From the NCBI RefSeq assembly GCF_963360655.1, contig NZ_OY725712.1, forward strand, positions 682,001 through 746,000: a stretch of DNA of 64,000 bases, written 5' to 3'. Position numbers and translations under genes: made by a program. Every line of letters starts with the position of its first letter. Position 1 is the first letter of the stretch. Below the pieces are notes generated by a model. That model was given only the letters and a program-made list of their open reading frames with translations, did no database searches and was not told the DNA's origin. This document shows, piece by piece, positions 1 to 64,000 of this stretch. This stretch comes from Collinsella aerofaciens. Its GTDB lineage: Bacteria > Actinomycetota > Coriobacteriia > Coriobacteriales > Coriobacteriaceae.

Positions 1-429
1 GACGACCAAATCCCTTACAGGCTGAACCTCAACAGCTCAGCCCACCTTGGCACACACGTTGACCGTGACTTCGACAGCGGGCAAGGGATTATGCACGAGA
101 CGCGGCACGATTACTACATCCGTTACATCTTCGACAGTGACGTGCACTTGATTGCAACCGATACGAGCGGTTCCAAACCCGATCCAAGTGTTAAGCCGAT
201 CCCAGAGGTCAAACCCGAACCGGAAACCAAGCCCGAGCCCACACCGCAGCCCAAGACAGAAAAGCCCGCGGCAAATCCCGTTTCCACCAAGGCAGTAACG
301 GCAGCTAAACCAGCCAGGACCACCCTACCCGCTACGGGCGACAACGGCGCGATAGCAGTCGCCCTGAGTGTTGCCGGTGGCGTAGTTGCATCAGTTAGCA
401 TTTCCGCAACAAGGCGTCGCAACCGCTAG
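1..429 (+). CDS. LPXTG-anchored surface protein, C-terminal part
   Basis: The frame is open from the first base, so this is the 3' end of a gene that begins outside the window. After a short folded stretch comes a proline/lysine/glutamate-rich linker of about 50 residues (repeated KP-E-P patterns), typical of a cell-wall-spanning stalk. The end is a canonical sortase signal: LPATG, a hydrophobic segment of about 20 residues, and a basic tail RRRNR. The protein would be exported and covalently fixed to peptidoglycan. The adhesive or enzymatic head is not in the window, so its role cannot be told. Confidence 0.85.
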   Translation, partial: DDQIPYRLNLNSSAHLGTHVDRDFDSGQGIMHETRHDYYIRYIFDSDVHLIATDTSGSKPDPSVKPIPEVKPEPETKPEPTPQPKTEKPAANPVSTKAVTAAKPARTTLPATGDNGAIAVALSVAGGVVASVSISATRRRNR

Positions 430-661
430 CTAAAGCAAATACGCCATTCACACAGGCAAACAACCAAGCTCCAACGAAAACGGTCCAGTCATCCGACTGT
501 GCCGCACTCCAGTAGTTCGTGGAAGATATCAAAGAGGTATCCCAGGCTCCCTTGAGCTGTGCGACAGACAGATCAGGTTTGGGAAGTAGAACGGCCCTTG
601 CGCGAAGCGTGAATCGGGCAAGTCTGACGTTTATTCCCAGGGCCAAGCAGGGCCGGAGGTT
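430..661. other. intergenic stretch, nothing recognisable
   Basis: Between the surface-protein stop and the small cysteine-rich gene there is no convincing open frame, RNA or terminator. Short frames are present but have no ribosome binding site or protein-like composition. Confidence 0.4.
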
Positions 662-935
662 TTATTGGCGGCTCTTACGGGCGTCGCGAGTTTTGGCGAG
701 GACGTAGGCATCGGGGTCGTCTTTGAACCAGGGGCAACGGCGCTCGCCGGAGACCATATGGCGGTGGGGGCAGCCGCCCATGCACATGGGCAGAATGTGG
801 TGCACGGATGATTGGGCGTCCGCAGGCTGAGTGAAGCCATAACAACACTTCGCGCATCGAGCAGTTTGAGCCGGCGTGCGCATGTCGGCGCCATACCGGG
901 AAGAGAGGGCCTTCTTGTGGGGCGGACGACCCCAT
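662..935 (-). pseudogene. small cysteine-rich protein, start split by a frameshift
   Basis: The best ribosome site (AAGGAG, 6 nt spacing) precedes the ATG at 935, but that frame soon becomes arginine/proline-rich nonsense. The neighbouring frame, open from an ATG at 883, gives a protein-like 73 residues with CAKCC, a CMGGC segment and several histidines, suggesting a small metal-binding protein. Removing one G from the GGGG run just after the 935 ATG joins the two into one reading frame beginning MGRPPHKKALSSRYGADMR. The gene is therefore either a real one-base insertion or a sequencing error in a homopolymer. No family is recognised. Confidence 0.5.
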
Positions 936-1035
936 TGCAGTCTCCTTCCGCTCTAATCCTGCGGGAACGACAGCGGCCGTAGGAGTACCGCTACCGTACT
1001 CGTAGCGGTTCTCCGCCCCCTAAGCAGCGTGTCCG

Positions 1036-1359
1036 CTACGAAACGACCGTCTTGTAATAAGCGCCGAAGTCTGCGAGCGAGTCCATGATGGGCATCATCT
1101 GGCGGCCGAGCTCGGTAAGGCCATACTCAACGCGGGGAGGATTCTCGCCATAGTCATGGCGAAAGACCAGCCCATCATCCTCCATCTGCCGCAGGCTGTC
1201 GGTAAGCACCTTCTGAGAGATCCCCTCGAGGTCGCGGCGCAACTCGTTGAAACGCCAAGGGCGTACGCGCAAGTTACGGATAATGAGCAGCTTCCACTTG
1301 CCGCCAATGAGCGTTACCGCCGTTGCGACCGGACACTCCGGAAGCTCCTCTTTCGCCAT
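1036..1359 (-). CDS. HxlR-family transcriptional regulator
   Basis: A 107-residue winged-helix protein with the HxlR pattern: an N-terminal cysteine in ELPECPV, then GGKWKLLIIRNL, the recognition helix around GISQKVLTDSLRQMEDDGL, and the wing RVEYGLTELG. The ATG at 1359 (or the GTG just before it, at 1362) is chosen because AAGGAGGT lies 10-13 nt upstream. The longer frame upstream has no ribosome site and would run into the divergent cupin promoter. HxlR proteins often use the N-terminal cysteine as a redox or electrophile sensor. It is divergent from the cupin gene at 1514, its most likely target. Confidence 0.88.
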   Translation of the reverse strand: MAKEELPECPVATAVTLIGGKWKLLIIRNLRVRPWRFNELRRDLEGISQKVLTDSLRQMEDDGLVFRHDYGENPPRVEYGLTELGRQMMPIMDSLADFGAYYKTVVS

Positions 1360-1513
1360 CACGGGAGACCCAACCTCCTTGACCATACCGGTTTCACAAA
1401 AAAGTACGCAGTTACAAATATGTGCGTACTCGTATTTGCATTCGCCTTCGCGTTGAATATAACTCACGCAGGAGATGCCTGCAAGGTACATCAACCCCAA
1501 GAGAGGAACCATT

Positions 1514-1867
1514 ATGGCTAATTATGCAAGGACCCACATCGGTAATGAGAGCCGTGTCGAGCTGCACGAAGTGCTCGGGCTTACCGGGGCAGAGGTGAGT
1601 GTCAACAATCTTCCCGCCGGCGCTGGCGTTCCGTTCGTCCATGCACACAAGGAAAACGAGGAAATCTATGGCGTGCTCGAAGGCGCCGGCTCGGTCACGA
1701 TCGACGGTGAGGAAATCGAGCTTGCAGCCGGCGACTGGCTGCGCATTTCCCCCGCCGCACACCGTCAGTTCCGCGCCGCATCCGACTCGGGCATCACATA
1801 CGTCTGCATTCAGGTCAAGCAGGGATCCCTTGATGCCTTCACGGCCGACGACGCTATCATGTTCTAA
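1514..1867 (+). CDS. small cupin-domain protein
   Basis: A 117-residue single-domain cupin. The metal-binding motif 1 is visible as PFVHAHKENEEIYGVLEG and motif 2 in the AGDWLRISPAAHRQF region, so the histidine/glutamate metal ligands are present. The ATG at 1514 follows GAGAGGAACC. It is transcribed away from the HxlR gene, and its last four bases overlap the convergent TetR stop. Small HxlR-linked cupins are usually stress-associated oxidoreductase or isomerase-like proteins; the substrate here cannot be inferred. Confidence 0.8.
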   Translation: MANYARTHIGNESRVELHEVLGLTGAEVSVNNLPAGAGVPFVHAHKENEEIYGVLEGAGSVTIDGEEIELAAGDWLRISPAAHRQFRAASDSGITYVCIQVKQGSLDAFTADDAIMF

Positions 1868-2421
1868 TTCGCGATCGGTGTGCAAGGGGCCGATACCGCC
1901 CGCATGCCCCCTTCGGAATAGGCGCTGAGCAGCTCCTGGGCGTGGGCGAACTCGGGCCCTCGCCTCCAACCGAGTAGGCGGTTGACCGCGAGATTTCCCT
2001 GGACGTTGTGAACGAAGAGCAGATAGGCGTCCTCGCGCGAGAGCCCGGTCTCCTCCATGATCGAGGGAACCATCTGCTCAGCGCCGCGCTCGACGACGCG
2101 CTGTGCCACCCGGGCGTATGCATCGTCATCCGAGTAGAGCAGATAATAGTCATCGTTTGCCGGCGGGCGCTGGCAGAGAGCCTCCGCCTCCGTTCCCTCA
2201 AGCGGGGGCGCCGCCGCCAGGGCCTCGTCGATAAGTGCATCAAGCAGCGCGAACTTGTCCTCGTAGTGCAAATAGAACGTGCCGCGGTTGATATCGGCAC
2301 AGCGGCAAATATCCGCCACCGTCATCTTCGCGAAGCCGACCTCGGCCAGCAGCGCAAAGAACGCCTCCCGTATGACCGAAAGCGTATAGCGTCGGCGACG
2401 ATCGATCTTCCCCGATTCCAT
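1864..2421 (-). CDS. TetR-family regulator
   Basis: A 185-residue protein with an N-terminal TetR helix-turn-helix (about residues 10-55: TLSVIREAFFALLAEVGF, then MTVADICRCADINRGTFYLHYEDK) and a variable C-terminal ligand domain. The ATG at 2421 is preferred because GGAGGGG lies directly upstream; an ATG at 2448 would extend it by nine residues. It is divergent from the sirtuin-like trio, and about 140 bp of shared intergenic DNA would hold its operator. This architecture suggests that it represses the sirtuin-like operon. Confidence 0.88.
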   Translation of the reverse strand: MESGKIDRRRRYTLSVIREAFFALLAEVGFAKMTVADICRCADINRGTFYLHYEDKFALLDALIDEALAAAPPLEGTEAEALCQRPPANDDYYLLYSDDDAYARVAQRVVERGAEQMVPSIMEETGLSREDAYLLFVHNVQGNLAVNRLLGWRRGPEFAHAQELLSAYSEGGMRAVSAPCTPIAN

Positions 2422-2564
2422 GGCCCCTCCAATTGCAGCGCTCAACAATATCCAGAAGCCGCTCGTTTATCGACAGCAGCTCGGAACTGTTCATTGCTCT
2501 GACGCAAATCAACACTGATACTTTTTATAGACACCTGTTCATTGTAGTTGAAAGAGAGTATCAA

Positions 2565-3530
2565 GTGACTCTATACGAGCGGCTCGTTATCGAACTCACC
2601 AACCAATCGTTTTCCCATCAGGCCGCCTACCGCACCGGCGGCACGCCCTATGAACTGAGTGCCCGCGAGCCCGAGCGCTACGACCAGCAAATCGAAACGT
2701 TTGCCCGCATGATCGATGAAGCCGATTGCGTGCTTGTAGGCGGGGCCTCTGGGCTCTCCGCGGCGGGCGGCGGCGACTTCTACTACGAAGACAACGCGAC
2801 CTATCGCAGGCATTTCGGCAAATTCGCCGAGCGCTACGGTTTCAGGGGCGCTTTTGAAGGGTCGTCCTACCGCTGGCCCACCGCCGAGTCGCGCTGGGGC
2901 TACCTTGCCACCTTCCTCGACACCACGCTCAACGCCCCGCTGCGCGAGCCCTACAAAGATCTCGACGCCATTCTTACCGAGAAAGACTTCTTCGTTCTCA
3001 CCACCAACCAGGACACGCAGTTCATGAAAATCTACCCTTGGGAGAAGGTAGCAGAGATCCAAGGCGATCACCGCTTCTTCCAGTGCTCCCACTGTTGCAC
3101 CGGCGAGGTGTGGGACGCGGTCGAGCCGGTCTCCCGCATGGTAGAGGCCATGGGAGACGGCCTTGAGGTTCCGACAGAATTCGTGCCACGCTGCCCGCAC
3201 TGCGGGGCAGAGGCGTTCCCTTGGGTTCGCGGCTACGGCAACTTCCTGCAGGGCGAGCTCTACGAGGAGCAGTACCGCAAGGTGTCCGACTGGCTCGACG
3301 CGCACGCGCGGCAGAGGATCCTTTTCCTCGAGCTGGGCGTGGGCCGCATGACGCCTGCGTTTATCCAGGAGCCGTTCTGGGCCCTCACGGCGCAGTTGCC
3401 GCAGGCTGGCTACATCGCCGTGAACAACAGGACGCAGTTTCTCCCCCGTGCAATCGAGGATCGGGGGCTCGCCGTTCGTGCCGATATCGCCGACGTGCTC
3501 GCCGACGTGCGCAAGACGCTGGGTAGGTAG
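2565..3530 (+). CDS. Sir2-like protein 1, class M (SirTM-like)
   Basis: A 321-residue sirtuin-fold protein counted from GTG 2565, which follows GAAAGAGAG. Frames starting further upstream overlap the regulatory region. Rossmann motif GGASGLSAAGG lies at about 59-69 and TNQDTQ at 147-152. EIQG at 164-167 stands where deacetylase sirtuins have the catalytic histidine, and two CxxC pairs (CSHC 174-177, CPHC 210-213) form the zinc site. Replacement of histidine by glutamine is typical of class M sirtuins (SirTM), which act as ADP-ribosyltransferases next to a macrodomain and a GcvH-like carrier. Neither partner is in this window, so the substrate is open. It is first of three tandem paralogs. Confidence 0.75.
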   Translation: MTLYERLVIELTNQSFSHQAAYRTGGTPYELSAREPERYDQQIETFARMIDEADCVLVGGASGLSAAGGGDFYYEDNATYRRHFGKFAERYGFRGAFEGSSYRWPTAESRWGYLATFLDTTLNAPLREPYKDLDAILTEKDFFVLTTNQDTQFMKIYPWEKVAEIQGDHRFFQCSHCCTGEVWDAVEPVSRMVEAMGDGLEVPTEFVPRCPHCGAEAFPWVRGYGNFLQGELYEEQYRKVSDWLDAHARQRILFLELGVGRMTPAFIQEPFWALTAQLPQAGYIAVNNRTQFLPRAIEDRGLAVRADIADVLADVRKTLGR

Positions 3531-3533
3531 CGC

Positions 3534-4232
3534 ATGGAAACGATAAAAGCGGTTCGTATCGGCCAGGCACTTGCCGAGGCGGATCTTATCATCATCGGCG
3601 CCAGCAACGGGCTCGACATGGCAGAGGGGCTCAACCTCTTCTACGCCGATGCTCATTTCCAAGAAGCGTACGGAGACCTCGCCCAGGCTGATGGCATCGG
3701 CTGCATACTGCAGGGGCTCACCTCTCCGGATGCAAACGTGCGACGCCGATGGGCCGATCGATTCCATCAAAAGGAGTATGTCGAGTATGAGCCCGGCCCA
3801 ATCATGAACGGGCTGCGGCATCTTACGGAGCACGCTGATACCTTCGTGATCACATGCAATATTGACGGGCACTTCGCACGCGCAGGGTTCAACGAGAACC
3901 ACGTGCTCGAGACGGAGGGGAGTACGTGCACGTCGATTGACGAGCAGCGTCTCGCCCACCCAGATGCCCTCGCCATGGCGCAGCTCGAAGATCTCGCGCA
4001 CCTTGTGCAAGCGCATCGCAACCACAAGGTTGCCATCCTCGAACTTGGCGTGGGGCTGCGCAACGGCGTCATAAAGCGCATGCTCGCTCGGGTCGCGAAC
4101 GCCTGCGAACACGCCACCTACATCGTGTTCAACTACAGTCAGGCTCTGACGCCCGACGCTTCGTGCGAGACAATTCTCGTTGACGGCGATATGACCCCGG
4201 CTTTCGAGGAGATCGTTCGATGCCACCTCTAG
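3534..4232 (+). CDS. Sir2-like protein 2, short paralog without zinc site
   Basis: A 232-residue paralog of its neighbours, 3 nt after the first gene. It keeps an N-terminal glycine motif GASNGLDMAEG (22-32), a TCNIDGHF motif (107-114) and the late LELGVG strand. It has lost the zinc-binding cysteine pairs, about 60 residues of the small domain and the EIQG-type catalytic motif. Such a protein may bind nucleotide but not catalyse the usual reaction, and could be a partner or regulator of the flanking sirtuins. Its stop overlaps the next gene by 13 bp, so the three are probably translationally coupled. Confidence 0.7.
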   Translation: METIKAVRIGQALAEADLIIIGASNGLDMAEGLNLFYADAHFQEAYGDLAQADGIGCILQGLTSPDANVRRRWADRFHQKEYVEYEPGPIMNGLRHLTEHADTFVITCNIDGHFARAGFNENHVLETEGSTCTSIDEQRLAHPDALAMAQLEDLAHLVQAHRNHKVAILELGVGLRNGVIKRMLARVANACEHATYIVFNYSQALTPDASCETILVDGDMTPAFEEIVRCHL

Positions 4233-5092
4233 AAAGAGAAGCGATGAGGCTTCGAAGCCTCATCGACGATGCCGACGCCATCATCGTCGGCATCGGCTCG
4301 GGTATGTCGAGCGCCGCCGGGTTCAACCATTACAACCATGCGGGCATGACGTGTGCCGGAATGGCGGACTGGCAGAAAGCCTTTGGCTTCAAGAGCCTTT
4401 TCGACGGCTTCTATCACCTCTACCCCAGCCTCGAGCAGCAATGGGCCTACTACGCGCGATACATCGATTTCATGCTGCGCGAGCCGGCCTCACAACCCTA
4501 TCTCGACCTGCGGTCCCTCATCGGCCATAAGGATTACTTCATCCTGAGCACCAATGTGGACACCCAGGTTGAGAAGACGTTTCCTGCCGAGAGGACCTGC
4601 AACTATCAGGGAAGCTTCGCACACCTTCAGTGCAAGCAACCATGCTGCGACGAGATCTTCGATGCGAGTCCCTACGTCGAGCGCATGCTCGCAGGCATGG
4701 CGGGGTTCGAGATCCGCAGCGAGAATGTCCCCCGATGCCCGCACTGCGGTTGGCAGCTTGTGCCGTGGGTGCGCGACGACACGTTTTTGCAGGGCACGGC
4801 ATGGCGCAAGGGCCTCGAACGATATGAGCACTTCGCGCGCGAGCGTGGTAGTAGCCGCGTGCTGTTGCTGGAGCTCGGCGTGGGCGAGATGACCCCCGGC
4901 ATCATCACGCTCCCGTTCTGGAGCATGACCGCAAAGCTACCGGATGCGCACCTACTGAGCGTAAACATCTCGGGCGACTCGGCCCCGTTGCAGCTCGGAA
5001 ACAAGGCGGAGGCGATTCGGGCCGATTTGCGCACGCTGCTCGCGGCGGCGCGGGTGACGAAGGTATTTAAGCCTCCTTGTCAGTCGCTGTAA
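4220..5092 (+). CDS. Sir2-like protein 3, class M (SirTM-like)
   Basis: A 290-residue third member of the trio. It has GIGSGMSSAAG (24-34) with the following FNHYN, TNVDTQ (111-116), NYQG (128-131, glutamine at the catalytic histidine position) and zinc ligands CKQPCC (138-143) plus CPHC (173-176). It also has the family strand LLELGVGEMTPGI. It closely matches protein 1 in layout, so the operon arose by duplication with one copy reduced. Its 3' end overlaps the convergent decarboxylase-cupin gene by 26 bp. Confidence 0.75.
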   Translation: MPPLEREAMRLRSLIDDADAIIVGIGSGMSSAAGFNHYNHAGMTCAGMADWQKAFGFKSLFDGFYHLYPSLEQQWAYYARYIDFMLREPASQPYLDLRSLIGHKDYFILSTNVDTQVEKTFPAERTCNYQGSFAHLQCKQPCCDEIFDASPYVERMLAGMAGFEIRSENVPRCPHCGWQLVPWVRDDTFLQGTAWRKGLERYEHFARERGSSRVLLLELGVGEMTPGIITLPFWSMTAKLPDAHLLSVNISGDSAPLQLGNKAEAIRADLRTLLAAARVTKVFKPPCQSL

Positions 5093-5834
5093 GGTATTCC
5101 TCGTCGTCCACGGGCTCCAACCACTCGTTGGAGGTCTCCTCACCCGGAACCTCCAGCGCGAGATGGGAGAACCAGCTGTCGGGCGCGGCTCCGTGCCAAT
5201 GCTTTACGCCCGCGGGAATATTTACTACATCGCCAGGGCGCAGCTCCTGTGCCGGTTTGCCCCATTCCTGATAAAACCCTCGACCAGCCACGCAGACGAG
5301 GATCTGTCCGCCACCGCTTTTGGCGTGATGGATGTGCCAGTTGTTGCGGCAGCCGGGCTCGAACGTAACGTTGTAAATGCCGACCTGCTCGGTGGAAAGG
5401 GGCACGAGGTAGCTTTGCCCGATAAAGTACTTCGCAAATGCGTCGTTGGGGGCACCGATGGGAAAGGCCATCTCGTTTTGGTGTCGGGCCTTTGCGTCGG
5501 CGCCGTCATCTTCGTCCGCCCAGACCTCCTTCGCCATGCGAAAGGCCGCCCACGCCTTGGGCCATCCCGCGTAAAACGCCGCATGCGTAAGGATTTCCGC
5601 TATCTCAGCCCTGGTCACCCCGTTGCTCTTTGCGGACATCAGATGATATTGGAACGAAGAGTCCGTCAGCCCCTGCGCCATTAGGGCCACCACCGTCACC
5701 ACGCTGCGGTCTCGAAGGGAAAGCCCATCTTCTCGGCTCCACACCTCGCCGAACAGCACATCGTCATTGAGCTGAGCGAATTTGGGGGCAAAATCCCCCA
5801 GGGCGTCTCTGCCCGCCGTCTGTTTAATTGCCAT
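5067..5834 (-). CDS. carboxymuconolactone decarboxylase-cupin fusion
   Basis: A 255-residue two-domain protein. Residues ~10-110 are a carboxymuconolactone decarboxylase/AhpD-like domain (LSLRDRSVVTVVALMAQG, then GVTRAEIAEILTHAAFYAGWP). Residues ~140-240 form a cupin with NWHIHHAKSGGGQ and IPAGVKHWHGA. The ATG at 5834 follows AGGAGGAAATCGATC. Such fusions are commonly controlled by MerR regulators and linked to aldehyde or quinone stress. A MerR-type promoter at 6041-6071 points toward this gene, and the MerR gene lies divergently beyond it. The untranslated leader of about 200 nt contains a flavodoxin stump. Confidence 0.88.
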   Translation of the reverse strand: MAIKQTAGRDALGDFAPKFAQLNDDVLFGEVWSREDGLSLRDRSVVTVVALMAQGLTDSSFQYHLMSAKSNGVTRAEIAEILTHAAFYAGWPKAWAAFRMAKEVWADEDDGADAKARHQNEMAFPIGAPNDAFAKYFIGQSYLVPLSTEQVGIYNVTFEPGCRNNWHIHHAKSGGGQILVCVAGRGFYQEWGKPAQELRPGDVVNIPAGVKHWHGAAPDSWFSHLALEVPGEETSNEWLEPVDDEEYLTATDKEA

Positions 5835-5898
5835 GATCGATTTCCTCCTATCGATGGTTCTGGACACGAATCTGTTTACGCATGGCCAAGTGGCCCGC

Positions 5899-5997
5899 CT
5901 AGATTCCCATGCCCATTCGTCGCGCCTGCTCAAGAGCAGGGTGCCCAGCGATTTCGCCCACGCCGTTCACGCCGCCGGCGAAAACCGTTTTGCCCAT
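5899..5997 (-). pseudogene. flavodoxin-family C-terminal stump
   Basis: A 32-codon frame with an ATG at 5997, preceded by AAGGGGTGG, reads MGKTVFAGGVNGVGEIAGHP and on to a stop. GGVNGVGEI..HPAL resembles the C-terminus of flavodoxin-like or FMN-reductase proteins. The normal 100 or more residues before it are missing, so this looks like the start region of a former flavodoxin gene joined to its last 30 codons by internal deletion. It sits between the MerR-type promoter and the decarboxylase-cupin gene and is probably transcribed with it. Confidence 0.5.
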
Positions 5998-6040
5998 TAC
6001 GGACCACCCCTTGCGCTACCGATTTGTATTGACGAGAATG

Positions 6041-6071
6041 AAGGTAATACCTAAACCTAACTTTAGGTCAA
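6041..6071 (-). promoter_or_regulatory. MerR-type promoter with 19-bp spacer and operator
   Basis: On the minus strand, -35 TTGACC (6066-6071) and -10 TACCTT (6041-6046) are separated by 19 bp, the over-long spacer typical of MerR-activated promoters. The spacer region carries the dyad ACCTAAA-N6-TTTAGGT (6049-6068). It faces the decarboxylase-cupin gene, and the MerR gene starts 32 bp away on the other strand. Confidence 0.75.
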
Positions 6072-6102
6072 GGAATGAATTCGAGATTTATTCGGAGGGG
6101 CC

Positions 6103-6543
6103 ATGTACACAATCGGACAGGTGGCGGAAATGTTCGGCTTGCCCGCCTCAACGCTGCGGTATTACGACAAGCAGGGATTGTTCCCGGGGCTGGAGCGGAC
6201 GTCCGGCATTCGCCAATTTGGCGATACGGAACTCGAGGCGCTTCGGGTCATCGAATGTCTGAAGAAAGCGGGGATGGAGATCAAGGACATCCGTCTGTTC
6301 ATGGAATGGTGTGCGGAGGGCCCGTCCACTTACCCCCAGCGCAAGGCCATGTTCGAGGAGCGGAAGGCCCACATGGAGTCGGAAATCGCGAACATGAACC
6401 GTGCGCTGGATATGCTGAGATTCAAATGCTGGTACTACGAGCAGGCGATTCAAGATGGCAGCGAGGATAGGCTGGAAGCGCTGATTCCCGACAATTTGCC
6501 GGAAGAAATCAAAGGCGCCTACGAGAACGCGCACGCTCGATAA
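6103..6543 (+). CDS. MerR-family transcriptional regulator
   Basis: A 146-residue MerR protein. The N-terminal winged helix begins MYTIGQVAEMFGLPASTLRYYDKQGL, followed by TSGIRQFGDTELEALRVIECLKKAGM, a dimerization coiled coil (~75-110) and a short C-terminus with one Cys (FKCWYYEQAI). GGAGGGG precedes the ATG. It belongs to the small-regulator group that controls aldehyde-stress and decarboxylase-cupin genes. The operator dyad between it and the divergent target supports this. Confidence 0.92.
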   Translation: MYTIGQVAEMFGLPASTLRYYDKQGLFPGLERTSGIRQFGDTELEALRVIECLKKAGMEIKDIRLFMEWCAEGPSTYPQRKAMFEERKAHMESEIANMNRALDMLRFKCWYYEQAIQDGSEDRLEALIPDNLPEEIKGAYENAHAR

Positions 6544-6555
6544 TGCCGACCGATC

Positions 6556-6823
6556 TCAAGGGAATTCGGTGAGGAGTCCTCTTCGGTTAGTGATGTACTT
6601 CTTTCCCTTGATGTCGTAGCGCTTCGCCTCATAGAAGACGAAGGCGTCACGGAGGTAGGAGATGTAGCGCCCGACGATGACGTGGTTGGTGGGAACCTTG
6701 TTGGCGTCGAGGACGTTGGCGATGTTGTTGGGCGAGTTGAGGTTGCCGGAGTTGTCCATCATGTACTCGGCCAGCCTCTCCAACACGGTGGAGTCGGTAC
6801 GTATTGCGGTCTACCCAAGCCAT
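6556..6823 (-). pseudogene. AAA+ ATPase (DUF4143 type), internally deleted
   Basis: The last ~75 codons (IANVLDANKVPTNHVIVGRY, then the YISYLRDAFVFYEAKRYDIKG region and an IT-N-R end) resemble the DUF4143 domain of DEXX-type ATPases. In the other frame an ATG at 6823, preceded by GAGAAGGAGTGG, begins MAWVDRNTY, a plausible start of the same protein. Everything between, including the Walker motifs, is gone and the two ends are out of frame. It is therefore a stump, not a functional enzyme. Confidence 0.6.
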
Positions 6824-6831
6824 AATCCACT

Positions 6832-6882
6832 CCTTCTCGGTTTCGAAACTCGATTATTTCTAAAGTTTCGAAACCGAGAAGG
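6832..6882. repeat. 19-bp perfect inverted repeat
   Basis: CCTTCTCGGTTTCGAAACT (6832-6850) is exactly repeated in inverse at 6864-6882, around a 13-nt A/T-rich centre. It lies directly before the ATPase stump and upstream of yjdF on the other strand. It may be a regulatory dyad of the former ATPase gene or a hairpin in a transcript from either side. There is no T-tract on the yjdF side. Confidence 0.8.
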
Positions 6883-6883
6883 C

Positions 6884-7094
6884 AATGTACACAAGGATGC
6901 ATCGAGGAGCGAATCCCAGTAGCGCCATGTCAGCAGCGATGCCGGGCGCATTCGCACGTGCCACAATCCAACCACCAGAGATGAAAACACAGTCCCCGTC
7001 GGGTAGTCGTGGGCGTGCGCTAGTCCGCATCAGTAACCTGCCTCCTTGGTTGTCCCTTCTCTGCATGGTCATCTACATAAAGGAGGAACCAACC
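6884..7094 (+). promoter_or_regulatory. structured yjdF leader with anti-Shine-Dalgarno
   Basis: About 200 nt precede yjdF. CCTCCTT (7041-7047) is an exact complement of the ribosome site AAGGAGG (7080-7086), so the site can be masked. AACC (7035-7038) and GGTT (7048-7051) can instead close a small hairpin that puts CCTCCTT in its loop. Family knowledge: yjdF genes in Firmicutes are often controlled by the yjdF riboswitch, which binds aromatic nitrogen compounds. I could not confirm that consensus by eye, so riboswitch identity is an inference from gene identity, leader length and the pairing. Confidence 0.45.
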
Positions 7095-7514
7095 ATGCAG
7101 ATCAGCGTGTCGTCCACCCTGACCGTATATCACGACGGTCAATTCTGGGTCGGGCTGGCGGAGCACGTCGAGAGCGGAAGGTATGGCGTCGCCCGCATCG
7201 TCTTCGGCGCGGAGCCGTCCGATGAGGAGATTCTGCGATTCGTTACAAGCGAATGGGAGAAGCTCTCGTTCTTCGGCGACAAGGCCACCGAAACAAGCAA
7301 GCCCGCGAAGAACCCCAAGCGGCGCGCTCGCGAGGCAGCGAAAGCCCTTAAACGGCCCGCGGTGAGCACCAAGGCGCAACAGGCGCTCGCGGCACAGCGG
7401 GAAGCAATGAAGCGGGAGTCGGCTCAAGCAAGAAGTCAGCGTCGCGCGGATGAGGCGGAGACGCGCTTCGAGCAGCGAAAGTTGAAGCGCAAGCAGAAGC
7501 ATCGCGGGCATTGA
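7095..7514 (+). CDS. yjdF: YjdF family protein (DUF2992)
   Basis: A 139-residue protein. Residues ~5-60 show the YjdF signature: STLTVYHDGQFWVGLAEHVE, then RYGVARIVFGAEPSDEEILRFV. The remainder is a long, strongly basic alanine/lysine/arginine helix, as usual for the family, and probably binds nucleic acid. The ATG at 7095 follows a strong AAAGGAGG. The longer upstream frame is leader. The biochemical function is unknown; a role in responding to toxic azaaromatic compounds is proposed for riboswitch-linked homologs. Confidence 0.85.
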   Translation: MQISVSSTLTVYHDGQFWVGLAEHVESGRYGVARIVFGAEPSDEEILRFVTSEWEKLSFFGDKATETSKPAKNPKRRAREAAKALKRPAVSTKAQQALAAQREAMKRESAQARSQRRADEAETRFEQRKLKRKQKHRGH

Positions 7515-7674
7515 TCGCCATTTGCAGCAAGGCAAACCATATACAGCAGCGGCGCCAGTTCCACTTGAAGCCGACGCCGCGTAGACGCTGATGGTGACGG
7601 CTATGCACGGGCACGGGCGCGCCACCGCACTTCACAGCTTGTTTCTCAAGTATTTGGGACGCACACGCGGCGTT

Positions 7675-7698
7675 CAAAAATGCGGAGCGACTCCGCAT
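7675..7698 (-). terminator. rho-independent terminator of the toxin gene
   Basis: On the minus strand ATGCGGAG-TCG-CTCCGCAT is followed by TTTTTG. It lies 25 nt after the stop of the toxin-like gene. Confidence 0.75.
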
Positions 7699-7722
7699 GG
7701 CTCGAGACTGAGCCGAGATGCC

Positions 7723-8172
7723 CTACTTCTCGCCCTCCAGCAGCCCCACGATGCGGTCGATGTCGACGGCAAAGCGAGGCCTTCCCTCGCGCTCGTAGCG
7801 GTCAAGGTATGCCTGGCACTCGGAGACAATGCGCTTGGTGTTGCCATCGATGATGCGCTGGAGCGTCTCGTAGTAGGCCGAGCCCTCGGTCCTGAAGCGG
7901 CGCTGGTGGGCCTTGGTTATGGGGAACATCTTGATGTAGTGGATGCCGTGGCGGCAGCCGGGGCGCGTCGTGGGGCGGGGTGGCAACGCAAAGTACTGGT
8001 CTTTGGGCACGTTAGGGGCGATGTTGGAACGCAGCGGCACAGCGAAGTCCCTGCGCTTTCCGCGGAAACGCAGCCTCACCACCACGATGCAGGGGCGATT
8101 GTGCTTAAGCATGAGCTCGCGGTCGCCATCGACGAGGTCGAAGAAGTCCTGGGAGATGGATACGATCTTCAT
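7723..8172 (-). CDS. ToxN/AbiQ-like endoribonuclease toxin (type III TA candidate)
   Basis: A 149-residue protein whose order of segments fits ToxN/AbiQ toxins: MKIVSISQDFFDLVD, a basic strand pair ending FAVPLRSNI, then DQYFALPPRPTTR, HGIHYIKMFPI and a C-terminal helix ending DIDRIVGLL. The basic and serine residues around AVPLRSNI would lie in the RNase groove of that family. The ATG at 8172 follows a G-rich ribosome site; frames further upstream are unlikely. Type III toxins are held in check by a structured RNA transcribed just upstream, separated by a leaky terminator. A structured segment with a 9-bp GC hairpin lies exactly there. Family assignment is by recognition and moderately sure. 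Confidence 0.6.
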   Translation of the reverse strand: MKIVSISQDFFDLVDGDRELMLKHNRPCIVVVRLRFRGKRRDFAVPLRSNIAPNVPKDQYFALPPRPTTRPGCRHGIHYIKMFPITKAHQRRFRTEGSAYYETLQRIIDGNTKRIVSECQAYLDRYEREGRPRFAVDIDRIVGLLEGEK

Positions 8173-8194
8173 CGGTTGCGCCCCCCCCTTCATA

Positions 8195-8275
8195 CGAAGC
8201 GGGGCCCGCATCGCTGCAGGCCCCTACAGGTGGGCGATATTCTACGCCTTGCGGCACCCCGTCGCCCACGGAGGT
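8195..8275 (-). ncRNA. candidate structured RNA upstream of the ToxN-like gene
   Basis: Two hairpins lie between the TetR stump and the toxin. One is 9 bp with a 6-nt loop (8201-8224; GGGGCC arms, one T-G pair). The other is closed by TGGGCGA/TCGCCCA (8231-8268) with an inner GCC-GCAA-GGC tetraloop hairpin. A TATAAA -10-like box on the same strand is at 8326-8331. The tandem repeats typical of known type III antitoxin RNAs are not visible, so this may be only an attenuator. It is flagged because of its position. Confidence 0.35.
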
Positions 8276-8436
8276 TAAACGTACACGTAAGCCGTACTCT
8301 GAAAGCCGCGGCTTCCGGCAAGTAGTTTATACCACGAAAGGTCGCTTTCGATGCGCCTAGCTCGCAAAATAACACTCGCTGGGCCGTCACCCCTGATCTT
8401 CTCGACCGTCTCCTCCGGGTACTTATTGCGTGCCAC
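8275..8436 (-). pseudogene. TetR regulator stump (N-terminal helix only)
   Basis: A GTG at 8436 preceded by GGAGG begins VARNKYPEETVEKI, the typical first residues of a TetR regulator. After these the frame runs into unrelated sequence and stops after 53 residues. The helix-turn-helix and ligand domain are missing. It lies divergently from the lantibiotic-immunity transporter, a usual place for a TetR gene, and its operator-like palindrome persists at 8454-8465. Confidence 0.55.
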
Positions 8437-8453
8437 GGGCACCTCCGTCCTTG

Positions 8454-8465
8454 TTATCGCGATAA
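8454..8465. promoter_or_regulatory. 12-bp palindrome, operator of the former TetR gene
   Basis: TTATCGCGATAA is a perfect palindrome just upstream of the stump start codon and about 165 bp before the divergent ABC transporter. It is a likely relic TetR operator. Confidence 0.45.
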
Positions 8466-8631
8466 ACATACCATGAGTGGCGTACGGGTCGAAAAGGGCT
8501 GGCGCCAAAAGAGCCCAACGGCCGTTACAGCTTCGTTAGAAACGCGCCCCACCATGGATGGTGAACCCGAAAGGTAAGGCGCACGGGCACGGCGACTCGG
8601 CCCGCGCACCCGGAAGAGAAAGGACGAACCC

Positions 8632-9356
<725 letters not shown>

Positions 9357-9360
<4 letters not shown>

Positions 9361-10127
9361 CGGGTGAGAAAGGCGGCCTGCTCGCGGGCCTGCGCGCCGA
9401 GGCCCTGAAGTCGCGCCACGCGGCACCGGTTCGTCTGGCCGTGCTCATGGCGCTGCCGATGCCGCTGCTCGGCTCGATGCCCTACCGGGGCGTGCAGATC
9501 TTCAGCGCGTGGAACTACTGGTACGCGCTCTTCCTGCCCGTGGCTCTCTCGCTCGTGGTGGCGTGCGTCGCGCGGGCGGACGCGCGCACGCGGATGCGGG
9601 GGCTTCTGGGCCTGGGCTTCCCGCTCGGGCGCGCCTGGTGGGCCAAGGCGCTCTGGTGCCTCGCGCTCTGCACGCTCTCGAACCTCGTGGTCTTCGGCAT
9701 CTACCTCGCGGGATCGGCGTTCTCCTCGCAGGGCCTCACGGCCGCGGGCACGCTCGCGATGCTCCTCTGCGCGCTCGCCAACACGGTGACCGCGGCGTGG
9801 ATGATCCCCGCAGGGCTCTTCCTCACGGCGCGGCTCGGCATGCTCGCGGGCATCTTCTGCCCGCTCGCCGCGCAGCTCGTGGGTGGGTTCGCCTGGTCGC
9901 TGGTGCCGCTGCCGCAGCTCTTTCCGCCGTCGGCGAGCATGGTCATCCCCACGAGCTTCATCCCCGTGCTGCCGAGCGGCGAGCCACTCGCGGCGGACAT
10001 GGCGCTCGGCGGGGCGCTCGCGGCGGACGGCATGCTCACACTGGCGGGCCTTGCGGTCTGCGCGCTCGCGTTCGCCGCGCTCACGGCGGCGGGCGCGGCC
10101 TGGTTCGCGCGCTCCGAGGAGAGGTGA
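9357..10127 (+). CDS. lantibiotic-immunity ABC permease (LanE/MutE type)
   Basis: A 256-residue membrane protein with about six hydrophobic segments. It overlaps the ATPase by 4 nt and the next permease by 1 nt. The N-terminal ...LRAEALKSRHAAPVRLAVLM and the FSAWNYWYALFLPVALSLVV helix are characteristic of the EpiE/MutE/SpaE subunits. With the F and G subunits it would form the transporter that removes lantibiotic from the cytoplasmic membrane. Confidence 0.85.
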
Positions 10128-10942
10128 TGGCCGTGACACGACTCCCCGACCCGACGCCGCGCATGACTCTCCCGCGGGCCCTGCTCTCCGAGGCCCTGCG
10201 CCTGGCGCGCTCCCCGCTCGCAGCTGTGCACCTCGTCTGCGGCCTGGCAGCCGGTCTTGCCTGCGGCGAGTACTTCTCCGTAACCCGATGGGACCCGGCG
10301 CTGGGCGCGGACGCCTACGCCCAGTTCCTCGGCGCCCTCATGCCGCTCATGTCCGCCATCGTCTGCGGGCTCGCCGTGGACGAGGAGCGCGCTGCCGGGC
10401 GCCTCGCCAACCTCACGGCGGTCCCCTCGCGCGGGCGCGCCGTCGCGGCGAAGCTGCTCGCCCTTGCGGTGCTCGGCGCGGGCGCGCTGGCCGTGGCGCT
10501 CGGCGTGTTCGGGGCCGTGCTCGCCGTCGCCGGGCGCCTGCCGCTCGGGCCCGCTCCGCTTGCGGCCGCCTGGGCGGGCATCGTGCTGGGCAGCCTGCCC
10601 CTCTACGCGCTGGGGCTCGGCGTGGCCCTTCGCCTCGGCCGCAACGCCGCCATCGGCGCCGGCGCGGCGGGGATGCTCCTCGCGTTCTTCTCGGTGGGCG
10701 GACTTGCGCACGGCCTCATGACCGGCGAGCTCACCGGTGCCCTGGCGACGCCCCTGGGCTGGGTGCCGCTCGCCTGGCCCGCGCGCCTGGGGTCGCTCGG
10801 GGTGGAGGCCTTCATCGACGCCGCACGCGCGGCGGGCCCTCTCCTCACGACTGCGCTCGCCAGCCTCGTGCTCACCCTGGCAACCGACGCCGTCCTTCTC
10901 GCCTGGTTCTGCCGCTTCGAGGACGGGAGGGCAGATGCGTAG
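10127..10942 (+). CDS. lantibiotic-immunity ABC permease (LanG/MutG type)
   Basis: A 271-residue second permease with about six transmembrane segments, starting at the ATG that overlaps the preceding TGA. RALLSEALRLARSPLAAVHL at the N-terminus followed by GLACGEYFSV and a polar DEERAAGRLANLTAVPSRGR loop are typical of the G subunit. Extremely alanine/leucine/arginine-rich owing to the high GC. The next small gene starts 8 bp before its stop. Confidence 0.85.
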   Translation: MAVTRLPDPTPRMTLPRALLSEALRLARSPLAAVHLVCGLAAGLACGEYFSVTRWDPALGADAYAQFLGALMPLMSAIVCGLAVDEERAAGRLANLTAVPSRGRAVAAKLLALAVLGAGALAVALGVFGAVLAVAGRLPLGPAPLAAAWAGIVLGSLPLYALGLGVALRLGRNAAIGAGAAGMLLAFFSVGGLAHGLMTGELTGALATPLGWVPLAWPARLGSLGVEAFIDAARAAGPLLTTALASLVLTLATDAVLLAWFCRFEDGRADA

Positions 10943-11117
10943 GAGGCCGCTCGCCGCCGCGCTCGCCCTCCTCTCCGCAGCGCTCGTCCTGGGCGGGAAT
11001 GCCCTGCTCGACGCCGGCTGGGGGTCGGCGCCGCGCTCGATCGCCGACCGCGTGCTGCCCAACCCTGAGATCGCCATGTTGGCGCCCGCAGCTGCGCGCG
11101 GGGCTCTGGACCGCTGA
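10935..11117 (+). CDS. small exported or membrane-associated protein in the immunity operon
   Basis: A 60-residue protein starting MRRRPLAAALALLSAALVLG: basic N-terminus and one hydrophobic segment, then a short polar tail (SIADRVLPNPEIAMLAP). It overlaps the LanG-type gene by 8 bp and is followed by the response regulator, so it is part of the operon. No family is recognised. By position it could be an accessory immunity peptide, but there is no lipobox cysteine as in LanI proteins. Confidence 0.65.
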   Translation: MRRRPLAAALALLSAALVLGGNALLDAGWGSAPRSIADRVLPNPEIAMLAPAAARGALDR

Positions 11118-11162
11118 ATGCGGCGCTAGTACAATTCCGACGAGAGTTTCAGGAGGTCTAAC

Positions 11163-11825
11163 ATGGCGAGGATACTGGCAGTGGATGATGAACGGGCGAT
11201 CCTCGACGCTCTCGCGCGCGTCCTCGGCCGCGACGGCCATGAGGTCGTCAGGGAGGCGGACCCGACGGCGGTCCCGGGGACGGACCTCTCGCGCTTCGAC
11301 CTCGTGCTCTGCGACGTCATGATGCCGGGGCTCGACGGCTTCGAGCTCGTGCGGCAGATCCGCCCGGACTTCGACGGGCCCATCATCTTCCTGACCGCGC
11401 GCGTGGCCGAGGAGGACGCCGTGGCCGGCTACGGCCTGGGCGCCGACGACTACGTCCGCAAGCCCTTCGGGGCCGCGGAGCTGCGCGCCAAGGTCGCGGC
11501 CCATCTACGCCGTGAGCGCCGGCCGCGCTCGCACGCCCTCTCCTTCGGGGAGGTGCGGATCGACCTCGGGGCGCGCGGCCTCGCCGTGGGCGACGAGGCC
11601 GTGCCGCTCACGCCCACCGAGTACGCCATCTGCGAGTACCTCGCCCGCCACCCCGGGCAGGTCATGAGCCGCGCGCAGATCCGCGAGGCGGTGCTCGGCT
11701 GGGAGAGCGACGCCGACGACGCGGCCATATCCATGCAGGTCAGCCGCGCCCGGAGGAAACTCTCCGAGGCCGGCGCCGATCCGATCGCGACCGTCTGGGG
11801 GATGGGGTACAAGTGGCAGCTTTGA
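11163..11825 (+). CDS. OmpR-family response regulator (NisR/SpaR-like)
   Basis: A 220-residue receiver plus winged-helix regulator. Acidic pocket DDE at 8-10, phospho-acceptor Asp51 in LCDVMMPGLDGF, switch residues LTAR and Lys100 in YVRKPFG. The C-terminal DNA-binding domain has VPLTPTEYAICEYLARHPGQ and ends at WGMGYKWQL. AGGAGG precedes the ATG, and a TACAAT box at about 11132 could give a separate promoter. It pairs with the overlapping histidine kinase and most likely controls the immunity transporter. Confidence 0.92.
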   Translation: MARILAVDDERAILDALARVLGRDGHEVVREADPTAVPGTDLSRFDLVLCDVMMPGLDGFELVRQIRPDFDGPIIFLTARVAEEDAVAGYGLGADDYVRKPFGAAELRAKVAAHLRRERRPRSHALSFGEVRIDLGARGLAVGDEAVPLTPTEYAICEYLARHPGQVMSRAQIREAVLGWESDADDAAISMQVSRARRKLSEAGADPIATVWGMGYKWQL

Positions 11826-13339
11826 GGACCGGGGCGCGAGGTCGCGGGGGCATGCCGCTCTCCTTCGTCATCGCGCGCTACTTCGCCTACGCGTTCGCGG
11901 CGGTCGCCACGGCGTGGCTCGCCTCGTTCATGGCGCTCTCCGCGGCGATCAACGCGGGCTTCGTCTACGAGGCAAGCTGGGGGCCGGCCAATGCGCGCGA
12001 GGTCGCGGAGGGCCTGGCACGCGACGGCGTCTGCGGGCAGCAGGACGTGCCGACGGCGTACCGCTACCTCATCCTGAATAAGGACGGATACGTGCTGATG
12101 ACAGACCTCGAGGGCACGCGGCTCGAGGGCGCGGCGGAAATGGCCCGTGCGGCACTCGCCGCGGATCCGGGCACAGTGGAGATCGAGGGCGGAGGCTCGG
12201 GCCTCACCTACGCCGCGTTCCCGCTCAAGGGCGGCGGGGCCTGCGCACTCGTCAGCGAGTACCTGCCGCAGTGGGTCTCGCGCGGGCTCGCCGGCCTGCT
12301 TCCCAACCCACAGAACCTCATGCTCGTCGGCGCCGCTGCGGGAAGCGCGCTCGCGCTCGCGCTCGTGGCGCGCCGCGCGAGCCGCGTGATCTCGCGCAAG
12401 ATGGCGCCGCTCGCGGAGGCAGCGGGGCGCGTCGGCGCGGGGGATCTCGACTTCGCGGTCGGCAGCACTAACGTGCGCGAGGTGAACGACGTCCTCGCCG
12501 CGATGGACGCCATGCGGACCTCCCTCGCCGAGTCGCTCGAGGCCCGCTGGGCCGCGGAGCGGGGGCAGCGCGAGCAGGTGGCGTCGCTCGCCCACGACCT
12601 CAAGACGCCGCTCACCGTGCTGCGCGCCAACGTCGACTTCGTGGCGGAGGAGCTGGAAGACGAGAAAGACGCCGACCTCGCGGCCGCCGCGCGCGACATA
12701 GCCGGCAGTGTCGAAAGGCTCGACGGCTACGTGCGCCTGCTCATCGAGGCCTCGCGCGGGTCCGGCGGGGCGGAGAGGGCCCCCATGCGGCCGGCCGAGC
12801 TCTGCGAGCAGGTCCTCGCCGAGGCCGCCCAGATCACCCGGGCGCGAGGCGTGACGCTCGACGCGACCACGGGCCCTGCTGTCGCGGGCGCGCCCGAGGC
12901 CCCGCTCGACCGAACCGCCCTGGCGCGAGCCGCCGCGAACCTCGTGGCCAACGCCGCCGAGCACGCGCGCTCGCGCGTGGCGGTCTCCTGCGACGTCGAG
13001 GGCGGCCACCTCGTCATCGAGGTGGCCGACGACGGACCGGGCTTCTCTCCCGCCGCCCTCGAACGCGGCTGTGAGCGCCTCTTCACAGACGACTCCTCCC
13101 GCTCCTCGCGCGACGGAGGCCGCCACTACGGGCTCGGCCTCCACGCCGCCGCCGAGGCCGCCACTACGGGCTCGGCCTCCACGCCGCCGCCGAGGCCGCG
13201 AGCGCCCACGGGGGCTCCGTCTCGCTCGCCAACAGCCCCTCGGGCGGCGCGGTGGCCACCATCGCGGTCCCCCTGTGCGGGGCCTGACGACTCAGGCCCT
13301 CACACCGGAGCGCCTCGCAACCAAACGCTTCCATCTTGA
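11813..13339 (+). CDS. sensor histidine kinase, C-terminus frameshifted by a 38-bp duplication
   Basis: A SpaK/NisK-like kinase with two N-terminal membrane helices around an extracytoplasmic loop, a HAMP-like linker, H-box VASLAHDLKTPL (His261), N-box NLVANAAEHA, G1 DDGPGF and G2 GLGL (440-443). Numbering starts at GTG 11813; ATG 11852 is an alternative start. Just after G2 a 38-bp tandem duplication (13116-13191) shifts the frame. The sequenced frame runs on as proline/serine-rich nonsense to 13339. Collapsing the duplication restores RHYGLGLHAAAEAASAHGG and a normal end at 13285-13287. As sequenced, the ATP-binding domain lacks its last strands and is probably inactive. Confidence 0.85.
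   Translation: MAALRTGARGRGGMPLSFVIARYFAYAFAAVATAWLASFMALSAAINAGFVYEASWGPANAREVAEGLARDGVCGQQDVPTAYRYLILNKDGYVLMTDLEGTRLEGAAEMARAALAADPGTVEIEGGGSGLTYAAFPLKGGGACALVSEYLPQWVSRGLAGLLPNPQNLMLVGAAAGSALALALVARRASRVISRKMAPLAEAAGRVGAGDLDFAVGSTNVREVNDVLAAMDAMRTSLAESLEARWAAERGQREQVASLAHDLKTPLTVLRANVDFVAEELEDEKDADLAAAARDIAGSVERLDGYVRLLIEASRGSGGAERAPMRPAELCEQVLAEAAQITRARGVTLDATTGPAVAGAPEAPLDRTALARAAANLVANAAEHARSRVAVSCDVEGGHLVIEVADDGPGFSPAALERGCERLFTDDSSRSSRDGGRHYGLGLHAAAEAATTGSASTPPPRPRAPTGAPSRSPTAPRAARWPPSRSPCAGPDDSGPHTGAPRNQTLPS
13116..13191 (+). repeat. exact 38-bp tandem duplication
   Basis: Two identical 38-bp copies (13116-13153 and 13154-13191). The 8-bp sequence GAGGCCGC starts each copy and follows the second, consistent with slippage or microhomology-mediated duplication. 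38 is not a multiple of three, hence the kinase frameshift. Confidence 0.95.
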
Positions 13340-13561
13340 AACACGGGGAGTAAATCGCGAAATCGCAGGTAAAAGGGGGGGGAGTAAAAAGGCAAAGAAA
13401 AAGCCTCCGTTCCGACGCGGAAACAGAGGCTAGATTATCGTATTTACTCACCATTATCGCTGGTGGCTTTGCCGTAACTCTCGTACGAAACGAAACTCAG
13501 GAGCACAGTGCGGCACTCAAAAGTGCAGGTCAGAACCCTGTCAGCCTACTCCCATTCGATG
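13334..13561. repeat. left copy of the guaA-downstream repeat (att-like)
   Basis: About 228 bp very similar to 21686-21907. It includes the guaA terminator hairpin, the ACTCTCGTACGAAACGAAAC stretch and finally CTACTCCCATTCGAT, which is the complement of the last guaA codons and stop. The two copies flank the 8.3-kb island as direct repeats. A few substitutions and small indels separate them, so this is an old duplication. Confidence 0.8.
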
Positions 13562-14015
13562 GCGTCGGTTCTGCCGTCCCGTCACTCCAGTTACACCCAG
13601 TTTTCGGCATCGACACGGAACGCGTGCCGCCGAATGGCGCGATGTCGCGTTTCGTCGGCTTCGGGGACAAAAGCTGGGACAACCTCAAAAACTTTTTTCA
13701 AACTCAGGGCTTTGAGTTTTTGTTTTTGTCCCAAAGTGCGCGGCGGGTCGCCTTTGGAGGCTCGATAGCGCCGAAAACGCCCGTTTTGAAACTCAACCGC
13801 CCTTTTGCCCGCAAGCCGCCAGCTGCAATCGCAAGTGAATTAACGCGGGTGGCTTGCGCGCCATTTGCAAAACCCCAGGTCGCAGGTCTTCGCCATTCGT
13901 GAACAAAGTGAGTAGTCTCAGGTGGCTTGCTTATGAGTTGGCGAACGGGCCTTCAGGATTCAGGGCAAACATGCTGGTAGAATAGGATTCTCAAATCAAT
14001 GACAGGAGACCGAGC
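13562..14015. other. island edge without genes
   Basis: No credible coding sequence. A long imperfect hairpin is present at about 13676-13735 (GGGACAA..CAAAAAC against AGTTTTTG..TTGTCCC). A GGTAGAATAGGA box at about 13975 resembles the -10 of the RNA promoter at 14971 and could serve the abi gene. Confidence 0.4.
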
Positions 14016-14978
14016 ATGGCCGAACCCCACGATAGGAAGCCGATCCTCACGATCGAGCAGCAGATAGAGCACCTCAAGCAGAAGGGCGTAGCCTTCGAAC
14101 TGTGTTCCGAGGAAGAGGCCGCGGACTACCTGCGCGACAAGTGCAACTTCTTCAAGCTCGCATCCTACCGCAAACTCTTCTCGAAATACGAGGGAGGCCC
14201 GCGCGACGGCCGCTACGTAGACCTCGACTTCGGCCAGCTGCGCCTGCTCGCGGCGCTCGACCAGGAGCTGCGCCACGCCCTGCTCGGCATGACGCTCGAC
14301 ATCGAGCATTTCCAGAAGGTGACACTGCTTCGCGAGATGGAGGACCGTGGAGAGGACGGCTACGCCATCGTGGCCGACTACATGGCATCGCTTACCAGTG
14401 CAAACAGGGAGTACCGCCTGCGCGAGCTCAAGATGAGCGGCCGCAGCCCCTACAGCTCGAGCCTCTACGCGAAGTACTCCGGCGACATGCCTGCCTGGGC
14501 CTTCCTTGAGCTCACCTCGTTCGGCACCCTCATCGACTTCGTGCGCTTCTGCGCCAGGCGATGGGGCGACAGGCGCCTCGAGGCCTCCCACTACGACCTC
14601 AAGCGCGTGAAGTCCGTCCGCAACTGCGCCGCGCACGGCTCGTGCCTGATCAACTGCTTCGCCGAGAGGGGCGCCGCCCGGGGCTCGGCGTCCAGCGGCG
14701 TCTCCCGAAGGGTCGCCGCCGTGGGGATTCCCAAGGCGACCAGGAGGAAGTGGATGGGGAATACGGCCATGCAGGAGGTCGCGACCGTGCTCGTGGCGCA
14801 CTCCGGCTTGGTACCCGAGGGCTCCTCGCGCTCGCGCGCCGCATCCGAGCTCGCCGAGATGTTCGCCAGGGCCGACGGCGAAACCGAGGCGCTGCCCGAC
14901 AAGGGGCCCGACGCCGCAGCTCGCTCCGCGCTCGAGTTCCTTCGCAGGTTGACAGAATCGCTCGGGTTGGTAGAATAG
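14016..14978 (+). CDS. Abi_2/AbiF-family abortive-infection protein
   Basis: A 320-residue protein with the Abi_2 (AbiD/AbiF) layout: an N-terminal QQIEHLKQKGVAF segment, Y-rich FKLASYRKLFSKY, the DFGQLRLLAALDQELRHALL helix, PAWAFLELTSFGTLIDF in the middle, and RNCAAH at 202-207. The last fits the HEPN RNase motif R-N-x3-H. ACAGGAGACCGAGC precedes the ATG. AbiF-like proteins are HEPN ribonuclease toxins that act in phage defence, and a conserved noncoding RNA has been described beside them. Two paralogous small-RNA units begin right at this gene's stop codon. The C-terminal ~100 residues are less recognisable. Confidence 0.78.
   Translation: MAEPHDRKPILTIEQQIEHLKQKGVAFELCSEEEAADYLRDKCNFFKLASYRKLFSKYEGGPRDGRYVDLDFGQLRLLAALDQELRHALLGMTLDIEHFQKVTLLREMEDRGEDGYAIVADYMASLTSANREYRLRELKMSGRSPYSSSLYAKYSGDMPAWAFLELTSFGTLIDFVRFCARRWGDRRLEASHYDLKRVKSVRNCAAHGSCLINCFAERGAARGSASSGVSRRVAAVGIPKATRRKWMGNTAMQEVATVLVAHSGLVPEGSSRSRAASELAEMFARADGETEALPDKGPDAAARSALEFLRRLTESLGLVE
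14949..14976 (+). promoter_or_regulatory. promoter of small-RNA unit 1
   Basis: TTGACA (14949-14954), 16-bp spacer, TAGAAT (14971-14976). It lies inside the 3' end of the abi gene, whose stop codon overlaps the -10 box. Near-consensus and in the same spacing as the promoter of unit 2. Confidence 0.65.
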
Positions 14979-14982
14979 CCTG

Positions 14983-15045
14983 CAGATAGCAAAACCTTCA
15001 CGGTTTTAGGGGCGGACTTGCGCAAGCGACTCTGCCCTATTTTTA
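14983..15045 (+). ncRNA. small-RNA unit 1 next to AbiF (candidate antitoxin RNA)
   Basis: Predicted transcript from the promoter at 14949. First hairpin AAAACC-TTCA-C-GGTTTT, then a 7-bp stem GGGCGGA/TCTGCCC whose loop contains the palindrome CTTGCGCAAG, ending in ATTTTT. Unit 2 repeats the same order with the same flanks and a different loop. The paired units next to an AbiF gene fit the abiF-associated noncoding RNA described for this toxin family. Identity with that RNA family was not tested. Confidence 0.5.
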
Positions 15046-15083
15046 TATTCACTCGCTATAGGAGACGGATGATACCTGGGTCA

Positions 15084-15111
15084 ATGACAGAACTGAGAAG
15101 CCCGGAATAAT
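15084..15111 (+). promoter_or_regulatory. promoter of small-RNA unit 2
   Basis: ATGACA (15084-15089), 16-bp spacer, AATAAT (15106-15111). Shares the GACAGAA context and spacing with the promoter of unit 1. Confidence 0.45.
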
Positions 15112-15117
15112 GGAGCC

Positions 15118-15178
15118 AGTTAGAAACCCTCGGGTTTGCGGGGCGGGATCATGAGAGCGATTCTGCCCTATTTTTTTC
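15118..15178 (+). ncRNA. small-RNA unit 2 next to AbiF
   Basis: Paralog of unit 1. Hairpin AAACCC-TC-GGGTTT, then GGGCGGGA/TTCTGCCC stem with a TCATGA-containing loop, ending in ATTTTTTT. The segment from GGGGCGG to CTGCCC is 29 nt in both units, with conserved ends and AGCGA but a variable centre. Confidence 0.5.
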
Positions 15179-15275
15179 CTCCGTCTGCCCCAACCAAGTA
15201 GTTCGAAGATAGCCTGTAGGTGTCCTCGTGGGCGCCTTTTATAATATGAGCAGGACATTGTCAATAGGCAATGAA

Positions 15276-15307
15276 GGGCCAAGGGCGATTTCGTTCGCCC
15301 TTGGCCC
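15276..15307. repeat. 13-bp perfect inverted repeat
   Basis: GGGCCAAGGGCGA pairs with TCGCCCTTGGCCC around a 6-nt loop. No T-tract follows on either strand, so it is not a classical terminator. Confidence 0.7.
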
Positions 15308-15555
15308 AATCTATCTCCTCCGCAATCCCCGTTGACAGCGCGTGTCGGATCGACGCCCGTCTGGCAGTTTAATATTCGCCCATCGCGCAGAATGCGCCGG
15401 TGCATCTCGTTGCTACGGCCGGCCCCTCCGTCTCGTCTGTCTTTTGGCGTGCGTGGCGGCTTCGCCGCCGCACGAAAAAAATCCGAGGATGGAGGCCGAC
15501 GCCCGTCGAGCCCGGGAATTCCGGGAAAGACCCGGATATGTGCGCGGCGCTCCCG

Positions 15556-16638
15556 CTAGGCGCCTTCCGCCATTCGGCCCACGGCCCAGCACCAGCAGGC
15601 CAGCTCGCGCGCCACCGCGACGTTGGCCACGCTGCTCTGCTTGCCCGCATCGTCCATGGAGCGGCGCCTGTCGACGAGCCGCCTCACGCCCGCGTTGGCG
15701 TGTCGCCTGGTCGCTGCGTCGACTACCTGCCCCTTGGCCAGGTCTTTCGGCGACCTCGACGCTCCCTTGTAGTGCCAGGCGGCCTCGACGAGCAGCTTTC
15801 TCAGGTGCTTGTTGCCGGCCTTGGTTATCCCGCCGCGGAATCGGGACTCGCCGCTGGAGTGCTCGGAGGGCACCAGGCCCACCCACGCCGCGAAGCCCGA
15901 CGCCGTGGCGAACCTCGCGAAGCCGTCGGCCTCGCACGCGATCGAAGCCGCGGTGACCGCGTCTATACCCTTGAGGCATTTGAGCGCGTCGCAGGTCGGC
16001 TTCCATCTAGGCTGCTGGGCCAGCGACTTGACCTTCGCCTCGAGCGCGGCCTTGGCGGCGTCGGCCTCGCGCACGCGCTCGCAGTAGTGGTCCAGCGTCG
16101 CCATGGCGGCGGCGTCCCCGAGGTCGATGCGGCCCACCCACGCCCAGAAATCCCCGGTCCAGCGGTTGCGCCTCTGGCCGGCGGCGTTCCTCTCGTCGTA
16201 GACGAGCCCGTGCCTGAGCAGGAACTTCGAAAGCCTCTGCTTGGCGCGCACGGCGTCGTCGCGCGCGTCGGCCAGCGCCCGCGCCAAATCCCGCGCGCCC
16301 TCGCACTCGGCATCGGGCACGTGCACCTCGGTGACCACGCCCAGCGCCAGCTGCACCGCGAGGAACTGCGCGTCGCGCCTGTCGGTCTTGCGGCCGCGGT
16401 CCGCGGCGGGCTTGTGCATCTTGGAAACGGCTCCGATCACGCAGGCGGCGCCCATCGCGTTCAGCTCGCGGCAAAGGTGGAAGCCCGTCACTCCCGACTC
16501 GTAGACGCATCTGGCGGGCTGGGGCAGCGAGGACACCCATGAGGCGATCTCGCCGGGCTCGTAGCCGAACGATTTCCTGATCGTCTCGCCCGTTTCCGGG
16601 ACGAACGCGGGTTGATTTCCGATCTCAGCCGAACACAT
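15556..16638 (-). CDS. IS110-family transposase, N-terminus damaged
   Basis: A 360-codon frame with IS110 hallmarks: YESGVTGFHLCRELNAMG (Glu47), KTDRRDA (Asp86 and Asp89) and the C-terminal transposase-20 domain with GFAAWVGLVPSEHSSGES and GGITKAGNKHLRKLLVEAAW. The first acidic residue of the DEDD domain is missing. Upstream, another frame reads MAYLLNVFG, meets TGA, and then shows D-R-K-S-T, so a nonsense change plus a frameshift has removed the start. The copy is probably inactive. Family members recombine via an IS-encoded bridge RNA in their noncoding ends; I could not define the ends here. Confidence 0.8.
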   Translation of the reverse strand: MCSAEIGNQPAFVPETGETIRKSFGYEPGEIASWVSSLPQPARCVYESGVTGFHLCRELNAMGAACVIGAVSKMHKPAADRGRKTDRRDAQFLAVQLALGVVTEVHVPDAECEGARDLARALADARDDAVRAKQRLSKFLLRHGLVYDERNAAGQRRNRWTGDFWAWVGRIDLGDAAAMATLDHYCERVREADAAKAALEAKVKSLAQQPRWKPTCDALKCLKGIDAVTAASIACEADGFARFATASGFAAWVGLVPSEHSSGESRFRGGITKAGNKHLRKLLVEAAWHYKGASRSPKDLAKGQVVDAATRRHANAGVRRLVDRRRSMDDAGKQSSVANVAVARELACWCWAVGRMAEGA

Positions 16639-16834
16639 TGAGCAAATAGGCCATTCCCGCAGTTAGCCGAACGCCCCCGCGGCCCCTCCTGGGGTCCGGG
16701 GGCGCCGTTTTCCCAGTTGAAGGAACGGTGGAGATGTGTTTCGATGGGTCCGGTGGCCATGCTCCGCCCGCCGCCCGGCACCTCTTCCTAGACTCAGCCG
16801 GACGGTCGGTCCGTCTATTCCGTTTTCTTCCAGG
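16639..16834. other. gap between IS110 and IS30 genes
   Basis: GC-rich, with a strong hairpin at about 16673-16705 (CGCCCCCGC..GGGGTCCGGGGGCG), possibly a terminator or an IS end. No coding sequence is seen. Confidence 0.35.
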
Positions 16835-18127
16835 CTAGGCCAGCGGGGCATCGCCCCTCTCGGCGCGCGCCCTCTCGATGAGCCCCGGCGTCAGGTCGAG
16901 ATCGCCGAGCGCCACGTCCTCCACGCCGTAGGCGTCCAGCAGCGCCGCCGCGTCCTCCCCGAGCATCGCCCTGAAGGCGCGCGCGGGCGTCGAGAAGCCG
17001 AGCGCGCCGCGGGGCTCGGAGTTCACGTGCGACATGGCCAGCGCCAGGTCCGCCGGGGCGAGCCGGTCGAACCTGAGTCCGGAGCCCTTGGGCAGCAGCT
17101 TCCTTATCTCGACGTGGTTTCGCTCGCAGGCGCCCTTCTGGTCGCTGCGGCGCGGGTCGCAGTAGAACAGCCTCGTCTCGCCCGGCCCCTCGCCGAGCAG
17201 CGCCGCGATCGCCCGCTCGTCGGAGAACTCCGTGCCGTTGTCGGTGAGCACGGCGCGGAACACGCGGCGCGTCCCGTCGGCGCCGAGGACCTCCCTGATA
17301 TCGCCCAGGGCGGCCGCGACGCGCCCGGCGGTCTTCTCCGCCAGCGGCAGCGCGAGCTGCAGCCTGCTGGGGCGGTGCAGCAGCGTGAGCAGGCAGGCGG
17401 AGTCCTCCCGGGCGCCCTCGACGGTGTCCATCTCCCAGGCCGCGGCGCACGCGTCCTCCCCGAGGGCGAGGAACGCGGCGTACGACCTGCGGGCGGAGTG
17501 GCGGGTCGCCGCCCGGCCGGCGGCGCGCTTCCTCGGCCTGTAGCCGACCTTGCGCCTGAGCTCCATGTTGGTCATGCCGTCGTAGCCCGCCGAGACCCAG
17601 CGGTAGATGGTCGACGGCGACAGGTCCACCGGGCCGCCGTTGCGCGCCGCCATCTGCTCGGGCGACAGCCCCCGGCGCAGGCAGTCCCTGATGGCCTCCA
17701 GCCTGGCCGCCGCGGCGGGCTCGTCGGCGTCTATCCCGCGCCTGGACGAGACGAGGACCGAGTCGGCGCACAGCTGCGCGGCCCGGGCCTCGTAGAAGAC
17801 GTGGGGGCGGCGCTTGCAGCCGATCGCGCGGTACCGCCCGCACCCGTTGCAGCATCGCGGCCACGCCGCCAGGCGCGGGCAGGCCGCCGACAGGTCGGCG
17901 GAGGCGTCCACGCGCTCGCCGCGCCTGGCCTTCGGCGCCGTCACGAACCTGTGCGACGCCACCTCGGCGCTCACCGTCGAGGGCGACCTGCCCAGCTCCC
18001 TCGCGATCTCCCTGCACGACGCCCTGCGCTCCAGCATCCTCTGGACCGTGTCCCGCTCGTGCCTCGTGAGCCTTCCGTAGGCCCTCGGAACCGCCCTCGC
18101 GGAGCCACTCTTCTTCTTTCCGGACAT
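16835..18127 (-). CDS. IS30-family transposase
   Basis: A 430-residue transposase starting at MSGKKKSGSAR. N-terminal helix-turn-helix (YGRLTRHERDTVQRMLERRA, then SCREIARELGRSPSTVSAEV), a cysteine cluster (CCNGCGRYRAIGC) and a C-terminal DDE domain: Asp in WEMDTVEGA, Asp in AVLTDNGTEF, Glu in ERNHVEIRK. It appears intact. Its insertion truncated the MobV relaxase gene: relaxase sequence breaks off at about 18240. An ATG 60 nt further upstream exists but has no better ribosome site. Confidence 0.9.
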   Translation of the reverse strand: MSGKKKSGSARAVPRAYGRLTRHERDTVQRMLERRASCREIARELGRSPSTVSAEVASHRFVTAPKARRGERVDASADLSAACPRLAAWPRCCNGCGRYRAIGCKRRPHVFYEARAAQLCADSVLVSSRRGIDADEPAAAARLEAIRDCLRRGLSPEQMAARNGGPVDLSPSTIYRWVSAGYDGMTNMELRRKVGYRPRKRAAGRAATRHSARRSYAAFLALGEDACAAAWEMDTVEGAREDSACLLTLLHRPSRLQLALPLAEKTAGRVAAALGDIREVLGADGTRRVFRAVLTDNGTEFSDERAIAALLGEGPGETRLFYCDPRRSDQKGACERNHVEIRKLLPKGSGLRFDRLAPADLALAMSHVNSEPRGALGFSTPARAFRAMLGEDAAALLDAYGVEDVALGDLDLTPGLIERARAERGDAPLA

Positions 18128-18165
18128 GCCGTCCTCCGATCTCCCGGGGCCGACCGATCCGGCCC

Positions 18166-18630
18166 TCAGGGTATCGGGTTCCCACATTCATCCGTACATG
18201 TGCGGATGAATGTGGGAGGTGTTCGGATAAAGTCGATAATCAAGGCCGACAAAATATATTGCTCTCCACCTACGATTTTGATTGCGGATTTGTATGCGTC
18301 GGTGTAAAATTGTTTTGCGAAGTCATAGCCGCCGTGATTGTAGAAGTAGGCGGAGTTCACATCAAAGACCAACTCACCGTATCGAAATGCGTCCGCCTTA
18401 ATGCCACGGGTGGAGATCACACCATCGGCCTCCATTTGGGAGAACATCTCCTGATACCCTGCGGATGGGACCTTGAAATGGACATTGAGCGACGTCCGCT
18501 CTGGTACAATGTCCTGGTTGACATAGGAATCCTTCTCGCGTTCGTTGTGCTGCTGGGTGTTGCCGATTTTAGCAGCGGTCAGCCTCATATTTCTTGCGTT
18601 GGTGCGGTCAATGCCGTCGCCTCTCGCCAT
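18166..18630 (-). pseudogene. MobV/Pre relaxase, N-terminal fragment
   Basis: From the ATG at 18630 (GGAGG upstream) the product begins MARGDGIDRTNARNMRLTAA and continues through NTQQHNEREKDSYVNQDIVP and SLNVHFKVPSAGYQEMFSQM, the N-terminal region of MobV plasmid-mobilization relaxases. After about 130 residues the sequence changes abruptly at the IS30 junction (~18240) and soon stops. The composition is AT-richer than the surroundings and Firmicutes-like. Confidence 0.75.
18181..18216. repeat. 36-bp palindrome at the IS30 end
   Basis: CCCACATTCATCCG is mirrored by CGGATGAATGTGGG around an 8-nt centre that itself nearly pairs. It lies between the IS30 gene and the truncated relaxase, so it may belong to the IS end or its transcriptional shield. 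Confidence 0.7.
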
Positions 18631-18692
18631 AGGCAAAAATCCTCCCATTTCAGATGTTTGGTTGTTGAAAATGGACGGGGGTTCGGGGAAGG

Positions 18693-18753
18693 CACTTCCT
18701 GCGGGAAGTGTAATAACCCACTATGACACTTTCGCCCCGTTGGTGCGAAAGTG
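18693..18753. other. candidate oriT of the mobilizable element
   Basis: Just upstream of the MobV start lie two close inverted repeats, CACTTCC-N4-GGAAGTG (18693-18710) and CACTTTCGC-N9-GCGAAAGTG (18727-18753), separated by TAATAACCCACTATGA. MobV elements carry oriT with such hairpins directly before the relaxase gene. The nick site is not determined. Confidence 0.4.
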
Positions 18754-18863
18754 CCGTGGGCTCTCCGAGGGGGTGCGGGGGCTTTGCCCCCGGCAACTGC
18801 GGTTGCCTCCCCCAGCGGGGCCGCCCTTTGAAAAGGGCGCCCTGCACCCCGCCTAAACTTTTC

Positions 18864-18912
18864 CACTTGCCGGGTGGTGGAAAGGCACAGCCTTTCCACC
18901 ACCCGGCAAGTG
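18864..18912. repeat. 22-bp perfect inverted repeat
   Basis: A 22-bp arm (18864-18885, starting CACTTGCCGGGTGG) is exactly mirrored at 18891-18912 around a 5-nt loop. It lies in the noncoding stretch of the mobilizable element between the oriT-like region and the ATPase gene. Confidence 0.85.
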
Positions 18913-19086
18913 TCCTCCGTGGGCCAAATATCAAGGGGTTCGGGTTGTATTGCCTTGCGGCAATCTCCACCCACAGGTATGCCCCCTTGACATTTGACCC
19001 CGCTCCCCGTGACAGCCGTGACGACCGTGACGATGTTTTGGACACCGCCCCCGCTCTCAAAAAAGCCGTCACAGCCGTCACGGTCG

Positions 19087-20245
19087 TCACGCTTGGGGAG
19101 GATCCAGGGTCAGGCTGATACTTCTCCCGGCGTGGGTGCGGGTGTTCTCATAGCGGATATGATAGTCCGTTGCCAGTTTCCCGGCCCGGACGTTCAGCCG
19201 CATCGCCAGGGCATTGGGCTTCATATCCACTTGCAGGGCTGCCGCCAACTCCGTGGCCGTACCGCCCCAGGACGGCCTCTCCGCCGTGATAAAGGCGGCT
19301 ACGGCCTCCAGCACCGGGTCGGGGGGGTTCTACCCACAACTCCGTTTCCATCCGCTCCAGTGTCCATGTCAGGTGTTCCTTGTCCTTAATGAGATAGAGC
19401 CGCTGGTCTTGCTGGTCACGTCCTACCACATCCAAGGTGGCGGTGCCGTCCGTCCGCTTCTCCTTCTGAAGAAGAAAGGCCCCGTCTGCTGCCCCCGACA
19501 GGCCGTTGGTGCCGGAGATCATATCAAACTTGTCGTCGGCCTGCTGCTTCCGAGTGTGATGTACCAGTAGGAGGCAGACGCCGCAAGCGTCAGCAAGGCG
19601 TTTCAGCTTTCCTACCACCTCATAATCGTTGGCGTAGCTGTACTTATCCCCGCCAGCCTCCCGAATCTTCTGAAGGGTGTCAATGATAATCAGTTTGGTG
19701 TCTGGGTGTTCCTGCACGAATCGCTTTAGCTGTTCCTCCAGCCCGTTGCCGACCTGCTTTGCGCAGATGGAAAAGAGGAGGTCGTTGGTGCCGTCCATGC
19801 CGAACATCCGGTAAAGCCGCTCCTGCAAGCGACGGTGATCGTCCTCCAGCGCCAGATAGAGGACAGTCCCCTTGTGAACGGGATAGTCCCACAGGGGGAG
19901 GCCCATGCTGACGTGGTAGGCAAGCTGGGCCATCAGAAACGACTTGCCTACCTTGGGCGCTCCCGCAAAGAGGTACGTCCCCGGATAGAGCAGACCGTCA
20001 ATGACGGGCGGTCTGCTCTGATAGACGTTCTCGTACAACTCGTTCATGGAAATCGTGGGGAGATACGCCGGGTCGTTCATGCGCTGCATTTTCCGCAGCA
20101 GTTCCGCATAATTTTTTTCAGGGGGATTGTTTTCTGTCGTTTCCTCTGTTATACTTGCGGTAGGTGTTTGTGAAATGGGCTGTTCCCCGTCTGCGCCAAC
20201 AGACGGAACCGGGACAGTCCTTTTCGTTTCTCTGGAATCCATCAA
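19087..20245 (-). pseudogene. RecA-like AAA ATPase of a mobile element, frameshifted
   Basis: The main frame has a RepA/RecA-like core: LFAGAPKVGKSFLMAQLAYH (Walker A), LYLALEDDHRRLQERLYRMF, LIIIDTLQKIR (Walker B) and LLLVHHTRKQ. Such ATPases sit in replication modules of plasmids and mobilizable transposons. At 19321-19327 a run of seven G (seven C in the gene) shifts the frame. One base fewer would read VEPPDPVLEAV and continue into the 75-residue frame ending SLTLDPPQA at 19087. The C-terminal winged-helix part is thus cut off as sequenced. Confidence 0.75.
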
Positions 20246-20249
20246 TCTA

Positions 20250-20570
20250 TCAATCCTCCTTCATGCCGCCCATGATAGCGGCGATCATCTGAATGGTGTC
20301 CAGCAGTTCATCGTCCACGCCAGCCCCGTCCTCGGCCCGCCGCAGTTCGTCCAGAACGGCGGCAAGCTGGTCACGCAGGGCTTTGTAGACCTTGGGATTA
20401 CCCTGTACCACTACGTCCCGGCACAGGAGGCGTCTTGTGATGTAGTCCTGCTTTGTCAGGCCGGAGAGCCGCACAGCGGCCTCGATCTGTTCATCTTCCT
20501 CCGGGGACACCCGGAAGGCCACGGTCTTGTTCCTCCAGCGATTTTTGTTGTCTCGGTTTTTCAGTGACAT
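20250..20570 (-). CDS. ribbon-helix-helix mobilization protein (MobC-like)
   Basis: A 106-residue protein. NKTVAFRVSPEEDEQIEAAV with LSGLTKQDYITRRLL is the ribbon-helix-helix pattern of relaxosome accessory proteins; the C-terminus is an acidic helix. It ends 4 nt before the ATPase start and shares its codon usage. It is probably a DNA-binding partner of the MobV relaxase, though a copy-control role is possible. Confidence 0.65.
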   Translation of the reverse strand: MSLKNRDNKNRWRNKTVAFRVSPEEDEQIEAAVRLSGLTKQDYITRRLLCRDVVVQGNPKVYKALRDQLAAVLDELRRAEDGAGVDDELLDTIQMIAAIMGGMKED

Positions 20571-20572
20571 GG

Positions 20573-20985
20573 TTACGTTCCCATCCTTTCAAAGTCCAGT
20601 TTGTCCGCCATCTCCGTCTGCCTTGTAGGAAACAGATGGGCGTAGCGGTAGGTGATATCGATACTCTCATGCCCCACCCGGTCAGCGATTGCCAGGGCGG
20701 TGAAGCCCATATCAATCAGCAGGGAAATGTGTGAATGTCGGAGGTCGTGAATTCTGATCCGCTTCACTCCCGCCGCTTTCGCACCTCTGTCCATTTCATG
20801 GTGGAGATAGTGCTTGCTGACAGGGAAAATCCGTTCATTTGCCCCGGTGCTGTAAAACATCTTTAAGTAGTCCTCCATCTCTCCACAGAGGAATTTGGGC
20901 ATCTTAATGACACGGTTGCTCTTTTTCGTCTTAGGAGTGGTAATCACGTCCTTGCCCTTGAGCCGCTGATAGGATTTGCTGATGG
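20573..20985 (-). pseudogene. tyrosine recombinase (integrase), C-terminal fragment
   Basis: About 135 codons of an integrase catalytic domain: ISKSYQRLKGKDVITTPKTK, RIRIHDLRHSHISLLIDMGF, DRVGHESIDITYRYAHLFPT. The catalytic H..R, H and Y residues are present, but the first Arg and the DNA-binding half are missing. The break at about 20985 is a fusion to an unrelated helix-turn-helix gene fragment on the other strand. The element can no longer integrate or excise by itself. Confidence 0.8.
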
Positions 20986-21275
20986 ACAAGCCCGAGCTGC
21001 TCGAGTCCATCGCCGCAGCGCTCGGCGTGTCCGTCAACGCCCTCAAGGATTACGGCGTCGAGACCGCAGGCGACCTCATGTCGCTGCTCGTGCGGCTCGA
21101 AGACTCCTTCGGCATAGTTCCCTCAGCCGACGGTTCGGGCCTCTCCCTGAACCCCAAGGCGCCGCACGCGCCCAAAGCCGCGATGGCGATCGAGTTGTGG
21201 GCAGAGAAGCGCGCACGGCTCGAGAACGGCGAGATCGACGCCGACGAGTACGAGGACTGGAAAGCCTTGCTGTAA
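20985..21275 (+). pseudogene. C-terminal fragment of a helix-turn-helix protein
   Basis: The frame 20976-21275 reads KPELLESIAAALGVSVNALK and then a long polar region ending DEYEDWKALL. This resembles the second half of an XRE-type regulator, whose DNA-binding start would have lain where the integrase fragment now ends. It marks the right boundary of the foreign mobilizable element. Confidence 0.5.
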
Positions 21276-21685
21276 CGGCTCCCCGCATTTCGCAATCAAC
21301 GCAACCGAATCAGGACGCCAGGCTAGGCGGTGAGCTCCGCTCGCTCCTGCGTAAGCTGAGTTTTTACTCCCCATTGCATGCAAAGGCATTTCAAGCGTAA
21401 ATGGGGAGTAAATGACGCGGTGGCTTACATGGCGGCACACGGCAGTACACTGCGGCATTTCCCCTGATTACTCCCGTTTTCATTGAGGCGGCGAGATTCT
21501 TTACTCCCCATTAACCACCTGGGGAAACGCCGTACGGAGACCGTAAAAACGCCCGTTGAGTTCGATTTGAGTTTCACGGGCCCCGAAACGGCCTCGTTTC
21601 GTTCTCGGGGACAAAAATCGCGCGTCTACTCATTCGGGATAAATCTTTACTCCCGTTCCTCCGAATACCGCCCCGTGCCTTGTCG
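21276..21685. repeat. gene-free region with repeated TTTACTCCCC motifs
   Basis: No coding sequence. TTTACTCCC or its complement occurs about four times here and again in both flanking repeats. One pair forms a 13-bp perfect inverted repeat, TTTACTCCCCATT at 21363-21375 and its inverse at 21400-21412. Confidence 0.6.
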
Positions 21686-21907
21686 TCTTGAAATACGGGG
21701 AGTAAATCGCGAAATCGCAGGTGAAAGGGAGTAAAACGGCAAAGAAAAAGCCTCCGTCCCAACGCGGGAACGGAGGCCAGATTACCGTATTTACTCACCG
21801 CCGTCGCTGGCGGCTTTGCCATGACTCTCGTACGAAACGAAACTCAGCAGCACAGTGCGGCACTCAAAAATACAGGTCAGAACCCTGTCAGCCTACTCCC
21901 ATTCGAT
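21686..21907. repeat. right copy of the guaA-downstream repeat
   Basis: About 222 bp matching 13334-13561, ending with the last five guaA codons and stop. Together the two copies bound the mosaic island. The shared terminal block CTACTCCCATTCGAT is the likely core of the attachment site. Confidence 0.8.
21741..21777 (-). terminator. guaA terminator
   Basis: On the minus strand GCCTCCG..CGGAGGC hairpin followed by TTTTTCTTT, about 115 nt after the guaA stop. Confidence 0.8.
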
Positions 21908-23491
21908 CGTCGCGGGCGGCTTAGACGTGATGTCGTAGCACACGCGGTTGGCGCCGGGGACCTCAGCAACGATGCGGCCGGAGATGCGGGCCAGGACGTC
22001 GTAAGGCAGTTTGGCCCAGTCGGCGGTCATGGCATCGCTGGACTCGACGGCACGCAGGATGATCGGGCGCTGGTAGGTGCGCTCGTCACCCATAACGCCG
22101 ACGGACTTGATGTCGGGCAGAACCGCAAAATACTGCCAGCAGCTGTGCTCGGAGTTACGCTCGCCGGTCTGCTCATACAGGCGCTGGTTGTAGGCGTCGA
22201 GCTCCTCGCGCACGATAGCGTCGGCGTTCTTGAGGATCTCGAGCTTCTCCTTGTCGACCGCGCCGATGATGCGGATGGCCAGACCCGGACCCGGGAAAGG
22301 CTGACGGAACACGATGTGACCCGGCAGGCCCAGCGCCAGACCAAGTGCACGGACCTCGTCCTTAAAGAAGTGATCGAGCGGCTCAATAAGGTCGAAGTGC
22401 ACGCCCTCGGGGAACGGGATCAGGTTGTGATGGCTCTTGATGGTGGCCGTCTTGCCGCCCGTCTTGCGAGCGCCGGACTCGATGATGTCGGGGTAGATGG
22501 TGCCCTGAGCCAGGTACTTGACCGGCTTGCCATCGGTCTCGAGCTGCTGGGCCACGGCGAAGAACTCTTTCCAGAACTGCGTACCGATGATGCGGCGTTT
22601 CTCTTCGGGCTCGGTCACGCCGGCCAGAAGCTCGGCATAACGGTCCTCGGCGTGAACGTGAATAAAGTCGACGTCGAACTGCTTGGTGAAGACTTCCTCA
22701 ACCTGCTCGGGCTCGCCCTTGCGCAGCAGACCGTGGTTGATGAACACGCAGGTCATCTGCTTGCCCACGGCGCGGGCGCCCAGCGCAGCCACGACGGAGG
22801 AGTCGACGCCGCCGGACAGGGCCAGAATCACGCGGTCGTCGCCGACCTTCTCGCGGAACTCGGCCGTCATGGTCTCGACCAGGTTGTCCATGCTCCAGTT
22901 GGGCTCCAGGCCGCAGATCTCAAACAGGAAGTTGCTCAGCAGCTGCTGACCGTACTCGGAGTGCTTGACCTCGGGGTGGAACTGCGTGGTGAAGATCTTG
23001 CGCTCGACGCACTCCATGGCAGCGACCGGGCACACGTCGGTGCTGGCGGTAACAGTAAAGCCCTCGGGCACCTCGGAAACGGCGTCGCGATGGCTCATCC
23101 ACACGGTCTGCTCCATGGGCGTGGAGTTAAAGAGCTTGGCGCCGGCCGTGCGCGTGATGGTGGCGCGGCCGTACTCGCCCACCTCGGAGTGGCCGACCTT
23201 GCCGCCGAGCGTCACGGCTGTGATCTGATGGCCGTAGCAAAAGCCCAGGACGGGAAGGCCCAGGTCAAAGATGGCAGGATCGATGGACGGAGCGTCCTCG
23301 GCATACACAGAAGCCGGACCGCCGGAAAGGATGAGCGCAGAGGCGTTCATCTCGCGAATCTCGTCGGCCGAGATGTCGCAGGGAACAATCTCGGAATACA
23401 CATTGAGGTCGCGGACGCGACGGGCAATGAGCTGACCGTACTGCGCACCAAAGTCGAGTACGAGGACCTTTGCGGAAGCATTTTGATCCAT
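21893..23491 (-). CDS. guaA: GMP synthase (glutamine-hydrolysing)
   Basis: A 532-residue enzyme converting XMP to GMP. The N-terminal class I amidotransferase domain has VLVLDFGAQYGQLIARRVRD, the nucleophile Cys in LGFCYGHQ and its His-Glu pair in FHPEVKHSEYG. The ATP-pyrophosphatase domain has ALSGGVDSSVVAAL, and the C-terminal dimerization domain ends PPATIEWE. The ATG at 23491 follows AGAGAGGGATACC; the longer frame upstream is not needed. The 3' end is the junction of the accessory island, a known integration site type for genomic islands in other bacteria. Confidence 0.97.
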   Translation of the reverse strand: MDQNASAKVLVLDFGAQYGQLIARRVRDLNVYSEIVPCDISADEIREMNASALILSGGPASVYAEDAPSIDPAIFDLGLPVLGFCYGHQITAVTLGGKVGHSEVGEYGRATITRTAGAKLFNSTPMEQTVWMSHRDAVSEVPEGFTVTASTDVCPVAAMECVERKIFTTQFHPEVKHSEYGQQLLSNFLFEICGLEPNWSMDNLVETMTAEFREKVGDDRVILALSGGVDSSVVAALGARAVGKQMTCVFINHGLLRKGEPEQVEEVFTKQFDVDFIHVHAEDRYAELLAGVTEPEEKRRIIGTQFWKEFFAVAQQLETDGKPVKYLAQGTIYPDIIESGARKTGGKTATIKSHHNLIPFPEGVHFDLIEPLDHFFKDEVRALGLALGLPGHIVFRQPFPGPGLAIRIIGAVDKEKLEILKNADAIVREELDAYNQRLYEQTGERNSEHSCWQYFAVLPDIKSVGVMGDERTYQRPIILRAVESSDAMTADWAKLPYDVLARISGRIVAEVPGANRVCYDITSKPPATIEWE

Positions 23492-23758
23492 GGTATCCCT
23501 CTCTTGTTGGCGGGGAGCCGGTGCCCGCCCGCGCGAATGAACAAAAATAACTTCCATAGTGTACACGTTATATGGGGTTTCTCATCCCTCGCAGCCATCA
23601 GTGCACGGCAAACGCACGACCTGGGCCCTATTTGACGGCAATTGAAGTGTTACCAAACGTTACAGATGATGTAATACGTTTGAACATTCCTCGCCCTGTG
23701 CCACAATACTGCCGAACGACTCCGCCTCTGCGGCGGCAAATACGATAGGAATACCAGC

Positions 23759-24772
23759 ATGAAGCGCATCCTTCTCATCGCCACGGGCGGCACCATCGCA
23801 TCAACCGAGGACGGCAACGGCCTCTCCCCCGCCCTGACCGGTGAGGAGCTCGCCCAGAGCGTCCCCGAGACCTCGGGCCTCTGCGAGCTCGACGTGATGC
23901 AGCCCATGAACATCGACAGCACCAATATGCGCCCCAGTGACTGGATGCAGATCCGCGACGTCATCGTCGAGGGTTATGCCGACCACGACGGCTTCGTGAT
24001 TCTGCACGGCACCGACACCATGAGCTACACCGCAGCAGCGCTTTCCTACCTGATTCAAGACAGCCCCAAGCCCATCGTGCTCACCGGCTCGCAAAAGCCC
24101 ATGGGCAACCCCTTTACCGATGCCAAACTCAATCTGTACCAGAGCCTGCTCTATGCGCTCGACGAGCACTCGCACGACGTTTCGATCGTGTTTGGCGGCG
24201 TTGCCATTGCCGGCACGCGCGCCCGCAAGCAGCGCACCATGAGCTTTAACGCGTTCATTAGCGTCAACTATCCGCCCATTGCCTACATCCGCAATGACCG
24301 CATCGTGCGCAATGGACTTCACGGCACGCATCAGGGCGAAAACCCGGTGCGTTTCTACGACAGCATCGACCCGCGCGTATTTGTACTCAAGCTTACGCCC
24401 GGCGTAAACCCGGGCATCCTCGACGCCCTTGCCGATAGCTACGATGCTGTAATCCTGGAGACTTTTGGCATTGGCGGTATTCCCGAGTTTGGTGAGTCGG
24501 GCGAGTCGTTCCAAGAGGCAATTTTTCGCTGGGTCGATTCGGGCCGCACCGTCGTTATGACCACGCAGGTCCCCGAAGAGGGCCTCGATCTGGGCGTTTA
24601 TGAGGTCGGCCGCGCTTACGCCGATCATCCGGGTATTCTGCGCGGCGACGACATGACCACCGAGACGCTCGTGGCCAAGACCATGTGGGCACTCGGCCAG
24701 TCACGCGATGCCGCCGAAATCCAGCGCCTGTTCTACAGCCAAGTCAACCACGACCGCGTCCCGATGGCATAA
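23759..24772 (+). CDS. ansA: L-asparaginase, type I
   Basis: A 337-residue amidohydrolase releasing ammonia from asparagine. The first catalytic Thr is in IATGGTIAST and the second in ILHGTDTMSYTAAAL with the following Asp. SQKPMGNPFTDAKLNL and the late GIGGIPE loop are typical of cytoplasmic asparaginases. No signal peptide is present. It stands alone between guaA (divergent) and a small regulator. Start at the ATG at 23759; a distal alternative is not seen. Confidence 0.95.
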   Translation: MKRILLIATGGTIASTEDGNGLSPALTGEELAQSVPETSGLCELDVMQPMNIDSTNMRPSDWMQIRDVIVEGYADHDGFVILHGTDTMSYTAAALSYLIQDSPKPIVLTGSQKPMGNPFTDAKLNLYQSLLYALDEHSHDVSIVFGGVAIAGTRARKQRTMSFNAFISVNYPPIAYIRNDRIVRNGLHGTHQGENPVRFYDSIDPRVFVLKLTPGVNPGILDALADSYDAVILETFGIGGIPEFGESGESFQEAIFRWVDSGRTVVMTTQVPEEGLDLGVYEVGRAYADHPGILRGDDMTTETLVAKTMWALGQSRDAAEIQRLFYSQVNHDRVPMA

Positions 24773-25093
24773 TCCCTAAGGCAGCTCCACTTATCGCAGC
24801 CTTAAACGACAGGTGGTCCCCCTCAGGCCGTGCAAAAATCGGAGTATTCTGCAATTTCTCCTCCGGAGGCATAGAATCGGCCGATTGTTAGACGAACTTT
24901 TAGGACGAAGGGTCCGTCTAGTAAATATTTATTCCTCATTTTTATTTAGCGTGTGGATTATCTACTGTCAAAAAGGCAAAGCCAGCCGCTCGAGCTACCA
25001 TCTACGGCCGAACTGGTGCTGAATACTCGCGATTTTGCACATCGCAACCAGGGGGACCCGCCCAAAGAGCGTCAAATACAGCGGGGGAACGCC
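24773..25093. other. 320-bp gene-free stretch
   Basis: No gene or clear RNA. TTAGACG..CGTCTA at about 24888-24922 forms a short inverted repeat, possibly a weak transcription end for ansA. The part around 24920-24970 is AT-rich. Confidence 0.35.
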
Positions 25094-25312
25094 CTATTCG
25101 ATGCCCTCGAGAAGTTCTGACACCGTCATGCCGAGTGCGGGCGCGATCTTAAATAGAACCTTGAGCGTGAAATTTGCCGTCCCATCTTCGATTCGGTCGA
25201 GGTAGGGGCGGCTGATTCCTGTCGCCACACAAAAATCAACCTTGGAGATACCAAGGTCCCTGCGTGTCTCTTCGACCCGCCTGCCAAGAATCTGTTTCGC
25301 ACGTTCGTCCAT
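25094..25312 (-). CDS. small XRE-type helix-turn-helix regulator
   Basis: A 72-residue protein consisting of one Cro/C1 domain: RRVEETRRDLGISKVDFCVA, TGISRPYLDRIEDGTANFTL, and the closing VLFKIAPALGMTVSELLEGI. Its start faces a 24-bp perfect palindrome, so it is probably an autoregulator that also controls the divergent unknown gene at 25389. Confidence 0.85.
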   Translation of the reverse strand: MDERAKQILGRRVEETRRDLGISKVDFCVATGISRPYLDRIEDGTANFTLKVLFKIAPALGMTVSELLEGIE

Positions 25313-25341
25313 GCAGCCGAGTTTGAAATGGAGCCGAACAT

Positions 25342-25365
25342 AAACGTAAACTATAGTTTACGTTT
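25342..25365. promoter_or_regulatory. 24-bp perfect palindrome, operator
   Basis: AAACGTAAACTA is mirrored exactly by TAGTTTACGTTT. It is centred between the small regulator and the divergent unknown gene, 30 bp from the regulator start. Confidence 0.75.
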
Positions 25366-25388
25366 TGCCGAATACACAGGAGTTTTCT

Positions 25389-25778
25389 ATGTCGGGTTCT
25401 TCGGTCCGCATGTACCGAGCCACGCTTCGCACAAACAGCGCACCGCCCAAGCTCGTCGTCGTTGAAGCAGAATGCCTTTCGCCCGATGAGCGCACAGCAT
25501 TTGCATTGCTATCAAGTCGCGTCGCCGCTGTTCTGATCCCTTGCCCGGCGCAAGGTGAACTTGCCATCCAATGCCAAGCGCACAGCTGCTCGCTCAATCA
25601 GGCTGCCGTAATCGCAACCAGCCAACGCGGTCTGCCCCTTCTCCTGGAAGCCGGCATCGCACTCGCCCTTCGCGGTGCCGGATACGAAAACGAGGCCGCC
25701 GCCGACATGGTCTTTAAACCACGATCGAGCGGCGGCCTCGCAGCAGCCATTGAATATGCATGCAGGCTCGTTGCCTAA
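25389..25778 (+). CDS. hypothetical protein divergent from an XRE regulator
   Basis: A 129-residue soluble protein. The ATG at 25389 follows CAGGAG. Strand/helix alternation is suggested by KLVVVEAECLSPDERTAFAL, AAVLIPCPAQ, AAVIATSQRGLPLLLEAGI and a C-terminal helix AAAIEYACRLVA. VIATSQRGLPLLLEAG looks like a ligand- or nucleotide-binding turn, but no family is recognised. The shared operator suggests regulation by the neighbouring XRE protein. Confidence 0.6.
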   Translation: MSGSSVRMYRATLRTNSAPPKLVVVEAECLSPDERTAFALLSSRVAAVLIPCPAQGELAIQCQAHSCSLNQAAVIATSQRGLPLLLEAGIALALRGAGYENEAAADMVFKPRSSGGLAAAIEYACRLVA

Positions 25779-25787
25779 AAGGACAAG

Positions 25788-26171
25788 CTAGAAACCAAAG
25801 CCAAAGCCCGTTCCAGTAATCGCCGAATACATAAAGTAGACGTTGATTACGTTGAGGAACACGCCCGTGATGCAGCCGTTACGCAGGTAGCGCTCGCACG
25901 TAAGACGTGCCATCACAGCGGAGCCCTCGTTGTTTTTTGCCTGGCGTCCCGCCGTAAAGTACGTCGCCACGCTCAGCAGCAGGTTGAGCACCGGCAGTGC
26001 CAGCAGCTCGTAGCTCTTGCCCCAGCGCGTCACCTCGCCGGCGGCGTTAAACTTCGTTGCCACCTCGGGGCCAATGTTGGGGATAACACACGCTGCAACC
26101 ACCAGCGGAATCACCGCAAGTACGAGCAGCGCAATACCCATGTAGCCAGCTTTTTTGCCATATTTAAACAT
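25788..26171 (-). CDS. DUF1648-type membrane protein
   Basis: A 127-residue protein with three to four hydrophobic segments. The first ends in GPEVATKFNAAGEVTRWGKS, the DUF1648 motif found in SdpI-like immunity and sensor proteins, followed by LLALPVLNLLLSVATYF. The C-terminus is glycine/phenylalanine-rich. The role is unknown. It lies 11 nt downstream of ychF on the same strand and could be cotranscribed. Confidence 0.75.
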   Translation of the reverse strand: MFKYGKKAGYMGIALLVLAVIPLVVAACVIPNIGPEVATKFNAAGEVTRWGKSYELLALPVLNLLLSVATYFTAGRQAKNNEGSAVMARLTCERYLRNGCITGVFLNVINVYFMYSAITGTGFGFGF

Positions 26172-26182
26172 GCGCGTCGTCC

Positions 26183-27259
<1,077 letters not shown>

Positions 27260-27386
27260 GACAGCTCCTTTTGGTACAGGTACTTCAAACCGTATAAGTA
27301 TAGCGCCGCCGCAGCATCCGGGCGAATCCGGACACCGCAGCGGCGCAAATGAAGCAGAGATGCGTGAGAGTTCGAGACAGCAGTCC

Positions 27387-28757
<1,371 letters not shown>

Positions 28758-28830
28758 TCAATCCATCCCCGTACGCGGCCTGCACGGTTTGGAATTGTTA
28801 CCTAGAAGTGGAGTTTTTTATCTCTAGAAT

Positions 28831-28863
28831 CGGCCTTGCGGTGCATACCGGCTCTGCAAGGCC
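28831..28863. terminator. hairpin after the PTS gene
   Basis: CGGCCTTGC (28831-28839) pairs with GCAAGGCCG (28855-28863). It may end or attenuate transcription between the PTS gene and the glucosidase; the T-tract is poor on the minus strand. Confidence 0.4.
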
Positions 28864-28885
28864 GATTGTTTCGATGGACGATGGT

Positions 28886-30493
28886 TTACAGAAGAGTCTC
28901 GAACTTCAGAAGACTCTCGAACTTCTCGCGAACCTGCGGGACGCTAAGGCCGACGATGACCTGGATTGACTGACCTTGGACCACCAAGCCATGCGTACCG
29001 ATCGCCTTGAAGGAAGCCTCGGGTGCAACGACGCTCTTGTCCTTGACGTTAACGCGCAGACGGGTAGCGCAGTTCGTTACATCGATGATGTTATCCGTGC
29101 CACCGAGCAGATCGAGGATGTTCTCGGCAAGCACCAAGCGCTCATCATCTTTACTCTGGGCGACCGATTTGCCAGCAGCACCGCCCTGCTTTTGCTTGTA
29201 GTCGGCCTTGGACTTGAGCTCGACCTCAACATCGTCATCCTCGCGACCGGGGGTCTTAAAGTCGAACTTGACGATCAGGAAACGGAAGACCACGACCCAA
29301 AGAGCGGTAAAGCACAGACCGACAAGGATGGAGATGGCGTACTGCAGACCATGTGCGGCCCAAAGGGGCAGCCAGTCCCACGAGAGCATCGAGATGATGC
29401 CGCCGTCGAAGATGCCCACGACGCCAAGGAGGTTTTGAGCCATGCAGCCAAGCGCTCCGAGCACGCAGTGGACGACGAACAGGCCAGGCGCGATGAACAG
29501 GAAGGTGAAGTCAAGCGGCTCGGTAATACCGCAAAGCATAGCGGTAAGGGTGACCGGGATCAGCAGAGCCTTGACGCGCTGCTTGCGCTCGGGTTTGGCG
29601 GTCATATAAAACGCAATGGCGACGCCAAGCGAGCCGAAGACCTTAGTCCAACCAGGGCAGGTATAGGCAGCCCAGGGTGCGGCATCCTTAAGAGCAATGC
29701 TCGGATCGGCAGCCAGTTGGGGCAGGATGTTAGCCCAAGCGGCAAAAATGCCGCCATTGACCGCCGCGTTGTCGTAATAGAACGGCGTATAGATAAAGTG
29801 GTGAAGGCCTGTAGGAATCAGCACGCGCTCGAAGAAAGCAAAGACGCCAACGCCGAACGTACCGGCGGAAAGGATGAATCCCTGGAAGGCGGAGATAGCA
29901 GCCTGAACATGCGGCCACACCAGGCAGGCGATAAGAGCGACCGGAACCATAACGAAGAAACCGATCATATAGATGAACACGGAGCCCGAGAACACGCCCA
30001 GCCACTCAGGAAGTTCGGTGTCGAAGAACTTGTTATGCAGCATCGTGGCGATACCAGAGATAATGAGCGCGCCCATGATGCCCATATCAAGCGTTTTGAT
30101 GCTTGCGATAGTGGCAAGACCAGTACCGCTGCCCGCCTCGACAGAGTAGTCAACACCAAAGACAGGGCCCCACTGCCCCAAGATTGTGCTTACAAAGTAG
30201 TTGAAGGTAAGGTAGATGGCCAAAGCCTCCATGCAGCAGCGAGCGTTCTGCTTGTTCGCGAGCGAGATTGGCAACGCTACGCAAAACAGCAACGGCATCT
30301 GGTTAAAGAGCGTCCAACCACCCTGGAGCAGCACATTCCAGCAATCAAACCAAAGATGACCCGCTGTGGCCATCTCGCCAAAGATCGCCTCGGTGGTAAA
30401 CAACGTACCCAGGCCGACGACGATTCCGGAAAATGCGAAAAGAATTGCAGGCGTGTACATTGCACCGCCGAAACGTTGTATCTTTTGCATCAT
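28886..30493 (-). CDS. PTS alpha-glucoside transporter, IICB
   Basis: A 535-residue permease. The membrane IIC domain (~1-430) begins MMQKIQRFGGAMYTPAILFA and has GITEPLDFTFLFIAPGLF, the conserved substrate-loop motif. After a charged linker the IIB domain (~460-535) has VTNCATRLRVNVKD with the phosphorylatable Cys. No IIA domain is attached; the Crr-type IIA at 58964 could supply phosphate. The start at 30493 follows GAGAGGGGG and matches family N-termini; a start at 30517 is possible. Closest to MalB/GlvC-type transporters. Confidence 0.9.
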   Translation of the reverse strand: MMQKIQRFGGAMYTPAILFAFSGIVVGLGTLFTTEAIFGEMATAGHLWFDCWNVLLQGGWTLFNQMPLLFCVALPISLANKQNARCCMEALAIYLTFNYFVSTILGQWGPVFGVDYSVEAGSGTGLATIASIKTLDMGIMGALIISGIATMLHNKFFDTELPEWLGVFSGSVFIYMIGFFVMVPVALIACLVWPHVQAAISAFQGFILSAGTFGVGVFAFFERVLIPTGLHHFIYTPFYYDNAAVNGGIFAAWANILPQLAADPSIALKDAAPWAAYTCPGWTKVFGSLGVAIAFYMTAKPERKQRVKALLIPVTLTAMLCGITEPLDFTFLFIAPGLFVVHCVLGALGCMAQNLLGVVGIFDGGIISMLSWDWLPLWAAHGLQYAISILVGLCFTALWVVVFRFLIVKFDFKTPGREDDDVEVELKSKADYKQKQGGAAGKSVAQSKDDERLVLAENILDLLGGTDNIIDVTNCATRLRVNVKDKSVVAPEASFKAIGTHGLVVQGQSIQVIVGLSVPQVREKFESLLKFETLL

Positions 30494-30641
30494 GACGGGG
30501 AATCCCCCTCTCTTCATTCGGAGCGACTGCGGTTTTGGCTTCACTCGAGACCGCAGACGCGCCGTTTGCGTGTACCTCGTGCAATAGGACGGGTGGGCCC
30601 GCTTCCCTGACTTCTTGCGCTTCTATTTTTATCATATCACT

Positions 30642-30804
30642 TATCTAGACAAGTTAGCATAAATACTACGGTCGGTAAACGGTTGATTATTGGCCGTAAA
30701 CGGTATGAGTCCAGTGTTTTGCCTGCTAAATCTGACATACCTTATGGCTGCATTTAAAATTTCTTTTCTACTTGTCTAGATGTGCTTGTCTATATCTATA
30801 GACA
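30642..30804. promoter_or_regulatory. cluster of GntR-type operator sites
   Basis: The 357-bp region between the PTS gene and the divergent dehydrogenase contains TATCTAGACAAGT (30642-30654), ACTTGTCTAGA (30770-30780) and TGTCTATA-TC-TATAGACA (30787-30804). All are variants of one dyad resembling ACTTGTCTAGACAAGT, the style of UTRA-type GntR operators. A second motif, GTAAACGGT, occurs twice (about 30677 and 30698). The GntR gene at 31942 is the likely binder. Confidence 0.6.
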
Positions 30805-30850
30805 TACCTATACTTCATTACAACATTCACCGCCACGTTAAGGAGTCACC

Positions 30851-31876
30851 ATGAAAAGCGCGGTCTTCTATGGAAAGCACGACCTCAGAGTCGAGGAATC
30901 GGCAAAGCCGGCCGTGGGCAGGCGCGACGTTCTGATCAACGTCAAAGCTTGCGGCGTCTGCGGTACCGACGTTCATATCTATGAAGGCGACAAGGGTGCA
31001 GCCGACGTTACCCCGCCCACGATCCTTGGTCATGAGTTTGCGGGCGTTGTCGAGGCCGTGGGCAGCGACGTCGCTGGCTTTAAACCGGGCGATCGCGTGT
31101 GCATCGACCCAAACCATCCCTGCGGCTGCTGCGAACCCTGCCGCGACGGAATCAACCACTACTGCGAGCATATGACCGGTTACGGCACCACTGTTAACGG
31201 CGGCTTTGCCGAGTACTGCTCCGTCGATATGCAGCAAGTTTACAAGTTGGGCGATCACACCAGCTTTGAGCAGGGTGCTATGACCGAGCCCGTCGCCTGC
31301 TGCCTGCACGGCATCGATATGTGCAACATCAAGCCCGGCAGCACAGTTGTCGTTATCGGCGGTGGCATGATCGGTCTGCTCATGATGCAGCTTGCTAAAA
31401 ACGCCGGCGCCACCAAGGTTGTCTTGCTCGAGCCTGTCGAAGGCAAGCGCGAGGTTGCGCTCAAACTCGGCGCCGACCTGGCAATTGATTCCATCCACGA
31501 GGACGTCCCGGCCCGCCTGAAGCAGGAGGGCGTCGGCAACGTCGATGTCGTTATCGAGTGTGTTGGCAAGCCCGTCACCATCGAGCAGGCCATCCAGATC
31601 GCCGGCCATAAGGCTACGGTCATGATGTTCGGCCTCACCAAGCCCGATGAGACAATCACCGTCAAGCCCTTCGAGGTCTTCCAGAAGGAGCTTGTGCTTA
31701 CCTCGTCCTACATCAACCCTTATACGCAGCGTCGCGCGCTCGAGCTCATCGACTCTGGCAGGCTCGACGTATCCTCGATGGTCGCCAAGGTGGCTTCCCT
31801 CGACGAACTCGGCGCCATCCTGTCAGACCCAGCTCTGCGTGCCATGGGTAAATATATAATCGACCCCAGCAAGTAA
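30851..31876 (+). CDS. zinc-dependent medium-chain dehydrogenase
   Basis: A 341-residue polyol or alcohol dehydrogenase. Catalytic zinc ligands: Cys in KACGVCGTDVH, the His-Glu pair in GHEFAGVVEAVG and a later Glu in MTEPVACCLHG. The structural zinc site is CGCCEPCRDGINHYC. Nucleotide motif VVVIGGGMIGLLMMQLAKNAG. AAGGAG precedes the ATG. It is divergent from the alpha-glucoside PTS and followed by the GntR gene, so it probably oxidises a sugar or polyol derived from the imported substrate; the exact substrate is unknown. Confidence 0.9.
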   Translation: MKSAVFYGKHDLRVEESAKPAVGRRDVLINVKACGVCGTDVHIYEGDKGAADVTPPTILGHEFAGVVEAVGSDVAGFKPGDRVCIDPNHPCGCCEPCRDGINHYCEHMTGYGTTVNGGFAEYCSVDMQQVYKLGDHTSFEQGAMTEPVACCLHGIDMCNIKPGSTVVVIGGGMIGLLMMQLAKNAGATKVVLLEPVEGKREVALKLGADLAIDSIHEDVPARLKQEGVGNVDVVIECVGKPVTIEQAIQIAGHKATVMMFGLTKPDETITVKPFEVFQKELVLTSSYINPYTQRRALELIDSGRLDVSSMVAKVASLDELGAILSDPALRAMGKYIIDPSK

Positions 31877-31941
31877 ATCGATCGACACCTGCGCGAGCAG
31901 TCCTCATCCACCGCTCGCGCACTCAGCTCTAGGAGACCGTC

Positions 31942-32697
31942 ATGGCGCGAGCCATCTTCCAAACCATTTATGACAACGTGAAGCAGTCGATTGACGACGG
32001 CACATACGCCTATCTAAGCTATCTGCCTTCGGAGACTGAACTCACGCAGCTGTTTGGCTGTTCGCGCATGACGGTCCGTCGCGCCATCTCGATGCTTGCG
32101 GCAGATGGCTACGTGCTCCCCCAGCAAGGCAAAGGCATGCGCGTCATTCGCAACATCAGTGACGAGACGAATCGTGGTGGCGGCGGACTCGAGACCTTTA
32201 AGGAAATCGCAGCCAGCCGAGGCTTTGAGCTCAAAACGGTTACCACTGTCTTTGAGCTCCTCGTCTGCAACAAGGCGCTCTCCAAGATTACCGGGTTTCC
32301 TGAAGGCTGTGAGCTCACGCGTGCCAAACGCATCCGTTATGCAGACGGACGGGCCGTGTGCTCCGACGACTCCTATTACCTAAGCTCACAGGTACCGGGG
32401 CTGACACCCGAGATTGTCAACGACTCGATCTATCGTTACCTCGAAGAAGACCTTGGCATTAAGATTGCCACGGGCAAACGCGATGTAACGATTGAGCATC
32501 CCACGCCCGAGGATGCACGCGTGCTCGATCTCGACGACTTTAACGCACTCGCCGTTGTACGCGGGCAGACCTACAACGCCGACGGTATCCTTATGGAATA
32601 CACCGAGACAAAGCAGGTTCCCAGCTTCTTTTTACTCCACGAAACGGTCACCCGCCGCAATAACGGCAGCGAGACCCATCAGAGCAGTATGAGCTAA
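31942..32697 (+). CDS. GntR/UTRA-family regulator
   Basis: A 251-residue regulator. Winged helix at residues ~5-70 (SYLPSETELTQLFGCSRMTV, then RRAISMLAADGYVLPQQGKG) and a UTRA sugar-binding domain (~85-240). Such regulators usually sense phosphorylated sugars and repress PTS genes. It follows the dehydrogenase by 65 bp, and three related dyads lie in the PTS/dehydrogenase intergenic region. Confidence 0.9.
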   Translation: MARAIFQTIYDNVKQSIDDGTYAYLSYLPSETELTQLFGCSRMTVRRAISMLAADGYVLPQQGKGMRVIRNISDETNRGGGGLETFKEIAASRGFELKTVTTVFELLVCNKALSKITGFPEGCELTRAKRIRYADGRAVCSDDSYYLSSQVPGLTPEIVNDSIYRYLEEDLGIKIATGKRDVTIEHPTPEDARVLDLDDFNALAVVRGQTYNADGILMEYTETKQVPSFFLLHETVTRRNNGSETHQSSMS

Positions 32698-32712
32698 CCA
32701 TCTATTAGTTGC

Positions 32713-32778
32713 GGTGGAATAGTTCCTAGAATGGCCAGCTTAAGGGCAAAACAGGAACTATTCCACCCCAACTTTTTT
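32713..32778 (+). terminator. terminator after the GntR gene
   Basis: A 15-bp perfect stem GGTGGAATAGTTCCT / AGGAACTATTCCACC, then CCAACTTTTTT. Confidence 0.85.
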
Positions 32779-32828
32779 GGCCGGCGGGGCAGCACCTGTC
32801 CCACCGGCCATCATTTACGCTCTTTCAG

Positions 32829-34082
32829 CTAGTCCGCGAGCTTTTCTACCTGGTCGAGCATCTTGTCGAGCTTGGCCTTTGCTTCGGCCTTGACCTTCTC
32901 AGCTTCTTCGTGAGCCTTCGCCTTCTGGGCGGCCTTTTCCTCGGCTTCGGGATCGACGACGACCAGATTGGACGCGTCGTGCTCAACAAGCTTGAGCGCA
33001 TGCTCGGGACAAACCTTGACACAGGCGCCGCAGCCTAAACAATACGTGGACTCCAACGCAAAGCGGCCGCTTCCCACCAAATCGCAGGCGAACGTGGGGC
33101 ACACGTTGACGCACTCGCCGCACGACGTGCACTTGTCAAAATCGCACTCCGGCGTGCTCACCTGCATATTCTGGGCAAGCTCGGGATGGTTCTGCAGTGT
33201 CGAGAGCACCAGCTGCCGCCCATGGGTGAGCGAACGGCGACGCTTGGTCGTCGTGGTGCCGCACATGGTGTTGAGCGTACGCTCCAGCTGGGTAATCTGA
33301 TGGCGATGGGCCTTGAGCTTTTGCGTCACCGAAGCCAGCGCCGCCGTCGCCGGATTGAGCTTGGTCACCGTCAGGCCCGTGGTGCGGGCAATTTTTTCCA
33401 TGTACTCTTTGCGCTCGTACTCGCGGCGCTTATGGCATTTGAGGCTCTTGGGGTCGACCTCCAAGCCCATACCCGTGCCGGACCACTCCTCGGCCTTCGC
33501 AATCGCCTCGCCCAGAATGTCCTCGCCGCCGGTGTTGCGGCATTTATCGCACACGCCCAACGGCAGGTACACACTCACGTTGGGATAGTCGGCCAGTACC
33601 GAAAACCAAGTCTCTGCCGTAATATCGCCCACGCAGGCAACGACGACCTCGTTTTCACGCGGCATGCGTTTGAGGGCACGCGTGCAGGTGACGTAGGCGG
33701 TCTCGTGGCTCGTAGCAGCAGAGACGATATCGTCATACAGGTTTTTAGGCGCCAGGCGCGGCGAGATGATCGCCTCGGTCGGGCAGGCAGCGGCGCACAG
33801 ACCGCACTTGCGGCAGGAGTCGAGAATCTCGATGGAGTCTTCCTCGACCTCGATAGCGTTGACCGGGCACACGTCCATGCACGCGGTGCAACCGCTCTTT
33901 TCGTTTTTGCAGGTCAGGCACGGAATGGTGTTGCCGCGCGGACGCTCCTTGTAGTCAGCAGGATTCCACTGCGGCGCCGACGGATCGAGTGCATCGGTCA
34001 CGCCGCCAAGCGGGTTTTTAAGAAAATCGAAACCCTTGCTGATCTCGATAATGTCATCAAACAGATCGTGTTCCTGCGCCAT
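32829..34082 (-). CDS. multi-cluster 4Fe-4S ferredoxin-type protein
   Basis: A 417-residue protein. An N-terminal region with CLTCKNEKSGCTACMDVCP and CRKCGLCAAACP, and a later pair CTSCGECVNVCP and CLGCGACVKVCP, would bind about four 4Fe-4S clusters. The middle part has CDKCRNTGGED. The C-terminus is a lysine/alanine/glutamate-rich coiled coil. The ATG at 34082 follows GGAGGGG. It resembles electron-transfer proteins of anaerobes, but no partner enzyme is adjacent, so the donor and acceptor are unknown. Confidence 0.85.
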   Translation of the reverse strand: MAQEHDLFDDIIEISKGFDFLKNPLGGVTDALDPSAPQWNPADYKERPRGNTIPCLTCKNEKSGCTACMDVCPVNAIEVEEDSIEILDSCRKCGLCAAACPTEAIISPRLAPKNLYDDIVSAATSHETAYVTCTRALKRMPRENEVVVACVGDITAETWFSVLADYPNVSVYLPLGVCDKCRNTGGEDILGEAIAKAEEWSGTGMGLEVDPKSLKCHKRREYERKEYMEKIARTTGLTVTKLNPATAALASVTQKLKAHRHQITQLERTLNTMCGTTTTKRRRSLTHGRQLVLSTLQNHPELAQNMQVSTPECDFDKCTSCGECVNVCPTFACDLVGSGRFALESTYCLGCGACVKVCPEHALKLVEHDASNLVVVDPEAEEKAAQKAKAHEEAEKVKAEAKAKLDKMLDQVEKLAD

Positions 34083-34233
34083 GCGCGGCCCCTCCCTGAG
34101 CAGTGCAAACAAGCAAGAGATAATGATACGCTATCGGCCCACGCCTCGGGCAAATTACACGCGGAGCATCTTTGCGGCAAATAGCCCATGGCCTATCGCC
34201 GCCTCGATTGCACAAGGTCAATCAAGTGCCAAG

Positions 34234-34740
34234 CTATGCCTCGCACATGAGCTGCACGAGTTTTTGTTTGGTCACCTTGGCCTGCTCGTTGGCCATATTG
34301 CGCTCGTTTCTAAAGACCGCATTTGCAACACCCTGCAGATCGCCATCGGAAATCACGCTGCACGGACCGTCCATCGACGCCGCCGTGGGGCATACGCACA
34401 ACGGCAACTCGGCATAAAACGCAACGGCCTTGGCGATATCGAGCATCTTGCCGCCGCCAATACCCACCACCATGTCGCAATACTCGGCCTGGGCTTCCTT
34501 AGCCATTTCGACAACGGCCTCTTCCGTACACGGACCGTCATAAATCTTAAAGAACGGCTCGCTTAGATCTTCGTCCAGAAATCCATCGACGATCTGCCTG
34601 CACAGCCGATCCTCGGTGCCCTGGTCAAACAAGACATAGGCAGCGCAGCCCAACCATGACAAATACCTGCCTTGACGCGACAGTTCGCCCGGCCCCTGAA
34701 CATACCGGCCGGGACCGCCGTAAACCATAGGAAGCGCCAT
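34234..34740 (-). pseudogene. glycerol-dehydrogenase-like gene with internal deletion
   Basis: 168 codons, against ~366 in the neighbouring paralog. The first ~130 residues match the nucleotide-binding domain (YGGPGRYVQGPGEL, VVGIGGGKMLDIAKAVAFY, CPTAASMDGPCSVISD). The last ~35 (DLQGVANAVFRNERNMANEQ...LV) match only the extreme C-terminus of that family. About 200 residues between, including all metal-binding histidines, are missing, yet the frame is kept. It cannot be an active dehydrogenase; a residual nucleotide-binding role is conceivable. Confidence 0.7.
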
Positions 34741-34805
34741 ACGAGAATCCGCCCTTCATCAAACAACGATTGGTGCAAAGTAACCTTGCCCCTTTGCACC
34801 ATAGC

Positions 34806-34842
34806 AAAAAGGGGCAAAGCCATCTGCTGGCTTTGCCCCTTC
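34806..34842 (-). terminator. terminator of the glycerol dehydrogenase gene
   Basis: On the minus strand GGGGCAAAGCC-N7-GGCTTTGCCCC is followed by TTTTT. Confidence 0.85.
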
Positions 34843-34853
34843 CTTAGCTTGAT

Positions 34854-35954
34854 TTACTCATCCATGAGATAGTAGTGGCCCAGTGCGTCGGCACCCAGGA
34901 TGGCGTTGGCGACCATCTCGGGCGTCACCTCAAACGGCATATTGCACATGGTGTCATCGGGCGCGCAGGCGGCCTCGGCAACAATCATGGCTTGCTCGCG
35001 CGTAAGCTCAGCAACGCCAAGTTCCTTCATCGTGACCGGCAGACCCAGCTCAATGCAGAAGCCCAAGACTTCCTCGAGTTTCTCAGTCGGGGCATCCTCG
35101 AGTACCAGCTGGACGATGGTGCCGAAGGCGACCTTCTCGCCGTGATACATGCTGTGGCACTCGGGCAGCATCGTCAAGCCATTATGGATGGCATGGGCCG
35201 CAGCGAGACCCGAGCTCTCAAAGCCAATGCCCGAAAGCAGCGTATTGGCCTCAATGATGTGCTCGACGGCAGGCGTGAGCGCGCCCTTCTCCAGCGCGAC
35301 CTTGGCCTTGACGCCATCGGCCATAAGCGTCTCGTAGCAGAGCTTGGCGAGCGCCAGACCGGCCATTCCGCCCTTGCCGCCGGCGCAGGTGCCGCCGTCG
35401 GCATCGTGCGTCGCCTGAGCCTCGAAATAGGTTGCGAGCGCATCGCCCATACCGGAAACCGTCAGGCGCACCGGGCTCGCCGCGATAACCGTCGTATCCA
35501 TAAGGACGATATTGGGGTTTGCCTTAAGGAAGAGGTATTTGTCGAACTGGCCGTCATCGGTATAGAGCACCGAAAGCGCCGAACACGGGGCATCGGTCGA
35601 AGCAATGGTGGGGCAAATGATAACCGGGGACTCCAGGTAATAGGCGACGGCCTTCGCGGTGTCGAGGATCTTGCCGCCACCGACGCCGACGATGATGTCG
35701 CAACCGTTGTCGCGAGCGAGCGCAACCAGGCGATCGACCTCGCCCTTGGAGCACTCGCCGTTAAAGTCCTCAAACAGCAGCTCGGCCTTAGCCTCGGTAA
35801 AACCGCCCTCGATCTTGGCACCGACGCGCTTCTTGCCCGAAGGCGTCACGATGACGAGGGCCTTAGCGCCGAGCGGCTCAACGTAAGAGCCGAGCTTGGC
35901 GAGCTCGTCCGGACCCTGGATGTACTTGCTGGGGCTATTGAAAATTGCAGCCAT
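34854..35954 (-). CDS. gldA: glycerol dehydrogenase
   Basis: A 366-residue iron/zinc-dependent dehydrogenase oxidising glycerol to dihydroxyacetone with NAD. Nucleotide motif VGVGGGKILDTAKAVAYY, CPTIASTDAPCSALSVLYTD, and metal ligands in SGMGDALATYFEA, AHAIHNGL and CHSMYHGEKVAFG. Full length for the family. It lies between a deleted paralog downstream and an iron alcohol dehydrogenase upstream, all on the same strand but with their own terminators. Confidence 0.95.
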   Translation of the reverse strand: MAAIFNSPSKYIQGPDELAKLGSYVEPLGAKALVIVTPSGKKRVGAKIEGGFTEAKAELLFEDFNGECSKGEVDRLVALARDNGCDIIVGVGGGKILDTAKAVAYYLESPVIICPTIASTDAPCSALSVLYTDDGQFDKYLFLKANPNIVLMDTTVIAASPVRLTVSGMGDALATYFEAQATHDADGGTCAGGKGGMAGLALAKLCYETLMADGVKAKVALEKGALTPAVEHIIEANTLLSGIGFESSGLAAAHAIHNGLTMLPECHSMYHGEKVAFGTIVQLVLEDAPTEKLEEVLGFCIELGLPVTMKELGVAELTREQAMIVAEAACAPDDTMCNMPFEVTPEMVANAILGADALGHYYLMDE

Positions 35955-35970
35955 AACTATCCCATTCTCT

Positions 35971-36015
35971 AAAAGAAAAAAGAAAGGGGCTCCGTACAGA
36001 TACGTGCGGAGCCCC
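35971..36015 (-). terminator. terminator of the iron alcohol dehydrogenase gene
   Basis: On the minus strand GGGGCTCCG..CGGAGCCCC followed by TTTCTTTTTTC. Confidence 0.85.
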
Positions 36016-36037
36016 TCGTTACGATAACAAGAGTCGA

Positions 36038-37261
36038 TTAGAAATCGATGTCGGTGTCGTAGTAGCAGGCCTTGAGGATCTTCTCGAAGTCGGCAGCCTT
36101 GGTCTCACGCGGGTTCTCGGGCGTGCAAGCGTCCTGCTCGGCGTTCGCGGCGATCTCGGGCAGCTTGGCGAGGAACTCCTCCTCGGAAACCATCTGCGGG
36201 TTCTCGGCGTCGACCTTCACGCCACCATTCGCGTAATCCTTGATGGACTGCGGAATGTTGAGCTGGTCGTTGAGGTCGCGAATCTTCTGGACGAGTGCAG
36301 CGATGAGCTCCTCGTTGGTCTCGCCGGGAAGGTGCAGGATCTCCTTGGCCACGTAAGCGTAACGCTCGGCAGCACGGGGATCCTTGGAGTTCCACTGGAT
36401 GACCTTGCCCAGGTACATGGCGTTAGCAGCACCGTGGATGATGTGGCCGTTCTCGAAGGCAGCACCGGTCTTGTGAGCCATGGAGTGAACGATGCCGAGC
36501 AGGCCCGAGGAGAAGGCGATACCGGCGATGCACTGAGCCTCGTGCATGTGCTGACGGGCCTCATGGTCGCCAGCATAGGACTTGGGCAGCCACTCGACGA
36601 TCTCGCGGATGCCGTGCAGAGCGTTGGCATCGGTGAACATAGAGGCGCAGGTGGAAACGTAGGCCTCCATGCAGTGGGTCAGAGCGTCCATGCCGGTGTG
36701 AGCGCACAGCTTGGCGGGCATGGTGTAGGTGAGCTCGGGGTCGACGATGGCGACATCAGGGGTGATGTTGAAGTCGGCCAGCGGGTACTTGATGCCCTTG
36801 GCGTAGTCGGTGATGACGGAGAAGGCAGTGACCTCGGTAGCGGTACCGGAGGTAGAGGAGATGGCGCAGAAGTGAGCCTTCTGACGCAGCTCGGGGAAGC
36901 TGAACGGCTGGATGATGTTATCGAAGGACTCCTCGGGATACTCGTAGAAGACCCACATGGCCTTAGCGGCATCGATGGGCGAGCCGCCGCCGATGGCGAT
37001 AATCCAGTCGGGCTCGAACTCGCGCATGGCCTCGGCGCCCTTCATGACCGTCTCGATGGACGGATCGGACTCGACGCCCTCGAACAGCTTGACCTCGAAG
37101 CCGCCCTCTTTGAGGTCGGCCTCGACGTCCTGCAGGAACCCGCCGCGACGCATAGAGCTGCCGCCAGAAACGATGATGGCCTTCTTGCCCTTGAGGTTCT
37201 TCACCTCGTGGCGAGCGCCCTCACCAAAGTACAGATCGCGAGGATTGGTAAAACGTCCCAT
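36038..37261 (-). CDS. iron-containing alcohol dehydrogenase
   Basis: A 407-residue group III dehydrogenase of the BDH/1,3-propanediol type. NAD motif AIGGGSPIDAAKAMW, SSTSGTATEVTAFSV, and metal ligands in HTGMDALTHCMEAYV, GIVHSMAHKTGAAF and HGAANAMYL. AGGAGG precedes the ATG at 37261; the longer frame adds 17 unlikely residues. It likely regenerates NAD during fermentation. A dyad AACGGAGC/GCTCCGTT at 37303-37327 lies just upstream and may be a regulatory site. Confidence 0.92.
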   Translation of the reverse strand: MGRFTNPRDLYFGEGARHEVKNLKGKKAIIVSGGSSMRRGGFLQDVEADLKEGGFEVKLFEGVESDPSIETVMKGAEAMREFEPDWIIAIGGGSPIDAAKAMWVFYEYPEESFDNIIQPFSFPELRQKAHFCAISSTSGTATEVTAFSVITDYAKGIKYPLADFNITPDVAIVDPELTYTMPAKLCAHTGMDALTHCMEAYVSTCASMFTDANALHGIREIVEWLPKSYAGDHEARQHMHEAQCIAGIAFSSGLLGIVHSMAHKTGAAFENGHIIHGAANAMYLGKVIQWNSKDPRAAERYAYVAKEILHLPGETNEELIAALVQKIRDLNDQLNIPQSIKDYANGGVKVDAENPQMVSEEEFLAKLPEIAANAEQDACTPENPRETKAADFEKILKACYYDTDIDF

Positions 37262-37761
37262 ACTGTGCCTCCTAAACAAGCCCCTCTTAGACTTGCGTAT
37301 ATAACGGAGCACCCAATTGGCTCCGTTAGGACCGGTTTGCGCGTTGCCGGCGATGACAATGCGCGATGTCTAAACGTCTCAACGCTCAGACAAACACTAT
37401 TTTACCGTTCTGGTTGGTCAGTTATTCACCTAAAGCCGCCAATGATGAAACGTTTTTTCTATCCCTGAAGACCCTCGTGCGGCATCCATACTCCCAAGCT
37501 GGGCAAACGTTTTATCAAGGTTGACTACATATCCCGGGCAGGACGGTGCCCCTCCAAAATATGCACCGTTCGCCGCCAAAAATCGACCGTTTGCGGCACC
37601 GTGATACCACTCGGTCGTCCAAGGTGCCGACATTTGTGCGACATCCGTCTTCGTGGTGCAAAGGTGCAAGTCCAAGTGCGGCACCCCCGGTGTGCCACAT
37701 GCGGGTAAACTAGAACCTTATATAGAAACATTTGAACCCTAACCGCAGCAAAGGAGGCCCC
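37262..37761. other. 500-bp divergent intergenic region
   Basis: No gene. It contains the dyad 37303-37327 next to the dehydrogenase start and an AT-rich box (TTATATAGAAAC at about 37719) shortly before the unknown operon at 37762, plausibly its -10. The centre (37440-37690) holds no structure I can name. Confidence 0.4.
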
Positions 37762-38838
37762 ATGGCATTCGATCCCATTCAAGAGGATTGCCATCGCCTC
37801 GTTCTTGAGGCCTTGCGCCGCGACAATATCCCGCTCACCGACGCTGCCGCCGTAGAGCGTCTGATGGAACAATTCACCCGCAACCCCGCACCGCTCATCG
37901 TGCACGACCGCGACCGCGCCGGGCACCTCATTGCCAAGGTGGTCGAGGCTGTCGACTACCGCATTCCCTTTATCCCTGACGATACCCAGGCAGAGCAAGA
38001 AGAGACAGCTGCCGAGAACATGCTCCGCGAGGCGGCCGCACTCGATCCGGCCAACTGGGACGCTCAGCGCATGCTGACGGCACTCACCGCCGAATCCAAC
38101 GAGGAATACGTACAGTACCTGGTGTCCAAGTGCGATGAGGTCGAGCACGACCTAGCGCTCAAAATCGCCTCGGCCCAGGACCCCTACGAGCGCGAGGCCG
38201 CAGGCGACCTTACGCGCCGCCCCTATCTGCGCTGGCTTGCCGCCTTGGCATCGCGCGCCCTCATTAGCGGCCGCTATCGCATGTCGCTCGAAGCCGCGAA
38301 TCGCAGCTTGGACTTTGCGCCCAACGACCCCGCTGGTGTCCGCCACACCGCGATGCTCGCCATGGCAAAGCTCGAATACCCCGCCGAGGAGCTCAAGCGC
38401 TTTCGCTCCGCACACTCCGTGCCGTACCTCGCGAATACCCCACTGCGCCGCCGCCCCAAAGATGCGGAGCGCGACTTGGACCCGTGGACGCTCATCGCGC
38501 TGATGAGCACGGCTTGGCGCGAACTGGACTACGAGGGCGCCGAGCACTACCTGCGTATCCTTGTGCGCTCGTGTCCGCACGCAGCCGAGGCACTCTACTT
38601 CCAAACCGAGTTTCCCGATGGCGTCTATGCCCGCGTCAACGTGGGTGTGGGCTCCACCGACGAGCTTGTCCTTGCGCTGTCCGAGGCGACGCCGGTACTG
38701 CAGGAGGGCCTGGGCGCCCCCGACAACGCCAGCTTTGCCGCCTGGGTCGCCACCAACGACATCGTGCGCTCCCAAATCGACGAGCGCATCCTGCGCGCAG
38801 CCGAGCAGGGGCTTCCATTTAAGGGAGGAGACCTCTAA
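37762..38838 (+). CDS. hypothetical TPR-like protein A
   Basis: A 358-residue soluble, largely helical protein. The ATG at 37762 follows AAAGGAGG. Segments such as LISGRYRMSLEAANRSLDFA and RELDYEGAEHYLRILVRSCP have the look of tetratricopeptide helices, preceded by a long acidic stretch. No catalytic motif is recognised. It overlaps the next gene by one base, and the two share the same style, so they act together. Their place just before murT-gatD on the same strand may point to a cell-envelope link, but this is weak. Confidence 0.6.
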   Translation: MAFDPIQEDCHRLVLEALRRDNIPLTDAAAVERLMEQFTRNPAPLIVHDRDRAGHLIAKVVEAVDYRIPFIPDDTQAEQEETAAENMLREAAALDPANWDAQRMLTALTAESNEEYVQYLVSKCDEVEHDLALKIASAQDPYEREAAGDLTRRPYLRWLAALASRALISGRYRMSLEAANRSLDFAPNDPAGVRHTAMLAMAKLEYPAEELKRFRSAHSVPYLANTPLRRRPKDAERDLDPWTLIALMSTAWRELDYEGAEHYLRILVRSCPHAAEALYFQTEFPDGVYARVNVGVGSTDELVLALSEATPVLQEGLGAPDNASFAAWVATNDIVRSQIDERILRAAEQGLPFKGGDL

Positions 38839-39881
38839 TGGATCCGAGCGTCTACATCCCCGCCTACCTGGAGCGCACCTATCTGGCGTCGCACCCCGAG
38901 CTCACCGATGCAGCACGCGAGCTTGTCCATAACGACATTAGTGCGAATCCCCAAAAGTACGCGCAGTCCGAGCATGCCCAGGCGCTGTTGTCCTATGCCG
39001 GCGTCCACCGCCACCTGCTCGACGAGCTCCATCGGATCGAGGACATGGGCAGCGACGAGGAGTTCGAGCAGACGCGCAATCGCCTGTTCGACGACATGCG
39101 AGACGAGCTGCTCAAGATTGTCCGCGTCGATGCGTATGTCCTCGATGCCCAGCTGCTCGCCATCATCCTGGCCGACACGCCCGTTGACGCCTGCCTGGGC
39201 GACCTGATGAAGCTTGAGGCGACCACGGCCGATTACCTGCAGCAAAGTGTGCCCGGGTTCGACATGGAAGCCCCGCACTACTGGGCCAATAATGTTTTGG
39301 CCGATGGTGTCACCGCAGCAGACCTTACCGTGAGCGAGCCGGCTCTTATCGGGTGGCTTCATACGCTCGAGGCCATCTCGCAGCTGTGCATGGCGAGCGC
39401 CCGCTACCGTGCTGCCGCCAACTACGCCCGCCGCGTCCTTAAGGCGGAAGGCTACCCCACCCGAGCCGCAGGCACCGTGTTGCTCGCCCTCGCTCGCCTG
39501 GAAGACCAGGACGGCTTTTTTGCCCTGGCCCACCAGCTCGAGGAAGAGATCGGGGCTGACGCGCTCGAGAACTCTCCTTGGTATCTGCTCGCCCGCACGA
39601 TTCTGCTGTTCAAAACAAACAAGATGCGCCCGGCGACACGCGCGCTGCGTGAGTTTGCCAACCGTTGCGAGGGCGGTGCGTTCTTCTTACTGAACCCCAT
39701 GTACCAGACACCGTACCTTCCCTGCCGGCCCGAGCCACACGATCCCTGGGATCTTTCGCACCAGGCCGTTTGGGAAGCGGACGGTATTATCTCGGACACT
39801 CCCGACTTTGCCCCTTGGGCCAATGCCTGCGAAGACGTGTCGCAGCTTGCCCAGGAATTTGCGCGCCGCTACGGTTTTTAG
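38838..39881 (+). CDS. hypothetical TPR-like protein B
   Basis: A 347-residue helical protein starting inside the previous stop (TAATG). Repeat-like helices include LCMASARYRAAANYARRVLK and LLARTILLFKTNKMRPATRA, with a conserved-looking tail PYLPCRPEPHDPWDLSHQ. It shows the same overall composition as protein A. No family is recognised. It is followed after 45 bp by the murT-gatD fusion. Confidence 0.6.
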   Translation: MDPSVYIPAYLERTYLASHPELTDAARELVHNDISANPQKYAQSEHAQALLSYAGVHRHLLDELHRIEDMGSDEEFEQTRNRLFDDMRDELLKIVRVDAYVLDAQLLAIILADTPVDACLGDLMKLEATTADYLQQSVPGFDMEAPHYWANNVLADGVTAADLTVSEPALIGWLHTLEAISQLCMASARYRAAANYARRVLKAEGYPTRAAGTVLLALARLEDQDGFFALAHQLEEEIGADALENSPWYLLARTILLFKTNKMRPATRALREFANRCEGGAFFLLNPMYQTPYLPCRPEPHDPWDLSHQAVWEADGIISDTPDFAPWANACEDVSQLAQEFARRYGF

Positions 39882-39926
39882 TGACGCACTCGACCCGACC
39901 ATGTCGTTTACGTTAGGAACGGTTTC

Positions 39927-42104
39927 ATGAACCTCCGCTCATCTCTTGCCTGCACCTCGAGCGATATCGCCCGTTGGGGGCTGCGCTTCGTCCTTAAGCG
40001 CCAGGGCGGCGTACTCCCCGGCCGCATCGCCATGAAGATCGACCCCGAGCTGCTGAGCGACCTCGCTGGCCTTGTCGACCGCAGCGTGGTGATCACCGGT
40101 ACTAATGGCAAGACCACCACCTCCAACCTCATCGCCGACGCCGTTGCCGCCAGCGGCGCCACCGTGGTATGCAACCGCGCCGGCAACAACATGGAGCCGG
40201 GCGTGGTGGGCGCACTGCTCGAAGCGCGCAGCGGCCTCAAGCGAGCCGGCGGCGGCAAGCGCGTGGGCGTTTTTGAATGCGATGAGCTCTACACCGTGCG
40301 CGTCCTGCCCAAGCTCAAGCCGACGTACTTCGTGCTGCTCAACCTGTTCCGCGACCAGCTGGATCGCTATGGCGAGATCGATCACACCCAGGAGGTCATC
40401 GCCCATGCGTTGGAGCTCTCGCCGACAACAACGCTTATCTACAACGCCGACGACCCGCTGTGCGCCTCGATTGCCGCGCGCGTTCCCAACGCGAGTATTG
40501 CCTTTGGCATCGACGGCGCCACCGACACCGAGTCCGACCGTATTAGCGACTCGCGCTTTTGCTCGCAGTGCAACGCCCCGTTGGAGTACGACTATGTGCA
40601 GTATGGTCAACTCGGCGCCTACCATTGCCCCTCGTGCGGTTGGGCACGCCCCGCACTGGTCCGCCGTGTGACGGGCGTGGAGCTCGGCTGCGACGGCTAC
40701 GGCTTTGACCTGGTCTTTGGATCTGCGCCCGACGCGGCTGCCGTACACATCGCCACGCGCTACAACGGCCTGTATATGGTCTACAACGTAGCCGCAGCCT
40801 TCTTCGCCGCCCACGAGCTGGGCGTGGACACCGCACGCCTGCAGCCCACGCTCGACGCCTACGTGCCAGCAGGTGGTCGCATGGGCCGTTGGAATATCGC
40901 CGGCCGAACCGTCGAGGCCAATCTGGCCAAAAATCCCGTAGGCTTCGATCGACAAATCCAGTCCATTAAAACAGCAGGTGGCAGGCTCTGCGCCTTTTTC
41001 CTGAACGACAACGACGCCGACGGCCACGATGTCTCGTGGATCTACGACGTCGACTTTGAGCGCATCGCCGACACGCCGGGTCTTGTCGCCTTTGCCGGCG
41101 GCACGCGCGCACACGACATGCAGGTGCGCCTGAAGTACGCCGGCATCGACGCCGCCATCATCTCGAATATCGAGCAGGCGATTGGCGCCGTGGCAGACGA
41201 GGAGGCTGGCGACACTTTCTACGCCGTCGCCAACTACACGGCCTTCCCGCCGCTGGTCAAGGAGCTCGACGGGCTTAAAGACGACGATGCAAGCTCGGTT
41301 GCCTCCTGCGCCGTAACACGCGCCGATGGGAGCGCTGTCCCCACCGATATTGCGCCGGTCGAGCTTTCGCGCCCGCTGCGCATCGTCTACCTTTATCCCG
41401 ATGCCCTCAACCTCTATGGCGACGGCGGCAACGTCATCGCCCTCGAGCGCCGCTGCGCCTGGCGTGGCATTCCCGTGCGCGTGGACGAGGTCCGTATGGG
41501 CGAGTCGCTCGATCTCACCGACGCCGATATCGTCATGATGGGCGGCGGCTCCGATCGCGACCAGCTGGCCGTGGCGCACGAGCTGCTCGCTCAAAAAGAC
41601 AAGGTCGCGGCCTATGTTGAAGATGGTGGCTCATTGCTTGCCATCTGTGGTAGCTACCAGCTGCTCGGCCGTTCATACTACATGGGTGAAGATCGCATTG
41701 AAGGCTTGGGCATCATCGCCGCCGAAACCGTGCGCGGTTCTGACCGCCTGATCGGCAACGTCGCCGTCAAGACCGACCTGGCGCCCGAGCCCTTTGTGGG
41801 ATTCGAGAACCACGGCGGCCGCACTCTGCTCGACGCAGATGCCACGCCGCTTGGAACGTCCGTCGTCACGGGCACCGGCAACAACGGAGACGACGGCTTC
41901 GAGGGCCTCATCTACAAGGGCGTCATCGGCACGTACCTGCACGGACCGGCACTGCCCAAGAACCCCGAACTCGCCGACTGGCTCATTACCCACGCCCTCG
42001 AGCGCCGTGGCGACGCGCAGGCCACAGCCCTGCTGCCGCTCAAGCCCCTCGACGACACCTACGAGCGCGCCGCCCACGACGCCGCCATGAAGCTCCTCCC
42101 CTAG
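39927..42104 (+). CDS. MurT-GatD fusion, lipid II isoglutaminyl synthase
   Basis: A 725-residue single chain. Residues ~1-450 are MurT: Mur-ligase P-loop GTNGKTTT (58-65), a four-cysteine zinc ribbon (212, 215, 234, 237) inside the central domain, and the DUF1727 tail with DADGHDVSWIYDVDFE. Residues ~480-725 are GatD, a cobyric-acid-synthase-like amidotransferase with the nucleophile Cys574 in AICGSYQLLG and His672 in GTYLHGPALP. MurT/GatD normally are two proteins that amidate the alpha-carboxyl of D-glutamate in lipid II. Here they are fused, ensuring 1:1 stoichiometry and ammonia transfer. Confidence 0.9.
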   Translation: MNLRSSLACTSSDIARWGLRFVLKRQGGVLPGRIAMKIDPELLSDLAGLVDRSVVITGTNGKTTTSNLIADAVAASGATVVCNRAGNNMEPGVVGALLEARSGLKRAGGGKRVGVFECDELYTVRVLPKLKPTYFVLLNLFRDQLDRYGEIDHTQEVIAHALELSPTTTLIYNADDPLCASIAARVPNASIAFGIDGATDTESDRISDSRFCSQCNAPLEYDYVQYGQLGAYHCPSCGWARPALVRRVTGVELGCDGYGFDLVFGSAPDAAAVHIATRYNGLYMVYNVAAAFFAAHELGVDTARLQPTLDAYVPAGGRMGRWNIAGRTVEANLAKNPVGFDRQIQSIKTAGGRLCAFFLNDNDADGHDVSWIYDVDFERIADTPGLVAFAGGTRAHDMQVRLKYAGIDAAIISNIEQAIGAVADEEAGDTFYAVANYTAFPPLVKELDGLKDDDASSVASCAVTRADGSAVPTDIAPVELSRPLRIVYLYPDALNLYGDGGNVIALERRCAWRGIPVRVDEVRMGESLDLTDADIVMMGGGSDRDQLAVAHELLAQKDKVAAYVEDGGSLLAICGSYQLLGRSYYMGEDRIEGLGIIAAETVRGSDRLIGNVAVKTDLAPEPFVGFENHGGRTLLDADATPLGTSVVTGTGNNGDDGFEGLIYKGVIGTYLHGPALPKNPELADWLITHALERRGDAQATALLPLKPLDDTYERAAHDAAMKLLP

Positions 42105-42110
42105 CACCTC

Positions 42111-42147
42111 ACAACCACAAAGGGGACAGGCACCTTTGTGGTTGTTT
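42111..42147 (+). terminator. terminator of murT-gatD
   Basis: ACAACCACAAAGG..CCTTTGTGGTTGT stem followed by TTTTG, seven bases after the stop. Confidence 0.85.
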
Positions 42148-42160
42148 TGACCCATCCCAG

Positions 42161-42310
42161 CGGTTTGTCTCAATCTGTAACATCTAGACCGTTAAAAGTC
42201 GTCTTACTGTTACAGAATGAGATGTTCGTCCCGACGCCTGCCTTTTGTCTCGATCTGTAACAGATAGAGCCAATTTGCCCGCCCAGATGTTACAGGTTGA
42301 GATGTTCGAA
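42161..42310. repeat. four inverted/direct copies of a GTCTCAATCTGTAACA motif
   Basis: GTCTC-A/G-ATCTGTAACA at about 42166 and 42250 alternates with its inverse (TGTTACAG..TGAGATG) at about 42211 and 42288. They form two dyads upstream of tRNA-Glu; the function is unknown. Confidence 0.6.
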
Positions 42311-42403
42311 GATCGGGATAGAGAGCCAGCTCCTATGTGGTGGTTTTCCAGTTTGCCAACGATATACGCGCCGGCAAAAAAGTCTGCTATACTCTTTCCC
42401 GCT

Positions 42404-42480
42404 GTCCCCATCGTCTAGCGGCCAAGGACGCCACCCTTTCAAGGTGGATATCGCGGGTTCGAATCCCGCTGGGGGCACCA
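42404..42480 (+). tRNA. tRNA-Glu (UUC)
   Basis: A 77-nt cloverleaf including encoded CCA. Acceptor GTCCCCA/TGGGGGC, anticodon stem CCACC/GGTGG with loop CTTTCAA (anticodon TTC), T-arm GCGGGTTCGAATCCCGC. Confidence 0.95.
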
Positions 42481-42492
42481 TTTGAATTGAAG

Positions 42493-42523
42493 AGCCCGTT
42501 ACCCTCGCGGTAGCGGGCTTTTT
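42493..42523 (+). terminator. tRNA-Glu terminator
   Basis: AGCCCGTTACC..GGTAGCGGGCT stem with TTTTT. Confidence 0.85.
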
Positions 42524-42529
42524 GCTACC

Positions 42530-42699
42530 CATGCGCCGGGATTCGAACCCGACAGGGTGCGGAGCTGAGGAAACGCGCAAGCGTTTTCCAGCGCAGCACG
42601 CAAGGAGCGAAGCGACGCAGCGAAAGCGGGCGGCGCCAGCCGCACGCGGACATCCCGCTGGGGGCACCATTTAAATCGAGAAGCCCGTTGCCCTCGCGG
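42530..42699. repeat. duplicated tRNA-Glu 3' end and terminator half
   Basis: The segment repeats the tRNA-Glu end (ATCCCGCTGGGGGCACCATTT) and the first arm of its terminator at about 42652-42699. It is preceded by a T-arm-like CGGGATTCGAACCCG and ~100 bp of GC-rich DNA. It is interrupted by the IS element at 42700. It looks like a scar of an element that once used the tRNA 3' end. Confidence 0.6.
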
Positions 42700-42737
42700 T
42701 GAACCGCGCCCCAAATCTTGGACGCCCTAAATAGCGA

Positions 42738-43613
42738 CTAGGCCGCAAGGGCCTGATTCCGGTACTCCTCCGGGGTCAGGCCCTTCAATCTTACCTGCCT
42801 CCGGCTCGTGTTCCAGTGGACTATGTATTCCTCCAGGTCGCGTTTGAAATCCTCGAACGTCTTCCACTCGCGGCCCCTGTAGAACTCGTCCTTGACGTGG
42901 CCGAAGAGCTGCTCGGTGGCGGCATTGTCGATGCAGTTCGCCTTCCTGGACATGCTCTGGACGATACCGGCGGCCTCGAGCCTGGATGTGTATGAGGCGT
43001 GCTGGTACTGCCAGCCCCGGTCCGAGTGCATGGTCGGGGCGGCGCCCTCGGGGATCTTGGACAGCAGCTCGTCGAGCATCCTCGCCTGCTGGGCCATGTC
43101 GGGCGTGGTCGATATGTCGCTCGCCACGATTTCCTTGGTGCAGAAGTCCAGCGTCGGGGCCCAGTAGGCCTTACCGCCAGCCACCTTGAACTCGGTGACG
43201 TCCGTCCCCAGCTTCTGCCACGGGGCCCCGGCGTCGAAATCCCTCGCGATCACGTTCTCGAACGTTCTGCCGACGACGCCCTTGTACGAGTTGTACCTGT
43301 GGTAGGCCGTCTCGCGTCTGATGCCGCAGCGAATCCCCATCTCGCGCATCATCTTGAGCACGGTCTTGTTGGCTATCACGGCCCCCTCTTCCGCCCTGAG
43401 GCACATCGCTATCTGCCGGTGCCCGCAGCCGTTGGCGGTGCGCGAGAAGATCTCGGCGGCCGCCTCCCAGAGCTCGGCGCGCGTGGGCCTCGGCGGGTGC
43501 GCGAGGGCGTAGTAGTAGGTCGACCGCTTGAGCTCGGCGCATGCGAGCAGGTGCCCGAGCGCGTGCCCCTCGGCGCGCAGGGCCGCGACCGCTTCGGCCT
43601 TCGCCCTGGTCAG
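42738..43613 (-). CDS. IS3-family transposase orfB
   Basis: About 291 codons with an rve integrase core: GTDVTEFKVAGGKAYWAPTL (first Asp), MHSDRGWQYQHASYTSRLEA (second Asp) and FGHVKDEFYRGREW (Glu). Upstream of the first ATG (43406) the frame stays protein-like back to about 43613 (AEGHALGHLLACAELKRSTY), where it overlaps the orfA end, so it is probably entered by frameshift or from a non-ATG start. Confidence 0.85.
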   Translation of the reverse strand: MTRAKAEAVAALRAEGHALGHLLACAELKRSTYYYALAHPPRPTRAELWEAAAEIFSRTANGCGHRQIAMCLRAEEGAVIANKTVLKMMREMGIRCGIRRETAYHRYNSYKGVVGRTFENVIARDFDAGAPWQKLGTDVTEFKVAGGKAYWAPTLDFCTKEIVASDISTTPDMAQQARMLDELLSKIPEGAAPTMHSDRGWQYQHASYTSRLEAAGIVQSMSRKANCIDNAATEQLFGHVKDEFYRGREWKTFEDFKRDLEEYIVHWNTSRRQVRLKGLTPEEYRNQALAA

Positions 43614-43640
43614 AGCCCGTCCCTCTCGACCAGGGCGCGT

Positions 43641-44100
43641 AATTTTTTAGGTAGGCCACCTCGGTCTCGAGCCTTCGGCAGCGCTCCTCGAGCTCCTGCT
43701 CACGGGTGCGCGGCCTCGCCTTGGAACCGCTCGGCCGGCCCTTGGGCCTCGGGCGCAGGGCCTCCGCGCCGCCCCGGCTGTATAGCGCGCACCACTTCTT
43801 GAGCGGCGACATCGACATTATGCCGAACGCCGCCATCGCCTCGGCCTTCGTCATGCCGCCGTCGACGACGGCGGAGGCGGCGGCGACCTTCTGCTCGTAT
43901 GTGTACCTGCCCTGCTTTCCGTCCATGCGCAGCAGCACCTCGCTCCCGAATGCGCGGTATATCTCCTGCCATCTTCTCACGGCTTCCGCGGGAAGCGAAA
44001 GGGCAATCGCGGCAGATTTATACCCGCGTCCGAGCTCGAAGAGCCCTATGGCCGCCTTCCTGGCCTCGACATCATGCTTCACCCTCAAATCAACGCGCAT
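43641..44100 (-). CDS. IS3-family transposase orfA
   Basis: From ATG 44100: MRVDLRVKHDVEARKAAIGL, then helix-turn-helix features (YEQKVAAASAVVDGGMTKAE, AFGIMSMSPLKKW) and a leucine-zipper-like RTREQELEERCRRLETEVAY. At the run of six A near 43640 the frame leaves the expected path. One more A would give LKKLRALVERDGL and a stop overlapping orfB. Either one A was lost or the site takes part in frameshifting. Confidence 0.75.
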
Positions 44101-44147
44101 AAAGAAAGCCTCCCATTTCTCATGTCCAAGAAATGGGAGGCAGTTCA

Positions 44148-44568
44148 CGGCGACGGGCTTTTTTCTTCCCCAACGCCGGGATTCGAACCCCGAGGGCATT
44201 AAATCACACTGTCGTCCAAGGGCCTGTGGGCAAAAAATAGCAAATATGAGTACTGTCACCAATTTAGTAACAGCGATTTCATGCCATCAGAAGGCGATTT
44301 AGACGCCAGGGGTCCTACGGCGAAAGAATTGCAGGCGTTTATCAGCTAAGTACTTGAACATATGTTGTGTAACACTGCATATTTTGCAAAAAAAATAATG
44401 CTACAGGACTTGTGACAGTACTCATATTTGACGTTTTTTGTCCACGCCCCCTTATTGCGTGGGCGAATCAGGTGCAAAACGGGCTTCAAAGCGTCCTTCG
44501 CAAACAAAAACCGGGGCCCGCATGATGCGGACCCCGGCTCAATACCGTGACGATATGTCAGTTACGCT
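44148..44568. repeat. MITE-like element with ~34-bp inverted ends
   Basis: CAAATATGAGTACTGTCAC (44241-44259) is exactly mirrored at 44412-44430. Weaker matching extends outward (GTGGGCAAAAAATAG against GTGGACAAAAAACGT), giving a ~215-bp unit at about 44227-44443. The interior has no transposase. The rest of the region is the terminator remainder (44153-44165) and the glnN downstream stretch. Confidence 0.6.
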
Positions 44569-46656
<2,088 letters not shown>

Positions 46657-47082
46657 ACGGAACTCCCTTCGTATCGGCACCGCGTGAGAAGCGGTGTTGA
46701 TTACTAACGAACGAGTCATAGCTTAGACTCGCCGTGTTTCCGCGACATTACCGTTATGTTGCTGTCGCGAAACCAATCAATGAGGTTACCCTATCGAGGC
46801 GGCGTTGCCACCCTCAACAGCCAATCAACTGCATAAATTGCAGACCTCTCCCCATGGTTTAAGGGTAGTCAATTTGGGATGGAGCTCTATTAACTGGTAT
46901 TTTGCATCAGATACCAGTCTTTATAGTCCGTGCCTAGATTAGCCGCTCTGTTATAGAGAAAGCCGATAGCAAGGCATCTTTGATTGGTATCCCCGAATAA
47001 CGAGTGAAACTCCACCGTGACACAGTGGTGCTGTAGAATCCTTACAACACATCACACTATTACGTATCTAGAGGAGCACGAT
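46657..47082. promoter_or_regulatory. glnN/metF divergent regulatory region
   Basis: About 426 bp without genes. Dyads at 46736-46773 (near glnN) and ACTGGTAT-N10-ATACCAGT at 46893-46918. A TAGAAT box at about 47032 is a candidate -10 for metF. I do not see SAM or cobalamin riboswitch features. Confidence 0.45.
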
Positions 47083-47955
47083 ATGCGCGTCGACGAGGTT
47101 TTTAAGCAGGCAGCATCCCAGGGCACCGCGCCCGTTTCGTTTGAGATGTTCCCGCCCAAGGGCGAGCTCACCCTCGACACGGCTCGCGAAGTGGCAGGCA
47201 ATCTGTGCAAGCTTTCGCCGAGCTTTGTCTCGGTCACCTGCTCGGCCGGCGGCTCGGGCAACGGTGCCACCACCGCCCCCATCGCGCATATGATTTCGAG
47301 CGAATTCGACACGCCCTCGGTGGCACACCTCACCTGCGTGGGCCGCACCCACGCCGACATCGCCGCCAAGATCGACGAGTATCGCACCGCCGGCGTTGAA
47401 AACATTCTGGCCCTGCGTGGCGATCTCCCTGCCGGCGCGACCGAGGACGACAAGCCCGCCTCCGACTACGCCTACGCCCGCGACCTCATCCCCGAGCTCG
47501 TCGACGCCGGCTTTTGCGTGGGCGCCGCAGCCTACCCCGAGGGCCACATTGCCTGTGAGGATCTCAACCTCTCGGTCGAACACCTCAAGCAAAAACAGGA
47601 CGCCGGCGCAAGCTTCTTTGTGACGCAGCTCTTCTTTGATAACGAGTGCTTCTACCGCTTCCGCGAGCTTGCCGACAAGGTCGGCATCACCGTGCCCATT
47701 ACCGCGGGCATCATGCCGTTTATGGGCAAGTCCCAGATCAGCCGCATGGTCTTTATGTGCGGCGCGTCGCTGCCCTCCCCCGTCATCAAGATTCTCGCCA
47801 AGTACGAGAACGACCCCGAGAGCCTGCAGGCAGCCGGTGTAGATTATGCCGCCCGCCAACTTTGCGACCTCAAGGAGCACGGCGCCGACGGCCTGCACCT
47901 GTACACTATGAACCGTCCTGCGATCGCCGCGACCATTATGGAGCGCCTGGGGTAA
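47083..47955 (+). CDS. metF: methylenetetrahydrofolate reductase
   Basis: A 290-residue FAD enzyme making 5-methyl-THF for methionine synthesis. PVSFEMFPPKGELTLDTARE has the catalytic Glu; then SVTCSAGGSGN, LTCVGRT, NILALRGDLPAGA and FFVTQLFFDN follow. The ATG at 47083 follows GAGGAG. It overlaps the next gene by one base (TAATG), giving the operon metF - MetH-activation protein - metH. Confidence 0.95.
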   Translation: MRVDEVFKQAASQGTAPVSFEMFPPKGELTLDTAREVAGNLCKLSPSFVSVTCSAGGSGNGATTAPIAHMISSEFDTPSVAHLTCVGRTHADIAAKIDEYRTAGVENILALRGDLPAGATEDDKPASDYAYARDLIPELVDAGFCVGAAAYPEGHIACEDLNLSVEHLKQKQDAGASFFVTQLFFDNECFYRFRELADKVGITVPITAGIMPFMGKSQISRMVFMCGASLPSPVIKILAKYENDPESLQAAGVDYAARQLCDLKEHGADGLHLYTMNRPAIAATIMERLG

Positions 47956-48743
47956 TGGAAAAACCGCACATCGATACAACCGCTGTCGAAGTGCCGGCCG
48001 ACCTTGCGTCGCCGGCGCTTTACCGTGTCGATGCCGCGCACCATCCCCGTGTCGACCGTGCCGAGATGCTGCGGTATCTGGGTTACGGCGGCCAGCAGAT
48101 TGAGCCCGAACTGTCACGACGTATTGAGCTTGTCGTTGAACGTCTGGAACTGGACATTGAGCCCCGTGGCGTGCGCCGCGTGTTTGCCGTCGATGCCACG
48201 GGCGTGGACGAACAAAGTGAGCCTTGCATTCGCTTGGTCGGCACCAACGTTGAGCTGCGCGGTCGCGATATCTATCGCCACCTCAAAGACGCCCGCTTTG
48301 CCGCACTCATGGCATGCACCCTCGGCATGGACGCCGAGCGTCGTCTGCGCACCACGGGAGCCCAGCAGCCCCTGGAGGGAGCCGTGCTCGACGCCGCGTG
48401 CTCTGCCTATGTAGAAGCCGCCGTTGAGCAGATGGACCAGCAGGCCAAGGCTGCGGCCGCCGCACACGGGCTCGCCGGCAACTGGCGCTTTAGCCCCGGC
48501 TACGGCGACTGCCCGCTCTCGGCCCAGCGCTCGATCGTCGATGCGCTCAACGCCACGCGGCTCATCGGCCTTACCGTCACGCCCACCAGCCTGCTCATGC
48601 CCACCAAGAGCGTGACCGCGGTGATCGGTCTGTTCGACGGCAAAGTCCACGACGCCCAGAGTCGCCCCACCTGCAATATCTGCCGCATGCGCGAGCACTG
48701 CCGCTTCCGCGCCGCCCACACCACCTGCTATTCCAGCCACTAG
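47955..48743 (+). CDS. stand-alone MetH reactivation-domain protein
   Basis: A 262-residue protein equal to the activation domain normally at the C-terminus of MetH. The signature FSPGYGDCPLSAQRSIVDAL binds SAM, and an HGLAGNWRF context precedes it. The C-terminal NICRMREHCRFRAAHTTCY has four cysteines and could hold an Fe-S cluster. It would reductively methylate oxidised cobalamin in the MetH encoded next, which lacks this domain. It starts inside the metF stop. Confidence 0.85.
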   Translation: MEKPHIDTTAVEVPADLASPALYRVDAAHHPRVDRAEMLRYLGYGGQQIEPELSRRIELVVERLELDIEPRGVRRVFAVDATGVDEQSEPCIRLVGTNVELRGRDIYRHLKDARFAALMACTLGMDAERRLRTTGAQQPLEGAVLDAACSAYVEAAVEQMDQQAKAAAAAHGLAGNWRFSPGYGDCPLSAQRSIVDALNATRLIGLTVTPTSLLMPTKSVTAVIGLFDGKVHDAQSRPTCNICRMREHCRFRAAHTTCYSSH

Positions 48744-48752
48744 GAGCCCCCG

Positions 48753-51311
48753 ATGTTCACCCCGCTTATTACTCATAATTCGGATGGTGCCGCGCTGGCG
48801 GCGCCCGTCAATGCCGCACGCTGCAACGGCGCTGTGTACAAGCCACGCACGATCGACGACCTGCGCATTAAGGACGATCGCCTGCGCGCCGCCATCGAGG
48901 GCACGGGGCACCTGCTGTTTGACGGCGGCATGGGCACCATGCTGCAGGCTGCCGGCATGAAGGCCGGCGCCCTGCCCGAGCTGCTCAACTTTGAGGAGCC
49001 CGAGGTTATCACCGATATCCAGCGTCAGTATGTCGAGGCCGGCTGCGACGTGATCACCGCCAACACCTTTGGCGCCAACGCCCACAAGCTCGACGGCGCC
49101 GCCACCGTGGCAGATGTCTTTGCCGCCGCTGTCGCCTGCGCCCGCGAGGCCGGCGCCCGCTACGTCGCCGGCGATATCGGCCCCATCGGCGCGCTGCTTC
49201 GCCCCTTGGGCACCCTGAGCTTCGACGAGGCCTATGACCTCTTTGCCGAGGAGGTGCGCGCCGGCGTCGACGCGGGCGTGGACCTCTTTATTATCGAGAC
49301 CATGACCGACCTTGCCGAGATCAAGGCGGCCGTCCTCGCCTGCCGCGAGAACTCCGACCTGCCCGTCTTTGCCACCATGACCTTTGAGGAAGACGGTCGC
49401 ACCTTCTTGGGAACGAGCCCCGAGGTCGCCGCCATCACGCTCGACGCCATCGGCGCCGACGTTTTGGGTATCAACTGCAGCCAGGGCCCGGCCGAGCTCC
49501 GAGGGCTCGCCGCACGTATGCTCACCGTTACCGACAAGCCCGTTATGGTGCAGGCTAACGCGGGACTGCCCCGCGTGGACGACGACGGCAATACCGTCTT
49601 TGATATCCAGGCCCCCGAATACGCCGAGGCCGTCGCCGGCATGATCGAGGACGGCGTGAGCGTCGTGGGCGGCTGCTGCGGAACCACGCCGGCGCATATG
49701 GCGGCCTTGCGCACGCTTATCGACAACCACACGCCCAGCCCGCGCCGCCGCAAGCCCAGCATGTCGGCCACGAGCGCCCAGACGGTCGTGGACCTTCCCT
49801 GTGACGGCCACAAAATCGCCGTCATCGGCGAGCGCATCAATCCCACCGGCAAAAAGCGCCTGCAACAGGCCCTGCGCGACGGCGACCTGGACTACGTCGT
49901 GAGCCAGGGCATCAGCCAGCAGGAACAGGGCGCCGACATCCTGGACGTCAACGTGGGCCTGCCCGAGATCGACGAGGTCAAGATCATCCAGCAGGCGACC
50001 GAGCAGCTCCAGGGCTCCACGCTGCTGCCGCTGCAGATCGACTCCACCGACCCCGCAGCCGTCGAGGCAGCCGTGCGCCGCTACGCCGGCAAGCCCATCA
50101 TCAACTCGGTCAATGGCAAACAGCAAATCATGGATGAGATCTTTCCGCTGGTCGCCCATTACGGCACCAACGTCGTCGGCCTCACGCTCGATGAAGGCGG
50201 CATCCCCGATACCGCCGAAGCTCGCTTCGCCATCGCCGAGCGCATCGTGGCCGAGGCCGCCCGCTACGGTATCGGCCCGGACCGCATCCTCATCGACTGT
50301 CTGGTCATGACCGCCTCGACCAATCAACGCCAGGCCGAACAGATCCTGCGCGCCATGTCCCTGTGCAAGGAGCGTCTGGGCGTCAAATGCGCGCTCGGCG
50401 TGTCGAACATCAGCTTTGGTCTGCCTGCCCGCCCGCTGCTGGGCTCGGTCTTTTTGGCTGCCGCTTTTGGCGCGGGCCTGGACGCCCCCATCATGAACCC
50501 GGGCTCCAAGCGCTTTATGGATACCGTCTACAGCTATCGCGTGCTGAGCGTTGAGGACGAGGGCTCGACCGGATACATCGAGCGCTACGCCGGCTGGACC
50601 GATCCGTACAAGATCGCCGCGAATCCGGCGGCGGCTCAGGCGGTATCGACCGACGCCGCGCCCGCTGCTGGCACCACCGGCACCGACGGCAACGACGACC
50701 CGATTCGTCGCATGGTCGTCTCGGGCCGCAAGGGCGAAATCGCGGCCGAGACCGAGCGTCTGCTGGCAGACCATGACGCCATGGACCTCATCAACAATCA
50801 CTTTATCCCCGCCCTCGACGAGGTTGGCGTCCTCTTTGACCAGGGCAAGTTCTTCTTGCCGCAGCTTATGGCCTCGGCCGAGGCCGCGCGTGTGGGCTTT
50901 GACACCATCAAGCGCCTGATGCCCGCCGGCGAGATTGCCGACAAGGGCAAGATCTGCGTGGCCACCGTTAAAGGCGATATCCACGACATCGGTAAGAACA
51001 TCGTCAAGATGCTGCTCGATAACTACGGCTACACCGTCTTTGACCTAGGCCGCGACGTCGACCCGCAAGAGGTACTCAAGACCGTACGGGAGCGCGACAT
51101 TAAGCTCGTCGGCCTCTCGGCGCTTATGACCACCACGGTCGTCGCTATGGAGGAGACCATCAAGTTGCTCCATGCCGAGGTTCCGGGCGTCAAGATCATC
51201 GTAGGTGGCGCCGTGCTCACCCCCGAATACGCCAAGCAGATCGGCGCGGACTACTACGCCAAGGATGCCGCCGAAAGCGCGCGCATCGCCGAAGAGGTCT
51301 TTGGGCAGTAA
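48753..51311 (+). CDS. metH: cobalamin-dependent methionine synthase without activation domain
   Basis: An 852-residue enzyme. Homocysteine domain (~45-340: LLFDGGMGTMLQAAG, zinc ligands in INCSQGP and VGGCCGTTPAHM), pterin domain (~355-610: IGERINPTGKKRLQQALRDG), a linker, and the cap plus B12 domain (~650-852: GDIHDIGKNIVKMLLDN with the cobalt-ligating His; [11 protein letters not shown]). The SAM-binding activation domain is absent and supplied by the preceding gene. The N-terminus has ~45 extra residues; GAGCCCCCG before the ATG is a weak ribosome site, so an internal start is possible. Confidence 0.93.
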   Translation: MFTPLITHNSDGAALAAPVNAARCNGAVYKPRTIDDLRIKDDRLRAAIEGTGHLLFDGGMGTMLQAAGMKAGALPELLNFEEPEVITDIQRQYVEAGCDVITANTFGANAHKLDGAATVADVFAAAVACAREAGARYVAGDIGPIGALLRPLGTLSFDEAYDLFAEEVRAGVDAGVDLFIIETMTDLAEIKAAVLACRENSDLPVFATMTFEEDGRTFLGTSPEVAAITLDAIGADVLGINCSQGPAELRGLAARMLTVTDKPVMVQANAGLPRVDDDGNTVFDIQAPEYAEAVAGMIEDGVSVVGGCCGTTPAHMAALRTLIDNHTPSPRRRKPSMSATSAQTVVDLPCDGHKIAVIGERINPTGKKRLQQALRDGDLDYVVSQGISQQEQGADILDVNVGLPEIDEVKIIQQATEQLQGSTLLPLQIDSTDPAAVEAAVRRYAGKPIINSVNGKQQIMDEIFPLVAHYGTNVVGLTLDEGGIPDTAEARFAIAERIVAEAARYGIGPDRILIDCLVMTASTNQRQAEQILRAMSLCKERLGVKCALGVSNISFGLPARPLLGSVFLAAAFGAGLDAPIMNPGSKRFMDTVYSYRVLSVEDEGSTGYIERYAGWTDPYKIAANPAAAQAVSTDAAPAAGTTGTDGNDDPIRRMVVSGRKGEIAAETERLLADHDAMDLINNHFIPALDEVGVLFDQGKFFLPQLMASAEAARVGFDTIKRLMPAGEIADKGKICVATVKGDIHDIGKNIVKMLLDNYGYTVFDLGRDVDPQEVLKTVRERDIKLVGLSALMTTTVVAMEETIKLLHAEVPGVKIIVGGAVLTPEYAKQIGADYYAKDAAESARIAEEVFGQ

Positions 51312-51336
51312 CACAACGGAAACAACCGAGCACCAA

Positions 51337-51374
51337 AACGTGCCGCACGCGCCACTTGGCACGTGCGGCACGTT
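51337..51374. repeat. 13-bp perfect inverted repeat
   Basis: AACGTGCCGCACG and CGTGCGGCACGTT around a 12-nt centre, between metH and the UPF0210 gene. No T-tract follows; TAGAAT at 51374-51379 could be the -10 of the next gene. Confidence 0.65.
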
Positions 51375-51419
51375 AGAATAGATAAGGCTATGCTCGTTTT
51401 GGCAGATAGGAGTGCAAGG

Positions 51420-52784
51420 ATGGCGATCACGCCCGCAGAAATCGCGGAAACCCGCGGCATGGTTGAGGAGCAGAACCTCGACATCAGGACCATCACCATG
51501 GGTGTTTCGCTCATGGGTTGCGGCGACGAGAGCCTCGACCGCATGTGCACGAAGATCTACGACCACGTGACGCACACGGCTGAGCACTTGGTCGAGACCG
51601 CCGAGAACCTCGAGCGCGAGTACGGTATCCCCATCGTCAACAAGCGCGTTTCCGTCACCCCGGTGGCGCAGATCGCCGCATGCTGCAAGGATGAGGACCT
51701 CACCCCCATCGCGCATGCCCTCGACCGCGCGGCCGAGACGCTCGGCATCGATTACCTGGGCGGCTTCTCCGCGCTCGTTCAGAAGGGCATCGGCGACGCC
51801 GACCGCCGCGTCATCCAGTCCATCCCCCAGGCGCTCGCTACCACCAGCCGCGTCTGCTCCAGCGTCAACGTCGCCAGCCTGCGTGCCGGCATCAACATGG
51901 ACGCCGTGCTCATGGCCGCCCAGACCATCATCGATGCCGCCAAGCTTACGGCAGATGAGGATTCCGTTGGCGCCTCCAAGTTTGTCTGCTTTGCCAACAT
52001 GGTCGAGGACTCCCCGTTTATGGCGGGCGCCGTCCACGGCGGTGGCGAGGCCGACGCCGTCATCAACGTTGGCGTCTCGGGCCCCGGCGTTATGGCGGCA
52101 GCCCTGGAGAAGCTGCCCGACTCCGCCTCGATGATGGAAGTCGCCGAGAAGATTAAGCAGACCGCCTTTAAGATCACCCGTGCCGGCGAGCTCATGAGCC
52201 GCGAGGCCGCCCATCGACTGGGTGTCGAGAAGGGCATCGTCGACCTGTCGCTGGCGCCTACGCCCGCCATTGGCGACTCCGTTGCTCGCATCCTCGAGAT
52301 TATCGGCGTGGGCACCTGCGGTGGCCCGGGCACGACCTGCGCGCTCGCCATGCTCAACGACGCCGTCAAGAAGGGCGGCGTCATGGCCAGTTCCAGCGTC
52401 GGTGGCCTCTCGGGCGCCTTTATCCCCGTGTCCGAAGACGCCGGCATGATCGCCGCCGTCGAGGCCGGCGCGCTTTCGCTCGAGAAGCTCGAGGCCATGA
52501 CCTGCGTGTGCTCCGTCGGCCTGGACATGATCGCCATCCCCGGCGACACCCCGGTCGAGACCATCGCCGGCATCATCGCCGACGAGATGGCCATCGGCGT
52601 CATCAACAATAAGACCACGGCCGTGCGCGTGATTCCCGCCATCGGCAAGGGCGTGGGCGACTGCGTCGAGTACGGCGGCCTGTTTGGCCGTGCGCCCATC
52701 ATGCCGGTGAACCCCAACGCCGGCACCGTGCTTGCCCACCGTGGTGGACGCTTCCCGGCACCGCTGAACTCGCTGAAGAACTAG
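51420..52784 (+). CDS. UPF0210 (DUF711) family protein
   Basis: A 454-residue protein matching the PFL/UPF0210 family: [56 protein letters not shown] and [19 protein letters not shown]. The ATG at 51420 follows AGGAG. The biochemical function is not established; structures show a glycyl-radical-enzyme-like barrel without the radical machinery. In many genomes it lies beside an ACT-domain regulator, which is not seen here. Confidence 0.92.
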
Positions 52785-52801
52785 CTGAGGGGGACTGGCG
52801 A

Positions 52802-52935
52802 GGAGCCCCGGGGAGGGCAAATATATAAGGTCGCCTGCTCGGACAGTCCTGACTCGCACGGAGAGCACATTAAGTGCTCTCCGGCTCGTGCGGAACTCGC
52901 GATCGACCTTATATATTTGCCCTCCCCGGGGCTCC
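52802..52935. repeat. 32-bp perfect inverted repeat with nested hairpin
   Basis: A 32-bp arm (52802-52833, beginning GGAGCCCCGGGGAGGGCAAA) is exactly mirrored at 52904-52935. The 70-nt interior contains a second hairpin, GGAGAGCAC-ATTAA-GTGCTCTCC. The result is one long cruciform or RNA rod between the UPF0210 gene and a methyltransferase. There is no T-tract. Confidence 0.9.
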
Positions 52936-53101
52936 CGCACAACGGGACCTCGGTTGGGCTCTATCCCGGTTGCAGTTGCTTCGCTCCTGCACCACTAGGC
53001 TGGTGCGACGGTTTGGCGTTGGATCGGTTCTTTCTGATATATGCTGGTTGCGGCTCTTCTTTTGGGGGGGAGTCGCTTTTTTGTTGCTAGGAGGTTAGCC
53101 C

Positions 53102-53989
53102 GTGGTTGATGGGGATGCTCGCTCTGAGCTTCTTTCTGCTGATTGGAATCAGGAGTGGATGCGTCTGCAGGCCGCTCGGCATCGGGCTGATGATTCTTTT
53201 GAATGGGATAAGCGGGCTCGACATTTTCGACCTCTTGAGACTGCTCCGTATGCCCGGGATTTTATGAAATTGCTGGCTCTTGAGCCTGGTGAATCGGTGC
53301 TTGATATGGGGTGTGGGGCTGGGTCGATTGCTATTCCGCTTGCGCAAGACGGGCATCCTGTGATTGCGGCTGATTTCTCCCCCGCCATGCTGGGCACGCT
53401 TGATGCCGGCATTGAGTATTACGGGCTCGAGGATCTTATTACGCCGCTTGAGCTTGCTTGGGATGATGACTGGAATTTGGTTGGACCGGTCGCGAAAGCG
53501 GTAGATGTTGCCTTTGCCAGTCGCTCTGTCACCACGACCAACCTAAAAGGCGCGCTTGCCAAGCTTGATCGTACGGCTCGTCGGCGTTGTGCTGTCACGA
53601 TGGTCGCCAACTCCAGCCCGCGCTATGACCTGCACCTGATGAACGCTATCGGTGCCTCGGTTACCCGCAGTAATGGCTTTGTGTATGCCTTCAATATCCT
53701 CATTCAGATGGGCGCCCTGCCGCAGGTTACGTACTTTGAATCGCCTCGTCGCGATACCTTCGATAGCCTTGAGGCGGGAGTGGCGGACTTCTCCCGCATG
53801 CTCGAGCACGGTAACGAGGATAAGATTGACCGTCTACGCGACTACGTCGCTCAGCATATGATTGAGAATCCCCATGCCGGCGAGCCAGGGTCCAAGGGCG
53901 TACCGCAGGGGCGTTACATGCTCGACCACGTCCGCAAGGTCCGTTGGGCGTTTATTGCATGGGAGCCGGTCTCCATACCCCGCCCGTAG
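53102..53989 (+). CDS. class I SAM-dependent methyltransferase
   Basis: A 295-residue protein with motif I VLDMGCGAGSIAIPLAQDG and ADFSPAMLG (motif II), and a variable C-terminus. The GTG at 53102 follows AGGAGG. The N-terminal region WNQEWMRLQAARHRADDS resembles small-molecule methyltransferases found in anaerobes; the substrate cannot be named. Codon choice (many GCT, CGG, GGG) is less biased than in the neighbours. Confidence 0.85.
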   Translation: MVDGDARSELLSADWNQEWMRLQAARHRADDSFEWDKRARHFRPLETAPYARDFMKLLALEPGESVLDMGCGAGSIAIPLAQDGHPVIAADFSPAMLGTLDAGIEYYGLEDLITPLELAWDDDWNLVGPVAKAVDVAFASRSVTTTNLKGALAKLDRTARRRCAVTMVANSSPRYDLHLMNAIGASVTRSNGFVYAFNILIQMGALPQVTYFESPRRDTFDSLEAGVADFSRMLEHGNEDKIDRLRDYVAQHMIENPHAGEPGSKGVPQGRYMLDHVRKVRWAFIAWEPVSIPRP

Positions 53990-54147
53990 CCCATCTAAAG
54001 CTTGCATCGTCTTCCCGCCCGGCATCCGCATTCTTTGCGAACTGGGCAAACGCGCTCCACACCGCGCCGTTCCTGCGCTATCGTGGGACAGCTCACGTAG
54101 ATTAAGGCCCCATTGCGGGGCGCCCCATACATAGAAAGCGAGAACCC

Positions 54148-54447
54148 ATGGCACTGACAGGAGCCCAGGTCAAGCAGCTTCGCAGCATGGCCCATCACCT
54201 CAACCCCGCCATCATCATCGGTAAGTCCGATGTCAACGAGGGCACCGTCGAGCAGACGGTTGCCTACCTGGAGAAGCACGAGCTCGTTAAGTGCTCCGTG
54301 CTGGACGGCTCCAGCCTTTCTGCCCGCGAGGCCGCCGAAGAGCTCGCTGAGCGCTGCCACGCCGAGGTCGTCCAGGTCATCGGCCGCAAGTTCTCGCTGT
54401 ATCGCGAGTCCTCACGCAAGGACATCGAGAAGATCAAGCTCGTCTAA
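54148..54447 (+). CDS. yhbY: YhbY/CRM-domain RNA-binding protein
   Basis: A 99-residue single CRM domain: LTGAQVKQLRSMAHHLNPAI, IIGKSDVNEGTVEQTVAYLE, ending VVQVIGRKFSLYRES with the GxxxxxYR-type signature. Family members bind pre-50S ribosomal particles. It is followed by a terminator shared with the convergent regulator. Confidence 0.92.
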   Translation: MALTGAQVKQLRSMAHHLNPAIIIGKSDVNEGTVEQTVAYLEKHELVKCSVLDGSSLSAREAAEELAERCHAEVVQVIGRKFSLYRESSRKDIEKIKLV

Positions 54448-54485
54448 GAGCCAATGATCCGGCGAGCCAACACATAGCAAGCTTA

Positions 54486-54518
54486 CGGGTGCCCAAGTAC
54501 TTTGGGCGCCCGTTTTTT
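54486..54518 (+). terminator. yhbY terminator
   Basis: GGGTGCCCAA-GTAC-TTTGGGCGCCC stem followed by GTTTTTT. Confidence 0.8.
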
Positions 54519-57513
54519 ATCGCTCGACCAGCACGCGATTGAGCCGCCCCTCCACCAAGCGCTCGTATAGACGCCGCGTCTCGGGCTCGGGCACGCCATT
54601 GACCTGCTCCCTCAGATGGTGCATATGCCCGCTGTATAGCTCGACGATATCGCGCCGCCGCCCCGCCGCACTGTAGACGCGCATGGCGCAGCGCACCATA
54701 TCCTCGCGCGCCGTTTCCTGCCGAAGCCCCGACTCCGCCAGCCAAATCGCCGACTGCAGATCGTTTTCTTCTAGAGCGGCATTGGCCCCCTTAATCATGC
54801 AATCGATGTACTTTGACTGCATAATGCGTCGCATACGCAAAAAGTAGGTGGGATTACAGCCATTGGGAACATACAGCGGTCCGGCATAAAGCTGCTCAAT
54901 CTTAAGGCACAGTTCAACTAAATGGGGCCCGCGCGCACCCGTGCGATTTCCCAAAACCTCGCGGCTTATCTGGTCAAACAGCCGTACATCGGTCTTGACG
55001 TAGTCGCCGTTGAGTCCGATGCATTCATTTTGGATGAGCACGCACGACTTGCCGTCTGGCGTCGGCCCCAAGGCCGACCGCAAGCGCGATATCGTCGAGT
55101 ACAGGTTGTTGCGGGCGCTATTGAACTCGGCATGGGGCCACAGCTCCATGGCCAGCGTCTCACGATCGACGAGCGCATCCATGCCCAGCGCAAGCCGCTC
55201 GGCAAGTGTCGCCGCCTTCTTGCGGCGCCACATTTTGTCCGTGATGGGAAACCCGTCGCGCTCGGCGCGAAACGCACCAAACATGCGAATCTCGATATGG
55301 TCGATGGTATCAACGGCTTCAACCTCGCCAGCCTGGAACAGACGCTCGCCCTCCCCTTCCAAATCGTCGCGCAGCGAGTACCGCGACAGCTCGCGCACGG
55401 GAAGCTTCTTGCGTATCCTGCCCGCCGGCTCGCCCAGACAATGCATGGCAAGGCGCGCAAAGAGCCGATACGATGGCTCTAGAATCCCCGCACGATTCAT
55501 GGACATCCAGGCCGCAAGGTCGCTGTCTCGGCCCGCACAGGCCAAATGCAGCGCCACGACCCAGGCTTCTGAGCCACCGACCTGCGTCTTGCTAATATCG
55601 AGCAGCTCCGCCTCTTCGCGAACCGATACCAGCGACGTATTGCGCAGATACGCCACGCGCTCCAGCAGCAAAGCGTTTTCGCGCATGTACGTAATCGATT
55701 CGTCGGCGAGCTTGAGCACCTGGACCGCACGGAACTTTGCGTTGACTGGCCGCCCCTCCGCCAGCGATTGCCAGCCCTCCAGCAATAGCCCAAACAGCTG
55801 AATTTGATTGTCGCGAACACGCACCGCAAAGCGGTCGAGCTCGCCAAACGCCACATCGTCGGTCACGGGCAAGCCCGCGAGCAGGCGCCGCGCCGCCAGC
55901 ACCATACGCAGCCAAATGGATGGCGCCTTAAGCCCGCGGATATCGAGCGCCTCGAGTATCTGCGCCATCTTGTCATCGCGCTCGTCGGGTTTAGCAAACG
56001 AGCCGTCGAACAGCTCCACCAGCATATGGTCGGCCTGTATGAGAATCCCCGCGATGTCGAGCTCGCAATCATAGGCTTTGCGCGCCTTGAGCTTCGCGAG
56101 AACATTGCCGTCTTTCGCTCGCTCGGTTAGGTGGCGCTTGACCTCGATATGCGCGGACAGCATGTCGAGCACCTCGCAGGATGTCTGTTCTTGCACAACA
56201 GGGTTGGCGGGAAGCCCCAGGTCATTGTCGCCGTAAAAGGCGATAGTGAGCGCCTGTGCTATTTTCCAGGTAGCGGGGTCGAGCTCGCGCGCCGCCTGAT
56301 CGCCCGCACGTTCGATAACGGACGCCATATACCTTGCGAGCTTTGTATTGCACACGCTGACAGCCGCCAGATACACGCCGAGCGCCTCGGCGGGTGCCGG
56401 CTCTTTCTCCTGCTTTTCCGCATTGACCATCGCCGTCGCCGCGCGGCAAATGTCCCCTCCGTGCCCGGTCAGGGCAAGATCGGCCCCATACTGCCCGGCA
56501 AGTTCCAACACCACATGGCGGTCCAAGAACGCATCGGCCAGGTCCATAGCCAAATCGCATCGGCCCGCCTTAATCAAAATGCGAGCAGCCCGCGATACAA
56601 GTTCGGGACGGATCTCGGCAACGAGCTTTCGCAGCCTCAGGCGCGCGTTGTCCTTAGCGCCCAAACACCTAAAGGTGCGATCAGACGGATCCACGCCAAA
56701 AAACGGATAATCGCGCACAAAGATGGACTGGTCGATCATCGAAAGCCTTACACCGCACGCCTCTAGCTCCGCAATGCGACCCTCGCCCATCAGCACCATC
56801 AAGCAGGCAACGGTAAACAACAGGTTGTTCTCGAGCGATGCGAGATCTGCCAGCGCCGCACCGTACACGTTGACGATTTCGTTCTCGAGCAACCCGGCAA
56901 CATCGCCCTGTCCATACATTCCCGTCTGCAGGGCAGATACCAGCTCTGGCACACCCTGCGTGAGCCGATAAAAATCGAGCGATGTACTGATCGAAAACGC
57001 CGTAGCCCATGACGAATACTCATAGGCGTGCACCTTGAGCATCTGCGCATTGACTTTTACAGAATCGCCCAACCCGTGGATAAGCAATCGGTTGGAGGGG
57101 CGGCAAGTAATAAAGACCCCCGTCCCCGTAGCGCGTAAGCTGCGGATTCGATCGATGAGGTCCTCTGTTTCGCGCTGCTCGAGATTGGGCACGTTGTCGA
57201 TCGCAACGAGCGAATGCGGTTTGTCCTTAAGCTCATCGGCGACAACCTCGAGCTGCATAAAGAGCTCGCGTCCAATCGCGCGGTCGGCCTCGATTATCCG
57301 AACCGGCCCTCGCGTGGGATCCGATTTAACTTCCTGCACGTATTGCAGCAATACCGACGTCTTACCAAACCCGTCGGGCGCGTAAAGCAGAACGATTCCT
57401 GCCTTGCGCCCTTTAACGATGAGCTCGTTCATCAAGCGATCGCGCCGCACCATATAGCCGCCGCCCGTCGGCATCAACTCGAGGTCGTCCGTATTGCCCA
57501 GATCGTTTACCAT
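54517..57513 (-). CDS. large STAND/MalT-like regulator with SARP-type C-terminus
   Basis: A 998-residue protein. An N-terminal ATPase domain has LLYAPDGFGKTSVLLQYVQE (P-loop of MalT-like STAND proteins) and VAIDNVPNL. A long helical middle (~280-720) resembles TPR or solenoid arms. Residues ~735-850 form an OmpR/SARP-type winged helix (IEIRMFGAFRAERDGFPITD, RRKKAATLAERLAL, NLYSTISRLRSALG), followed by a bacterial transcriptional activation (BTAD) helical domain. It thus replaces MalT's LuxR helix-turn-helix by a SARP one. Target genes are unknown; no neighbour is obviously regulated. Confidence 0.82.
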   Translation of the reverse strand: MVNDLGNTDDLELMPTGGGYMVRRDRLMNELIVKGRKAGIVLLYAPDGFGKTSVLLQYVQEVKSDPTRGPVRIIEADRAIGRELFMQLEVVADELKDKPHSLVAIDNVPNLEQRETEDLIDRIRSLRATGTGVFITCRPSNRLLIHGLGDSVKVNAQMLKVHAYEYSSWATAFSISTSLDFYRLTQGVPELVSALQTGMYGQGDVAGLLENEIVNVYGAALADLASLENNLLFTVACLMVLMGEGRIAELEACGVRLSMIDQSIFVRDYPFFGVDPSDRTFRCLGAKDNARLRLRKLVAEIRPELVSRAARILIKAGRCDLAMDLADAFLDRHVVLELAGQYGADLALTGHGGDICRAATAMVNAEKQEKEPAPAEALGVYLAAVSVCNTKLARYMASVIERAGDQAARELDPATWKIAQALTIAFYGDNDLGLPANPVVQEQTSCEVLDMLSAHIEVKRHLTERAKDGNVLAKLKARKAYDCELDIAGILIQADHMLVELFDGSFAKPDERDDKMAQILEALDIRGLKAPSIWLRMVLAARRLLAGLPVTDDVAFGELDRFAVRVRDNQIQLFGLLLEGWQSLAEGRPVNAKFRAVQVLKLADESITYMRENALLLERVAYLRNTSLVSVREEAELLDISKTQVGGSEAWVVALHLACAGRDSDLAAWMSMNRAGILEPSYRLFARLAMHCLGEPAGRIRKKLPVRELSRYSLRDDLEGEGERLFQAGEVEAVDTIDHIEIRMFGAFRAERDGFPITDKMWRRKKAATLAERLALGMDALVDRETLAMELWPHAEFNSARNNLYSTISRLRSALGPTPDGKSCVLIQNECIGLNGDYVKTDVRLFDQISREVLGNRTGARGPHLVELCLKIEQLYAGPLYVPNGCNPTYFLRMRRIMQSKYIDCMIKGANAALEENDLQSAIWLAESGLRQETAREDMVRCAMRVYSAAGRRRDIVELYSGHMHHLREQVNGVPEPETRRLYERLVEGRLNRVLVER

Positions 57514-57903
57514 GCCTGCTCCTCAACTCGACCATATGGACACCGTAGCTGCAGGACCATATGAGCCACCCCGTGAATAGCGCGACTTAGAGTTTTTGGT
57601 TGTCTGCCGGTACGTGTTTGGCAAGTTTTTGTACAGCGAGGCCCGATGGTAATTTATCCCCCGACCAATAGGTCTTTGCGCAGGTCAATGCGCTTGCCAG
57701 CATGTCCCATCCAATTTGCAGTGTAGCGCAGTCGTCTGTTTTTATTTGAGTTGCGCAACTCGCCTATTCCTCGCTACCGCTTGCGACTCTATAGTGGCAA
57801 ATGTGCATAGAATCTGGTACGGAATGAATCTCATGATTTAGAGCCCACTCGCCAAGCATGTGGCAAGGTTTCCGTCATGCACACATTACGGCCCGCATCC
57901 ACT
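57514..57903. other. 390-bp gene-free region upstream of the large regulator
   Basis: No gene. GACCATATG occurs twice, about 28 bp apart (57530 and 57558), next to the regulator start and could be a binding site. The remainder shows no terminator or RNA I can recognise. Confidence 0.4.
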
Positions 57904-57933
57904 AAAAAGGCCCCCGCAAAGCGAGGGCCTTTT
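57904..57933 (-). terminator. nagB terminator
   Basis: On the minus strand GGCCCTCGC-TTT-GCGGGGGCC followed by TTTTTAG. Confidence 0.85.
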
Positions 57934-57962
57934 GGAAAGCTATGTAAGATCGCTTGGTCGCG

Positions 57963-58691
57963 TTACTCGCAGAGCGAAAGAGCGGCCTCGTCAGCAACGA
58001 CGACGCAATTGGTGTGGAGCTGCAGGATCGAAGCGGGGCACTCGGGCGTAACCGGGCCATAGCACATATCGTGCACAGCCTGAGCCTTGGCCTCACCGTT
58101 GGCGACAACCAGGATCATGCGGGCATACATGATGGTCTGGGTGCCCATGGTGTAAGCCTGACGGGGCACATCATCGATGCTGTCGAACAGGCGGCTGTTG
58201 GCCTGAATGGTGCTCTCGGTCAGATCGACGCAGTGCGTACCCTTGGAGAAGTGGTCATCGGGCTCGTTGAAGCCAATATGACCGTTATTACCAATGCCGA
58301 GCAGCTGCAGATCCGGGTAACCGGCGGCAGCGACGATCTTGTCGTACTCGGAGCAGGCAGCAGCGGCATCGGGGTTGGAGCCATCGGGCACGTGCGTGTT
58401 GTTCAGATCAATATTGATGTGATCGAAGAAGTTCTCGCGCATAAAGTAGTGATAGCTCTGGGGATCGTCGTGCGAAAGACCGCGATACTCGTCCAGGTTG
58501 TAGGTGCTGACCTCGGCAAAGTCGACGTCGCCCTTCTCGTACCAAGCGGCGAGCTGCTTGTAGGCGCCAATCGGGGTGGAGCCGGTGGCAAGACCCAGTA
58601 CGCAATCGGGCTTGAGGATAACCTGGGCCGAGATGATATTGGCGGCCTTACGGCTCATATCCTCGTAGTCTTTAGCTTTAATGATCTTCAT
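57963..58691 (-). CDS. nagB: glucosamine-6-phosphate deaminase
   Basis: A 242-residue enzyme converting glucosamine-6-P to fructose-6-P and ammonia. LGLATGSTPIGAYKQL, catalytic Asp in STYNLDEYRGLSHDDPQSYH, and LGIGNNGHIGFNEP with the catalytic His-Glu pair. The ATG at 58691 follows GAAAGGA. Together with crr and glmM nearby it forms an amino-sugar branch point: glmM directs glucosamine-P to the cell wall, NagB to glycolysis. Confidence 0.96.
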   Translation of the reverse strand: MKIIKAKDYEDMSRKAANIISAQVILKPDCVLGLATGSTPIGAYKQLAAWYEKGDVDFAEVSTYNLDEYRGLSHDDPQSYHYFMRENFFDHINIDLNNTHVPDGSNPDAAAACSEYDKIVAAAGYPDLQLLGIGNNGHIGFNEPDDHFSKGTHCVDLTESTIQANSRLFDSIDDVPRQAYTMGTQTIMYARMILVVANGEAKAQAVHDMCYGPVTPECPASILQLHTNCVVVADEAALSLCE

Positions 58692-58889
58692 TACGCGTCC
58701 TTTCTCGTACAAAAGAGGCAAGGCTCCCCTTACAAGCACTTGCCCGCGGCCCGCGTCGGCCGCAACCAACGTGTGCGGCCACCAGGGCGAGGTCGCGTAA
58801 TGTATGTGTCTCGTGTCTAGCCGCGTCGAGGCCCCTGCCCGTCCACGGTGACCCAAAGCTGTTTAGCCTCGGACGTTTCCCATCTTGCC

Positions 58890-58923
58890 ACGGAGGGCGC
58901 CCTCTTTCAAGGGCGCCCTCCGT
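58890..58923. repeat. strong GC hairpin downstream of crr
   Basis: ACGGAGGGCGCCCT pairs with AGGGCGCCCTCCGT. It may end crr transcription, though a T-tract is lacking. Confidence 0.6.
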
Positions 58924-58963
58924 AAACGTGTTTGAATTGTAGGCTAAAGGCCGAGCGCGCTCA

Positions 58964-59461
58964 CTAGCGCTCGCGAGCGACGATGAGTTGGTCCATCTCC
59001 TCGACGTGCTCTCCAACGGAGCCCTTAATGCTCGAGAACTCAACGGAGTTGCACACCAAGATGGGAACCGTCACATCGTAGCCCTCGGCAGCAATTGCCT
59101 CGCGATCGAACTCGATGAGTACATCGCCCTTATGGACGATGTCACCCACTTGCGCATGTACGGTAAAGTGCTTGCCCTCGAGCTGAACAGTGTCCAAACC
59201 AACGTGAATAAGCACGTCCAAGCCATCGACCGTGTTAAGCGCAACGGCGTGTCCCGTGGGAAAAATGGCCTCGACCTTGGCGTCTGCCGGCGCAATCACG
59301 CGCGTACCCGTAGGCTGAATCGCCACGCCCTGGCCCAAAAGGCCGGTGGCAAATGTCTGGTCATTGACCTCGGACAACGGAATGACGTCGCCCGAGATGG
59401 GAGCATCCAGCGTAAGGACTCGACCACGCATACCAAAAGACCTTAGGACTTTAGTGAACAT
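58964..59461 (-). CDS. crr: PTS glucose-type EIIA
   Basis: A 165-residue EIIA-Glc. The phosphorylated His is in GLDVLIHVGLDTVQLEG, with the partner His in PTGHAVAL. The family fold is marked by SGDVIPLSEVNDQTFATGLL and GEHVEEMDQLI. The ATG at 59461 follows GAGGGGGATC. It can phosphorylate IIB domains that lack their own IIA, such as the alpha-glucoside IICB at 28886. Confidence 0.93.
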   Translation of the reverse strand: MFTKVLRSFGMRGRVLTLDAPISGDVIPLSEVNDQTFATGLLGQGVAIQPTGTRVIAPADAKVEAIFPTGHAVALNTVDGLDVLIHVGLDTVQLEGKHFTVHAQVGDIVHKGDVLIEFDREAIAAEGYDVTVPILVCNSVEFSSIKGSVGEHVEEMDQLIVARER

Positions 59462-59532
59462 GATCCCCCTCGGACATACCAATCAACCAAAATAGCTTTA
59501 ACAGTTTACCACTTGGCACCCGTTTTTGACCA

Positions 59533-60870
59533 TTAGGGAAGTTCGCGCTTGACAACCTCGACGATGTCGTCGACAACACGCTGGGTCAGCTCGTGCGTCT
59601 CGGCCTCGGCCATCACGCGGACCAGCGGCTCGGTACCGCTCGGGCGCACCAGAATGCGGCCGCGGCCGTCAAGCTCCTTCTCGGCAGCAGCGACGGCATC
59701 CCAGATGGGCTGGCAATCGTCCAGACCAGCCTTGTTGTCGGAATGCACGTTGACGAGCACCTGCGGGTACTTCTTCATGATGCCGGCAAGGTCGGTGAGG
59801 GTACGACCGGTGCGCTTGAGCACGGCCAGCAGCTGCAGAGCCGTCACCAGGCCGTCACCGGTGGTGTTGTGCTCCAGGAAGATGATGTGGCCGGACTGTT
59901 CGCCGCCGATGACGGCGCCGTCCGCGAGCATGCGCTCCAGAACGTAGCGGTCGCCCACGGCGGTCTGGACCATCTCGAAGCCCTGCTCCTTCATAGCGAT
60001 GGAGAAGCCCAGGTTGCACATGACGGTCGAGACGATCTCGGAGTTGGCGAGCTTGCCGCGAGCGGCGAGGTCAGATCCGCAGATAGCCAGGATGTAGTCA
60101 CCGTCGATCTCATTGCCCTCGCTGTCCACGAACAGCACGCGGTCGGCGTCGCCGTCGTGGGCCAGACCGATGTCAGCATGGGTGCGCAGCACGAGCTCGC
60201 GCAGGGGCTCAAGGTGCGTGGAGCCACACTCAACGTTAATGTCAGTGCCGCAGTAATCGGTGTTGATGGCATGGACCGTGGCGCCCAGGCGCTGCAGCGC
60301 GGCGGGCGTGGTCTGGCAGGAAGCACCGTGACCGCAGTCGACGGCAACAACCAGGCCGTCGAGCTTAAGGCCGTCGAGCGTGCTGATGGCATGATCGACA
60401 TATGCCTTGCGGGCGTCCTTCATCTTGATGATGTGACCCACACCGGCGCCGGTCGGCAGCGTGTCGGCAGCCATGGCCTCCTCGGACATGACCCAGGCGC
60501 TGATCTCTTCCTCAACCGCGTCGGGAAGCTTCATGCCCTTGCGGCTAAAGAACTTGATGCCGTTGAACTCCGGCGGATTATGCGAAGCAGAAATGACGAT
60601 GCCGCCATCGAGCTCGTTTTGGACGGTGAGCAGCGCCACGGCCGGCGTAGGGATAACGCCGCAGCAGTGCGGGCGGCCGCCCTCGGCCATAATGCCGGCG
60701 GTCAGAGCACTCTCGAGCATGGTGCCCGAAAGGCGCGTGTCACGGCCGATGCAGATGTCCGGACCAAGAAACTTGGTCGCCGCGCGGCCCAGGCGAAACG
60801 CGAGGTCGCACGAAAGATCGGCGTTGGCGACGCCACGGACGCCATCGGTGCCGAAGATGTTCTGGGGCAT
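59533..60870 (-). CDS. glmM: phosphoglucosamine mutase
   Basis: A 445-residue enzyme interconverting glucosamine-6-P and glucosamine-1-P for UDP-GlcNAc. Starts MPQNIFGTDGVRGVAN; phosphoserine loop VISASHNPPEFNGIKFF; metal loop AHDGDADRVLFVD; sugar-binding GGEQSGHIIF; phosphate-binding RPSGTEPLVRVMAEA. Located after rpsI with its own upstream terminator between them. Confidence 0.97.
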   Translation of the reverse strand: MPQNIFGTDGVRGVANADLSCDLAFRLGRAATKFLGPDICIGRDTRLSGTMLESALTAGIMAEGGRPHCCGVIPTPAVALLTVQNELDGGIVISASHNPPEFNGIKFFSRKGMKLPDAVEEEISAWVMSEEAMAADTLPTGAGVGHIIKMKDARKAYVDHAISTLDGLKLDGLVVAVDCGHGASCQTTPAALQRLGATVHAINTDYCGTDINVECGSTHLEPLRELVLRTHADIGLAHDGDADRVLFVDSEGNEIDGDYILAICGSDLAARGKLANSEIVSTVMCNLGFSIAMKEQGFEMVQTAVGDRYVLERMLADGAVIGGEQSGHIIFLEHNTTGDGLVTALQLLAVLKRTGRTLTDLAGIMKKYPQVLVNVHSDNKAGLDDCQPIWDAVAAAEKELDGRGRILVRPSGTEPLVRVMAEAETHELTQRVVDDIVEVVKRELP

Positions 60871-60919
60871 AGGATCGCTCCTTCCCTAGTAGGCGATATG
60901 CAACCGCCCACCCTAGTCG

Positions 60920-60963
60920 AAAAAGAAAAGCGGGACCCGCCGAGGAATCGGCAGGCCCCGCTT
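60920..60963 (-). terminator. rplM-rpsI terminator
   Basis: On the minus strand GCGGGGCC..GTCCCGC stem followed by TTTTCTTTTT. Confidence 0.85.
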
Positions 60964-60993
60964 GTACATTGTATCTCGAAAGGAGATAAAACC

Positions 60994-61389
<396 letters not shown>

Positions 61390-61391
61390 CT

Positions 61392-61835
61392 TTAAGCCTC
61401 CAGCTCAATCTTCGTGGGGTTCTGGGCAGCATGCGGATGCTCGGCACCAGCGTAGACCTTAAGCTTGGTCATCTGGGCACGGCCGAGGGTGGTCTTGGGC
61501 AGCATACCGCGAACGGCGCGCTCGATGACCTTCTCCGGGTGCTTCTCCATAGCCTGGCGGAAGCTCTCAGCCTTGAGGCCGCCGTTGTAGCCGCTGTGGC
61601 GATAATAGGTCTTCGTATCGGCCTTGTTACCGGTAAGCTGGACCTTATCGGCGTTGATGACGACAACGAAGTCGCCGCAGTCGCTGTTGGGCGTGAACTG
61701 GGGCTTGTTCTTACCGCGCAGGATCATTGCGATCTGGGTGGCAAGACGGCCCAGGACAGCACCATCGGCGTCAACGAGAACCCAGTTGCGCTGGACCTCG
61801 CCCTGCTTGGCGTAGTGAGTCGATTTCGAAATCAC
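61392..61835 (-). CDS. rplM: ribosomal protein L13
   Basis: 147 residues: [69 protein letters not shown] precedes the ATG-containing start. First gene of the L13-S9 operon, transcribed from a promoter at 61902-61929. Confidence 0.98.
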
Positions 61836-61901
61836 TTAGACTCCTCCATGTACAGTACGTGTTGTTACAGAGATTCACGGGGCTCTGCAAGTAACCCGTC
61901 C

Positions 61902-61929
61902 ATATTACCCCGCTCGCCGTACGAGTCAA
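61902..61929 (-). promoter_or_regulatory. promoter of rplM-rpsI
   Basis: Minus strand TTGACT (61924-61929), 16-bp spacer, TAATAT (61902-61907). It leaves a ~60-nt leader before rplM that could hold an L13 autoregulatory element; none is clearly visible. Confidence 0.7.
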
Positions 61930-62028
61930 CAGGTATTTTGGCTCCGACCAGAGTTTCTGCACATGTCATCCACGAGCCGTGATTTTCCAGCTCTTTAGCT
62001 GTTGCCATTTTTTGAGGGTTCGCCGTCG

Positions 62029-62907
62029 TTAGCGCTCAACGAACTCTTGGATTTCCGCGAGCAGACGCTTTGCCTCCTGACGGCCCTGGATATACAGGTC
62101 CAAAAGCTTTGCCGAATCGTGCTCGACATGGCCGACCTCGACCGGCTTTTGCGGAGCGACGACCAACGCACGGCCCTCGCGCTCATACTTCCACAGGTGC
62201 ATGCGCTGGATGTTGTAACGGTCGTGGCGCGTCTCGATAGCCTCGAGCAGATAGGGGTAGTCGGCATAGCGGGCGCGCGCGGCAGGCATAAACTCGTAGG
62301 GCTTTTTCTCGTACGAGCGGTCCTGCGTGACAATGACAACCGCGCGATCGAAGCCCGCCTCCTCCAGCACGTGCTCGATAGGAACCGAATCGGCCACACC
62401 GCCGTCGACGTATTTGTGCCCGTCAATCTCGACCGGCGGCGTCACCAGCGGCAGCGACGTCGATGCGCGCACAGCGTCGAGATCGAGCACGGCGCTTTTG
62501 ACCGGCAGGTACGCGGCGGTTCCAAAAAGCATGTCCGTCGCGACGGCGTACATCTCGATGGGGCTCGCGTCGAACGTCTCGTTGTCAAAGGGGTCCAGGC
62601 GGTCCTGGACATCGTTGAAGATAAAGTCGTAACCCACAATAGAGCCCGTGGACGCAAACGATGCGGCGCCCATGAAGCGACTGTCGTTGCAGAAAGCCAG
62701 GTTGATGCGGTTGGCACGGCCGATCTGGTGCGACTTATAGTTCACGCCGTTGAGGGCGCCGGCCGAGACGCCGTACACCGCCGGGATTTCGACACCAGCC
62801 TCCATGAGGACGTCGAGCACGCCTGCGGTAAATTGCCCGCGAAAGCTACCGCCCTCCAGGACGAGCGCGACCTTGCCGGCGTTCTTTGCCTTATCTTCTG
62901 CAGTCAT
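62029..62907 (-). CDS. patatin-like phospholipase
   Basis: A 292-residue RssA-like lipase. Oxyanion segment LEGGSFRGQFTAGVLDVL, nucleophile elbow GVSAG and the catalytic Asp in YVDGGVADSVPIEHVL. Soluble, no signal peptide. Probably a cytosolic lipid acyl hydrolase; the substrate is not known. GGAGG precedes the ATG. Confidence 0.92.
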   Translation of the reverse strand: MTAEDKAKNAGKVALVLEGGSFRGQFTAGVLDVLMEAGVEIPAVYGVSAGALNGVNYKSHQIGRANRINLAFCNDSRFMGAASFASTGSIVGYDFIFNDVQDRLDPFDNETFDASPIEMYAVATDMLFGTAAYLPVKSAVLDLDAVRASTSLPLVTPPVEIDGHKYVDGGVADSVPIEHVLEEAGFDRAVVIVTQDRSYEKKPYEFMPAARARYADYPYLLEAIETRHDRYNIQRMHLWKYEREGRALVVAPQKPVEVGHVEHDSAKLLDLYIQGRQEAKRLLAEIQEFVER

Positions 62908-63026
62908 GTTGACCTCCTGCGATTGCGTTTTGGCTTTCTTCTACCCAGTTTTGGGATGGTGAGAGCGCAGGTTTTTCGAGGCGGCAGGTGAAGCGGAAAG
63001 TGTGTCCCGTTCTCAGAGCAAATTCC

Positions 63027-63256
63027 GGGTCTCATTTTCCGCTGAGCCCACCATCAGGAAAATGAATCCCATTCCGAGCTTAGATTCCGGGATGCGCTTT
63101 CCGCTTGAGCTGCCATTGGGAAAGCATGTCCCACTCTACGGCGGGATTCCGGGTCGCAGTTTCCGCTTGAGGCGCCATCCGGAAACTACGTCCCAGTCTG
63201 AGCGCGGATTCCGGGACACGCTTTCCGCCTGGGCCGCCATTGGGAAAGCGCGTCCC
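63027..63256. repeat. four tandem 62-bp hairpin units with covarying stems
   Basis: Hairpins at 63027-63070, 63089-63132, 63151-63194 and 63213-63256 follow a strict 62-bp period. Each has 15-nt arms and a 14-nt loop (pattern CTTGAG-N2-GCCATY). The inner stem differs among copies but stays paired: ATTTTCC/GGAAAAT, GCTTTCC/GGAAAGC, AGTTTCC/GGAAACT, GCTTTCC/GGAAAGC. A degenerate half unit precedes at about 62990. No coding sequence is credible here. Confidence 0.85.
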
Positions 63257-63272
63257 GGTCTGCGTTGCCAAG

Positions 63273-63533
63273 GCGTTTTCTTTACGCTCGCGCCCTGCAT
63301 AGAGTTCGATTCTCCGCGGGTAGAGATGACGTTGGCGCGGGGGCATTGTCGGCTGTCATCCGATCGACATCGCATCTGTTTTGGGCTGAGGCATTGCGCG
63401 GAGAATCCGCGTATTTACTTCGCAAATACGCACCGGCTTCGGCCGCCTACCGGCGTCCTCGCCCGCGGGCTAAAAACGCTTACGCGTTTTCTTTACGCCC
63501 GCGCCCTGCACAGAGTTCGATTCTCCGCGGTAC
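63273..63533. repeat. 50-bp direct repeats containing an ssrA 3'-end motif
   Basis: 63273-63322 and 63484-63533 are nearly identical (about three to four differences) and enclose ~160 bp. Both contain GAGTTCGATTCTCCGCG, identical to the T-arm end of the tmRNA encoded on the other strand at 63587. They are likely remnants of attachment sites of elements that integrate at ssrA. Confidence 0.7.
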
Positions 63534-63545
63534 GGACTAGAAATA

Positions 63546-63578
63546 AAAAGACAGGCAGATACGAATATCTACCTGTCT
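63546..63578 (-). terminator. ssrA terminator
   Basis: On the minus strand AGACAGGTAGATAT..ATCTGCCTGTCT stem followed by TTTTTATTT. Confidence 0.85.
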
Positions 63579-63586
63579 GTTGCTTA

Positions 63587-63950
63587 TGGTGGAGGCGCGG
63601 AGAATCGAACTCCGGTCCACGAAAGCCCCCTGATTGGCATCTCCAAGCTCAGTCGCTGGTTTAGTCTCGGACGCTTTGCGCGCAGCGACACGCTCGCGGC
63701 GTCCTAACCGGTTCGGTCTTAGCCTGCGCCATACCGATTACGTGCGCAGGAGCATTCCCCTAACATGACGTCGCGCCGGTGTCGGGGAAATCACCGGGTT
63801 GACGCGCCGCTATAAACTAAGCAGCGAGAGCCATAGGCTCAAAAGAAGAGTTGTTGTCAATTCAATTTGACGGTACCCCTGTTTAACGAGGCGAGGAGAC
63901 CTCGGCTTGCTTCCTCTCTCAGAGCTATCGTGTCGAAACCAGTCGCCCCC
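63587..63950 (-). ncRNA. ssrA: transfer-messenger RNA (tmRNA)
   Basis: A 364-nt RNA. The 5' end GGGGGCGACTGGTTTCGACA pairs with the 3' end CGCCTCCACCA (encoded CCA); T-arm GGAGTTCGATTCTCC. The tag reading frame (63858-63817) ends DNNSSFEPMALAA followed by TAG. It rescues stalled ribosomes and marks the product for degradation. An in-frame TGA two codons before the Asp limits how far upstream the resume codon can be. Confidence 0.96.
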
Positions 63951-64000
63951 GAATGTCGGGAAAGTCTGGATGGCATTGGGCACGAGCACCCAACACCCGT

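Follow-up and report, generated by a model that had tools for sequence, protein, structure and literature searches.

The pairing of an AbiF toxin with an RNA antitoxin is already known, as is the presence of two RNA motifs at one locus, in RCd22. In C. difficile, RCd22 neutralizes the toxin AbiFCd through direct binding, and the residues equivalent to R202 and H207 of the protein considered here are required for AbiFCd toxicity (PMC12373285). RCd22 is a single RNA located upstream of abiF, with two similar RF03085 motifs, and it is cotranscribed, with read-through (PMC12373285). PbAbiF is described as a HEPN dimer in which each protomer binds one ncRNA (PMC12373285, PMC12737573). The HEPN domains of AbiD/F group with those of Cas13 (PMC12165695); AbiF systems have been proposed as Cas13 ancestors, and AbiF RNAs as ancestors of the Cas13 guides.

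Here we analyze an abiF locus in a window of 64 kb (the whole stretch of DNA studied) from a gut bacterium, a Collinsella on the evidence of its closest relatives, in which the gene is followed by two separate two-hairpin units, U1 and U2 (Table 1). The best explanation of the whole, with a probability that we place at about two in three, is an AbiF toxin with its own antitoxin RNA (U1) and a second, foreign antitoxin RNA (U2). A first-pass annotation of the locus had taken the doubling itself as the novelty, but a pair of abiF motifs is already present in the single RNA RCd22 (PMC12373285). The literature searched, which excluded the main AbiF study (Cell 2025), contained no description of a distinct RNA family downstream of abiF that escapes Rfam, of widespread solitary antitoxin RNAs or of composite loci in which the second RNA is foreign.

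Table 1. Coordinates of the abiF locus within the window
Feature	Position	Strand	Basis or remark
abiF/Abi_2 gene	14016..14978	+	320 aa; predicted HEPN RNase toxin; Pfam, PADLOC, structure model
HEPN motif RNCAAH (R202-H207)	14619..14636	+	R-x4-H; residues 202-207
U1 promoter TTGACA-N16-TAGAAT	14949..14976 (-35 14949-14954, -10 14971-14976)	+	Sequence; overlaps last abiF codons and stop
U1, putative cognate two-hairpin RNA, 63 nt	14982..15044	+	Model R1, 66.5 bits
U1 parts	Hairpin A 14991-15007; hairpin B 15009-15038; T run 15040-15044	+	
U2 promoter-like site ATGACA-N16-AATAAT	15084..15111 (15084-15089, 15106-15111)	+	Sequence; 10/12 consensus positions
U2, second two-hairpin RNA, different type	15114..15175	+	Model R1, 58.6 bits
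U2 parts	Hairpin A 15124-15137; hairpin B 15140-15169; T run 15171-15177	+	

The AbiF protein

The product of the gene matched PF07751 (Abi_2) with an E-value of 1.5e-18 (68.2 bits, against a cut-off of 25.6), and PADLOC labeled it AbiD (E 9.4e-23). R202, H207 and 13 further positions were invariant in an alignment of 35 relatives. The structure model built from this 35-sequence alignment (pLDDT 92.7) had a single Foldseek match with an E-value under 0.001, the PbAbiF dimer with its ncRNA (8VZ6), and VIA-align gave a Z score of 16.0 across 273 residues for this pair, at a sequence identity of 14%. Cas13d chains came next, with Z scores of 7.0–7.5, a level that is not decisive for a helical protein. 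The rows for 14-3-3, TTYH2 and STAT5 in the structural comparison were set aside as helical look-alikes, and a phmmer search of the PDB with the protein yielded only chance kinase matches. The Abi_2 domain, the RNCAAH motif and the fold match to 8VZ6 bear out the original description of an AbiF-type HEPN protein. By domain, motif and fold the protein is an AbiF, and its fold and motif predict a HEPN ribonuclease activity.

The two RNA units

U1 consists of the hairpin AAAACC/GGTTTT, followed by GGGGCGGA...TCTGCCCT and then by ATTTTT, and U2 of the hairpin AAACC/GGTTT, followed by GGGGCGGGATC...GATTCTGCCCT and then by ATTTTTTT. The repeated layout of promoter, hairpins and T run that had been described stands, with two units and the same N16 spacing in both promoters, but the offset between the units is 132 bp rather than about 135 bp, and the U2 promoter is weaker than that of U1. 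A promoter score of at least 9/12 is reached by 2.1% of random 51-mers. The folding z-scores were -2.9 for U1 and -1.9 for U2. A covariance model (R1) built from 15 units of related loci matched U1 and U2 alone within the window, at E-values up to 10. The two units are 78% identical, and in the window copy of U2 one stem pair is disrupted (CATGAG), which could mean that this copy is decaying. The sequence GGTAGAATAG is found both at 13970-13990, before the abiF start, and at 14966-14978, at the U1 -10 box, and the promoters are possibly related.

The search with the Rfam abiF RNA model (RF03085), which had been suggested as a check, recovered neither unit: there was no match in the window scan, none in 14900-15350 at E-values up to 10 and none in the whole genome at 0.001, whereas the same model did match the C. 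difficile phage phiC2, used as a positive control. Rfam models also gave no match above threshold on five AbiF loci from phages and plasmids. With R1, 65 units were found in 65 genomes of the family, and the two-hairpin unit was present in 89 of the 297 sampled genomes of the order, which makes it a large branch of putative AbiF RNAs invisible to Rfam.

The terminator stem is strongly supported among 61 distinct units. Standard pairs accounted for 95.3% of the stem cells in an alignment fitted to R1, which favors the structure, and the paired fraction fell to about 50% in slid-alignment controls. All 13 pairs showed two-sided changes (123 such cells, vs 28 in shuffles), GC, CG, AU and UA pairs were all used at several stem positions, and the covariation score was 0.58, vs 0.23 in shuffles, with none of 500 shuffles as high. 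The hairpin A region contained a stem of at least four pairs in all 61 units; shuffled sequences folded equally well in a median of 6 cases per 100. The apical loop was a GNRA tetraloop in 34 of the 61 units. The -35 box lies within the tail of abiF in frame 0 (R-L-T) in one group of loci and in frame 1 ((V/I/L)-D) in another, and in L112 it is positioned after the abiF stop. The -35 box is thus conserved as a DNA element rather than for the amino acids it encodes.

In an AbiF subfamily of about 380–400 aa (L019, L020, L027, L028 and L029), the unit is located immediately upstream of the start codon, not downstream. At L016, the stretch from the abiF stop to the RNA unit holds a long near-perfect palindrome (GCTAGCTATGCTACACCATCTC/GAGATGGTGTAGCATAGCTAGC), immediately ahead of the unit.

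Association of the units with AbiF

RNA and AbiF distances were correlated across 31 loci (Mantel r 0.68, 0/2000 permutations), and a unit was present at each of the 33 AbiF loci of named genomes that are more than fragments. Genome contigs were scanned for AbiF with a profile narrower than A2, which was too diverse. Of the 46 intact abiF genes in the order sample, 40 had a unit in the list; among the other six, inspection by eye revealed a two-hairpin unit at five and none at L166. Three Abi_2 genes from the same genome as the window (G000; C1:169680-170303, C1:171915-172514 and C6:690662-690922) are not accompanied by an R1 unit. Because covariation is strong and the unit lies behind nearly every intact AbiF of the clade, the unit is likely to be the AbiF antitoxin RNA. 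The earlier suggestion of an associated antitoxin-like RNA is supported.

Origin and loss of the second unit

A near-identical AbiF was found in 18 genomes, 10 within the genus and eight more in the order sample, and the named carriers include Collinsella, Slackia, Senegalimassilia, Olsenella and Thermophilibacter. The locus must therefore have moved recently. None of the 18 genomes lacked U1, and no difference was seen among the U1 copies compared. U2 lay beside U1, intact or near-intact, in 14 of them; in G025 an insertion sequence has separated the pair, and three genomes lack U2. The sequence of U2 varies between genomes, whereas that of U1 does not. In all three losses abiF and U1 remained intact. 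In G068 (L124/L177), U1 is joined directly to what normally follows U2, a product that recombination within the shared TCTGCCCTATTTTT would give. In G028 (L010/L129), the loss involved another junction, and in G271 (L176) the break lies just after the -10 box.

The first-pass annotation had proposed two paralogous RNAs, antitoxins or guides, whose variable loops could set their specificity. Duplication of a single unit is not supported: U2 belongs to the RNA type of a different AbiF lineage (L014/L142/L145), sharing 92–94% identity with the cognate RNA of that lineage, the AbiFs of which are about 41–46% identical to the window AbiF. The U1 loop is constant in the copies compared and more than half of the distinct units carry the GNRA loop mentioned above, which argues against a role of the loop in specificity.

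At least three other lineages hold composite loci resembling that of the window. At L013, L097-L099, L133 and L141, the second unit is nearest the L136 type (AbiF 45% identical), and in the L013-type tandem no promoter of its own was recognizable for this unit. The second unit of L112/L113 is of the L101-L103 type (AbiF 34% identical), and that of G249 is of the L147/L100 type (AbiF 36–38% identical). G250 is a milder case, with a second unit nearest L149/L041. At L102, two units of a single lineage flank a C-terminal scrap of abiF.

Units without abiF

About a third of all units were solitary, with no abiF nearby: 21 of the 65 family units, including the U2 half of the split pair (G025:C22), and 33 of the 97 found elsewhere in the order, although some of these calls lie near contig ends or may hide an unrecognized abiF. 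Four genomes (G001, G020, G044 and G045) carry units yet have no Abi_2 gene anywhere. Stem pairing was 93.8% in solitary units vs 96.8% in the others, and 14 of 19 solitary units had a promoter score of at least 9/12, compared with the chance level given above. Three genomes from two genera share U2-type solitary units without a single difference across 62 nt. At L081, L084 and L089, C-terminal scraps (15–46 aa) of a lost abiF are found just upstream of the solitary unit. Degenerate unit patterns in viral contigs corresponded to abiF loci already known and to one chance match (L160), and no solitary phage units were found. RNA without toxin is common and toxin without RNA very rare, as predicted for an antitoxin. 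Widespread occurrence of the same two units with no abi gene nearby had been named beforehand as evidence against the first-pass reading; single units are indeed widespread in this way, but the U1–U2 pair was found only behind this abiF.

Insertion elements and neighboring sequences

IS110-family elements were observed directly behind or near the T runs of units in the window (15244-16638), in L095 (2557-4129), in L004 and in L079. The L095 copy (1,573 bp) lies between two units, and its inverted ends are 17 bp long (ATATGAGAAAGCCATTG); the window element begins with ATATGAGCAGGACATTG, about 70 bp behind U2. Elements of this family may favor terminators. An azaaromatic (yjdF) riboswitch lies at 6971-7073 of the window, about 7 kb upstream of abiF, and the same riboswitch sequence was found directly behind U2 in L002, L003, L005, L007 and L008, which are devoid of the insertion.

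Interpretation

In the reading that we prefer, U1 would be transcribed from its own promoter in the 3' end of abiF and would fold as two hairpins, the second doubling as a terminator. By homology with AbiFCd/RCd22 (PMC12373285) and PbAbiF (PMC12737573), U1 would bind the AbiF RNase and silence it. U2, the cognate type of another AbiF lineage, would have arrived beside the locus by recombination and been retained as an independent RNA gene. Its presumed role, the neutralization in trans of that other AbiF on competing mobile elements, is the least certain step. Given its 78% similarity to U1, U2 may also bind the window AbiF.

For U2, a neutral relic is nearly as likely as trans-neutralization. 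U2 could be left over from an earlier AbiF locus, or from an allele replacement through unit–unit homology, transcribed but of no present use, which we regard as possible though rather doubtful. The three losses of U2 beside an intact abiF and U1, its variation against the constancy of U1, the broken stem pair in the window copy and the scraps of lost abiF genes that precede other solitary units are all consistent with such a relic. Against it, 14 of the 18 genomes, from several genera, hold U2 intact or nearly so, solitary units generally retain promoter and stem, and U2-type solitary units are identical across two genera.

It is unlikely that U1 and U2 both act as antitoxins on the window AbiF, serving for dosage or as one RNA per dimer protomer in the manner of the RCd22 motifs. 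AbiF dimers do bind two RNAs (8VZ6; PMC12373285, PMC12737573), and RCd22 has two motifs, with U1 and U2 likewise sharing a common architecture, but most AbiF loci studied here have one unit, G068, G028 and G271 lack U2, and U2 is closer to the RNA of another lineage than to U1 (92–94% vs 78%). Very little favors ordinary intrinsic terminators behind abiF rather than RNA genes: hairpin B and the T run would make a good terminator, but the upstream hairpin A is conserved, the units have their own promoter, with a -35 box kept across different reading frames, solitary units are retained with their promoter, and the unit lies upstream of abiF in the 400-aa subfamily. A role of the RNAs as guides that select their targets through the loops, as forerunners of Cas13 crRNAs, is hardly credible despite the grouping of AbiD/F and Cas13 HEPN domains (PMC12165695) and the indecisive Cas13d matches (Z 7-7.5), given the invariant U1 loop, the prevalence of GNRA apical loops (34/61) and the absence of a spacer-like variable segment.

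AbiF loci and the solitary RNA genes could tentatively be viewed as an immunity repertoire. Bacteria and mobile elements would keep antitoxin RNAs of foreign lineages, with their promoters, and thereby survive the AbiF toxins of rivals, and composite loci would combine a toxin with a captured immunity RNA; we consider this conceivable, but less than probable. The loci provide natural experiments, in that U1 was never lost, U2 was lost three times, RNAs outlive toxins and foreign RNAs appear to have been captured in several lineages. This set makes the specificity of RNA–toxin pairing and RNA-based anti-addiction directly testable.

Comparison with known systems

The window locus resembles C. 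difficile AbiFCd-RCd22 in its Abi_2 protein, the HEPN motif with R202/H207 and the presence of two RNA motifs per locus (PMC12373285). It differs in that two distinct RNA genes, each behind a promoter of its own, follow abiF, in that RF03085 does not match and in the foreign type of the second RNA. PbAbiF-AbiFr (PDB 8VZ6; Zilberzwige-Tal et al., Cell 2025, doi 10.1016/j.cell.2025.01.034) is the best solved match, the likeness being that of the protein fold. RF03085 is likewise a small hairpin RNA near abiF genes, but its consensus, CCCGCC-A-AGC...GCU-CAAAUC-GGCGGG, contains a 6-nt one-sided bulge. The type III toxin–antitoxin systems ToxIN, CptIN and TenpIN also place an RNase protein toxin under an RNA antitoxin, as predicted here by analogy, but their antitoxins are tandem repeats located upstream, in one transcript with a toxin of unrelated fold (PMC12373285). 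The window departs from this classical layout, with units that lie downstream of abiF and have their own promoters. Solitary (orphan) antitoxins and anti-addiction modules exist among type II toxin–antitoxin systems. As in those orphans, an antitoxin would be kept here without its toxin, the difference being that the retained antitoxin would be an RNA.
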